Below, one piece after another: positions 1 through 40,022 of a stretch of 40,022 nucleotides of DNA. A model generated the notes under the pieces. It saw only the letters and a list, made by a program, of their open reading frames with translations. It was not told where the DNA came from and ran no database searches. Every line of letters starts with the position of its first letter. The first letter of the stretch is position 1. This stretch comes from Bacteroidota bacterium (lineage in GTDB: Bacteria; Bacteroidota; Ignavibacteria; Ignavibacteriales; Melioribacteraceae): assembly GCA_021801605.1 (NCBI GenBank), contig JAJYXU010000073.1, positions 1 through 40,022 on the forward strand, read 5' to 3'. A program made the translations under genes and the position numbers.

Positions 1-40
1 TTTTCTCTGCGCTTTTTGCGTTTTTTTGCGTTCTCTGCGT
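1..40. repeat. Degenerate CTCTGCG/TTTTGCG tandem motif
   Basis: The first 40 bases are four imperfect units of 9-10 bases, each containing TGCG (CTCTGCGCT, TTTTGCGTT, TTTTTGCGTT, CTCTGCGTG). No coding frame is evident. Similar low-complexity TTTGCG/CTCTGCG strings occur between genes in many environmental bacteria; this is from memory. Function is unknown. Confidence 0.45.
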
Positions 41-65
41 GAAATATTTAAAAACAATAGTTTTT

Positions 66-96
66 AGAAGTGCCCAATAATAAGAATGGCTTCTAA
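66..96. repeat. Degraded copy of the hairpin repeat found at 2951-2986
   Basis: Bases 75-96 match 2965-2986 at 21 of 22 positions, in direct orientation. The preceding AGAAG (66-70) matches the start of the other copy's left arm, but most of that arm is missing here. The two copies bracket the transposase remnant, the beta-helix gene, the methyltransferase and a truncated secreted-protein gene. Confidence 0.5.
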
Positions 97-351
97 AGAT
101 GGATTGATAATTATTTACACTCCCGAGTTAAGCACATAACAATTTCTTTTTCCAATCCTAAAGATAATGCAGATACTGAAAGATTTTTTAGAACGTTTAA
201 AAAAGAATTTGTATGGATCAATGCTTTTTATAAAGTTGAAAATGCAAAAAAAGCTGTAGAAATCTTTATTACATTTTACAATAACGATTATCGGCACTCA
301 ACTCTTGGTAACATAAGTCTAGTTGATTTTATAAAACAACAAAATGTATAA
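97..351 (+). pseudogene. IS3-type transposase, C-terminal remnant
   Basis: The frame is open from 97 to the TAA at 349-351 and has no start codon of its own; an in-frame stop lies just upstream at 94-96. The translation contains PKDNADTERFFRTFKKEF, then FYNNDYRHSTLG and a final VDFIKQQNV. These match the last part of the rve integrase core of IS3-family OrfB proteins, including the third catalytic acid (the Glu of the DTERFF stretch). The first two catalytic Asp residues and the whole N-terminal half are absent, so the fragment cannot be active. No terminal inverted repeats were found. It marks an old transposition or rearrangement at the left edge of the acquired pair that follows. Confidence 0.8.
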
Positions 352-451
352 AAGGCTATATAAAAATGTTTCAACACATTTAAATAAATTATGCCTTGAT
401 TTTGTGTATGCAGTACACATATTTTCAATCCACAAATTCAATGGAGTTATT

Positions 452-1654
452 ATGCCTACATATCAAGGCATCATCTTAGATCAAGGCGGGGCCGTTTACA
501 ATGTAAATGCCTACGGAGGATCAATTCAAGCGGCGCTAGATGCAGCGGTACTTGCTGGGCGAGGGATCGTGTTTGTTCCGCCCGGGGTTTACAACATTAC
601 CAGCCCTATTCTCTTTGAAGGTAAACAAGACATCACGCTTATCGGAGCAGGGCCAAATCTTACTCAGCTTGTGCAGGCCAACGATCAAGGAGTAATCATA
701 GTTAGAGATAACGGATCACAGCCAAGTAGTAGGATACAAATCCAAAGTATGTGGATTGGAATATCAGCAGGGACTCCTCGGACTGGTGGCGTTGGTATTT
801 CCCTTTTTTCCCGCATAGCGACACCCTTGGATACCATACTAGTAAGAGATATTATCCTTCAAAACGTACCCTATCCCTTTGTTTGTGACAATGTTCATCA
901 GTCTACATTCGAGAATATAAGGGTAGTAACTAACATAGCGAATGCAGTCAAGGGCGTCTGCTGTCAAGTTAAAAACTCCAACAGCATTCGGATAAAAGAT
1001 CTTTTGATCTTGCCAGTAATCAGCCCAGCAACAAAGTATCCGTTTGCGGGACTTCAAATTGAAGCTGACTGCGATACAGTAATTATTACAGATAGCGAGA
1101 TAGCTGATTCTCAAGTTCAAGGAGTGATTCTCACGGGTGGGACTTCTGGTCCGCGTCTTGTGAGACTCAATAATGTTTATGTTGAGTTATGTCAAGACTC
1201 AGGTTTCTATATCCAGAATGGACGAGATGTTCGCCTTTCAGGATGTCACGCTGCAGTGAATAATGGAGATGGTTTTGCTGTCATTGCAGGTAATAGTGTT
1301 ACAATAACGGATAGCTTGTCGTTGCAGAATAAACATCACGGTTTTTTTGTTTCAGGTGGCACTGGCGTTAAGATTGAGGGATGCACAGCAAGCAACAATA
1401 GCCAGTTACAAGACAACACCTACAGTGGATGCTACGTAGGTAATGCACAAGCCGTATCTGGAGTCAGAGTCATTGGAAATCGGTTCGGTGATTTCATCTT
1501 TTCTACGCCAAACCAACAAAAGTATGGCCTTGTCCTCGCCGTGAACACGAGCTACATCATCGTTACATCTAACGATCTCATGGGTAATAAGACGAGTGGA
1601 TTGCTCAATGCATCAACAGGACCGGGAATTATTGTTCAGAATAATCTCACTTAG
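452..1654 (+). CDS. Right-handed beta-helix (pectate-lyase-like) protein
   Basis: A protein of 400 residues. The frame opens at 344, but those first codons overlap the transposase remnant. The ATG at 452 has GGAG about 7 bases upstream and gives MPTYQGIILDQGG, so it was chosen. The start resembles beta-helix surface proteins (a YNVNAYG segment, then QAALDAAVLAGRGIVFVPPG, the usual entry to pectate-lyase-type helices). The rest is a run of short repeats rich in Asn, Val, Ile and Gly, such as GCHAAVNNGDGFAVIAGNSVTITDS, cut here to note only its pattern of ~22-residue coils. No signal peptide is seen. The substrate cannot be deduced; carbohydrate binding or cleavage is the family norm. Its codon use is more GC-rich than the flanks, as is that of the methyltransferase after it, which suggests they arrived together. 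Confidence 0.75.
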   Translation: MPTYQGIILDQGGAVYNVNAYGGSIQAALDAAVLAGRGIVFVPPGVYNITSPILFEGKQDITLIGAGPNLTQLVQANDQGVIIVRDNGSQPSSRIQIQSMWIGISAGTPRTGGVGISLFSRIATPLDTILVRDIILQNVPYPFVCDNVHQSTFENIRVVTNIANAVKGVCCQVKNSNSIRIKDLLILPVISPATKYPFAGLQIEADCDTVIITDSEIADSQVQGVILTGGTSGPRLVRLNNVYVELCQDSGFYIQNGRDVRLSGCHAAVNNGDGFAVIAGNSVTITDSLSLQNKHHGFFVSGGTGVKIEGCTASNNSQLQDNTYSGCYVGNAQAVSGVRVIGNRFGDFIFSTPNQQKYGLVLAVNTSYIIVTSNDLMGNKTSGLLNASTGPGIIVQNNLT

Positions 1655-1788
1655 AGTTTGGATCAATTACACGTTTGTTGGCAACTCGAGAGAATCTTGG
1701 GACTGTCGGTGAATTATTTTCTCATTAGTTTATCAAGGTTTATTTTTAGCTGGAACTTCTGGATGGCTAACAATCTATTAGGAAAACA

Positions 1789-2676
1789 ATGAATAAGCAA
1801 AACTTTCCCACTGCTGTTTCCATTACACATCAACATATCGTCGCAATAATCAATAGCTTTATTGAGAATGGGAACCAAGAAAAAAAAAAAAGTAGAGTCC
1901 GCATTCTTGATGTCGGTTGTGGTAATGGTAGGCTACTGTCACACATTTTGGAAGTATTACCAATGCTTCAGCCAAGTATTCAGTTTGATGTGTTTGGCCT
2001 GGATGTTACAGACGCAAGACAGCAACGAGCATCGTATATGGAGGAGACAAAGCAATTTTTGTCACAGCGACATCCGCTAATTGAATGGAACAATCAGCTT
2101 TCTCTCATCTCGGTGCACGACGTTTGGCCGTTTCCAGATAACAGCTTTGATTTCATCACTAGCAACCAGGTACTAGAGCATGTTAGGGATTACGACTTTG
2201 CTTTCCGCGAGATTCATCGCTGTTTGCGGACAGAAGGAGTGAGTATCAACATATTTCCCACTCGTGAAGTTTTGTGGGAAGGTCATGCACTCATGCCGTT
2301 TGTACACAAAGTCAGAAACGTGCGAAGGCGAGCAAAGCTGATACTTTTCTTTGCAAAGCTTGGATTTAAAGCACTCTACTATGGTGAAATGGACAGGCGA
2401 GGCTGGCGATCCCTGGAAGAGTTTGCAGAGGTGTTCGCGCATGTCCTTGAAACAGACACTAACTACCTGACCGCAAGGGAGCTGGCTCAAGTTGCTGAAC
2501 GTGCAACACTCAAAGCCTCCTTTATATACACCAAGGATTATTTTCTATCGAAGCTGTTCTCTTATTTTGGACATCGGACATACATGTACAAAAATTTGGG
2601 GCTGATCGATAAGCTCGGATACTTAGGCGGCAGATACATTGCAAGCGTCACTTTTTTACTGAGAAAAGATAACTAA
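1789..2676 (+). CDS. Class I SAM-dependent methyltransferase
   Basis: A 295-residue protein with a Rossmann-type methyltransferase core. Motif I is LDVGCGNGR at residues 40-48, an acidic motif II lies near VFGLDV (68-73), and the post-motif is PFPDNSFDFITSNQVLEHV (about 114-132), typical of Methyltransf_11/12. The C-terminal third is rich in aromatic and basic residues and probably forms the acceptor-binding part. The start has AGGA eight bases upstream. It lies 134 bases after the beta-helix gene on the same strand. Partnership with a beta-helix protein suggests a role in modifying surface polysaccharide, but that is inference. The acceptor is unknown. Its last bases overlap the broken gene on the other strand, so the acquired segment appears to end at about 2680-2700. 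Confidence 0.85.
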   Translation: MNKQNFPTAVSITHQHIVAIINSFIENGNQEKKKSRVRILDVGCGNGRLLSHILEVLPMLQPSIQFDVFGLDVTDARQQRASYMEETKQFLSQRHPLIEWNNQLSLISVHDVWPFPDNSFDFITSNQVLEHVRDYDFAFREIHRCLRTEGVSINIFPTREVLWEGHALMPFVHKVRNVRRRAKLILFFAKLGFKALYYGEMDRRGWRSLEEFAEVFAHVLETDTNYLTARELAQVAERATLKASFIYTKDYFLSKLFSYFGHRTYMYKNLGLIDKLGYLGGRYIASVTFLLRKDN

Positions 2677-2823
2677 GAGGTCTATCTCGTAAGTTTGGTG
2701 AAGTATTTTTTCTACACCGTCCGCAGCACCAAACCTTGCAATCCAGCCAACATCTTCAGCCTCTTGAGCAAATAATGACTTAGAAGAGAGAAGAACCAGA
2801 ACTGCAAATAATATTTTTTTCAT
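2656..2823 (-). pseudogene. Truncated secreted-protein gene, N-terminal fragment
   Basis: The minus-strand ATG at 2823 begins a clear signal peptide (MKKILFAVLVLLSSKSLFAQ) followed by a short acidic segment, EAEDVGWIARFGAADGV. The frame then runs into unrelated sequence and stops inside the methyltransferase end, 55 residues in all. The normal protein was evidently longer and exported. The fragment probably lost its 3' part when the beta-helix/methyltransferase segment arrived. The family is not recognised with confidence. Confidence 0.55.
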
Positions 2824-2950
2824 TTTGATGTGCATTCTTATGGTGGGCAAAATTAGTAATTCCATTGACAAAACGGAAATGATTAATCCAAAAACCAATT
2901 GAAAATCGGATCTTTGATTTAGATGAATCGCTTGAATTATAATGAAAAGA

Positions 2951-2984
2951 AGAAGCCACTCTTACAATAATAAGAGTGGCTTCT
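2951..2984 (-). terminator. 14-bp perfect hairpin after the T9SS-sorted gene
   Basis: AGAAGCCACTCTTA (2951-2964), loop CAATAA, then its exact complement at 2971-2984. On the minus strand it lies 15 bases past the stop codon of the gene ending at 3000 and is followed by TCTTTTC, so it can serve as a terminator. A degraded copy is at 66-96, so it is also a dispersed repeat. Confidence 0.7.
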
Positions 2985-2999
2985 AAGTTAGACTGAAAA

Positions 3000-3962
3000 T
3001 TATTTGATCAAAATCATCTTCTTAGCTTCAACGAAATTATTAACTCTAATCTGATAGATGTAAATGCCGCTTGCTAGTTTCTCACCCATATTATTTTTTC
3101 CATTCCAATTAACTTTAAAAAGACCTTTATCATATTCTTCGTTAACAAGAGTTCTTACTTCTCTGCCGAGAATATCAAATATTTTCAGACTTACTTTTGC
3201 TTTTTCAGGCAAGTCAAAAGAAATAATTGTTTCAGGATTGAACGGGTTGGGAAAATTCTGATGAAGCTTATATGAAGATGGAATAAAGAACGGTGGTTCA
3301 GCATCGGGAGACTGTTTTCCTTCAAATTTGCCCACGGCAAATGCAGGTAGGAAAGTAAACTCTGTTGAGTTCCCCATCAAATCTTCCACTGAAATCCTCA
3401 AATCAACAGCAGCAGAATCATAGTTTGTGAACTTTGATAGAGCGGCAACGAATACATAACCAGGTGCATTACTCGGTTTTATTGTGAAATTAATTTTATA
3501 CCATTCATTTGTTCCGTATTTCTTCGCATATATTTTAGTCGAGTCCCATTTTAGATAATTATTTTTACACTTTGACGAATAACTATCTGAAGAACGAAGG
3601 TATACTTCCCAGGAGTTACTTTTATTTCTTAGATCCATTCGGAACGACTGAAAAGTTGCAGTGTAACTAGCAGAATTGATCTTGCTAAGTTTCCATTTTT
3701 TCATCACAAGAAATATTGGTTCATCTTTGAATTCCACTATTACGCGTTTGCTTTCAGTAAAGTCAATAACTTCGTTATTTGTTTTCCAATCCTTGGTTGT
3801 ATTACTGACTCTGATTTTACCAGACTCGTTCTCATAAAAAGTTGAATCATAAGCTGATTTACTATTGAAAAAAAGGACGATCGGACGGGATAAATTTTGA
3901 GAAAAAAGATGGGATTGAAAAAGTAAAGCAATTACTAAAATTAGCAACCGTTTGAAATTCAT
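3000..3962 (-). CDS. Secreted protein with T9SS type A sorting domain
   Basis: A 320-residue protein starting at the ATG at 3962, chosen over upstream starts because it gives a signal peptide at once (MNFKRLLILVIALLFQSHLFSQ) and has GGGGA upstream. Residues 22-230 are of unknown family, beta-rich, with no recognised catalytic motif. The last ~90 residues are the T9SS C-terminal domain: LHQNFPNPFNPETIISFDLP, then KVSLKIFDILGREVRTLV and SGIYIYQIRVN. This directs export across the outer membrane and surface attachment or release in Bacteroidota and relatives. It is a single-gene unit with a strong hairpin terminator. The role of the mature part is unknown. Confidence 0.85.
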   Translation of the reverse strand: MNFKRLLILVIALLFQSHLFSQNLSRPIVLFFNSKSAYDSTFYENESGKIRVSNTTKDWKTNNEVIDFTESKRVIVEFKDEPIFLVMKKWKLSKINSASYTATFQSFRMDLRNKSNSWEVYLRSSDSYSSKCKNNYLKWDSTKIYAKKYGTNEWYKINFTIKPSNAPGYVFVAALSKFTNYDSAAVDLRISVEDLMGNSTEFTFLPAFAVGKFEGKQSPDAEPPFFIPSSYKLHQNFPNPFNPETIISFDLPEKAKVSLKIFDILGREVRTLVNEEYDKGLFKVNWNGKNNMGEKLASGIYIYQIRVNNFVEAKKMILIK

Positions 3963-4311
3963 AATTCCCCTAGAATTAGTAAGTTGAATTTTTCTATAAT
4001 CCGAGCGGATTATAACTGTTTTGATTATTACATTCAATCCTAAATATAATCCATATTATTTCACCAAAAGGATGTTATGCAAAACGATGAGATCTTTTCT
4101 TCAAGTACAATGCTTTATTTATCCGTGAGAACATGAGGAGTTTACCTACGATGTTAGGCCTACATTAATAGTTAATACAGAAGACTATCCTATGAAAATT
4201 TATCTATATATAGCTGGAAGAATTTTCTAATTTTTCAAACAAATCTGTTAATATCCGATTTCAAAATTGAAACAACTTTCTTAGCTTGCATATAGAATAA
4301 AAAATTAAATT

Positions 4312-5085
4312 ATGATTTCCCTTATCTTTCAAAAAATTGGCAGAAAGACGATTGATTTTTTCCAGGAGTTCGGACAAGTAGTTCGGCTCTTTTTAGAAAT
4401 AATTAAATCTGTGCCCTCTCTTTTTAAAAGCCGACGAAACTTTTATTATCAAATGGAACACATTGGCGTAAATTCTATTCCGCTCGTTTTGATTATTGCA
4501 ACATTCACCGGTGCAGTTGCTGCCTGGCAGGCTGCTTATCAATTAAAAGGAATAGCTCCTTTATCATTTCTTGGCAGCGCAACAAGCAGATCTATCATAA
4601 CAGAATTGGGACCGGTGCTTACAGCAATTGTTATTGCCGGGCGTATAGGCGCTTCAATTGCAGCCGAACTTGGCTCGATGAAAGTTACTGAACAGATTGA
4701 TGCGCTCGAAACTATGGGAATTAGTACTGTTGCTTACTTAGCTACGCCTCGTTTTATCGCATCTTTAGTGATGATACCGATACTTGTACTTTTCGCCGAT
4801 GCAATTTCAATAATCGGTGCATATTTTATTTCAAATTTCTTTCTCGGTGTTTCATTTAATGTATTTTTTATCTCTGTCAAGCGTTATTTTTTATTTAGTG
4901 ATTTTATGTTTGGTATAGTAAAGGGAATGCTTTTCGGCGGTGTAACCGCCTTGCTTGGCTGTCATATCGGTTTCAGAACTCAAGGCGGTGCTGAAGGTGT
5001 TGGTCTATCAACTATCCGGTCTTTTGTTCTCAGCTCTGCAATGATTTTAATTCTAGATTATATCATGTGGACATTGATTTTCTGA
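4312..5085 (+). CDS. mlaE: MlaE/YrbE-type ABC transporter permease
   Basis: A 257-residue integral membrane protein of the MlaE family, the permease of ABC systems that move phospholipids between inner and outer membranes. The start is amphipathic; at about 50-80 the first core segment begins (IGVNSIPLVLIIATFTGAV), followed by the diagnostic stretch ITELGPVLTAIVIAGRIGAS and AAELGSMKVTEQIDALETMG (about 95-140). Several further helices end at ILDYIMWTLIF. Length is normal for the family. The usual partner genes (MlaF ATPase, MlaD) do not follow here; the next gene is gdhA after 284 bases with no other gene, so the ATPase must be elsewhere. No clear Shine-Dalgarno precedes the ATG. Confidence 0.93.
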   Translation: MISLIFQKIGRKTIDFFQEFGQVVRLFLEIIKSVPSLFKSRRNFYYQMEHIGVNSIPLVLIIATFTGAVAAWQAAYQLKGIAPLSFLGSATSRSIITELGPVLTAIVIAGRIGASIAAELGSMKVTEQIDALETMGISTVAYLATPRFIASLVMIPILVLFADAISIIGAYFISNFFLGVSFNVFFISVKRYFLFSDFMFGIVKGMLFGGVTALLGCHIGFRTQGGAEGVGLSTIRSFVLSSAMILILDYIMWTLIF

Positions 5086-5369
5086 TTCTGTTCCCGGAAG
5101 CTATTCCGAATATAAATTTTTTATTCATATAAACTTGTAAAAAAGATTTTTTCCACTTGCACAAGAATCTTATTGCGGTTAATTTGTATTAAGAATAAGA
5201 GTTATTCATCTGTAGATGATTATCATAAACATTTATTCAGAAAATATTTTTCTCCAATTTTCCTTTCTTCCCAAACTTCCTATACGGCAAATCATATTCC
5301 TATTAAATTCTTCTCTTACTCAACTCACTTATCAAATCACATATTCACTAATCAATCATCGAGGCAGTT

Positions 5370-6731
5370 ATGTCAGAGTTTGTTAAAAGTCTTATGGCTC
5401 AGGTAAAAGCCAAGAATCCAAATGAACCGGAATTTCATCAGGCAGTATTTGAAGTTTCATCTTCCTTAGCTTTAGTTCTCGAGAAACATCCGGAGTATCG
5501 CAAAGAAAAAATTCTGGAAAGAATTATTGAGCCGGAACGTGTCATTTTATTCAGGGTTCCGTGGGTTGATGATCAAGGCGAAGTTCAAATCAACCGCGGC
5601 TTTAGAATTGAAATGAATAGTGCAATTGGTCCTTACAAAGGCGGATTACGTTTCCACCCTTCAGTCAATCTTGGCATCTTAAAATTTTTGGCTTTTGAAC
5701 AAGTATTTAAAAATAGTTTAACAACACTTCCAATGGGAGGCGGTAAAGGTGGTTCCGATTTTGACCCCAAAGGGAAAAGCGATGGCGAAGTTATGCGTTT
5801 CTGCCAGAGTTTTATGAACGAGCTATTCCGGCACATCGGGTCCAACACAGATGTTCCAGCAGGTGATATAGGTGTAGGCGGACGCGAAATTGGTTTCATG
5901 TTTGGTCAATACAAAAAATTACGCAACGAATTCACCGGTGTTCTTACAGGTAAAGGATTAAATTGGGGCGGTTCACTTATACGTCCGGAAGCAACCGGTT
6001 ACGGTGCAGTTTATTTTGCAGCAGAAATGTTGAGCACACGTAATCAAACTCTAGAAGGAAAGAAATGTTTGGTCTCCGGCAGCGGGAATGTTGCTCAATA
6101 TACAGTTGAAAAAATTTTACAACTCGGCGGAAAAGTTTTAACACTTTCAGATTCCAACGGTTATATTTATGATGAAGCAGGTATTGATAGTACAAAATTA
6201 AAATTCGTTATGGATCTGAAAAATGTTCGCCGCGGAAGAATGAAAGAATACACAGACAAGTTCAAAGGCGCAGTTTATACACAGTTAGATCCTAACTCAG
6301 AATTCAATCCATTGTGGAATCACAAAGCAGATTGCGTATTTCCATCCGCAACACAAAACGAAATCAATGGTAAAGATGCAGCTAATCTTTTGAAGAACGG
6401 AGTTTATGTTATAAGTGAAGGCGCAAATATGCCTTCGAGTATAGATGCAATAGATCAGTTTGTTGCAGCAAAAATTCTTTACGGTCCGGGTAAAGCTGCA
6501 AATGCCGGCGGTGTTGCAACTTCCGGTTTAGAAATGGCGCAGAATAGTATGCGTTATGGCTGGACACGTGAAGAAGTTGATAACAGACTTCACATGATTA
6601 TGAAGAGCATTCATAAAACTTGTGTTGATACAGCAGAAAAATACGGCACTCCGTTTAATTATGTTAACGGTGCAAACATTGGCGGATTTGTAAAAGTTGC
6701 CGATGCAATGTTAGATCAAGGTATTGTTTAA
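5370..6731 (+). CDS. gdhA: NADP-type glutamate dehydrogenase
   Basis: A 453-residue hexameric glutamate dehydrogenase, which interconverts 2-oxoglutarate plus ammonium and glutamate, linking nitrogen and carbon metabolism. It shows the substrate-binding lysines in KGGLRFHPSVNLGILKFLAF and LPMGGGKGGSDFDPKGKSD (about 90-135), the DVPAGDIGVGGREIG segment, and a nucleotide-binding SGSGNVAQYTVEKI (about 235-250). Length and the C-terminal NSMRYGWTREEVDNRL are those of the small (GdhA) subtype, usually NADPH-linked and biosynthetic. GAGG lies seven bases before the ATG. A terminator follows. A diverged copy of its last 26 codons is found at 8213-8290, beyond the nuclease gene, which suggests insertion of that gene at the 3' end of gdhA. 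Confidence 0.97.
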   Translation: MSEFVKSLMAQVKAKNPNEPEFHQAVFEVSSSLALVLEKHPEYRKEKILERIIEPERVILFRVPWVDDQGEVQINRGFRIEMNSAIGPYKGGLRFHPSVNLGILKFLAFEQVFKNSLTTLPMGGGKGGSDFDPKGKSDGEVMRFCQSFMNELFRHIGSNTDVPAGDIGVGGREIGFMFGQYKKLRNEFTGVLTGKGLNWGGSLIRPEATGYGAVYFAAEMLSTRNQTLEGKKCLVSGSGNVAQYTVEKILQLGGKVLTLSDSNGYIYDEAGIDSTKLKFVMDLKNVRRGRMKEYTDKFKGAVYTQLDPNSEFNPLWNHKADCVFPSATQNEINGKDAANLLKNGVYVISEGANMPSSIDAIDQFVAAKILYGPGKAANAGGVATSGLEMAQNSMRYGWTREEVDNRLHMIMKSIHKTCVDTAEKYGTPFNYVNGANIGGFVKVADAMLDQGIV

Positions 6732-6747
6732 TTATTTTTTTTTGACT

Positions 6748-6784
6748 TCACCCGCTCTGATGAATCGGACGGGTGAGGTTTTTT
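6748..6784 (+). terminator. Rho-independent terminator of gdhA
   Basis: TCACCCG (6748-6754) pairs with CGGGTGA (6770-6776), followed by GG and seven T. It lies 17 bases after the gdhA stop. Confidence 0.85.
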
Positions 6785-6850
6785 TATATAGCATGACTTT
6801 TGATGATGTATATTAATAGGAAAGTAATCAACTAAAAGAAATGCTTCCGA

Positions 6851-8011
6851 ATGCCAAATAAAAAAAAGAAAAATATCACCATCGCCAAAAACGATTACTC
6901 TATACTTATTACCGATATAAATGATGTCCTCGAAAGTGCACGTAAGTATTCTGCACGTTCTGTTAATTCAATTCTTACCGCCGCGTATTGGTTCATAGGT
7001 AGAAGAATTGTTGAATATGAATATCAAGGCATGGATCGTTCCGAATATTATGGTAATAGGTTGATTGAAAAACTTGCCGAAGATCTTTCTCAAAAACTTG
7101 GTAAGGGATTCAGCAAGAGTAACGTCTTTTTAATGAAGAATTTTTATTTAGCTTATTCTAACATTTTCCAGACACTGTCTGGAATATCTTCCAAGGAAAT
7201 CAATATTAGCCAGTCAACGTCAGACAAATCTATTATCAGCCAAAACATTTTCCAGACACTGTCTGCACGATCTTTATTGATTGAGTTATCAAATAAATTA
7301 CCCTTGCCTTGGTCCCAATACGTTCGACTTTTATCAGTTAAAGATGAAGATGCCCGAAAATTTTATGAATCAGAAGTGCTGCGCAGCGGTTGGTCTGTAC
7401 GCCAATTGGATAGGCAAATATCATCTCAATTTTATGAAAGAACTCTTCTTTCAAAAAATAAATCCGTAATGCTTAAAAAAGGTGAAAAACCTTTATCAGA
7501 AGATATTATAACAGCCGAAGAAGAAATTAAAGATCCTTTTGTTCTTGAATTTCTAGGTCTTAAAGATGAATACTCAGAAAACGATCTTGAAGAAGCTCTA
7601 ATAAAACATCTCGAAAAATTTCTCCTCGAACTTGGAAGCGATTTCGCTTTTATCGGCAGACAAAAACGCCTTCGCATTGGTGGTGAATGGTACCGTATCG
7701 ATCTTCTCTTCTTCCACCGCAAGTTAAGATGCCTTGTTGTTATCGATCTTAAAGTCGGTAAGTTTACCCATGCGGATGCCGGACAAATACATCTTTACCT
7801 TAATTATGCAAAAGAACATTGGACTAACAAATATGAAAACCCTCCTGTTGGTTTAATCATTTGTGCGGAAAAAGATTCTGCCGTAGCTAAATACGCTCTC
7901 GAAGGGTTACCTAATAAAGTTCTTGCAGCCGAATATAAACTTACTTTGCCTAATGTTAAACTTCTACAGGATGAATTGAAGAAAACTCAGAAAAGATTAT
8001 TTAAAAAGTAA
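6851..8011 (+). CDS. DUF1016/YhcG-family PD-(D/E)XK nuclease
   Basis: A 386-residue protein of the YhcG (DUF1016) family. The N-terminal domain (about 15-215) has ILTAAYWFIGRRIVEYE and GKGFSKSNVFLMKNFYLAY; the C-terminal nuclease fold (about 230-375) has the family's RIDLLFFHRKLRCLVVIDLK, with Asp and DLK as likely metal-binding residues. Such proteins are predicted nucleases, common as lone mobile genes and near restriction systems; the biological target is not established. Residues around IFQTLSG are duplicated 28 codons apart (DNA 7160-7181 and 7244-7265 identical for 22 bases), inside the variable part of the N-terminal domain. It sits between two copies of the gdhA 3' end, so it is probably cargo of a small inserted segment. 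No Shine-Dalgarno is obvious. Confidence 0.9.
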   Translation: MPNKKKKNITIAKNDYSILITDINDVLESARKYSARSVNSILTAAYWFIGRRIVEYEYQGMDRSEYYGNRLIEKLAEDLSQKLGKGFSKSNVFLMKNFYLAYSNIFQTLSGISSKEINISQSTSDKSIISQNIFQTLSARSLLIELSNKLPLPWSQYVRLLSVKDEDARKFYESEVLRSGWSVRQLDRQISSQFYERTLLSKNKSVMLKKGEKPLSEDIITAEEEIKDPFVLEFLGLKDEYSENDLEEALIKHLEKFLLELGSDFAFIGRQKRLRIGGEWYRIDLLFFHRKLRCLVVIDLKVGKFTHADAGQIHLYLNYAKEHWTNKYENPPVGLIICAEKDSAVAKYALEGLPNKVLAAEYKLTLPNVKLLQDELKKTQKRLFKK

Positions 8012-8159
8012 AATGGGTCCATAAAAAAAGTTTATGGCTGATGGGCTTATTTAAAATTGTCCCGAAAGGGTCGTTAGAACATGACCCGAGAAGAATTGAT
8101 AGGCAATATATTCCATGCATTCTTGATGCAATTGAAAGTCGTGCAGAAAACCTCAGTTT

Positions 8160-8187
8160 GTAGAGACTCGCCGCGGCGAGTCTCTAC
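8160..8187. repeat. 28-bp perfect palindrome, GTAGAGAC...GTCTCTAC type
   Basis: GTAGAGACTCGCCG is followed directly by its exact complement, with no loop. It lies in the 450-base stretch after the nuclease gene, 25 bases before the displaced gdhA end. Palindromes bounded by GTAGAGAC/GTCTCTAC are widespread dispersed repeats in several bacterial groups (from memory). A related hairpin is at 8354-8387. Confidence 0.8.
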
Positions 8188-8212
8188 GTATAGCGAAAAA
8201 ATATAAACACAG

Positions 8213-8290
8213 TTTAATTATGTTAACGGTGCAAACATTGGCGGATTTGTTAAGGTAGCTGATTCAATGTTAGATCAAGGAATTGTTTAA
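8213..8290 (+). pseudogene. Displaced 3' end of a gdhA gene
   Basis: The frame reads FNYVNGANIGGFVKVADSML then DQGIV and stop, the same as the end of intact gdhA except Ala to Ser. Bases 8212-8250 are identical to 6653-6691 (39 of 39); after that the copies differ mainly at third codon positions. This means the two ends diverged while still under selection, rather than one being a recent copy of the other. A terminator of its own follows. It is a remnant and not expressed as a protein. Confidence 0.85.
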
Positions 8291-8301
8291 TTATTTTTCT
8301 T

Positions 8302-8340
8302 AACCTCACTTGTTTTAACAAATAGGTGAGGTTTTTATTT
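8302..8340 (+). terminator. Terminator after the displaced gdhA end
   Basis: AACCTCAC (8302-8309) pairs with GTGAGGTT (8326-8333), with an inner TTGTT/AACAA stem, followed by a T-rich tail. It corresponds in position to the terminator at 6748-6784 of the intact gene but has a different sequence. Confidence 0.75.
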
Positions 8341-8353
8341 TATTATTGGTTTC

Positions 8354-8387
8354 AAATGTAGACTTCATAAATGAAGTCTCTACATTT
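8354..8387. repeat. Imperfect hairpin ending in GTCTCTAC
   Basis: AAATGTAGA-CTTCAT, two-base loop, ATGAAG-TCTCTACATTT, with a one- to two-base bulge. Its ends match the palindrome at 8160-8187. On the plus strand it is followed by a run of T, so it could also stop transcription ahead of the toxin-antitoxin pair. Confidence 0.6.
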
Positions 8388-8474
8388 TTTTGCTTTTCTT
8401 CATTTGTGTTAAGCATATTCCAAATCAATACATTTTTTAATATATTGATTGCAGGAAAGTATAAGAGGTTATTA

Positions 8475-8693
8475 ATGTTATCTTCACAGAACGAACTAAA
8501 TAATATTCTCGAGAAAATCCCAAATAAATATTGGGCAACAATTATTGAATACGCTAAAGTAATAAGCTTGAAGGCAAGTAAAGGTGAATTGAACGGTACT
8601 GAATACTTGAACAGCATTCCCGGCATGGTGGATTCAATAGTAAAAGAGGCGACTACAGACCGCAGTGAGTATTCAGAAAAGCTTGATTGGTAA
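8475..8693 (+). CDS. Antitoxin of a RelE/YoeB-type pair
   Basis: A 72-residue protein; the ATG at 8475 has AAGAGG seven bases upstream. The sequence (EYAKVISLKASKGELNGTEYLNSIPGM, written here by its key part GELNGTEYLNSIPGM) and the acidic ending SEYSEKLDW match small antitoxins of Bacteroidota that precede RelE/YoeB toxins. The C-terminal part would wrap the toxin. The stop overlaps the toxin start by one base (TAATG), the usual coupled arrangement. Because the toxin gene is broken, this gene is now probably an orphan. Confidence 0.75.
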   Translation: MLSSQNELNNILEKIPNKYWATIIEYAKVISLKASKGELNGTEYLNSIPGMVDSIVKEATTDRSEYSEKLDW

Positions 8694-8824
8694 TGTATAA
8701 ACTGATATTCTCACCTCAAGCACAAAAAGATTCTAAAAAGATTTTCTCTTCTAATTTAAAACCAAAAGTACAAACTCTTTTAGATTTACTTTCGCGAAAC
8801 CCATATCAATTTCCACCCGTATAA
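8693..8824 (+). pseudogene. Truncated YoeB/Txe-type toxin
   Basis: The start codon overlaps the antitoxin stop. The 43 residues MYKLIFSPQAQKDSKKIFSS...LLDLLSRNPYQFPPV match the first half of YoeB/Txe mRNA interferases (usual length ~85), which continue from PP into YEKLVGDLKGYYSRRIN. Here the frame stops right after PPV, where a palindromic repeat element begins. After the element, at about 8993-9030, one frame reads VIKKDLRGFHLEGR, which may be the remains of the KDLKG segment. The catalytic C-terminal half is lost, so it is inactive. Confidence 0.75.
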
Positions 8825-8830
8825 TTAGCA

Positions 8831-9020
8831 ACCTCGAAGCCTGCTTGTCGAGCGTGTTGCAGAACCATATTGGTGTCACCTCGAACGGAGTGAGAGGTCT
8901 TAATTTATATGAAAAGAAAGATTTCTCACCCGATAAATCGGGTTCGAAATGACAATGTTTTTGTTGTGCAACACGCTCTGTCGGCAGACAGGGTTATTAA
9001 GAAAGACCTTCGAGGTTTTC
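8831..9020. repeat. Nested palindromic repeat element (MITE-like)
   Basis: Three sets of inverted arms are nested: AACCTCGAAG (8831-8840) with CTTCGAGGTT (9011-9020); GAGCGTGTTGCA (8850-8861) with TGCAACACGCTC (8967-8978); and TGTCAccTCGAAC (8874-8886) with GTTCGAaaTGACA (8942-8954). The centre carries CGAACGGAGTGAG, a motif common in intergenic repeats of Bacteroidota (from memory). The element has no coding frame and separates the toxin fragment from sequence that may be its lost end. Confidence 0.7.
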
Positions 9021-9094
9021 ATCTTGAAGGACGATTTTTTAGTAGTAAGAATATCATTAGTTCTTTAATTTAGTGCCGTACAATTTTGATTTTT

Positions 9095-12082
9095 ATGAAT
9101 CATCAACCTATCAAATTCAACAAAGAGTTAATTGAAACTAGCCGGTATTCGAAGTTTCAAGACTTTCACAACTTGATGCGCTACCGTATCCGTGATATTT
9201 TGCTCGTTTCCAGTTTGTATGATTCTTACATCTTCGAAGAGGACAACCGTCTTTATGAATTGATCCGTCAAGAATATCAAGGATTAAATCTTAGTCATTC
9301 ACCTGAACTTATTCATGTTTCTAACGGCGAGCAGGCGATTCGCATGGCTAAAAAAGAAAAGCGGTTCGACTTGATCATTACAACTCTTCATATTGAAGAT
9401 ATGTCCGCATTGACGTTCGCCAAAAAAATTAAAGAGAGCAAACTGGAAATTCCAGTTGTGCTTCTGAGTTACGATAACCGCGAGATGACTGACCTTATCT
9501 CTACAAAAGATATTTCCGTTTTTGATAAAGTTTTTATCTGGCAGGGCGATTACAGAATTGTTCTAGGCATTGTAAAATTTTTGGAAGACAGGCTGAATGT
9601 AGAACACGATACCAAACACGTTGGAGTGCAATCAATAATTCTCATTGAAGACAACATTAGGTTTTATTCATCGTACCTTCCGATTATCTATACAGAAGTA
9701 CTCAAACAATCACAAAGTTTGATCTCTGAAGGGATAAATCTTTCTCATAAATTTTTAAGAATGCGTGCACGTCCAAAAATATTATTGTGTTCCACCTATG
9801 AAGAAGCATGGGGCTATTTTGAGAAGTATGAAGAATTTGTGCTCGGAATAATTTCGGATATTGATTTTGACCGTGAGAAAAAGCGCGATCCCGAAGCGGG
9901 AATTTTATTTGCCCAGAAAGTAAAAGAACGCAAGCCGGATATTCCAATTCTTCTTCAATCTACAAATCATAGTATTGGAAAATTGGCATCATCAATTGGC
10001 ACAACTTTTTTAGAAAAAGATTCTCCCACTCTTTTAGAAAATTTGAAAGAGTTTATGATGAATAATTTCGGTTTCGGAGATTTCATTTTCCGGACCGATG
10101 ATGGAATTGAAGTAGGACGCGCAGAAAATTTAACCGAACTGGAAGAACAACTTGCAATAGTTCCTGATGAAAGTATTGTATACCACGCTTCGCGTAATCA
10201 TTTTTCCAATTGGTTAAAAGCGAGAACTGAATTTTGGCTTGCACATCAATTACGACCAAAAAAGGTGGAAGATTTTCCATCAACATCGGCATTGCGTAAA
10301 CTATTGATTGATTATGTAAGTGAATTCAGAAAGTCGCGGCAGATTGGAGTTATTTCCGATTTTCACAAAGAGACTTTTGATGTAACTACTACCTTTGCAA
10401 GAATTGGCGGCGGTTCGCTTGGCGGAAAAGCACGCGGTCTCGGTTTTGTAAATACATTGCTCAGCAATTTCGAAATTCGTTACCGCTTTAACGGTGTGAA
10501 AATTTTTGTTCCTTCTGCAGTCGTATTGGGCACAGATGTTTTTGATCAATATCTGGACGATAATGAATTACGCGACTTTGCATTGAATTCTGATAATGAT
10601 AAAGTGCTAATGAAAAGATTTTTCAAAGCGGATAATTTTCCGCGCTTTGCTGTTGAAGATTTGCGCGCATTTCTAGATTTAGTTCGGGTTCCACTCGCGG
10701 TTCGTTCATCAAGTCTCCTGGAAGATTCGCAAGGTCAACCTTTTTCAGGCGTTTACGATACATTCATGCTTCCAAATAGTCATCCTGATCCGGAAGTTCG
10801 GCTCAAACAACTTTTTCATGCAATAAAAAGAATTTATGCTTCAGTTTTTTTTCAGAAGTCAAAAGATTATTTCAAAGTTACTACGTATCGTCTGGAAGAA
10901 GAAAAGATGGCAGTCATAATTCAAAAATTAGTCGGTGCAGAGCATAATGGAAAATTCTATCCTGAATTTTCCGGCGTTGCAAAGTCATATAATTTTTATC
11001 CAGACCCGCCTTTAAAATCTACCGATGGAACTGTTGCTGTTGCACCTGGACTTGGTAAAGCAATTGTTGATGGCGGATTGAGTTTTAGATTTTGTCCTAA
11101 GTTTCCAAAGCATCCGCTTCAAATAGGAAGTTTTAACGATTTGCTTAAATATACTCCACATGAATTTTTTGCCCTTGATCTGAATGAAGAATACACGGAT
11201 AAAAATATTGATGAAGAACTGCTTGTAAAAAAATATAATCTTTCTGATGCTGAAAAAGACGGAACCCTTGATATAGTTTGTTCAACTTACTCTAAAGAAA
11301 ATCAAATATTGTATGATGGCGTAGCAAGAGCGGGACCAAGAATTTTTACACTGGCACCGATAATCAAGCATCAAGTTTTTCCGCTTCCGGAAATTTTAGA
11401 TCTTCTTCTGGAAATGGGCACTTGGGGAACCGGCTCTCCAATTGAAATTGAGTTTGCTGTTAATTTAAAAGTACATGATGGAAAACAGAAAGAATTTGGA
11501 TTGCTTCAAATGCGTCCGCTTGTTATTAGTAATGAAATAGAAGAACTCGATCTGGATCATCATGAATCGAAAGATTTAATTTGTAGAAGTGATCAAGTCT
11601 TAGGACACGGTGTTATTAATGATATAAAAGATATTGTTTTTATAGATCTTGAAAAATTTGATCGAAGGTTCACAATAGACGTTGCTCATGAAATAGCGCA
11701 ATTCAATTCCAAGATGGTTAATGATGAACTTTCTTATTTATTAATTGGAGTTGGAAGATGGGGCACTCTTGACCCGTGGCTTGGAATTCCGGTTACATGG
11801 GAACAGATCAACGGCGCTAAAGCCATAATAGAATCGAATTTTATAGATTTCAATGTTACTCCTTCTCAAGGATCGCACTTCTTTCAGAATCTTACTTCAT
11901 TTAAAATAGGTTATTTTACTATAGACGATTTTACTCAACAAGGATTTATTGATTGGAATTGGCTGCAGCAGCAAAATACCATCGAGCGTAAAAATTTTAC
12001 AAAACATATTCAATTGGAACAACCGCTAACTATCAAAATAAATGGGCATAAGAATAAAGGGATTATCATCAAACCAAATTAA
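9095..12082 (+). CDS. Receiver-like domains fused to PEP/pyruvate-dikinase ATP-grasp domain
   Basis: A 995-residue protein. A TTG start nine bases earlier is possible, but the ATG at 9095 was taken. Residues about 35-170 (DILLVSSLYDS, DLIITTLHIEDMSA, PVVLLSYD) and about 180-325 (SIILIEDNIRF, GIISDIDFD, PDIPILLQST) look like two response-regulator receiver folds; the second keeps an Asp at the phosphorylation position. Residues about 430-820 form a PPDK_N-type ATP-binding domain: GGGSLGGKARGLGF, then VRSSSLLEDSQGQPFSGVYD, and VAPGLGKAIVDGG. The phosphohistidine swivel domain and the PEP-binding barrel of true PEP synthase are not seen. It may be a phosphotransfer or regulatory protein rather than a metabolic PEP synthase. 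It stands alone between two toxin-antitoxin loci. Substrate is unknown. Confidence 0.8.
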   Translation: MNHQPIKFNKELIETSRYSKFQDFHNLMRYRIRDILLVSSLYDSYIFEEDNRLYELIRQEYQGLNLSHSPELIHVSNGEQAIRMAKKEKRFDLIITTLHIEDMSALTFAKKIKESKLEIPVVLLSYDNREMTDLISTKDISVFDKVFIWQGDYRIVLGIVKFLEDRLNVEHDTKHVGVQSIILIEDNIRFYSSYLPIIYTEVLKQSQSLISEGINLSHKFLRMRARPKILLCSTYEEAWGYFEKYEEFVLGIISDIDFDREKKRDPEAGILFAQKVKERKPDIPILLQSTNHSIGKLASSIGTTFLEKDSPTLLENLKEFMMNNFGFGDFIFRTDDGIEVGRAENLTELEEQLAIVPDESIVYHASRNHFSNWLKARTEFWLAHQLRPKKVEDFPSTSALRKLLIDYVSEFRKSRQIGVISDFHKETFDVTTTFARIGGGSLGGKARGLGFVNTLLSNFEIRYRFNGVKIFVPSAVVLGTDVFDQYLDDNELRDFALNSDNDKVLMKRFFKADNFPRFAVEDLRAFLDLVRVPLAVRSSSLLEDSQGQPFSGVYDTFMLPNSHPDPEVRLKQLFHAIKRIYASVFFQKSKDYFKVTTYRLEEEKMAVIIQKLVGAEHNGKFYPEFSGVAKSYNFYPDPPLKSTDGTVAVAPGLGKAIVDGGLSFRFCPKFPKHPLQIGSFNDLLKYTPHEFFALDLNEEYTDKNIDEELLVKKYNLSDAEKDGTLDIVCSTYSKENQILYDGVARAGPRIFTLAPIIKHQVFPLPEILDLLLEMGTWGTGSPIEIEFAVNLKVHDGKQKEFGLLQMRPLVISNEIEELDLDHHESKDLICRSDQVLGHGVINDIKDIVFIDLEKFDRRFTIDVAHEIAQFNSKMVNDELSYLLIGVGRWGTLDPWLGIPVTWEQINGAKAIIESNFIDFNVTPSQGSHFFQNLTSFKIGYFTIDDFTQQGFIDWNWLQQQNTIERKNFTKHIQLEQPLTIKINGHKNKGIIIKPN

Positions 12083-12152
12083 TGTAGAAAAACGAGTTTC
12101 ATTATTTGTTTACAATTTTGTAGATTAAGTTGTAACAAAAAAAGGATAAGTA

Positions 12153-12392
12153 ATGTCAACCGCCACAGTTCGTATAGATTCCAGAACTCATAAGCTTCTT
12201 CAGGAGATAAAGAAAATTTCTGGAGAACCAATGCAGATCATTATTTCCAAAGCACTTGAACATTATAAAGAAGTTCAGTTTTGGAATGAAGTGAATGAAG
12301 CATATTTGAAACTCAGGACGGATAAAAAAGCGTGGAAGGAAGAGCTGATTGAAAGAAAACTTTGGGCAAGAACTCTTAATGATGGTAAATAG
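12153..12392 (+). CDS. Ribbon-helix-helix antitoxin
   Basis: A 79-residue protein with a short N-terminal beta strand (TATVRIDSRTHKLLQEI) and two helices, the CopG/Arc-like arrangement that binds operator DNA, and a charged C-terminal tail suited to bind the toxin. AAAGGATAAG precedes the ATG. It ends nine bases before a MazF-type toxin gene, so the two form an operon that is probably repressed by the complex itself. Confidence 0.8.
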   Translation: MSTATVRIDSRTHKLLQEIKKISGEPMQIIISKALEHYKEVQFWNEVNEAYLKLRTDKKAWKEELIERKLWARTLNDGK

Positions 12393-12401
12393 AGCGTCTT
12401 T

Positions 12402-12743
12402 ATGAAAACTCCTAGCCGCGGTGATATTTGGATGGTAAATTTAAATCCAACCAAAGGAAGAGAGCAGTCGGGAATTAGACCGGTATTAGTTATTTCAGTA
12501 GATTTTTTTAATAATAGTTTGGCAGATTTAGTAATAGTAATTCCAATTACTTCGAAGAAAAGAGGCATACCGCTTCATGTTTGTATTTCAATAGAAGAAA
12601 CTGGATTAAAAACAGAAAGTTATATCAAATGTGAAGATGTGCGTTCTATATCCAAAGAAAGATTCATTGAGCAGATGGGAAGTGTAACATTATCATCTCT
12701 TAATGAAGTTGAAAATAAATTAAAATTGTTGTTAGGATTATAA
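12402..12743 (+). CDS. MazF/PemK-type mRNA interferase toxin
   Basis: A 113-residue protein with the MazF signature RGDIWMVNLNPTKGREQSGIRPVLVIS at its start (key residues R7, G8, D9, W11, then the GxEQxGxRPxxV pattern) and the conserved IPITSK segment with a Thr in the active site region. MazF proteins cut RNA at short specific sequences. Length is complete and no damage is seen, in contrast to the broken YoeB-like toxin 3.6 kb upstream. It follows its antitoxin by nine bases and precedes the aminotransferase by 14 bases. Confidence 0.92.
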   Translation: MKTPSRGDIWMVNLNPTKGREQSGIRPVLVISVDFFNNSLADLVIVIPITSKKRGIPLHVCISIEETGLKTESYIKCEDVRSISKERFIEQMGSVTLSSLNEVENKLKLLLGL

Positions 12744-12757
12744 ACTAGAGGAAAGAA

Positions 12758-14002
12758 ATGTCAAACTTTGTAATTAAGCCTGCTGTTAGAACAGAAAAGA
12801 TAACTTATGCGGTGCGCGATATTGTAGTACTTGCAAATGAAGTAGCGAAGACCGGAAAAGAAATGTTGTACCTGAACATTGGAGATCCGAATGTTTTTGA
12901 TTTTGAACCGCCGAAACATTTGGTAGAAGCTACTTATGATGCTATGAAAAAAAACTATAACGGTTATTCTCCTTCATCCGGAATAAAACAAGCGACAGAC
13001 GCAATTGCAAAAGAAGCAGAACGGAAAGGAATAAAAAATATTCAGGATGTTTTTGTAACTACAGGCGCCAGCGAAGCAATTGATATTTGTCTTACGGCTT
13101 TGGTAAACGAAGGGGAAAACGTTTTAACACCAACACCGGGTTATCCGCTTTACACTGCAATTCAAAGTAAATTACAAACGATGGAAAACCCTTACTACTT
13201 AGATGAAAACAACAGTGCCGGAGCTCTGCACGGCGGATGGCAGCCGAACATTGAAGACATCAAAAGTAAAATTAACAACAAAACACGTGCGATTATTTTA
13301 ATCAATCCAAATAACCCAACCGGATCTATTTGCTCAACGGAAATTTTAAAACAAATAATTGAGATTGCATCAGAATATAACCTGGTAATTTTTGCAGATG
13401 AGATTTACGATAAACTTTTAATGGATGGGAAAAAACATACTTCCATTGCGTCTCTTAATTTTGATGTTCCGATGATTACATTCAGCGGTTTATCTAAAAA
13501 TTATATGGTTCCCGGTTTCAGAATTGGATGGGGAATTGTCAGCGGAAATAGATCGGTTCTAAAAGATTACATCGAAGCAATAAATAAAATTCTGCGTGCA
13601 CGTTTATGTGCCAATCATCCTGCTCAGTACGGAATAGCGCCTTCACTGCTGGGAGATCAATCTCACCTTGAAGTTGCAATGAAAAAACTAACCCGCAGAA
13701 GAAATCTTACAGTTGAAATGATGAACTCAATTCCAGGAATTACTTGTGTAGCTCCTGAAGGTGCGTTTTATGCATTTCCGCGTCTTCATGATGTTTCCAA
13801 TGATGCGCATTTTGTTGCCGAGTTATTAAAAGAAACCGGAGTTGTTGTTGTTCCGGGCAGCGGATTCGGACAAGTCCCGGGAACAAATCATTTTAGAATT
13901 GTATTTCTTCCGCCGGAAAATATTTTGGAGAAAGCATACAAAGCACTTGGTGAATTCCACAAAAAATATGTTGAGAAGTTTGAAAAGGTTAGTGCGAAGT
14001 AA
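12758..14002 (+). CDS. Class I/II aminotransferase, alanine-aminotransferase-like
   Basis: A 414-residue PLP enzyme. Fold type I landmarks are LNIGDPNVFDF (about 40-50), TTGASEAIDICL (about 105-116), INPNNPTGS (about 188-196), FADEIYDKL (about 212-220), and the PLP lysine in FSGLSKNYMVPGFRIGWG (about 241-258). The closest known group is AlaA/AspC-like enzymes making alanine or aspartate from glutamate; the exact substrate is not decided by sequence. GAGGAAAG precedes the ATG. It is close behind the MazF gene on the same strand and may be co-transcribed with it. Confidence 0.9.
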   Translation: MSNFVIKPAVRTEKITYAVRDIVVLANEVAKTGKEMLYLNIGDPNVFDFEPPKHLVEATYDAMKKNYNGYSPSSGIKQATDAIAKEAERKGIKNIQDVFVTTGASEAIDICLTALVNEGENVLTPTPGYPLYTAIQSKLQTMENPYYLDENNSAGALHGGWQPNIEDIKSKINNKTRAIILINPNNPTGSICSTEILKQIIEIASEYNLVIFADEIYDKLLMDGKKHTSIASLNFDVPMITFSGLSKNYMVPGFRIGWGIVSGNRSVLKDYIEAINKILRARLCANHPAQYGIAPSLLGDQSHLEVAMKKLTRRRNLTVEMMNSIPGITCVAPEGAFYAFPRLHDVSNDAHFVAELLKETGVVVVPGSGFGQVPGTNHFRIVFLPPENILEKAYKALGEFHKKYVEKFEKVSAK

Positions 14003-14006
14003 TAGC

Positions 14007-14049
14007 TATTCAGATAAATGTGCGTCACGCAGTAGTTTGTTCTGAAATA
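14007..14049. terminator. Imperfect hairpin between convergent genes
   Basis: TATTCAGA (14007-14014) faces TCTGAAATA (14041-14049), and TGCGT (14021-14025) pairs with ACGCA (14027-14031). It fills the 47 bases between the aminotransferase stop and the stop of the ATPase on the other strand. A bidirectional terminator is likely, but neither side has a strong T run. Confidence 0.45.
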
Positions 14050-15279
14050 CTAGATCCAAAGATATTTAATTGGAATTGCGAATAAATTTTTATCGAACTG
14101 AATTAAACTATCTCCATTATAAAACAGAAATCCCTTAAAAAAATTTTTCCCTGTTTCTTCGGATAGTACTTTTAATCCTTTAAACATTTCTGCTCTCGGC
14201 GAATGGGCTGCTTTAACTTCGATGCCAATAAGTGTTCCATCATTTCGCTCAATAACAAAATCAACTTCTTGTCCTGATGAAGTTCTAAAATGGAAAAAAT
14301 TAAATACAGAATTACTCCATGATGCTTGTTTTATTAGTTCCATCAAAACAAAATTTTCTATAATAGAACCAAGTAAATGAGGATCATTCCTCAACCGTTT
14401 TTCATCAGCAGAGATTAAATGAGAAAGCAAGCCTGTATCGTAAAGATAAATTTTCGGTGTTTTAATTAATCTTTTTGAAAGATTTCCGGAATATGCTGGT
14501 AAAAGATAAATCATAAAAGTTGACTCCAATAAATTGATATATCTTTTTAAAGTTGTTTGAGGAATTCCTGCGGAACGGGAAAACTCTGTCGAGTTTAAAA
14601 GTGAACCTACCCGTGCGCCCATTAGACTTAACAGTCTTGGTAGTTGAGTTAGCCCTTCAATATTTGAAATATCGCGCACATCTCTTTGCAGTATAGTCGT
14701 AATATAGGATTTGAACCAAGCGTTTCGTCTCTCTTCATTTTTCCTGTCTTGGATTTCCGGATAACCCCCATAAACAATTTTTTTAATAATCTCTATATTT
14801 GAATTGGGAATTTCGAGGCGTTTAAGCTTCTTATCGAAGAGAGAATTGATAAGATTAAAATTACTCTTAGCAATTTCATTTTGAGCGAACGGGTATAAGG
14901 TTAATAGTTCAATTCTCCCGGCAAGAGATTCTGAAATTTTAGGAAGTAGCAGAACATTTGCCGAACCAGCTAAAATAAATTTGCTGGGCTTGCGCTGTTT
15001 GTCTATGTTTTTTTTGATTGCTAGGAACAGTTCTGGTGCACGTTGTACTTCATCTATGGCAGCATTCCCTTCGAATGACTCTATAAAACTTTCAGGATTA
15101 TTTATTGCTGCAGAAAGAACGGCTGAATCATCAAGTGTTACATAATCAGCATGATGTTTATTCTTTATAAGATATTTTATAAGCGTACTTTTTCCGGTTT
15201 GCCGTGCCCCATGCAATAAAACAACGGGACTGTCTGAAAGAGCGCATACAAACTTTGAAGCTATTTTTCGCGTAATCAT
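14050..15279 (-). CDS. AAA+ ATPase with DUF4143 domain
   Basis: A 409-residue protein. The ATG at 15279 has AAAGGAG seven bases upstream, so it is preferred over the earlier start at 15336. The N-terminal AAA_14 domain has Walker A LLHGARQTGKSTLI and Walker B AAIDEVQRAPEL, followed by a sensor segment ILAGSANVLL. The C-terminal DUF4143 domain (about 195-400) includes RDVRDISNIEGL and a nuclease-like EVDFVIERNDGTLIGIEVK, an E/D...ExK pattern similar to PD-(D/E)XK folds. These proteins are common, often laterally moved, and their target is not established. The gene is alone on its strand between housekeeping genes. Confidence 0.88.
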   Translation of the reverse strand: MITRKIASKFVCALSDSPVVLLHGARQTGKSTLIKYLIKNKHHADYVTLDDSAVLSAAINNPESFIESFEGNAAIDEVQRAPELFLAIKKNIDKQRKPSKFILAGSANVLLLPKISESLAGRIELLTLYPFAQNEIAKSNFNLINSLFDKKLKRLEIPNSNIEIIKKIVYGGYPEIQDRKNEERRNAWFKSYITTILQRDVRDISNIEGLTQLPRLLSLMGARVGSLLNSTEFSRSAGIPQTTLKRYINLLESTFMIYLLPAYSGNLSKRLIKTPKIYLYDTGLLSHLISADEKRLRNDPHLLGSIIENFVLMELIKQASWSNSVFNFFHFRTSSGQEVDFVIERNDGTLIGIEVKAAHSPRAEMFKGLKVLSEETGKNFFKGFLFYNGDSLIQFDKNLFAIPIKYLWI

Positions 15280-15319
15280 ATAAACTCCTTTTTCACTCGA
15301 CTGAATATAACCATCATCC

Positions 15320-15356
15320 GGTGGATAATCCACCATTATGTGGATGATTATCCACC
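15320..15356. promoter_or_regulatory. Cluster of GTGGAT/ATCCAC half-sites upstream of the ATPase
   Basis: GGTGGATAATC (15320-15330) and GATTATCCACC (15346-15356) are exact inverted repeats. GGTGGATaATCCACC (15320-15334) is itself a near-perfect palindrome, so four half-sites sit in 37 bases. It lies 41-77 bases upstream of the chosen start of the ATPase gene. This fits an operator. The half-site resembles the DnaA box TTATCCACA but ends in CACC. Confidence 0.5.
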
Positions 15357-15471
15357 ATAGAATTTTAATAAAGTGGGGAAAATGTGTAGTGTAAGGATTT
15401 GTATTTGATAACCAAACCGCTCTTCTCTATATTTGCCCCACATTTTTCTTCACTATAATAGAAACCTCTAA

Positions 15472-16740
15472 TTGAAAAATATAAACATCACAGAACTGCC
15501 CAACGGAATTAAAATAATTTCTGAGAAAATTAGCTATGTAAAATCATTCTCACTTGGCTTTTGGTTTAATGTTGGGTCGCGAGACGAAACTTCGGAAAAC
15601 AGCGGTATAAGTCATTTTCTAGAACACATGTTCTTCAAAGGAACAAGAAAACGTTCTGCTAAGAAAATTGCGGAAGATATTGAATCACTCGGCGGATACC
15701 TTAACGCATTCACATCAAAAGAACACACTTGTTTTTATGGAAGAGGATTAACAGATCATATAGAAAAAACTTTCGAAGTACTGGCAGATATGATTCAGAA
15801 TTCAGTTTTCAATCCCAAAGAAATTGAAAAAGAATCTGCTGTTGTAATTGACGAACTATACGATATAGAAGACTCCCCCGACGAATTAATATTTGATAAA
15901 TTTGAAAGCAATGTTTTCAATGGTAATTCGCTTGGAATGCCGATCATAGGAACAAAAAAAAACTTACGTTCATTCAGGCAAAAAGATCTGATCAACTTTG
16001 TAAAAGAGAATTATACTTTTGACCGTTTCTTTATTGTTGCTTCCGGAAATATTGAGCATAAAGATTTAATCAGGTTCGCAAAAAAATATGTTACAAAAAA
16101 TTTACAGGCAACAAACGAAAAGAAACGGGAACTTATACTCAAGCCGGCAGTCGATATTCATATAGAAAAAAAAACACAGCAAGTTCATTACATATTGGGT
16201 AAACCAACCTACGGAATCAAAGAGAAGAGACGAAATATTGTAAGCGTTCTTTCTCACATTCTTGGAGAAGGAAGCAGTTCGCGTCTATTTCAAAAGGTGC
16301 GTGAAGAGAACGGAATTGCTTATCAAATCAACTCATTTTTAAATTCTTTTTTTGATATCTCAACATTCGGAGTTTATCTTTCGACTAATGATAAATCTGT
16401 TTATAAAGCGCAGGATTTGATTCTTAAAGAGATAGAAAAAATCAAACAAAAAAAAGTTGGAGAAATAGAACTCAGTCGCGCAAAGGAATATTTGATAGGT
16501 AATATGCTGATGAGTTTGGAAAGTACAACTAACAGAATGCTCAGAATTGCGCAATCGGTGATCTATTTCAACAAAATAAAATCGGTTGAAGAGACAGTTA
16601 AGCATATTCAATCTGTTACTGCTAAGGATATTCAGGAAATGTCGAATGAATTATTTAATTCATCAAATAAATTTGAAAATGGTGGTCTAACAAGAGTAAT
16701 TTTGTCTTCAAAAAATTTACTGCTTAAGAAAGTTGTCTAA
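15472..16740 (+). CDS. M16-family zinc peptidase
   Basis: A 422-residue protein starting with TTG at 15472: an in-frame TAA comes just before it and no ATG follows before the active site, so TTG is forced. The inverted zinc-binding motif HFLEHMFFKGT (HxxEH, about 48-52) and a downstream glutamate in AVVIDELYDIEDSPDE mark the active N-terminal half; the C-terminal half has the substrate-clamping VREENGIAYQINSF. This is the usual size for one-chain M16B proteases such as PqqL/YmxG-like or mitochondrial-processing-peptidase-like enzymes. There is no signal peptide. nuoG starts 11 bases after it, so it is probably in the same operon, though no functional link to complex I is known. Confidence 0.92.
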   Translation: MKNINITELPNGIKIISEKISYVKSFSLGFWFNVGSRDETSENSGISHFLEHMFFKGTRKRSAKKIAEDIESLGGYLNAFTSKEHTCFYGRGLTDHIEKTFEVLADMIQNSVFNPKEIEKESAVVIDELYDIEDSPDELIFDKFESNVFNGNSLGMPIIGTKKNLRSFRQKDLINFVKENYTFDRFFIVASGNIEHKDLIRFAKKYVTKNLQATNEKKRELILKPAVDIHIEKKTQQVHYILGKPTYGIKEKRRNIVSVLSHILGEGSSSRLFQKVREENGIAYQINSFLNSFFDISTFGVYLSTNDKSVYKAQDLILKEIEKIKQKKVGEIELSRAKEYLIGNMLMSLESTTNRMLRIAQSVIYFNKIKSVEETVKHIQSVTAKDIQEMSNELFNSSNKFENGGLTRVILSSKNLLLKKVV

Positions 16741-16751
16741 AGGAAAGTAAT

Positions 16752-18425
16752 ATGCCAACGTTAACTGTTGATGGTATACAGATCGAATTTAAACAAGGAC
16801 AAACTGTAATAGAAGCTGCACGCGCTGCGGGCATTGAAATTCCGCATTTCTGCTGGCATCCGAGTTTATCGGTCTCCGGTAGTTGCCGCGTTTGTCTTGT
16901 GGAAATTGAAAAGATGCCTAAACTTGCTATTTCATGTTCAACATATGCAATGGATGGAATGGTTGTTTACACACAATCGGAAAAAACTTTGCAAGCACGT
17001 AATGCAGTAATGGAATTCATTCTCATCAATCATCCCTTGGATTGCCCAATTTGTGATGAAGCAGGTGAATGCAAACTTCAGGAATATGCTTATGCGCATG
17101 GCAGCGGTGAAAGTCGTTTCGAAGAAATTAAAGTAAGAAAAGAAAAACGTGTTCAACTTGGACCGAATATTAAATTTGACGGCGATAGATGTATCATGTG
17201 CTCGCGTTGTATCCGATTCTCGGATGAAATTGCAAAACAGAATCAGCTTACTTTTATTAAACGTGGAGATAAAGTTACTATCACAACTTTTCCAGGAGAA
17301 TCGTTCGATAATCCTTACACATTGAACACAACCGATATTTGTCCGGTTGGTGCATTAACAAATCAAGATTTTAGATTTAAATCCCGTGTTTGGGAAATGT
17401 CGAAGACAAATTCAATTTGTGTAGGATGTGCTCGCGGATGCAATACGGAAGTTTGGGTTCGTAACAATCAGATATTAAGATTAACACCGCGTCAAAACGA
17501 TGATGTGAACAGTTACTGGATGTGCGACAGCGGAAGATTAAATACTTTTAAAAATATTAATGCCGATAATAGAATTAATGGAACTTTCATACGCAAAGAA
17601 GGAGAACTCCAAAAAGTAACTTGGGAAGAAGCGTTGAAAGTGACTGCAAAAAGTTTGAAGGACTACAAGAGCGGCGAGATCGCATTCATCGGTTCCGCTT
17701 TCACTACATGTGAAGATAACTTTGCTTTAGTAAAATTTGCAAAGTCTCTTGGTGTTGCAAATATTGATTTTGTAAATCATATCATTTCGGGTGATCAGGA
17801 TGATATTCTAATTCGCGAAGATAAAACTCCAAATACACTTGGTGCAGAATTATCGGGAGTAAGAGCAGGCGCTAATGGATTGAGTGTCGAAGGAATAATG
17901 AAAGCAATTAAAGAAAGTAAGATCAAAGCGCTTTATGTTATGGAAGATGATGTTGCATCATTCAGCGATGAACACGAAAAAATTCTAAGCAAGCTTGAAC
18001 TGTTGATAGTTCATTCTGCAAATGAAAACAAAACTACAATGCTGGCAGATATCGTTTTTCCGGCTTCAACATTTGCAGAGAAGAATGGAACATTTGTAAA
18101 CTTTCAAGGAAGAGTTCAAAGAATTCGTCCGGCAGTAGCAACCGATGAGATGGATCGTGCGCTTGATGGAATGGAAATGAGCCGCTGGGATAAATTTGGA
18201 ACCAAGTCCGATCGCTGGATGCAAGGATCAAAATATGATTCTAAACCCAGCTGGAAAATATTTACTATGCTCTCTGCATATCTTGGCGGAAAAACAAAAT
18301 ACGAAATGGCAGAAGATGTTTTCATAGATTTGTCTCACTCTGTTGATAGTTTCAAAAGTCTTGATTATGATACTATTGGTGAACAAGGAGTATTACTTAA
18401 AATTAAACAGGCAGTTACAGTTTGA
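16752..18425 (+). CDS. nuoG: NADH-quinone oxidoreductase subunit G
   Basis: A 557-residue iron-sulfur subunit of complex I. The ferredoxin-like 2Fe-2S domain has C34, then GSCRVCLVE; the His-Cys 4Fe-4S ligand is HPLDCPICDEAGEC; two more clusters use DRCIMCSRCIRF and DICPVGAL; and the N7-type cluster is formed by CVGCARGC with a distant YWMC. The molybdopterin-like domain is present but shorter than in E. coli NuoG (about 900 residues). It transfers electrons from the NADH module to the quinone site. AAAGGAAAG precedes the start. nuoE and nuoF are not next to it in this window. Confidence 0.95.
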   Translation: MPTLTVDGIQIEFKQGQTVIEAARAAGIEIPHFCWHPSLSVSGSCRVCLVEIEKMPKLAISCSTYAMDGMVVYTQSEKTLQARNAVMEFILINHPLDCPICDEAGECKLQEYAYAHGSGESRFEEIKVRKEKRVQLGPNIKFDGDRCIMCSRCIRFSDEIAKQNQLTFIKRGDKVTITTFPGESFDNPYTLNTTDICPVGALTNQDFRFKSRVWEMSKTNSICVGCARGCNTEVWVRNNQILRLTPRQNDDVNSYWMCDSGRLNTFKNINADNRINGTFIRKEGELQKVTWEEALKVTAKSLKDYKSGEIAFIGSAFTTCEDNFALVKFAKSLGVANIDFVNHIISGDQDDILIREDKTPNTLGAELSGVRAGANGLSVEGIMKAIKESKIKALYVMEDDVASFSDEHEKILSKLELLIVHSANENKTTMLADIVFPASTFAEKNGTFVNFQGRVQRIRPAVATDEMDRALDGMEMSRWDKFGTKSDRWMQGSKYDSKPSWKIFTMLSAYLGGKTKYEMAEDVFIDLSHSVDSFKSLDYDTIGEQGVLLKIKQAVTV

Positions 18426-18513
18426 AAATGGAACGTTGATAGTTATGATGATTATGATTCACTATGATTGTTAAAAATCTGCGTTCTATTAAAAAATTCG
18501 GAGTGATTAGTTC

Positions 18514-19545
18514 ATGAACATTTGGGAAATACTAATAATCTCTCTTATTAAGATTCTGATTATTGTTGTAATGCTTCTGCTGACGGTAGCGTATTCAGTT
18601 TACTTCGAAAGAAAGATTAGCGCATGGGTTCAAAACAGAGTTGGACCAAATCGTGTAGGGTGGCACGGGTTACTTCAACCGTTTGCCGATGTTTTTAAAC
18701 TCATGTTTAAGGAAGATATAATTCCTACCGCAGCCAATAAACCGTTACATACGTTAGCCCCGTTCATTGCATTATTTGTTGCATTTGCTACATATGCTGT
18801 AATACCGTTAGGTCCCCCAATTGAATTATTTGGCTACAAAATAAATTTAGTTGTTGCGGATGTTAATATTGGAATTCTTTACGTCCTTGCACTCACTTCT
18901 CTTGGTGTATATGGAATTACTTTTGCGGGATGGTCTTCCGGAAGCAAGTATTCTTTACTCGGAGGAATTCGTTCCTCTGCACAGATGATTTCTTATGAAG
19001 TCTCGATGGGGTTCTCAGTTGCTGGTGTATTATTAATGTCCCAATCTTTGAGTCCCGTAAAAATAGTTGAAGCTCAGCATGGATGGATGTGGAACGCAAT
19101 TCTTCAACCGATAGGATTTATAACATTCTTAGTTTCAGTATTTGCAGAAACCAACAGATTGCCTTTTGATTTACCTGAAGCAGAACCTGAACTTGTTGGC
19201 GGTTACCATACAGAATACAGTTCATTCAAATTTGCCGGTTTCTTTCTAGCGGAATATGCAAACATGGCAATTGCGAGCGCAATAATTGTTACGCTCTATC
19301 TGGGCGGCTACCAGGTTCCTTTCATAGAAAAATTAGGACTCGGTTACACAATTACTACTATTATACAGATTGCTGCTCTCTTAATTAAGATCGGAGCGTT
19401 GTTATTCTTTTTTATGTGGGTTCGATGGTCGTTACCGCGTTTTAGATATGACCAATTGATGAGTCTTGGCTGGAAAGTAATGTTTCCATTGGCACTTGCA
19501 AATATTATTTGGGTCGCAGTTCTAATAATGATTTTTGGATTATAA
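18514..19545 (+). CDS. nuoH: NADH-quinone oxidoreductase subunit H
   Basis: A 343-residue, eight-helix membrane subunit of complex I that forms much of the quinone cavity. Diagnostic segments are YFERKISAWVQNRVGPNRVG (about 30-49), FAETNRLPFDLPEAEPELVGG with its conserved acidic loop (about 209-230), EYSSFKFAGFFLAEYANM, and RWSLPRFRYDQLMSLGWK near the end. GGAG lies nine bases before the ATG. It is 88 bases after nuoG and 44 before nuoI. Confidence 0.97.
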   Translation: MNIWEILIISLIKILIIVVMLLLTVAYSVYFERKISAWVQNRVGPNRVGWHGLLQPFADVFKLMFKEDIIPTAANKPLHTLAPFIALFVAFATYAVIPLGPPIELFGYKINLVVADVNIGILYVLALTSLGVYGITFAGWSSGSKYSLLGGIRSSAQMISYEVSMGFSVAGVLLMSQSLSPVKIVEAQHGWMWNAILQPIGFITFLVSVFAETNRLPFDLPEAEPELVGGYHTEYSSFKFAGFFLAEYANMAIASAIIVTLYLGGYQVPFIEKLGLGYTITTIIQIAALLIKIGALLFFFMWVRWSLPRFRYDQLMSLGWKVMFPLALANIIWVAVLIMIFGL

Positions 19546-19553
19546 ATTGTAGT

Positions 19554-19569
19554 GCGAACTTTAGTTCGC
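19554..19569. repeat. Short hairpin between nuoH and nuoI
   Basis: GCGAACT, two bases, AGTTCGC, flanked by TAGT and TATA. No T run follows. It may protect or separate parts of the nuo mRNA, or be a dispersed repeat. Confidence 0.45.
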
Positions 19570-19589
19570 TATAGATTAAAAGGTCTAAG

Positions 19590-20084
19590 ATGCCGGTACA
19601 AAAAAGAAAAAAAGATTTGAATATTTTGGAGAAACTCTACATTCCTGAAATAGTCAAAGGGATGGCGCTTACTCTTAAAAATATGTTTCGTCCAAATGTT
19701 ACAATGCAGTATCCCGAAATTAGATTTGAACCGCCATCGTCATACCGTGGTCGCCCTGTTCTTGTTCAAGAAAAGAACGGTACCGAACGCTGTGTAGCGT
19801 GCGGATTATGTTCGCGCGTTTGCCCTGCACTTGCAATCGAGGTCCAAGCGGCGGAAACCGAATTGGAAAAAGAAAGATATCCTCAAAAATTTGAAATCAA
19901 TATGCTGCGCTGCATCTTCTGCGGCTTTTGCGAAGAAGTTTGTCCCGAAGAAGCAATTGTGATGAGTAAAGATTATGAATTGGTTTTCAAAAATAGAAAT
20001 GATGGGATTTTTGGTAAGGGTAAACTGCTTGTACCGGTTGATAATTTAAAAGACAGACTGGAATTTTTAAGAAAGTTTAAATAG
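19590..20084 (+). CDS. nuoI: NADH-quinone oxidoreductase subunit I
   Basis: A 164-residue subunit carrying two 4Fe-4S clusters, ligated by [12 protein letters not shown] (about 69-80) and [16 protein letters not shown] (about 110-125). It passes electrons from NuoG to the cluster nearest quinone. The N-terminal stretch [20 protein letters not shown] is typical. nuoJ and later subunits do not follow; the next gene is comM. Confidence 0.96.
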
Positions 20085-20172
20085 AATTTGATGTTTGCCC
20101 CCATTGCAATAACGGATTTTTTTGTTATCTAATTTTTTGTTAGTTTAAATTTAAAATCGGGGAAGCAAATTT

Positions 20173-21228
20173 ATGTTTTCCAAAGTTCTCTCCGGTGCTA
20201 CGTTTGGAATTGACGCCTATCTTGTTGAAGTTGAAACTCATTACGAGAAACAACTTCCTTCTATTACAATTGTAGGATTACCTGATAATGCCGTAAAAGA
20301 AAGCAAAGAAAGAGTGCTTGCTGCCATCAAAAATTCCGGCATAGAATTCCCCCTTAAAAAAATTACCATCAACTTAGCCCCGGCAGATATTAAGAAGGAA
20401 GGGAGTTCATTCGACTTACCAATTGCAGTTGGAATTCTTGCCGCAACAGAAATAATTAATCCGGATTTACTTAATCAGACTTTTATATTAGGAGAACTTT
20501 CACTCGATGGTACTCTTCGTAAAATAAAAGGTGCGTTACCAATTACTGTAGAAGCAAGAAAACTCGGTATCAAAAAGATAATTCTTCCTGCAGAATCTGT
20601 GAAAGAAGCATCTATAGTTGATGGAATAGAAGTTTATGGTTTGCAAAGTCTTATGCAGGTGATTCAGTTCTTAAATGAAGAAGAAAAATTTGACCCGGTT
20701 TATACAAACAAGTATGATATTTTTTCTCAAGTTAATACTTACATGCTGGATTTCTCGGATGTAAAAGGGCAAGAGAATGTTAAGCGGGCGTTAGAAATTG
20801 CCGCTGCGGGAGGACATAATATTTTAATGATTGGACCACCAGGTTCAGGCAAAACAATGCTTGCAAAAAGATTTCCTTCAATTCTTCCGCCGCTCAATTT
20901 TGAAGAAGCACTTGAGACTACAAAAATTCATTCCATTGCAGGAATTCTCCGTAAAGATCAGGCGTTGATAACCGAGCGTCCTTTTCGAAGTCCCCATCAT
21001 ACAATTTCTGATGCGGCTCTAATTGGAGGCGGAACTATTCCGCGACCCGGAGAAGTTTCGTACGCACATCACGGTGTACTTTTTTTAGATGAATTACCTG
21101 AATTCAAGAAAAATGTTTTGGAAGTTTTACGTCAACCGCTTGAAGATTACAAAGTGACTGTGAGCCGTTCTAAAATGTCGCTTGAGTTCCCTGCAAATTT
21201 TATGTTGGCTGCTGCTATGAATCCTTGA
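20173..21228 (+). pseudogene. comM: comM/yifB, interrupted by island insertion
   Basis: The first 351 residues of ComM (YifB, Mg-chelatase-like AAA+ helicase, normally ~510 residues, which promotes branch migration during natural transformation). The Lon-like domain (about 1-170) and the ATPase core with [10 protein letters not shown] (about 220-229), [19 protein letters not shown] and FLDELPEF are intact. The frame stops after MLAAAMNP, where the family always continues CPCG with the rest of the ATPase and C-terminal domain. The stop lies in foreign sequence brought by the serine recombinase element. A GGGGAAG site precedes the ATG. The 3' part should lie at the other end of the island, outside the window. 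Confidence 0.93.
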
Positions 21229-21235
21229 GGTTTCG
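21215..21235. other. Left attachment junction (attL) of the island in comM
   Basis: The comM reading frame breaks at AATCCTTGAGG, and the stop codon of the recombinase lies inside what is still comM sequence, so the last codons of the recombinase are formed at the junction. The exact crossover bases cannot be fixed without the other end. Confidence 0.65.
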
Positions 21236-22714
21236 TTGCCCTTCTGTCATCAATTTATCCCGTGCTGGAACGTACTGAAGTTGAATTGAAATTTCATTTT
21301 GTCCGATAAGAATCTTTTCAGTTATAGTTTCGATGATTCTGCGTTTTTCTTCGGGGGTAAATATTGTCCAGCGATCATAGAGGTCTTTGGTTTCATGGAG
21401 TATTTCATCACTTGAGACCAGTTGGATTTTGAGGAAATCAATCTCGGCTTGTAGTTCCGGTATTTTCTCTCCGATTTGATTATATCGTTCGAAATATGGG
21501 TTGTAGTGGTTTCCAAAACCTTCTTTAGGCATTTCTCCGTCAAGGTAGAGCCTAACGAGCCGATCCATCTCTTGTTTCGCTTTTGTCTGTTCGTTGAGAA
21601 GTGAAGTCAAGAGTTCTTCTTTCTCGTGGATTGTATGATCAGAAGTATTGAGATAATCAAATATTTCTTTTGGAGAAAGTAGGAATTCTTTTAGTTGTTC
21701 ATGGAAGATTGACTCAAGATCATTGGTCCCAATTTTGTTATGACATTTTTGGCAGATGTATTTGGGAGAGTTGGAAGGGACATACATTTTCGTTCCGCAT
21801 TCACAGAATGCGATGCCGGTAAAGAGATGAACTGCTTTTTTGGTTGGACGATGATTCATCTTTTGCTGTTCATCTAAAATCTGGTTGCACTGATTCCAAA
21901 CTTCTTCCGAGATGATCGGTTCGATTTCTGTGAACACCCATTCTGAAGTCGGTTTTAATTCCCATTTCTTGTTCTCTCCTAAACTTTTTGTGTAATTAGC
22001 TCTACGGAGACCTTTTGCAGTATGGTCATGTAGTAACCGGAGAATAGTTGTGTCACTGAATTTTGATCCGTTTCTGGTACGGTATCCGGATTGATTGAGG
22101 ATTCGTGCGACTGTTTTTTTGCGTCTGTGTTCGAGAAAAAGTTCATATAATAGTTTTCTGATTGGTGCTTCTTTGGGGTCGGGCATGAGTTTTTTATCGT
22201 TCCATGTATACCCAAACGGAGCTTGCCCTCCGAGAGGTTTTCCAAGTTTTGCACGGATAGGAACTGATGCTGCGACTCGTTCCGCGATTTCTTCTCGTTC
22301 CCATTGAGCCATCGCTGCAATCATGGTATAAAAGAGACGACCGGCTGGTGTCGAGGTGTCGATTGATTCCTGTAATGAGATCAGATCGGCGTTGTAGGAA
22401 CGAAATATTTCTGCAAAGTCAAGAAGCTCTTTGGTGTTCCTTGCGAGTCTCGCAAGCTTGGAAAAAATAAGTCCAGTGATTTTCCCCGATTTGATATCGT
22501 GAAGCATCCGTTGCGTTTCGGGATGTTCCATAACCGACTTTCCGCTTACGGCTTCAAGTCGGTACACATCTTTCACTATCCATTCTTTAGACTCCGCATA
22601 ATAGCGTGCCCGCTTCTCATGATGTTCCGGGCTTTCTCCTTTGACTTGATCTTCTGTTGAGACGCGAATCCAGATACCCACCGATTTTGTCTCATGCTCT
22701 TTATTTGCATTCAT
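21215..22714 (-). CDS. Large serine recombinase (island integrase)
   Basis: A 499-residue serine integrase. The ATG at 22714 has GGAGTGG upstream and was chosen over the longer frame. The catalytic domain starts [11 protein letters not shown] with the nucleophile at Ser19, and has [15 protein letters not shown] and the resolvase arginines around it. A recombinase domain (PFGYTW..., [12 protein letters not shown]), a zinc-ribbon with [10 protein letters not shown] and ICQKCHNK, and a coiled-coil tail follow. It would integrate and excise the element at comM. It is the end gene of the island, reading outwards. Confidence 0.95.
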
Positions 22715-22800
22715 TCGTCCACTCCAAGTAATACAAATCGTTACGATATAGGTACCAATTCCACCAGACAAAAACAATAGGTTGTTGTCGAGAGTTCATA

Positions 22801-22830
22801 TAAAAAACCTGATGCAAAGAGCATCAGGTT
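22801..22830 (-). terminator. Terminator of the SymE-like gene
   Basis: AACCTGATGC (22806-22815) pairs exactly with GCATCAGGTT (22821-22830); on the minus strand a TTTTTTA run follows. It separates the small gene from the recombinase. Confidence 0.88.
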
Positions 22831-22843
22831 AATTATTGTGAGA

Positions 22844-23047
22844 TTAGTGCGCTTCAATCCCAAGAACTTTTTTGATAGTGATTTGATTTTGATCGAGATA
22901 CACTTCGACTGTATCACCAATAACAAATCCAAAGTTCTCAAGATATTTCCCACTGAGACGAATGACAGGATGAGGAGACGCCCGAGGCGAACAATAATAG
23001 GCATAGCACACCTTTCTCTTTCTCATTTTTTTGTCTGGTGATTTCAT
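22844..23047 (-). CDS. SymE-like small protein with AbrB-type fold
   Basis: A 67-residue protein: RKRKVCYAYYCSPRASPHP, then VIRLSGKYLENFGFVIGDTVEVYLDQNQITIKKV. The second half matches the SymE type I toxin/SpoVT-AbrB fold (pattern lsGkwLe..GF.iGd.v.v....g.i.I). SymE of E. coli is an SOS-induced RNA-degrading toxin controlled by an antisense RNA; whether this one is toxic or a DNA-binding regulator is open. AAAGGA lies seven bases before the ATG. It is a single unit ending in a strong terminator. Confidence 0.75.
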   Translation of the reverse strand: MKSPDKKMRKRKVCYAYYCSPRASPHPVIRLSGKYLENFGFVIGDTVEVYLDQNQITIKKVLGIEAH

Positions 23048-23064
23048 TCCATTCCTTTCAAAAG

Positions 23065-23105
23065 TTATAAAAGAGCATGAGCCAGATTGAATTAGCTCTT
23101 TATAA
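23065..23105 (-). terminator. Inverted repeat downstream of the TraD-like gene
   Basis: TTATAaAAGAGC (23065-23076) pairs with GCTCTTTATAA (23095-23105). It lies between the TraD-like gene and the SymE-like gene on the minus strand and could end the first transcript. Confidence 0.5.
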
Positions 23106-23168
23106 TTTTCAGTGTGGCGATGAACGAATAAAAGGAGTGTGATTTTGCCTAGAAGTGAAACTCATTAA

Positions 23169-24494
23169 CTATAATAGTCTTTCTTGAAAGGATTCTCTTA
23201 TAGGCAGTACATTATTTCTAAGGGCGATTTCTTTCTCGACTTGACTCCTCGGCCGCGAATATTTTCTTCGTGATTGTTCAATAATGATAGATTTATAAGT
23301 CTGTGTGATATCCGGTAACGAAAGTGTCGTTCCACTGAACGGTTGTGACGTAACCCCGTCAACCATGAGTTTGAGATATATATTATAGTTAGGAAGATTG
23401 ATAAGATCACGAAGGTTGAATGTTGGACTGAATTCCTTTTCTAGATATTGCGCATCGTCGGTTCCCACCCGGAAGGTAATAATCGTTCCCACGTTCCCGA
23501 AAATAGCGTCACGAATCGATTCGTGAAGTTGCCTTACGTACTGATGTGCGAGTACCAGATGGAGTCCATATTTTCGCGCTTCCGAAAGTACATCGGCAAA
23601 CGAAAGCGTAACGAAGTTGTGGAACTCGTCCACATAGCAATAAAACGATCTTCGTTGTTCTTCAGGTATCCGAGCCCGGCTTACCGCCGCAAGATATATT
23701 AGAGTTGCAATCATCGAACCGAGTAATGAACTGTTATCCTCACCGAGAGAACCTTTCGATAAATTTACGATTAGAATCTTTCCATGATCCATAAGCTCCC
23801 GGAACTTGAAGTTGTTGTGTGTCTGTCCGACGATGTTCCTGAGCGGCAGACTCGTAAGAAAATGACTCATCTTGTTCAAGATGGGTGCGGTAGCTTCCGA
23901 ACGAAGCCAGGCGGAATACTTATCAAATTCATTGTCCCAGAATGAAAGAACCGGCTTCTCAGTAACTGAGGGTAAAATTCGTTTTCGGAATTCAGCTTGC
24001 GTGAGGAGCGGCGTGATATCAAGGAGAGTCCCGTGCTGATATTCAAGGAGCGTGTACAAACAATATCGCAAGATGTGTTCGAGCCGGGGCCCCCAGAATT
24101 CTGACCAGATTTTCTTGAAGACGGAGAGCAATCCTGATACCACAAAATGGTGTGAGTCCTTTGGAATGTTGGCAAGCGGATTCAATGCGATCGGATGTTC
24201 GAAGTCTCCAGGATTGAAATAGACGACATCATCAATTCTCTCCTTTGGAATATAGGACAAGATCGTATCCGCCAAATCGCCGTGAGGGTCGATAAGCGTA
24301 ATCCCGTTTCCTTGACGAATGTCCGAGATTGCCATATTTGCAATCAAGCTCGACTTTCCTGTGCCGGTCTTCCCGACGATATACATATGCCCCCGCCGGT
24401 TTTTTTCTTTAATACCGAACTTCCTCCGGATGTCTCTCCAGTTGGTAATCGCTATGGGGGTGATCGGATTGGATTCATTGTTCGTAGTATTCAT
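23169..24494 (-). CDS. TraD/VirD4-like coupling ATPase
   Basis: A 441-residue ATPase of the HerA/FtsK class related to conjugative coupling proteins. Walker A is VGKTGTGKSSLIANM (about 41-55), followed by ITLIDPHGDLADTIL; Walker B is YCYVDEFHNF (about 288-297); LVLAHQYVRQLHESIRDAIFGNVGT is the sensor region typical of the TraM-recognition type. No membrane segment is visible at the N-terminus, unlike full VirD4. Proteins of this form are frequent on mobile elements with or without a full secretion system; no relaxase or type IV secretion genes are seen here. It is divergent from the next operon, which begins 144 bases away. Confidence 0.85.
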   Translation of the reverse strand: MNTTNNESNPITPIAITNWRDIRRKFGIKEKNRRGHMYIVGKTGTGKSSLIANMAISDIRQGNGITLIDPHGDLADTILSYIPKERIDDVVYFNPGDFEHPIALNPLANIPKDSHHFVVSGLLSVFKKIWSEFWGPRLEHILRYCLYTLLEYQHGTLLDITPLLTQAEFRKRILPSVTEKPVLSFWDNEFDKYSAWLRSEATAPILNKMSHFLTSLPLRNIVGQTHNNFKFRELMDHGKILIVNLSKGSLGEDNSSLLGSMIATLIYLAAVSRARIPEEQRRSFYCYVDEFHNFVTLSFADVLSEARKYGLHLVLAHQYVRQLHESIRDAIFGNVGTIITFRVGTDDAQYLEKEFSPTFNLRDLINLPNYNIYLKLMVDGVTSQPFSGTTLSLPDITQTYKSIIIEQSRRKYSRPRSQVEKEIALRNNVLPIRESFQERLL

Positions 24495-24637
24495 CTCGCC
24501 ATTATAGAGAGACTGTTGTGCAAAAGAAGAAGGGCATTTTTATCTCAAGAGGGAAATCTGCCTCACTTATCTCAATTGACTTCCGAACTCATGATGAACA
24601 TGGATCATTTACAACCATTCATAAGGAGGAAGTATCT

Positions 24638-24988
24638 ATGTCACAATCAAAATCCATCGAATTCTATACCCCGAGCGGTATATTGTTCTGTAAGGCAATT
24701 CTTACCGATCTCGAAACAGTCCCTCATCCCAAATCGGAATCCCTCACAAACCATTCGACAAAACCGGAAAAAGGAAACGGAAAGTCGAACGGTGAGTCGA
24801 TCACCGATCCTCAAAAGCGTCTTCTCTTCCGACTCATGGCAACCAATTATCAACTCGAAGGCGATGCGGCATCCGACAAGATCAAAGAGCTCTTCGGTGT
24901 CAATTCGTTCAAAGAGGTCTCGAAATTTGATGCCAGTAAAGTGATCGAACGCCTTCTCGAAGAAGAACGGGGAGGGAATCATGATTGA
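24638..24988 (+). CDS. Small protein upstream of nuclease, recombination-helper-like tail
   Basis: A 116-residue protein; the ATG at 24638 has a very strong AAGGAGG eight bases upstream, so the longer frame from 24518 is not preferred. The N-terminus (SIEFYTPSGILFCKA) is of unknown family. The C-terminal 55 residues (DPQKRLLFRLMATNYQ, FGVNSFKEVSKFDASKVIERLLEE) follow the pattern found at the ends of phage single-strand annealing and related recombination proteins, where the two-helix tail probably binds partners. Its stop overlaps the start of the nuclease gene by eight bases, so the two are translationally coupled. Confidence 0.55.
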   Translation: MSQSKSIEFYTPSGILFCKAILTDLETVPHPKSESLTNHSTKPEKGNGKSNGESITDPQKRLLFRLMATNYQLEGDAASDKIKELFGVNSFKEVSKFDASKVIERLLEEERGGNHD

Positions 24989-25787
24989 CCATCTCTCAGC
25001 AAGTCAGATCAATCTGTACTTGCAGTGCGGATTGAAGTACAAGTACCAGTACCTCGATCAGCTGCCCAAACCTTTCCGTTCTTCGGCACTGGTATTCGGA
25101 AGTGCGCTCCATTCCACGCTCGAATGGTTTCATCAGCAGCGTATGAGCGGAAGTACCGTTACTCTGGAAAAGCTCTACCAGATATTCGATGCGGATTGGT
25201 ACAGCCAGCGGATTGACGCGGAGATCCATTTCAAAGAAGGAGAAAAAGAAATGAACCTTCTCAACATGGGAAGAGAGATGCTCACGATCTATCTCCAACA
25301 AGAGCATCACAAGGTGAAGGGGTGTGAGATACCTTTCACGGTACCGCTCGTTTCATCGACTACCGGTGACGAACTCGGCATTGCGCTTCTCGGATTCTTC
25401 GATCTAATCGAAGAAGACGGTACTATCGTTGAATTCAAGACCTCCGCAATAGCCTTGAGTGCAAGTGATATCGATTCGCGGCTTCAGTTGAGCGCCTACA
25501 GTTATGCGTATCAACTCCTGTATCGAAAGCCATCGAAGGGAATTCGGGTTGTCGATTTCGTCAAGGCCAAGAAACCTAAAATCGTAGCCATTGAAACCGA
25601 GCGAACGAAGAGCGATCACTTGGGATTTCTGCACACCGCACAGGAAGTGCTGCACGGTATCAAGTCGAATGTCTTTGTGCCTCGCCAGGGGTTCTGGTGC
25701 AAGGAATGCGAATATTCTGATATATGTCCCATGACGAAGGGTAAGAAAGCAATGATGACGGCCGAATCGCTCTCGGTTGCTGTGTAA
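24981..25787 (+). CDS. Cas4/RecB-like PD-(D/E)XK nuclease
   Basis: A 268-residue nuclease of the PDDEXK_1 group. The start LSASQINLYLQCGLKYKYQYLD and the later FGSALHSTLEWFHQ (motif GxxxH) are typical; the catalytic pattern is ALLGFFDLIEEDGTIVEFKTS (Asp then ExK), followed by QLSAYSYAYQLL. One Cys near the start (C12) and the cluster WCKECEYSDIC at the end could ligate a 4Fe-4S centre as in Cas4 and AddB. It likely processes DNA ends with a recombination partner. No CRISPR array or cas1/cas2 is near, so it is not part of CRISPR adaptation here. GC content is higher than in the host genes around it. Confidence 0.88.
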   Translation: MIDHLSASQINLYLQCGLKYKYQYLDQLPKPFRSSALVFGSALHSTLEWFHQQRMSGSTVTLEKLYQIFDADWYSQRIDAEIHFKEGEKEMNLLNMGREMLTIYLQQEHHKVKGCEIPFTVPLVSSTTGDELGIALLGFFDLIEEDGTIVEFKTSAIALSASDIDSRLQLSAYSYAYQLLYRKPSKGIRVVDFVKAKKPKIVAIETERTKSDHLGFLHTAQEVLHGIKSNVFVPRQGFWCKECEYSDICPMTKGKKAMMTAESLSVAV

Positions 25788-25815
25788 GACGGTTCGATGA
25801 AAAGTACAATTCACC

Positions 25816-25847
25816 AATGCCCTGTTGTGTACAGGGCATTCGTTTTT
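25816..25847 (+). terminator. Terminator after the nuclease gene
   Basis: AATGCCCTGT (25816-25825), loop TGTGT, then the exact complement ACAGGGCATT (25831-25840) and CGTTTTT. Confidence 0.9.
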
Positions 25848-25875
25848 AACAACAATCTAAAAGGAGAAAAAAATC

Positions 25876-26832
25876 ATGAGTCATAATCTAAGTATCATAA
25901 ACGGTTCTGCATCGATGATGTACGTCGGGGAAACGCCTTGGCATTCATTAGGAACCAGACTCGATAAACCGGCAACAGCATCCGAAACGATACAAGCAGC
26001 AAATCTTGGATTCATAGTTGAAAAAATGCCGCTGAGAATTGCGTTGCATAACATTCCGGTGAAAGATCATTTCGCAACGGTACGTACTGATACGATGGAT
26101 GTCTTGGGAGTCGTGGGATCACGTTACACGACGATACAGAACAAAGATGCGTTTGTTGCGTTCGATGCTCTGGTAGGCGAAGGACATGCACTGTATCATA
26201 CTGCCGGAGCGTTAGGGAATGGCGAACGAATCTGGATCCTCGCCAAGCTTCCCGATTACATCCAGGTGAATCACAACGACATTGTGGAAAAATACCTGCT
26301 ACTTACCAATAGTCATGATGGAAGTACATGTGTAGTTGTGAAGCTTACCCCGATACGAGTGGTATGTGAAAATACGTTATCGGTTGCGTTACAAGGAGCA
26401 GAACAGGAAGTCCACATCAAGCACACTGTACTTGCAGAAGAAAAACTCAAACAGGCTCATGAAATTTTGGGATTGAGCAATAAGTTGTTTGAGACCTTAG
26501 CACAATACTATATTGGAATGAGTAAGAAGATGATTACCACAACTCTATTCTCTCAGTATCTTAATCAGATATTTCCTGAACCGATCTTCACGTTACAAAA
26601 AAGTCGTGTGAAAGAAATACACGAAAAGATTCGGGAATTGAGTGAAGTGGGTATCGGTGCAGAATTGTCAAAGGGTACTTTGTGGGGGGCCTACAATGCG
26701 GTGACTGAATATGTTGATCATTATCGTCTCAAATTAAAATCAGATTCACAACGATTGAAATCGATGTGGTTCGGAACGGGTGAAGCGATAAAGAAGAAGG
26801 CATTCAGTCAGGCTATTGGAATGTTAAATTAA
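25876..26832 (+). CDS. DUF932 phage/plasmid-like protein
   Basis: A 318-residue protein of the DUF932 (TIGR03299) family: GETPWHSLGTRLDKPATASE near the start, FATVRTDTMDVLGVVGSRYT (about 71-90), VGEGHALYHTAGALGNGERIW and EKYLLLTNSHDGST. The family is found on phages, plasmids and integrated elements, often beside recombination genes; its role is not settled. AAGGAG lies eight bases before the ATG. It has its own terminator, so it forms a separate transcription unit from the nuclease pair before it. Confidence 0.92.
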   Translation: MSHNLSIINGSASMMYVGETPWHSLGTRLDKPATASETIQAANLGFIVEKMPLRIALHNIPVKDHFATVRTDTMDVLGVVGSRYTTIQNKDAFVAFDALVGEGHALYHTAGALGNGERIWILAKLPDYIQVNHNDIVEKYLLLTNSHDGSTCVVVKLTPIRVVCENTLSVALQGAEQEVHIKHTVLAEEKLKQAHEILGLSNKLFETLAQYYIGMSKKMITTTLFSQYLNQIFPEPIFTLQKSRVKEIHEKIRELSEVGIGAELSKGTLWGAYNAVTEYVDHYRLKLKSDSQRLKSMWFGTGEAIKKKAFSQAIGMLN

Positions 26833-26840
26833 ATCTACAA

Positions 26841-26869
26841 ACGGGGAGTAATATACTCTCCGTTTTTTT
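26841..26869 (+). terminator. Terminator after the DUF932 gene
   Basis: ACGGGGAGTA (26841-26850) pairs with TACTCTCCGT (26853-26862) with one mismatch, followed by TTTTTTA. Directly after it, TTCGCTGCGTAGCGAA (26871-26886) forms a second small hairpin. The remaining ~200 bases up to the next promoter show no gene. Confidence 0.85.
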
Positions 26870-27084
26870 ATTCGCTGCGTAGCGAAGATACAACAAAAGT
26901 ATTCTCACGATTTTTGTTTATTCAATGTTTGAGGTTCCAGGTTTTTGTCGAATGATATTACTTGTAGTATCTTGCTTTTTGAAATATTGGAATACATGAA
27001 TGCAAAACGAAAATGACCTATTTGCCAAATAGAGAAATGTCAAAGTGTATACAGCAAGTATGGAGTCAAACGTATTACTATAGG

Positions 27085-27113
27085 TTGACGTGTGGTTATG
27101 ATTGGTGTATAAA
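27085..27113 (+). promoter_or_regulatory. Sigma70-like promoter for the DUF218 gene
   Basis: TTGACG (27085-27090), 17 bases, TATAAA (27108-27113), then GGAGGTG 20 bases later and the gene start. This is close to the E. coli consensus; Bacteroidota hosts usually use a different -7/-33 pattern. Confidence 0.55.
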
Positions 27114-27144
27114 CAGATCAGCATAATCACAACGGAGGTGATCA

Positions 27145-27624
27145 TTGAAAAAACCTGATGTAATAGTTGTATTTGCATTCACGAAGGATGGGAAGGCTAA
27201 CTCTCACATTGCACTTACTGGGAAAAATCGTGCAACTCAATACAACGTTCCAATCTTTACTCAGAAAGATGTAGGACGTTATTTGCATGATAGCAAATGT
27301 GATGTTTTTTCAGTCGATGAAGAAGAAAAGTATCTTTCGACTCTAGGCATCGTGAAGGCCTTGAAGGAATCGGCAGAAAAACATGGGTGGAAAAAAGTTG
27401 GTTTGGTTGCAGCCCCCTGCCATGAATGGCGCTGTTCGCGTGATCTTAGGAAAATGGGATTTATAGTTTATACAGATGACTATCTTCGATCTGCGTATCG
27501 GTCAAAGTTCTGGTTCAATCCCAATGACCCACAAATATGGGTACATAATCCTCTAATCTGGTGGATGCGCGAAATTGTACTTCGATTGATACCCTGGAAT
27601 ATTTACTTCAAATTTGCTTCATAA
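27145..27624 (+). CDS. DUF218/YdcF-like protein
   Basis: A 159-residue protein starting with TTG at 27145, placed by GGAGGTG five bases upstream. It begins DVIVVFAFTKDG and continues with the DUF218 pattern: an acidic STLGIVKALKESAEKHGWKKVGLVAAPCHEWRCSRDLRKMG segment in which the key marks are the KVGLVAAPCHEWR strand-loop and the RDLRKMGF helix. Length is at the short end of the family, which includes ElyC and SanA, envelope-linked proteins of unclear biochemistry. There is no clear membrane anchor, unlike SanA. The last part is rich in Trp and Ile (NPLIWWMREIVLRLIPWNIY) and may touch a membrane. It is monocistronic. Confidence 0.65.
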   Translation: MKKPDVIVVFAFTKDGKANSHIALTGKNRATQYNVPIFTQKDVGRYLHDSKCDVFSVDEEEKYLSTLGIVKALKESAEKHGWKKVGLVAAPCHEWRCSRDLRKMGFIVYTDDYLRSAYRSKFWFNPNDPQIWVHNPLIWWMREIVLRLIPWNIYFKFAS

Positions 27625-27629
27625 GACAT

Positions 27630-27669
27630 AAGCGGATTGTAATAACAACCAATCCGCTTTTTGTTTTTC
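27630..27669 (+). terminator. Terminator after the DUF218 gene
   Basis: AAGCGGATTG (27630-27639) pairs exactly with CAATCCGCTT (27650-27659), followed by TTTGTTTTT. Confidence 0.92.
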
Positions 27670-27696
27670 ACAATCATTTTATAATGTAAACCAATT

Positions 27697-28446
27697 TCAT
27701 TTTGCTTCTATGTTTCTCCGAAACGTTTCTGTGTCCGAAGTAAGCTTTTTCGCAAATCGATAGGCAATAACAAAAACAACAAGAATAAAAATGAGGGACA
27801 TGACAAGTAGTATAATCAATTTCGTATTTGTATCTGGCATTAAGTCTTTCACTGCTTTACGGACGGGAATCAATAAAAATCTCGGATGTATTGAAGCGTA
27901 GTATGTGGCAATCATGAAAGAAACAACCATGAGTAAAATGAAAAAGCCAAATCGAATTTTATAAATCCATTCAATATGACCTGTAGTAGGGCTTTTATCC
28001 TTCATATCGCGAAGCCACTGTTCCCACACGAGGGGATCGCTGAGATCAAGTTCTGAGTGGGGCATCTTTAGAGAGTCTTCAATTTTGGTAACATTAGCTG
28101 ACCATATATTTTCAACATTATTGTGTTGTTTGAAATCATTGAGTATGATTCCGGCCTTTTGTTCAAGAAGACAAATATAGTCGCCAACACGCCTGAATCT
28201 CGTTGCTTCGCCTAACCAAAGAAAAAGAGTCATTGCACTCAATATCGGCACGATAAGATAGAACGTAAGTAAAACTACTGCATCTTGCTTTCCCCACTGT
28301 GTAAACGCTGCGGCGATAATTACACCCAAGACGGCGGCTCCCCACTGAAATGCAGCAAACATATTGATACTTGCTTGTTTACTTTCATCTCTGAGACTTT
28401 TGTATTCCTCGACGAGAGCAAAAAGATAATTTTTGGGATCATCCAT
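27697..28446 (-). CDS. Membrane protein with four predicted helices
   Basis: A 249-residue protein; the ATG at 28446 has GGAGGACAT upstream and was chosen over an earlier start. After a charged N-terminus (EEYKSLRDESKQASINM) come two helices (FAAFQWGAAVLGVIIAAAF and LLTFYLIVPILSAMTLFLWL), a cytoplasmic middle of about 90 residues with VGDYICLLEQKAG, and two more helices (FGFFILLMVVSFMIATYY and LIILLVMSLIFILVVFVIAY). Proteins of this layout (short coil, two helices, an 'iG.YI..lE' segment, two helices) occur in many bacteria without known function. It might be a membrane effector or sensor on the island, but there is no direct evidence. Confidence 0.65.
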   Translation of the reverse strand: MDDPKNYLFALVEEYKSLRDESKQASINMFAAFQWGAAVLGVIIAAAFTQWGKQDAVVLLTFYLIVPILSAMTLFLWLGEATRFRRVGDYICLLEQKAGIILNDFKQHNNVENIWSANVTKIEDSLKMPHSELDLSDPLVWEQWLRDMKDKSPTTGHIEWIYKIRFGFFILLMVVSFMIATYYASIHPRFLLIPVRKAVKDLMPDTNTKLIILLVMSLIFILVVFVIAYRFAKKLTSDTETFRRNIEAK

Positions 28447-28806
28447 ATGTCCTCCATGTTTGATGACTAAATAAAGAATTGCCACTGCAATTTTGAAGGT
28501 ATCAATTATTTGAAGAACCCTGGACATTTAATTCCAGATTGAATTTCTATCAAGAATTTGTTTGGTGATTCAAGTTAAAGTAAATATTCGTTTTGTTCAA
28601 TTGATTTTATAGATGAATAAATTCACATGTAAGAATGAGGTTTCTGCTATTCAAGTTGGTAGTGTTATCGAGAGGTAAAAAAAATAGCATTTTATTTTTG
28701 AAATGGTTACCTTTTTACAGAAAGAAAATTGAACATTTCTGAGGTACGACAAAAGAGAAAAATTTAAAGTAAGACAAAATTAAAATATTAGCGCAGCTAT
28801 TGCTGT

Positions 28807-28950
28807 GTTCTTCATCGAAAACTGGCAAGTTTCAAACAACCGAGAACAAGCAAGTAAGTTGCGTCCAGGAATGGACGCGCTTTCTTATGTCTTCGGTTGT
28901 AGGCATGCCAGTGCCTTGATGAAGGATGTAATGAAAGTTGCGTCCTTTTT
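28807..28950 (+). ncRNA. Candidate structured RNA with nested stems
   Basis: Four stems are nested in about 120 bases: GTTCTTCATC (28807-28816) with GATGAAGGAT (28918-28927, three G-U pairs); ACTGGCA (28821-28827) with TGCCAGT (28906-28912); ACAACCGA (28836-28843) with TCGGTTGT (28893-28900); and GCGTCC (28861-28866) with GGACGC (28873-28878). A second GCGTCC (28940-28945), directly before seven T, could pair with the same GGACGC, giving an alternative form. AAGTTGCGTCC occurs at both 28856 and 28935. The rest of the 544-base stretch from 28447 has no gene. No known RNA family is recognised. It lies 40 bases before the lipoprotein gene, so it may be its leader or a separate small RNA. Confidence 0.5.
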
Positions 28951-28990
28951 TTGTTTTAAACAACCAGTTCAAAAAATCTAAGGAGGTTTT

Positions 28991-29434
28991 ATGTCACTCA
29001 TGAGAAAATTGTTAGTCAGCACATTCTTTATTCTCACCATTACCATTCCACTAGTACTTTCAAGTTGTTCTGCCGTCGGTCTAATTGCAGGCGGTAGCTT
29101 CGATCAATTCACTGGTCATAATACGATCAACTTAGACACTACAAGAACGGATATCCTCGATTTAATCACCCAAGTTGGAGAGGAAATGGATTTGAAAGTG
29201 TCCGGCATGGATCGAGACAAGCAACAAATCGCATTGTCTTCTGGCACATCAGGTGCTACTACAGGACTTATCGGGAAGAGCAGCTACACTCTCGTTTCAA
29301 TTGGTGTGATCAATTCAGGAAAAACATTAGATGTATCAACCCTCGTACAGGGAAATTTTAGTTTCGGCACAAAAGAGAACGCCGATAAAATCTTTAACGA
29401 GTTCAAGGGAAAACTGTTATCGAAAACAAAATAG
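28991..29434 (+). CDS. Putative lipoprotein
   Basis: A 147-residue protein with a strong AGGAGG upstream. The N-terminus is a lipoprotein signal peptide with lipobox LSSC (Cys at about 27). The mature part (about 120 residues) contains a motif TRTDILDLITQVGEEMDLKVSG and a strand-rich second half ending FNEFKGKLLSKTK; it is not assigned to a family. It is exported and anchored to a membrane. It is followed after 46 bases by a T9SS-secreted protein, with a small hairpin (29437-29456) between them. Confidence 0.75.
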   Translation: MSLMRKLLVSTFFILTITIPLVLSSCSAVGLIAGGSFDQFTGHNTINLDTTRTDILDLITQVGEEMDLKVSGMDRDKQQIALSSGTSGATTGLIGKSSYTLVSIGVINSGKTLDVSTLVQGNFSFGTKENADKIFNEFKGKLLSKTK

Positions 29435-29480
29435 CGTGAGACAGACTATAGTCTCATCATAAAAGAAAGGAGTATCAATT

Positions 29481-30743
29481 ATGAAGAAGATGATTTTCAT
29501 ACTTATTACTTGCCTCCAACTTTACTCAATAGATAACGCACAAACCTTTTGGCAGATGTTGTATAGTTCTCATGATTTGGCTGGTCTCGGACAGGATCGG
29601 AACTTGGAAGTAAATTCCAAAGGGCATGTTTTTTACAATACGTTTACAGGTATCTATCGCTCAACTGACGAAGGGAAAAGTTGGAAGTTCATTTCCGATT
29701 TTCCTAACACGAGTCTTGACGGTGGGTACACAATAAAAATATTAAATAATGATCGCATCCTCGCCGGTTCACAAGGTGTAATCTTTTTATCTGATGATGA
29801 AGGTTCTACCTGGTACGAGTGCGCTTCATTACATTATTTTAATGATGAATATCTATGTTTAGGTTTTGCCACAGGAAGTGAAGAAACCATACTTGCCGCT
29901 TCCTGGGGTGGCGGTGTGTATATTTCTACCAATAACGGGAACAACTGGACAAAATTCGGAATGTCCGTTGGAAGTAATTACCTAAGAGCTATTGGTGTAA
30001 ATTATGACGGGAAAGCCTATGCCGCATCAGACGAATGGATTTATGAATCAACGGATAATGGATGGACATGGAAAAATGTTGGTCGTCTCAATACGCATAA
30101 TCATGCAGTGGTGACAAATTTTGCGTTTCAAAAAGACAACACCATTTTCGTGGGCACCTCAAATGAAGGAGTATATATTTCTCGTGATCACGGGCGTAAC
30201 TGGCAACTCGCGAATAAAGGAATCGAACAGCAGTATGTTATGTCGCTTACAGTTGATTCGAGTGGTGCATTATGGGTTGGTACTGATTCAAGCGGAGTAT
30301 TTCACTCAACAAATAACGGAACAAGTTGGCGGAGAGTCAACAGCGGAATCACCGATAGCTTGTATATTACCCTTACAATCAGTGCTAACGGATATATGTA
30401 TGCAGCGTCTCAATTAGGATCGATCTATCGTAGTGTAAATCCAGTGACCGCTATCGATGAAAAGGAGAATAAAATTCCAACGAACTTTTATTTGTCCCAA
30501 AACTATCCGAATCCCTTTAATCCAACGACAACAATCAATTACTCCATTCCTAAGACAAGTTTTGTTTCAATAAAAGTCTACGATGTTTTAGGAAAAGAAA
30601 TTGCGGCATTAGTTAATGAAGAAAAAAATGTTGGAAGTTATGATGTGAAATTTTATCCGAGAGGATTAGCGAGCGGGATCTATTTTTACAAAATGCAATC
30701 ATCAGATTTTATTGAAATAAGGAAGTTAGTTTATTTAAAATAA
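29481..30743 (+). CDS. Secreted BNR-repeat protein with T9SS sorting domain
   Basis: A 420-residue protein with AAAGGAG upstream and a signal peptide (MKKMIFILITCLQLYSIDNA). Residues about 25-325 carry BNR-type repeats of a beta-propeller, seen as GIYRSTDEGKSWKF, GVYISTNNGNNWTKF, WIYESTDNGWTWKNV, GVYISRDHGRNWQLA and GVFHSTNNGTSWRRV. The final ~85 residues are a T9SS type A domain: NFYLSQNYPNPFNPTTTINY and VYDVLGKEIAALVNEEKNVG, ending RKLVYLK. Such proteins are secreted to the surface; the propeller's ligand is unknown. This T9SS cargo on an island shows that the island is adapted to a T9SS-bearing host. Confidence 0.9.
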   Translation: MKKMIFILITCLQLYSIDNAQTFWQMLYSSHDLAGLGQDRNLEVNSKGHVFYNTFTGIYRSTDEGKSWKFISDFPNTSLDGGYTIKILNNDRILAGSQGVIFLSDDEGSTWYECASLHYFNDEYLCLGFATGSEETILAASWGGGVYISTNNGNNWTKFGMSVGSNYLRAIGVNYDGKAYAASDEWIYESTDNGWTWKNVGRLNTHNHAVVTNFAFQKDNTIFVGTSNEGVYISRDHGRNWQLANKGIEQQYVMSLTVDSSGALWVGTDSSGVFHSTNNGTSWRRVNSGITDSLYITLTISANGYMYAASQLGSIYRSVNPVTAIDEKENKIPTNFYLSQNYPNPFNPTTTINYSIPKTSFVSIKVYDVLGKEIAALVNEEKNVGSYDVKFYPRGLASGIYFYKMQSSDFIEIRKLVYLK

Positions 30744-30802
30744 TATTCGCGGTTAGTTACCATGTTTTTTCTTTTGACTAAAAGTTTATTTTTGAAAAGC
30801 GA

Positions 30803-30823
30803 AGAGACCTGAAAAAGGTCTCT
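30803..30823. terminator. Hairpin after the BNR-repeat gene
   Basis: AGAGACCT (30803-30810), loop GAAAA, AGGTCTCT (30816-30823). No T run follows on the plus strand. It lies 59 bases after the stop and may end the transcript weakly. Confidence 0.5.
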
Positions 30824-30837
30824 CAAATATATGATTT

Positions 30838-31032
30838 GGATTGAGGATGTTATATCCGTCTCCACGTTTCAGCTAGTGCCAAATTCCCGGGCAAACTACT
30901 TTGTAATGGTCCCGGCAAGGACTGAAAACGCGAAGAGGGTCGAGAATGATCTTCCAAATGAAGAAAAAGAAAATAAAATAATAATGAAGATTCTCGATAT
31001 AAAAATATAGTGCGCCGCAACCCTGATTCCTT
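30838..31032. ncRNA. Candidate structured RNA in the gap before the TIR gene
   Basis: The 527-base stretch 30744-31270 has no gene but several paired segments: CGTTTCAG with CTGAAAACG around 30870 and 30923; TCGAGAATgaTCTTC (30940-30954) with GAAGATTCTCGA (30986-30997) around an A-rich loop; and a possible outer pairing of GGATTGAGG (from 30838) with CCCTGATTCC (to about 31030). The orientation is not known. The form, a closing stem with a short multi-hairpin part and one long hairpin, resembles retron RNAs, but no reverse transcriptase is in the window. Confidence 0.35.
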
Positions 31033-31114
31033 TTAGTTAAAGAGCATATGAAACTTCCTTTGCCTTGGGATTCCGAGTCCTGTTCCTAAACGGAGCGAGG
31101 AAAGGTTCGTTTCA

Positions 31115-31138
31115 GAAAAGAATCAACTGATTCTTTTC
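31115..31138. terminator. 10-bp perfect hairpin upstream of the TIR gene
   Basis: GAAAAGAATC (31115-31124), loop AACT, GATTCTTTTC (31129-31138). It could end transcription coming from the left before the TIR gene. There is no long T tail beyond the stem. Confidence 0.45.
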
Positions 31139-31270
31139 GAGGTTATTATATAGTTACCTATAAAATTGTCAACGCTGTTATGGGACACAAGAACAAGGTC
31201 TTTCATAAAAAAGGTTGTATTCAACTATTCTATGTCGTAATTTTTATATGAAAGATTTGAGTTGTGAATC

Positions 31271-31732
31271 ATGTATAATATATTTATAAGTTATTCTCAA
31301 CCAGAACTTGACTGGGCAGAGTATTTAAAACAACATTTATCATCCACAAATGTGAATGTTTATGTTGCTGAATATAACCTTCCCGCGGGAAGTAGCCTTA
31401 GTTCCGAAATATCCACTCAAATCAAAAATTGCGATTTATATGTGCTTCTATGGACACATAACTCAAGTACGTCAACTTATGTTAATCAAGAACTTTTCCT
31501 AGCAAAGACAGAAGAAAAAGATATTCTTCCGATACTATTACAACCCGGTATTCCATTTCCATCATTACTCGGTGATATAAAGTATCTTGACATTGCTAAA
31601 GCTCCAGAATTCCAGCTTTCGTGGTTAAGAGATTTTGTCCAAAAGAGAGCACAATCAAAAACCTTGTCAAATATTGTTGCACTAGGATTATTGGGGCTCG
31701 TTGCTTATGTAGCATTTCACAATAGCAATTAA
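31271..31732 (+). CDS. TIR-domain protein with C-terminal membrane helix
   Basis: A 153-residue protein. The TIR fold covers about 1-125: YNIFISYSQPELDWAEYLKQ (strand A and helix A), VNVYVAEYNLPAG, the NCDLYVLLWT strand and the helix STYVNQELFLAK, in which Glu74 is at the position of the catalytic glutamate of bacterial TIR NADases. A hydrophobic helix (NIVALGLLGLVAYVAF, about 134-149) follows, so the protein is probably tail-anchored with TIR in the cytoplasm. Many bacterial TIR proteins consume NAD+ when triggered by phage. It has no second domain to sense a trigger, so a partner is expected; the gene 102 bases downstream is the natural candidate. That gene lies in the putative invertible segment. 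Confidence 0.85.
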   Translation: MYNIFISYSQPELDWAEYLKQHLSSTNVNVYVAEYNLPAGSSLSSEISTQIKNCDLYVLLWTHNSSTSTYVNQELFLAKTEEKDILPILLQPGIPFPSLLGDIKYLDIAKAPEFQLSWLRDFVQKRAQSKTLSNIVALGLLGLVAYVAFHNSN

Positions 31733-31813
31733 GAAAGATTGGTGATGATCAACCTCATTAATGATATGGTTATTCTTTTATTAGTTAAGAAATGTTAATT
31801 TCAGTAAGCTATT

Positions 31814-31836
31814 AATAACGGATAATTAAATATTAT
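31814..31836 (+). repeat. 23-bp inverted repeat, left copy
   Basis: Begins AATAACGGATAATTAAAT and ends with the first two bases of the start codon at 31835. It is identical over 23 bases to the reverse complement of 33549-33571, with no similarity beyond on either side. Confidence 0.92.
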
Positions 31837-32701
31837 GATTGATTCAGATCTTCTTTGGAAACCACTTCTCGAGGCCGCTGGGCAAACATTAATCGGGACT
31901 CTGGGTACTTTGGCATTTGGTAAATTGTTAACCTCTATAAACAAAAAAATGATCTACGAAGGTGCTATGGATTTGTGGTATAGAGGTATTAAACAAGAGA
32001 AAATTGATGATAATTCGCGAATTTATTTCGATGGAGTGATTTCTCCCTATGCTCAACTTTTCCCAGGTGATCCATTTAAAAATGGTCAGCGATGGAATGA
32101 GTTATATTCTTTTAGTGGTAAGATTTCAAAACATGAATATCAAGCTATGGAATTTTTTGCTGGATCCGATGCAGCATTGCGTGTTGGTAGTTTTAATGGC
32201 GACACTCTGGTCGGGCTATATGCAAGGTATGGGTTTATTGGCGAGGGCATTGTTGGTGTTGTACCAACGCAACTTATTAAGAAAAAAGTCCCTCATTTTT
32301 TTGAACCGTCATTCTATGGAGTTCGCGCCATGATTAAAGCGACTCTCTCGAAATGCCCAAGTCAATTGGGGTATGTGGCACAGACAATTGCCCTAAGAAG
32401 TGGAATTGAGATTGATACTAGTGCATATAATAACTTGTGGTATTTAAAGATAAGTGACATTGATATTTACTCAAAACCAAAAGATAAAACCATTTCCTTG
32501 CTTGGCTCTCCATGGGCAGTTACTGAAAAGCGTAACCAACAGTATTTAATTCAATATGGTTATTTTTCAGACGAAACAGAACTCCATTCTTGCATTCACA
32601 ATTTACGATACTCAGATGCATGGAAATACACACAAGTATTTTATGATGATATTGATTGTCCTTCTCCAGAGATTAGTTTTAAAGAACGGTATATGTTATA
32701 A
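31835..32701 (+). CDS. Unknown protein paired with the TIR gene
   Basis: A 288-residue protein not assigned to a family. The first 40 residues (LLEAAGQTLIGTLGTLAFGKLL) are small and hydrophobic, as if inserting in or lying along a membrane. The middle has SRIYFDGVISPYAQLFPGDPF, GSDAALRVGSFNGDTLVGLYARYGFIGEGIVGVVPT and a later GSPWAVTEKRNQQYLIQYGYFSDE, beta-rich and reminiscent of an OB-like or BAM/GIDE-type domain beside a membrane, which is only an impression. It follows the TIR gene by 102 bases, so it could be its sensor or partner. Its leader and the first two bases of its start codon lie in the left inverted repeat. No Shine-Dalgarno is seen. Confidence 0.7.
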   Translation: MIDSDLLWKPLLEAAGQTLIGTLGTLAFGKLLTSINKKMIYEGAMDLWYRGIKQEKIDDNSRIYFDGVISPYAQLFPGDPFKNGQRWNELYSFSGKISKHEYQAMEFFAGSDAALRVGSFNGDTLVGLYARYGFIGEGIVGVVPTQLIKKKVPHFFEPSFYGVRAMIKATLSKCPSQLGYVAQTIALRSGIEIDTSAYNNLWYLKISDIDIYSKPKDKTISLLGSPWAVTEKRNQQYLIQYGYFSDETELHSCIHNLRYSDAWKYTQVFYDDIDCPSPEISFKERYML

Positions 32702-33547
32702 CTGTGAATTGTCTAAGCTTTTTTTTAAATAGGGAGGTAAGTAACAGTAATAATTCAAGAATTGGGGATGATAATACAAACAAGTACTTGATACTTTCCC
32801 TGTCCAGTTTTTCTGTATATTGTTTACAAGTATCTTTTTGTTCAGATATCTATTAGTCTTTGACCACAGGCAAAGTATATGAAAAATACCTGGATACTCT
32901 GGAACGGTAACAAGAGAGAACAATGAATGGAATGATTTTTGTAAAATATCCAATGTATTCAAAGTACTTTTACGTTCAAAAATGTGGCGATAGATAACAT
33001 CGCTACAAACACCATTTTCCTTAAGTTTTTGGTTAAGAGTATCAAATAAATCAATTTTTATTCCTCTGCCCTGCGCAATAAGATCAACCGCATCATTGAT
33101 AATTAAATCAAATTGTTCGTGATCACCCTTAATCTCGGCAAAAGCATCATTAATGCGTAACTCAAATCGCTTGTCACTTAAAATGTTGTGGGCATGTGAA
33201 TAGTTTTTGCTGACAATGTTGATGACTGCTTCATCATGATCGATCATCAAAATCTTTTCGACAGTATGGTATTTTAGGACTTCCAAAGCAGCAAAAAGTG
33301 ATCCTCCTCCTAAAATGAGTACGCTTCGTACTACGGGGATAAATGCAATTGGGAGATGAACAACCATTTCGTGATAAAAAGGAGCCCAGCTTTCAACATG
33401 ATGAACTTCCTGATTTATCACTAATATCTTACCAAGCAATGGATGTTTATATAAGATAATATCCTGCAAATTAGATCTGCAGGAATCAATTTCTGTCAGA
33501 TTATCAAAATTCAAAGCAAGGTCATTTGTTTCCCGAAAACTATACAC
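32696..33547 (-). CDS. Spermidine-synthase-like protein
   Basis: A 283-residue protein with GTG as the best start (no ATG before the core). It matches the spermidine/putrescine aminopropyltransferase fold: LQDIILYKHPLLGKILVIN (N-terminal beta sheet), PFYHEMVVHLPIAF, then VLILGGGSLFAALEVLKY where the family has GGGDGGxxREVL, and KILMIDHDEAVI. The canonical Asp of GGGDGG is Ser here, and the catalytic IVD is IND, so substrate use probably differs from true SpeE. It converges on the unknown gene, overlapping by six bases. Its leader is the right inverted repeat, and the recombinase gene lies upstream of it on the same strand, so in this orientation it can be read from the recombinase transcript. 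Confidence 0.8.
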   Translation of the reverse strand: MYSFRETNDLALNFDNLTEIDSCRSNLQDIILYKHPLLGKILVINQEVHHVESWAPFYHEMVVHLPIAFIPVVRSVLILGGGSLFAALEVLKYHTVEKILMIDHDEAVINIVSKNYSHAHNILSDKRFELRINDAFAEIKGDHEQFDLIINDAVDLIAQGRGIKIDLFDTLNQKLKENGVCSDVIYRHIFERKSTLNTLDILQKSFHSLFSLVTVPEYPGIFHILCLWSKTNRYLNKKILVNNIQKNWTGKVSSTCLYYHPQFLNYYCYLPPYLKKSLDNSQL

Positions 33548-33548
33548 G

Positions 33549-33571
33549 ATAATATTTAATTATCCGTTATT
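33549..33571 (-). repeat. 23-bp inverted repeat, right copy
   Basis: Exact reverse complement of 31814-31836. It ends one base before the GTG of the spermidine-synthase-like gene and lies 31 bases after the recombinase stop. Confidence 0.92.
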
Positions 33572-33601
33572 TATGAATCGGCATTTTTTTGATGTATATG
33601 A

Positions 33602-34540
33602 TTAAAATGAGAGTTTACCTCTCGGATGCTTTAACCGAAGAATCCTTCGTTTGGGAGCCTCGTTGACTTGTACATATATCTGTGTGGTGTTAATTGAGCT
33701 GTGACCTAGAATGTTTTGGATGTAACGGATATCAACTCCATTTTCGAGAAGAAGTGTTGCTACCGAATGACGAAACATATGAGGTGTTATGTGTTGATTA
33801 AAATGCAGTTTCTTTATGTAATTACGGATCATTAAACGTATCGATTGTTCTGAGAGTCTGTTATTTAATCGGTTCAAGAAAAAGTAACTCTCATTAATGA
33901 TTTTGTCTTTATTCAATTCATAATGAGTGTAGAGAACATTTAATGTTTCATTATTAGGGATGGGGATAATTCTTTCCCTATTACCCTTACCTTGCACGAG
34001 TACCTCTCCTTTGGAGAGATTTATATTTTTTAATTTAAGATTCGAGAGTTCGGATACTCTCATGCCAGTTGCAAATAACATTTCTATAACTGCGATATCT
34101 CTTACTAAAATCTTATACGAACCATTATTAAAATTTCCCCTTTTTTCTTTTTGAGCGTATATATAGTTAAATAATTTTTTTATGTACTTAAGATCAATGG
34201 TTCTAGGAAGTTGTTTTCCTTCTTTTATTTTGAGGCGTAATTTTCTAAACGGATTGGTATTAATAATATCTTCATATTCAAGATGATTCATAAATGCTTT
34301 TAGTGTTGCTATTTTTCTTTTTACGGTCTTTGGTTTGTTTTTTTGTAAAAGCGCTGTTAAATAATTACGGATGGTTTGTTTATCCAAATCAGTAATTCTA
34401 CTGTGACTCATATTCCTTTGTATAAAACAATAAAATTGATTGAGGTCAATGGAATAGGCTTTTACTGAATGAGGGCTGAGGTTCTTTTCATGTTTGCATG
34501 TTGATAAAAACTGATCGATTAATTTTTTAATTTCACACAT
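33602..34540 (-). CDS. Tyrosine recombinase (XerC/D-like)
   Basis: A 312-residue site-specific recombinase. The ATG at 34540 with AAGGGT upstream is preferred over a GTG nine bases earlier. The SAM-like core-binding domain covers about 5-95 (LSPHSVKAYSIDLNQFYCF). The catalytic residues are all present: Arg161 (TGMRVSEL), Lys185 (GKGN), His254 and Arg257 (HMFRHS), His280 (LGHSS) and the nucleophile Tyr289 (IYVQV). Its gene ends 31 bases from the right 23-bp inverted repeat, so it is the natural enzyme for inverting the neighbouring segment. Alternatively it could be the integrase of a small nested element. Confidence 0.93.
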   Translation of the reverse strand: MCEIKKLIDQFLSTCKHEKNLSPHSVKAYSIDLNQFYCFIQRNMSHSRITDLDKQTIRNYLTALLQKNKPKTVKRKIATLKAFMNHLEYEDIINTNPFRKLRLKIKEGKQLPRTIDLKYIKKLFNYIYAQKEKRGNFNNGSYKILVRDIAVIEMLFATGMRVSELSNLKLKNINLSKGEVLVQGKGNRERIIPIPNNETLNVLYTHYELNKDKIINESYFFLNRLNNRLSEQSIRLMIRNYIKKLHFNQHITPHMFRHSVATLLLENGVDIRYIQNILGHSSINTTQIYVQVNEAPKRRILRLKHPRGKLSF

Positions 34541-34641
34541 GTTTTTCACCCTTAAGTTAGTTTGATAGATACACTATTTGTTTAAATCAATATGTTTCTC
34601 AAAAGCATGTAAAGCCACTTAATAATTGAAGCAGATACAAA

Positions 34642-35442
34642 ATGATAAGAGTAACTAAACTACATATTGACCACGAAATTATGGAAGATTATAATGTTCT
34701 TGTATCGAGAGTGTCAGCAGAAGAAGCGTACCTTTTTACAAAACAGACCCCCATTCTTAACGTTATGTCATTCCTTCAAGAAACCCCATTGGACTTCATA
34801 GAAAAATATTATAATGATGATCTTTCTGAAAGAGATTCTTCTGAAACCAAATGGGCGGTGAAGTGGTTAAGTTTTGTTAGAGGTGATAATGTGTTAAGTG
34901 TTGGTTGTGGGCCTAACTTCTATGATGATGTTCAATTTTTTCCCGCAGTACCAAAAAGGTTTTATGGAATAGATGTTAACAAGAATAACATCGCATTTTT
35001 AAAATACTCTAAGCATTCGGAAATACAAAAATGGAAGATGTTTCTAAAACATCATTTTGTCCGTATGGAATTACGATGTGGGTCAATACTAAAGGAACAA
35101 CCAGAGTATGCAAACCAATTTGACACAATTTATGCGATGGGGGTGTTAGGTATGTTCAGCCGAAGTGAAACGACAAGCGTGTTTAAATATCTCAACACTT
35201 ATCTTAAGAGCGGAGGTTTATTAATTGATATTGATTGGACGGATTGTCATTTACCGTCCGATAAATTAAGGGAACGAAAAAATTACAGATGGTACTCTCA
35301 AAATGATCTCAGCATCAATGAAATTGGCAATATTATTGAAGACACTGGGCATCATATTTTAAAAGAAGAGATATACACCGTAACAAATCCCGAAACATAT
35401 GGTTGGGGAACCATTTATGGATTCATTGCACAAAAGTCTTAG
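34642..35442 (+). CDS. SAM-dependent methyltransferase-like protein
   Basis: A 266-residue protein with a Rossmann core: VLSVGCGPNFYDD (motif I, about 90-102), RFYGIDVNKNNIAFLKY (motif II), FDTIYAMGVLGMFS (motif IV region) and YLKSGGLLIDIDWTD. The N-terminal 80 residues have no known domain. The core resembles small-molecule methyltransferases and is distantly like spermidine-synthase folds; the substrate is unknown. It diverges from the recombinase gene and may take part with the spermidine-synthase-like gene in making or changing a small molecule. The next feature is an IS element inserted 53 bases after its stop. Confidence 0.75.
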   Translation: MIRVTKLHIDHEIMEDYNVLVSRVSAEEAYLFTKQTPILNVMSFLQETPLDFIEKYYNDDLSERDSSETKWAVKWLSFVRGDNVLSVGCGPNFYDDVQFFPAVPKRFYGIDVNKNNIAFLKYSKHSEIQKWKMFLKHHFVRMELRCGSILKEQPEYANQFDTIYAMGVLGMFSRSETTSVFKYLNTYLKSGGLLIDIDWTDCHLPSDKLRERKNYRWYSQNDLSINEIGNIIEDTGHHILKEEIYTVTNPETYGWGTIYGFIAQKS

Positions 35443-35486
35443 TGTTGTTCAGATTTTTCTTGGCGTATAAAATAACATTTTTGAAA

Positions 35487-35495
35487 AATTACAAT
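35487..35495. repeat. Target-site duplication, left
   Basis: AATTACAAT, repeated at 36809-36817 on the other side of the IS. The undisturbed target would read AATTACAATATCAAG. Confidence 0.92.
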
Positions 35496-36808
35496 CACTA
35501 CTGTCCGGTTATAAGTTGAATAAACATAATTGATTATCGGAACAGTCAGTAAAATTTGTGTAATTATTTTCAGAAAACATAGAATTTATTGGCATTTTCT
35601 CAAAAACAGATATACTTACCACTTGCAAAAAAGTGTAGAGAGAGCACGCGATTTTTAATTTTTTCTTGATAATAGCAAGTAAGACATAAACAGAAACAGC
35701 AATCCAAATTTGAGTTTTGACGGCGTTGAAAGAGTTACCGTAAAAAGATTTTATCTTGAGATTCTGTTTGATCCATTTGAAAAATAATTCTATCTGCCAA
35801 CGCTGTTTGTAAAGATTTGCAATGGTGAGTGCCGGTAAAGAAAAATTGTTGGTGATGAAAACGAGTCTCTTGTCTTTCTCGACGTCAAAATATTTTATAC
35901 GTCTTAGTTTGTCCGGATAAGATTTTGACGGATAATAAGTTTTAAGAAAGACAGATTGATCGCAAATTAATCCGGTAGATTTATCTACGCGATGAGAATA
36001 AACTCTTTGAAACTGAAGGTTTGATTTTGCTCTTGTCACAAAATAAGCATTACTGGTAGTCAATTTGTAAAGTCTTTCGAAGTCGATGTAACCTCTGTCG
36101 ATGATGTAGAAAGCACCGATTTCTGTTATTAGTTCATCAAGAATATTGACATCATGAACAGAGCCGTCAGTAATGCTAATAAAGGCGGGAATGTTGTTTT
36201 GTAGATTTAGCAGCGTATGCATTTTGATAGCGCTTTTTGTTGAACGAAACTTTGCCCAAGGAAAAAGTGAAAGGCACAAATCGATAGTTGTTGAATCGAG
36301 CGCATAGATAGTTTCATTAAGTTCTTCAAAAAGATTTTCATTACGATAAAGTTCTTTGGCTTCTTTGATAAGTAGGTATGCAAAGTCGGCATATATTCTC
36401 CAATCTCTTTTTTCGTTGGCATCGGCTAATGTAGAACGAGAGATGTTACTTCTTATACCGAGGTGATATAATTTATTTTGCATTGCTCGAAGGCACGTTT
36501 CAATATCTCTTAAGCTTTCTCGATATGTCAGTTGAGCAAATGCCATAACTAAAAATTGTTCCCAGCAAGTAAATATTCGGATTCGATAATCGCCTCGATA
36601 TTTATTAACACATGAACAGAAACTATGTCTTGGTATATAATTCATGATTTGAGAAAATATTGTTTGACCTTGGTTCACTATGTCGCTCCAAATTTAGGTT
36701 ATGAAGCGACAATATTAATTTCAAATCGATAACAATGAAAAATCTTTGTAAAATATTCTATTTAAATACATTATGGCTATCAACTTCTGCCTCAACCGGA
36801 CAGTAGTG
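35496..36808 (-). mobile_element. Complete IS4-family insertion sequence, 1313 bp
   Basis: Both ends start CACTACTGTCCGGTT, exact over 15 bases as terminal inverted repeats, and a further AAGTTGA is shared with a short gap. A 9-bp target duplication flanks it. One transposase gene fills the element. Exact ends and duplication point to a recent, possibly active insertion. It landed in a gene-free place. Confidence 0.96.
35509..36678 (-). CDS. IS4-family transposase
   Basis: A 389-residue DDE transposase with GTG start and GGAG upstream. The N-terminal DUF4372-type DNA-binding part (NYIPRHSFCSCVNKYRGDY) leads into the catalytic domain with Asp128 (YALDSTTIDLC), Asp194 (YIIDRGYID) and the IS4 signature Y290-x2-R293-x3-E297-x6-K304 (YKQRWQIELFFKWIK). 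The frame is intact and full length, so the enzyme may be active. It excises and joins its own element in a cut-and-paste manner. Confidence 0.96.
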   Translation of the reverse strand: MNQGQTIFSQIMNYIPRHSFCSCVNKYRGDYRIRIFTCWEQFLVMAFAQLTYRESLRDIETCLRAMQNKLYHLGIRSNISRSTLADANEKRDWRIYADFAYLLIKEAKELYRNENLFEELNETIYALDSTTIDLCLSLFPWAKFRSTKSAIKMHTLLNLQNNIPAFISITDGSVHDVNILDELITEIGAFYIIDRGYIDFERLYKLTTSNAYFVTRAKSNLQFQRVYSHRVDKSTGLICDQSVFLKTYYPSKSYPDKLRRIKYFDVEKDKRLVFITNNFSLPALTIANLYKQRWQIELFFKWIKQNLKIKSFYGNSFNAVKTQIWIAVSVYVLLAIIKKKLKIACSLYTFLQVVSISVFEKMPINSMFSENNYTNFTDCSDNQLCLFNL

Positions 36809-36817
36809 AATTACAAT
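36809..36817. repeat. Target-site duplication, right
   Basis: AATTACAAT, identical to 35487-35495. Confidence 0.92.
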
Positions 36818-37006
36818 ATCAAGTTAAAATTCTACTCTCGTTGCTGGAAGAGATATTTACTTAAAATCGATTAGAAACAAAATTGTTCTTTGTGGCAATT
36901 TCATCACCCCATTACAGTAATCTGGTGTAGATGTAAACTAAAGAAAAGAAAAAAAGGCATTATTACTCAGCTAGCCAGAAGAAAGAAAGTTTATTGTCCT
37001 ATGAAC

Positions 37007-38620
37007 CTATTCGCTATTGTCTGAGATCGATTGCTGATATTCTTGAATTAATTCCTTCCATTCTTCGAGTTCTTCCTCAAATCGGTTCCAACTAAATCCC
37101 GTGAGGTCTACTAAATAGGATTTTGGGTTAACAAAGTTCTGATAAAGCTCGAATATATAACAAGTTTTCGCGGTTCCAAATCCGACATTTTTCTGATATG
37201 GAATTCCTTCCGGAAATATAAACTTTTGGAACCTTGCTAAAAATGAAGGCTCGAATTTAGGCCATTTTTGCCACCAGACGAGCAGAAAATTGGCTATGAG
37301 GTCAATTACCTTATCAACATCAAAATGTTCTTCCTGAAGCCTATTTAGGGCTATTTGAGTGCCCGTTATTTCTTTCTCGAGATCGCCTTTTCTTCTTTGG
37401 AATTCCTCTTTCGTGTAAGAGCCATCTTCACGCATTTCAAATACTCTCTTTTTCTTTTCTTCAAGAATAGTAAGATATTTTTCGAGCCGTCCTCTATCTG
37501 ACTTGACCTGATTTGAATTTCTTTCCGAACGTTCCTCCCAAACCTCTTGTAACAAAGCAAAGAATCTTTGTTTCGGAAGGACTCGTTGTAGAGCCATCCT
37601 GAATTTATCTTCTACTTCGGTTTTCGGCAAACTTTTTCCAAACTGCATACATGATTTGTTTTTACAATGATAATACAAGTATACTCCACCGTGTCCTTTC
37701 GAAGCACTTCCAGTCAACAATTGATTACATGTCGAACAAAGAATTGTGCGTCTTAGTGGAAAGTTGGGATTGTATCGCTCACGTTTTACCTTGTGTTTCT
37801 TCCCTTTCAAGAGTGATTGTATGGTATACAATTCTTCTTTAGTAATCATCGGTTTATGACGGCCTTCTTTTTCATCACCAGTCCAAGGATTTACGATGAT
37901 ACCAGCATAAAATTTAAGATACTTTCCCAACATACGATCTACCAATTGTGGGGATATCCGTTTCCCTCGTGTGGTTCTTAAACCGGCATCGTTGAGCATT
38001 TGTACAATATCTTTTTTCCGATAGCTTCCAGTTGCATATTCTTTCAAGGCTCGTTGTATAATAAGAAAAGTTTTCTCATCCGGCGGATCGGGTTCTGTTT
38101 TTTTTTCGTCTCGTTTCCTGAAATGCAAACACGTATAACCGATCGGCGGTTTCCATGGGAAAAGACCTTGATTGATTCGAGCCAACATCCCATCGGTACA
38201 TCGTTGTTTCCGAATTGCGTTGTCATATTCTGCTGCTCCGGCAAGTACGGTTTCAATAAACTTTTCGGCTGGCTTGTTTCCAATAGGTTCGGTTACGGAA
38301 TGAAGCGATGTTCCGTACCCTGATAGAATTTTGCGAACAGCAAAGTGATCCTCCGTATTTCGAGCGAAGCGATCAACACGCAATACCACAAAAGCTTGTA
38401 CTTGATTTTTGTTTTTACGGCAGAATTCAAGTGCCTCAAGGAATTTTTTTCGATTGTTCAAGCTGAGGTCCTTGGCTGTCTCGCCTTCCTCTTTGAAAGC
38501 CGCAACGACTTCGATCCCTTTTTGTTCACAGTATTTACGGCAAAGCTCCTCTTGGAATTCAAGAGATGTCCCCTTAACTTGTTCGTCGCTCGAAACGCGT
38601 GTATATAATATCCCTTTCAT
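37007..38620 (-). CDS. Second large serine recombinase
   Basis: A 537-residue serine recombinase; the ATG at 38620 has AAAAGGA upstream and was chosen over the TTG at 38695. The catalytic start is GILYTRVSSDEQVKG with Ser10, and LRVDRFARNTEDHF holds conserved arginines. A recombinase domain (PIGYTCLHFRK), a zinc-ribbon (CSTCNQLLTG, CKNKSCM) and a long coiled-coil follow. It is not a copy of the recombinase at 21.2 kb; the two share only the family framework. It may belong to a second element nested in the island, or to an older one next to it. The 198 bases downstream to the IS show no gene. Confidence 0.94.
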   Translation of the reverse strand: MKGILYTRVSSDEQVKGTSLEFQEELCRKYCEQKGIEVVAAFKEEGETAKDLSLNNRKKFLEALEFCRKNKNQVQAFVVLRVDRFARNTEDHFAVRKILSGYGTSLHSVTEPIGNKPAEKFIETVLAGAAEYDNAIRKQRCTDGMLARINQGLFPWKPPIGYTCLHFRKRDEKKTEPDPPDEKTFLIIQRALKEYATGSYRKKDIVQMLNDAGLRTTRGKRISPQLVDRMLGKYLKFYAGIIVNPWTGDEKEGRHKPMITKEELYTIQSLLKGKKHKVKRERYNPNFPLRRTILCSTCNQLLTGSASKGHGGVYLYYHCKNKSCMQFGKSLPKTEVEDKFRMALQRVLPKQRFFALLQEVWEERSERNSNQVKSDRGRLEKYLTILEEKKKRVFEMREDGSYTKEEFQRRKGDLEKEITGTQIALNRLQEEHFDVDKVIDLIANFLLVWWQKWPKFEPSFLARFQKFIFPEGIPYQKNVGFGTAKTCYIFELYQNFVNPKSYLVDLTGFSWNRFEEELEEWKELIQEYQQSISDNSE

Positions 38621-38717
38621 ATAATCCTTTTTGTTGTTTAAACAGGTATCGTTTAAAAGCTTTAAAGTAAAGACCCGAAAAACACTGATAAACAAAGGAT
38701 AGTTTTAAATATGTGGA

Positions 38718-38918
38718 TTATTGTATTTCTTCTATTTCCTTTGTAGATCGTGAAAGGAAGTTGCCGATACATTCAGTGTCGGCTTCATTTTTCTGATGCG
38801 CGTAAAACTCGAGGACAATATCAACGAATTCATAGAGTTCGTTCGTGATTTTTTTTATATCCTCGTCTGAAAGAGACGGATCATTGAGGGATTCTTTAAT
38901 GTGTTCAACGCTAAGCAT
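38718..38918 (-). CDS. Small acidic protein upstream of the recombinase
   Basis: A 66-residue, strongly acidic, helical protein (SVEHIKESLNDPSLSDEDIKKITNELYEF, with a middle EFVDIVLEFYAHQKN). No Shine-Dalgarno is seen at its ATG. It precedes the serine recombinase by 97 bases on the same strand and may be co-transcribed. It could be a recombination directionality factor by position, but its sequence is acidic rather than basic, so a DNA-binding role is doubtful. No family is recognised. Confidence 0.5.
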   Translation of the reverse strand: MLSVEHIKESLNDPSLSDEDIKKITNELYEFVDIVLEFYAHQKNEADTECIGNFLSRSTKEIEEIQ

Positions 38919-39005
38919 GATTTATTACAATACGAATTGTATGTTCCTGTTTTTCAATCATACTTCGAAGTGAGTTTGGCATAAGTAAGGACAAATTACA
39001 TTGAG

Positions 39006-39902
39006 ATGTTAATTCACATCACTTTTGCCGAGAGAAAAAGTTTTTTAGTCTTAAGAAATGTATCAATGCGTCATGAATTTCTTCTTCATGACCATCCTAA
39101 GATTAAAATGATTTCTTACTTCGGCGGAAAATCATATCTCGCGAACTGGATCATCTGCCACTTTCCTGAAAAGTATCAGCAGCAAACGTATTGTGAAGTA
39201 TTCGGTGGAGGCGGTTGGGTACTTTTCAAAAAGGAACCGAGCAAAATCGAAGTCTATAACGATCTCAATCAGGACCTGGTGAACCTCTTCCGGGTTATTC
39301 GTGACAACTACAAGCAGTTCGCGCATCGAGCCAACTGGTCAATGCACAGCCGGGCTATGTTTGATGAAGCGATAGAAAAGCTTAAGAATGACCAGTTTCT
39401 TTCCGAAACGGAACGAGCGGTATTTTATGCGCTCCGGCAGGTGCAGTCATTCTCAGGAACCGGGACTCACTGGACGTACCGTCTTTCATCACACCATAGT
39501 TTTTCAGGTAAGTGGCTGCCTTTTCTTAAAAGGATGGAACTCATCAATGCGAGACTCAAAAAAGTTCAGATCGAATGCCTCGATTTTGAGGAGGTAATTA
39601 AAAAATATGACTCGAGAACTACTTTGTTCTATCTCGATCCCCCTTATGTCGATACAGAACGGTATTACAACTCGAACAATGTCGAGTTCAAAAAAGAGGA
39701 TCACTTTCGACTAGTTCGTATCTTGAAAAGAATTAAAGGTAAATTTGTACTTAGTTATTATGAACACAAATTCGTGAGAGCGAATTACAAGCAGTATTCA
39801 ATCCTCAGCAAGAATATGCCGAAATACAGCATTAACAGTTCTCGAAACACAGGCATCAAAACGAAACCGACTGGAAAGGAGTTGTTGATTAAAAACTTTT
39901 AG
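39006..39902 (+). CDS. D12-class DNA adenine methyltransferase (Dam-like)
   Basis: Up to 298 residues; later ATGs at 39066 and 39108 are also possible, and the last gives MISYFGGKSYL, close to the usual start of the family. Motif I is MISYFGGKSYLANWI (SAM binding), followed by EVFGGGGWVLF, and the catalytic motif IV is LFYLDPPYVDTERYY (DPPY). Such enzymes methylate N6 of adenine, Dam-like at GATC or another short site. No restriction enzyme gene is next to it, so it is probably a lone methyltransferase protecting the element or changing expression. The last 120 bases of the window after it hold no gene I can see. Confidence 0.92.
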   Translation: MLIHITFAERKSFLVLRNVSMRHEFLLHDHPKIKMISYFGGKSYLANWIICHFPEKYQQQTYCEVFGGGGWVLFKKEPSKIEVYNDLNQDLVNLFRVIRDNYKQFAHRANWSMHSRAMFDEAIEKLKNDQFLSETERAVFYALRQVQSFSGTGTHWTYRLSSHHSFSGKWLPFLKRMELINARLKKVQIECLDFEEVIKKYDSRTTLFYLDPPYVDTERYYNSNNVEFKKEDHFRLVRILKRIKGKFVLSYYEHKFVRANYKQYSILSKNMPKYSINSSRNTGIKTKPTGKELLIKNF

Positions 39903-40022
39903 ATTCATCAGTAAAAGTGAATCGTTTCTGTTCGTAAGATAGTCTTTTTAAATTTTTCATTAATAGGCAATTTTACCCCTCTTATATCTCAAAGGTCGCT
40001 CTTTCACAATTGAATTATGCAG

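What the first reader, a model, noticed from the sequence alone, without database searches (positions are those of the whole stretch)
31814..33571. Putative invertible segment that would exchange two genes next to a TIR gene
Two unrelated, convergent genes each have the same exact 23-bp sequence (AATAACGGATAATTAAAT...) reaching to or within a base of the start codon, in opposite orientation. The identity begins and ends sharply. A full tyrosine recombinase gene, with all catalytic residues, ends 31 bases outside the right copy. Such a layout is known from tyrosine-recombinase-driven phase variation in Bacteroidota, but there it usually flips promoters or exchanges parts of related genes. Here it would exchange whole unrelated genes: one is placed behind the TIR gene, the other behind the recombinase gene. 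A chance match of 23 bases within 2 kb is very unlikely even in AT-rich DNA.
Basis: partly seen in the sequence, partly recalled or inferred. Interest (0 to 1): 0.88.

Follow-up and report, generated by a model that had tools for sequence, protein, structure and literature searches.

The report
Flipping DNA switch swaps paired genes
The segment belongs to a widespread, apparently undescribed family of DNA switches in which a tyrosine recombinase flips a block holding two head-to-head genes, so that a different one of the pair sits behind the fixed flanking DNA; the pairs are often parts of bacterial immune or conflict systems.

Summary
The inversion reading is right, and it generalises. I found about 80 related recombinases (seven bacterial phyla, one archaeon). 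In 29 two-site segments the 7-nt spacer is identical within every one but rarely between them (2.7%). Inversion is shown directly in relatives: two complete Aliarcobacter cryaerophilus plasmids carry the same payload (99.9% identical) in opposite orientation with breakpoints at the sites, and several assemblies, isolates included, break exactly at the sites and give contigs that are just the segment. The payloads are not random: the same pairs recur across phyla, in either order relative to the recombinase (STAND ATPase + ATP-grasp, restriction-like ATPase + glycosyltransferase, pentapeptide + ATP-grasp, GNAT + methyltransferase; once Thoeris ThsA + a ThsB-like TIR). Best model: a promoter in the far flank expresses whichever partner abuts it. 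Expression, and inversion of the window's own copy, were not measured. New variant of a known kind (invertible DNA); no description found in the held literature.

The parts
31814..31836 (+). far recombination site (away from the recombinase), AATAACGGATAATTAAATATTAT
   Evidence: motif and spacer identity in 29 segments
33549..33571 (-). recombinase-side recombination site, identical and inverted
31835..32701 (+). gene A, 288 aa, no Pfam or PDB match; homologues are payload genes beside the same site in G001 (78%, broken) and beside recombinase and site in a Treponema MAG (43%)
32696..33547 (-). gene B, 283 aa, spermidine-synthase-like enzyme (PF01564, E 1.5e-31), below the curated cut-offs of the specific polyamine aminopropyltransferase models
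33602..34549 (-). XerC/D-like tyrosine recombinase, 315 aa, all catalytic residues present; presumed inverting enzyme
31733..31813 (+). far flank, where a promoter for the far-site gene would have to lie; no convincing consensus promoter found here
31271..31732 (+). TIR-domain gene (153 aa, hydrophobic C-terminus) in front of the far site; neighbour, membership in the element uncertain

Best explanation
31814-33571 is an invertible two-gene segment. The adjacent tyrosine recombinase exchanges strands within the spacer of the two 23-bp sites and flips the DNA between them. Each gene starts at the inner edge of a site, so a flip exchanges whole coding sequences behind two fixed flanks: gene A behind the far (TIR-side) flank with gene B behind the recombinase gene, or the reverse. 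Shown in relatives: inversion exactly at the sites, co-existence of both orientations, replacement of whole pairs at the sites. Inferred: that the window copy flips and that its own recombinase does it; that the far flank gives the main expression, so one partner is on in each state and the other is silent or only weakly co-transcribed with the recombinase; and that A and B are partners of one conflict-type system, as in related elements.
For: Same recombinase-site-gene>-<gene-inverted-site layout with other genes in G075 and G012 and in many of the 80 loci. 29/29 segments have identical spacers, 22/812 between elements; within-pair mismatches only at positions 1-8. Two A. cryaerophilus plasmids: flanks 100% and 99.85% collinear, 3458-bp payload 99.9% identical but reversed between the sites; flipping it in silico restores one 6985-bp alignment. 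Contigs that are exactly the segment in G107, G112 (Flavivirga jejuensis isolate) and G113; paired flank contigs that end in the same bases past the site in six genomes. Recombinase contigs end within 260 bp downstream 23 of 80 times, 1.06 expected. The same gene pairs occur in both orders. Far-flank sigma-70 promoters in 6 of 11 Bacillota elements against 0 of 11 recombinase-side flanks.
Against: No reads of the window's sample, so inversion of this copy is not shown; it assembled in one piece. No convincing promoter in its far flank. Over all phyla the promoter difference is not significant (p = 0.09). The Thoeris element (L086) carries two proteins that are both needed for defence, which fits strict one-at-a-time expression badly. 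That the linked recombinase is the enzyme is inferred from linkage.
Confidence: 0.8

Rival explanations
1. The segment inverts, but both genes are expressed in both states: one from the far flank, the other co-transcribed with the recombinase. Inversion changes the ratio of two partners rather than which one is on.
For: The recombinase-side gene is always co-directional with the recombinase and lies close behind its stop codon, so read-through is plausible; recurrent pairs, above all Thoeris, suggest that both products are needed.
Against: Consensus promoters found on the far side only, in Bacillota. No expression data.
Confidence: 0.35
2. The sites serve chiefly to exchange payload cassettes between elements (a cassette-capture system in the manner of integrons); inversion is a by-product.
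For: pAFAEC and pM830MA share both flanks but hold different gene pairs, with homology ending at the sites; homology of the G001 remnant to gene A begins within 7 bp of the site.
Against: Two inverted sites with identical spacers per element and two convergent genes are what inversion needs; capture would need neither. Both orientations of one payload are seen. Pair replacement could also come from homologous recombination in the flanks.
Confidence: 0.15
3. The family inverts, but the window's copy is locked or decayed.
For: Single orientation in a 40-kb contig; the G001 relative is a broken remnant without recombinase.
Against: Recombinase ORF intact with all catalytic residues, sites 23/23 identical, both genes open.
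Confidence: 0.15
4. The repeat is only a shared promoter or translation-start element, not a recombination site.
For: It touches the start codons and contains GGATAA, which resembles a -10 box or Shine-Dalgarno stretch.
Against: Found at recombinase-linked segments or remnants only; spacer identical within and different between elements; inversion observed exactly at it; in many Bacillota elements it lies about 60-220 bp from the genes.
Confidence: 0.02

Closest known systems
Phage Mu G segment / P1 C segment with Gin / Cin (general knowledge)
   Same: Two convergent alternatives between inverted sites, recombinase gene next to one site, flip exchanges which one lies behind outside DNA.
   Different: Those use serine recombinases with an enhancer and exchange related tail-fibre parts; here a tyrosine recombinase exchanges whole genes without sequence similarity, on chromosomes and plasmids of many phyla.
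hsdS inversion by PsrA in Streptococcus pneumoniae (PMC7096588, PMC4948785)
   Same: Tyrosine recombinase beside inverted repeats; inversion makes cells of a clone differ in a defence-related function.
   Different: There the repeats lie in related hsdS genes and recombination makes chimeras; here the sites lie at the start codons and whole, unlike genes are exchanged.
Promoter inversions (FimB/FimE; RecV of Clostridioides difficile, PMC5903667, PMC5386303)
   Same: Tyrosine recombinase, short inverted sites, two-state heterogeneity.
   Different: There the invertible DNA is a short regulatory stretch; here it holds the genes and the promoter, if any, stays outside.
Integrons
   Same: Tyrosine recombinase, payload genes replaced at short sites near the recombinase gene.
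   Different: Recombinase does not reach the integron-integrase cut-off (102 bits, cut-off 265); sites are short with a spacer and are inverted in pairs; payload is two convergent genes.
Thoeris defence system
   Same: One element (L086) carries a ThsA (PADLOC 1e-98) and a TIR protein with weaker ThsB matches as its convergent pair.
   Different: Only that element among those scanned; the window has a TIR gene next to the segment but no ThsA.

Membership tests
Site-specific DNA inversion (phase-variation) systems | pair of inverted sites with identical crossover spacer | tested here: met
   window 23/23; 29/29 segments
Site-specific DNA inversion (phase-variation) systems | both orientations exist | tested here: met
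   met in relatives; the window's own copy could not be tested without reads
Site-specific DNA inversion (phase-variation) systems | the linked recombinase catalyses it | not testable with these tools
   linkage and intact catalytic residues only
Site-specific DNA inversion (phase-variation) systems | orientation changes expression | not testable with these tools
   promoter scan suggestive in Bacillota only
Mu G-segment type inversion | serine recombinase | tested here: not met
   tyrosine recombinase, PF00589 E 4.2e-41
Mu G-segment type inversion | convergent alternative genes between inverted sites | tested here: met
XerC/XerD chromosome-dimer resolution | passes the XerC or XerD equivalog cut-off | tested here: not met
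   244.9 bits against 335.15 and 228.8 against 329.6; separate from host Xer outgroup; the genome has two further Xer-like matches
Integron | integron-integrase model | tested here: not met
   102.1 bits, cut-off 265
Integron | array of direct attC-type sites | tested here: not met
   single inverted pair in the window
Thoeris | ThsA beside the TIR gene of the window | tested here: not met
   genes A and B have no PADLOC match; met only in L086

The most novel reading that the evidence does not exclude
A cross-phylum family of invertible elements that hold two-component immune/conflict systems in a mutually exclusive state: each cell expresses only one partner (enzyme or effector/sensor), so a DNA flip splits a clonal population into two complementary cell types, and whole pairs move between elements as cassettes cut at the same sites.
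Probability: 0.3. Interest if true: 0.95.

Novelty: new variant of a known kind. Interest (0 to 1): 0.86.

Why it matters
Known tyrosine-recombinase switches flip promoters or shuffle parts of related genes. This family swaps whole partner genes of what look like defence or conflict systems, in seven bacterial phyla and one archaeon, and recombinase plus site motif make it easy to find. It points to many candidate two-gene systems that searches for co-directional operons may miss, shows that a known defence pair (Thoeris) can sit in such a switch, and raises a testable question: why would a population keep the two partners of one system in alternating states?

Tried and rejected
Integron. Plain Xer. 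Genome-wide promoter motif (no other exact copy in the genome). Viral origin: no relative in viral contigs; three unannotated 'Bacteriophage sp.' contigs carry related recombinases, and the one opened (L194) showed no two-site segment. Fold of gene A: AlphaFold2 pLDDT 33-35, so no fold search was run; no PDB relative. Gene A elsewhere: in 395 genomes of the phylum only G001, none on plasmids. TIR as a fixed part: not constant. Promoter comparison over all phyla: not significant, so the promoter claim is limited to Bacillota. G106:C29 was first taken for a segment contig, but its two sites have different spacers, so it is not counted. The second segment on L068 was looked at for an own recombinase; none on that stretch.

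Full report
OBSERVATION. The 23-bp repeat AATAACGGATAATTAAATATTAT is at 31814-31836 (+) and 33549-33571 (-), identical at all 23 positions. Shuffles give 0.2 hits with up to 3 mismatches for the 18-bp core, and the 3.24-Mb assembly has no further exact copy. Gene A starts (ATG 31835) on the last two bases of its site; gene B starts (GTG 33547) one base inside its site; the genes converge. The tyrosine recombinase (33602-34549, -) has all six catalytic residues and ends 30 bp outside the right site.

THE SAME LAYOUT ELSEWHERE. The closest recombinases in the order are in G075 (66%), G012 (50%) and G004 (51%). G075 has recombinase, the identical 23-bp site, a methyltransferase gene, a convergent GNAT-like gene and the identical site inverted. 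G012 has the same layout with the site AACGAAGGATAACTAAAGGTTAT and two other genes. The G004 contig starts exactly at its site. A scan of 84,980 genomes with the aligned recombinases returned 80 loci (capped) in Bacteroidota, Ignavibacteriota, Balneolota, Bacillota, Campylobacterota, Spirochaetota, Desulfuromonadales and one Methanocorpusculum. In a quick tree they separate from the two host Xer proteins that were kept as outgroup with 100% support; window and G075 are sisters. Most loci have a site of the form AATRAMKGATAAYnnnnnnTTAT just behind the recombinase stop, reading away from it; in one clostridial subgroup it lies in front of the recombinase start instead.

SITES BEHAVE AS RECOMBINATION SITES. 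In 29 two-site segments from 28 loci the 7-nt spacer is identical within every one, against 22 of 812 comparisons between elements, with 21 different spacers in all. All mismatches within pairs fall in positions 1-8, the outer arm that would stay with the flank. That is what strand exchange in the spacer predicts.

INVERSION IS SEEN DIRECTLY IN RELATIVES. (i) The Aliarcobacter cryaerophilus plasmids pM830MA (L193) and pACRY43158 (L195) share the recombinase side (985 bp, 100%) and the far flank (2579 bp, 99.85%); the payload between them (3458 bp, 99.9%) is reversed. Flipping it in silico in L193 yields one collinear alignment of 6985 bp at 99.91%. (ii) Assemblies break at the sites. Contigs made of exactly the segment with one site at each end exist in G107 (3778 bp), G113 (3582 bp) and G112 (6940 bp; Flavivirga jejuensis KACC 14158, an isolate). 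In G098, G101, G103, G109, G114 and G004 the two flank contigs end in the same bases past the site, as expected when each flank joins both ends of the segment. Of 80 recombinase contigs 23 end within 260 bp downstream (1.06 expected) and 7 within 260 bp upstream; the latter are clostridial loci, several of the upstream-site type. A 23-bp repeat alone should not break assemblies at usual k-mer lengths (inference), so both orientations were probably present in the sequenced populations.

PAYLOADS ARE RECURRENT PAIRS. From BLAST clusters and Pfam: STAND/AAA-TPR ATPase + D-Ala-D-Ala-ligase-like ATP-grasp (L078, L092, L106, L128, L172, L191, L193/L195); large restriction-like AAA protein + glycosyltransferase (L065, L066, L116, L122, probably L088 and L171); pentapeptide-repeat protein + ATP-grasp/radical-SAM enzyme (L062, L099, L107, L181); SIR2-type large ATPase + ATP-grasp enzyme (L098, L173); GNAT + methyltransferase (L057 in the window's order and L192 in Aliarcobacter; 34% and 42% identical); putative membrane protein + small enzyme (L058, L064, perhaps L068). 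L086 (Maribellus maritimus) carries Thoeris: ThsA (PADLOC 1e-98) and a TIR protein with weaker ThsB matches. Either partner may sit beside the recombinase: STAND in L078, L092, L191, L195 but ATP-grasp in L106, L128, L193; restriction-like protein in L065, L088, L116 but glycosyltransferase in L066, L122; methyltransferase in L057 but GNAT in L192. Gene A is itself such a payload: a 43% homologue follows recombinase and site in a Treponema MAG. The window pair (spermidine-synthase-like enzyme + unknown protein) fits the pattern of an enzyme with a second, different protein, but no second copy of exactly this pair was found.

PAYLOAD REPLACEMENT. pAFAEC (L192) shares both flanks with pM830MA (97.8% and 90.7%) but holds GNAT + methyltransferase instead of ATP-grasp + STAND; homology stops at the sites. 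In G001, homology to the window's gene A begins within 7 bp of the site while the DNA further out is unrelated. Whole pairs are thus exchanged at these boundaries, by the recombinase or by homologous recombination in the flanks.

HOW IT MOST LIKELY WORKS. Shown in relatives: inversion at the sites, mixed populations, pair replacement. Inferred: the linked recombinase does it, and the window copy does it. Outside Bacillota most start codons lie from -2 to about +8 of the inner edge of the site, so inversion plugs a different coding sequence straight into fixed upstream DNA. In Bacillota the far flank carries a consensus promoter in 6 of 11 elements (each p <= 0.03 against shuffles), the recombinase-side flank in 0 of 11; over all phyla the difference is not significant. 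I therefore favour a fixed promoter on the far side, one partner on per state, and the other silent or weakly co-transcribed with the recombinase (about 55% for this expression model; 80% for an active inversion switch in the window). The Thoeris case is the main difficulty, since both proteins are needed for defence (general knowledge); the ratio model is the chief rival.

COMPARISON WITH THE KNOWN. It works like the Mu G segment (convergent alternatives, outside promoter; general knowledge) but with a tyrosine recombinase. It resembles hsdS inversion by PsrA (PMC7096588) but exchanges whole, unlike genes. By test it is neither Xer nor integron. Eight literature searches found no description; the held library lacks most subscription papers and preprints, so this absence is weak evidence.

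Noticed in passing
window 35495-36809: IS4-family insertion sequence (transposase 35509-36678, -) with 16-bp perfect terminal inverted repeats, just beyond the methyltransferase gene next to the recombinase.
   Followed up: no
window 37007-38695: Large serine recombinase (562 aa, Resolvase + Recombinase domains), followed by a D12-class DNA adenine methyltransferase gene (39006-39902): a second site-specific recombinase 3 kb from the first.
   Followed up: no
window 34642-35442: Class I SAM-methyltransferase-like gene divergent from the recombinase, weakly like CmoB; role unknown.
   Followed up: no
L068:11106-13787: Second two-site segment (pentapeptide-repeat protein + aminotransferase) directly after the first one, with another spacer (CTAAACA against CTCTTTA) and no recombinase of its own on that stretch.
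   Followed up: partly
L084, L085, L097, L115, L123, L127, L129: Clostridial subgroup in which the site lies about 150 bp in front of the recombinase start rather than behind its stop, so the segment would lie upstream of the recombinase.
   Followed up: partly
L099, L108, L122: Inverted repeats of about 90-130 bp in Lachnospiraceae elements; in L108 and L122 they hold further degenerate site-like motifs inside the segment, possibly accessory binding sites.
   Followed up: no
L060:7110-14349 (G001): Remnant of gene A with its site lies in a region with a TIR gene 77% identical to the window's and with HerA-like and SIR2-like genes: looks like a defence island.
   Followed up: partly
L193:930-985: In Aliarcobacter an 11-bp inverted repeat (AATATCCTATT / AATAGGATATT) between recombinase stop and site could form an RNA hairpin on the recombinase side only.
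   Followed up: no
L191 and L195 (pACRY43158): One plasmid carries two elements of this family with different recombinases (about 74% identical in DNA) and different spacers, both with STAND + ATP-grasp payloads.
   Followed up: partly
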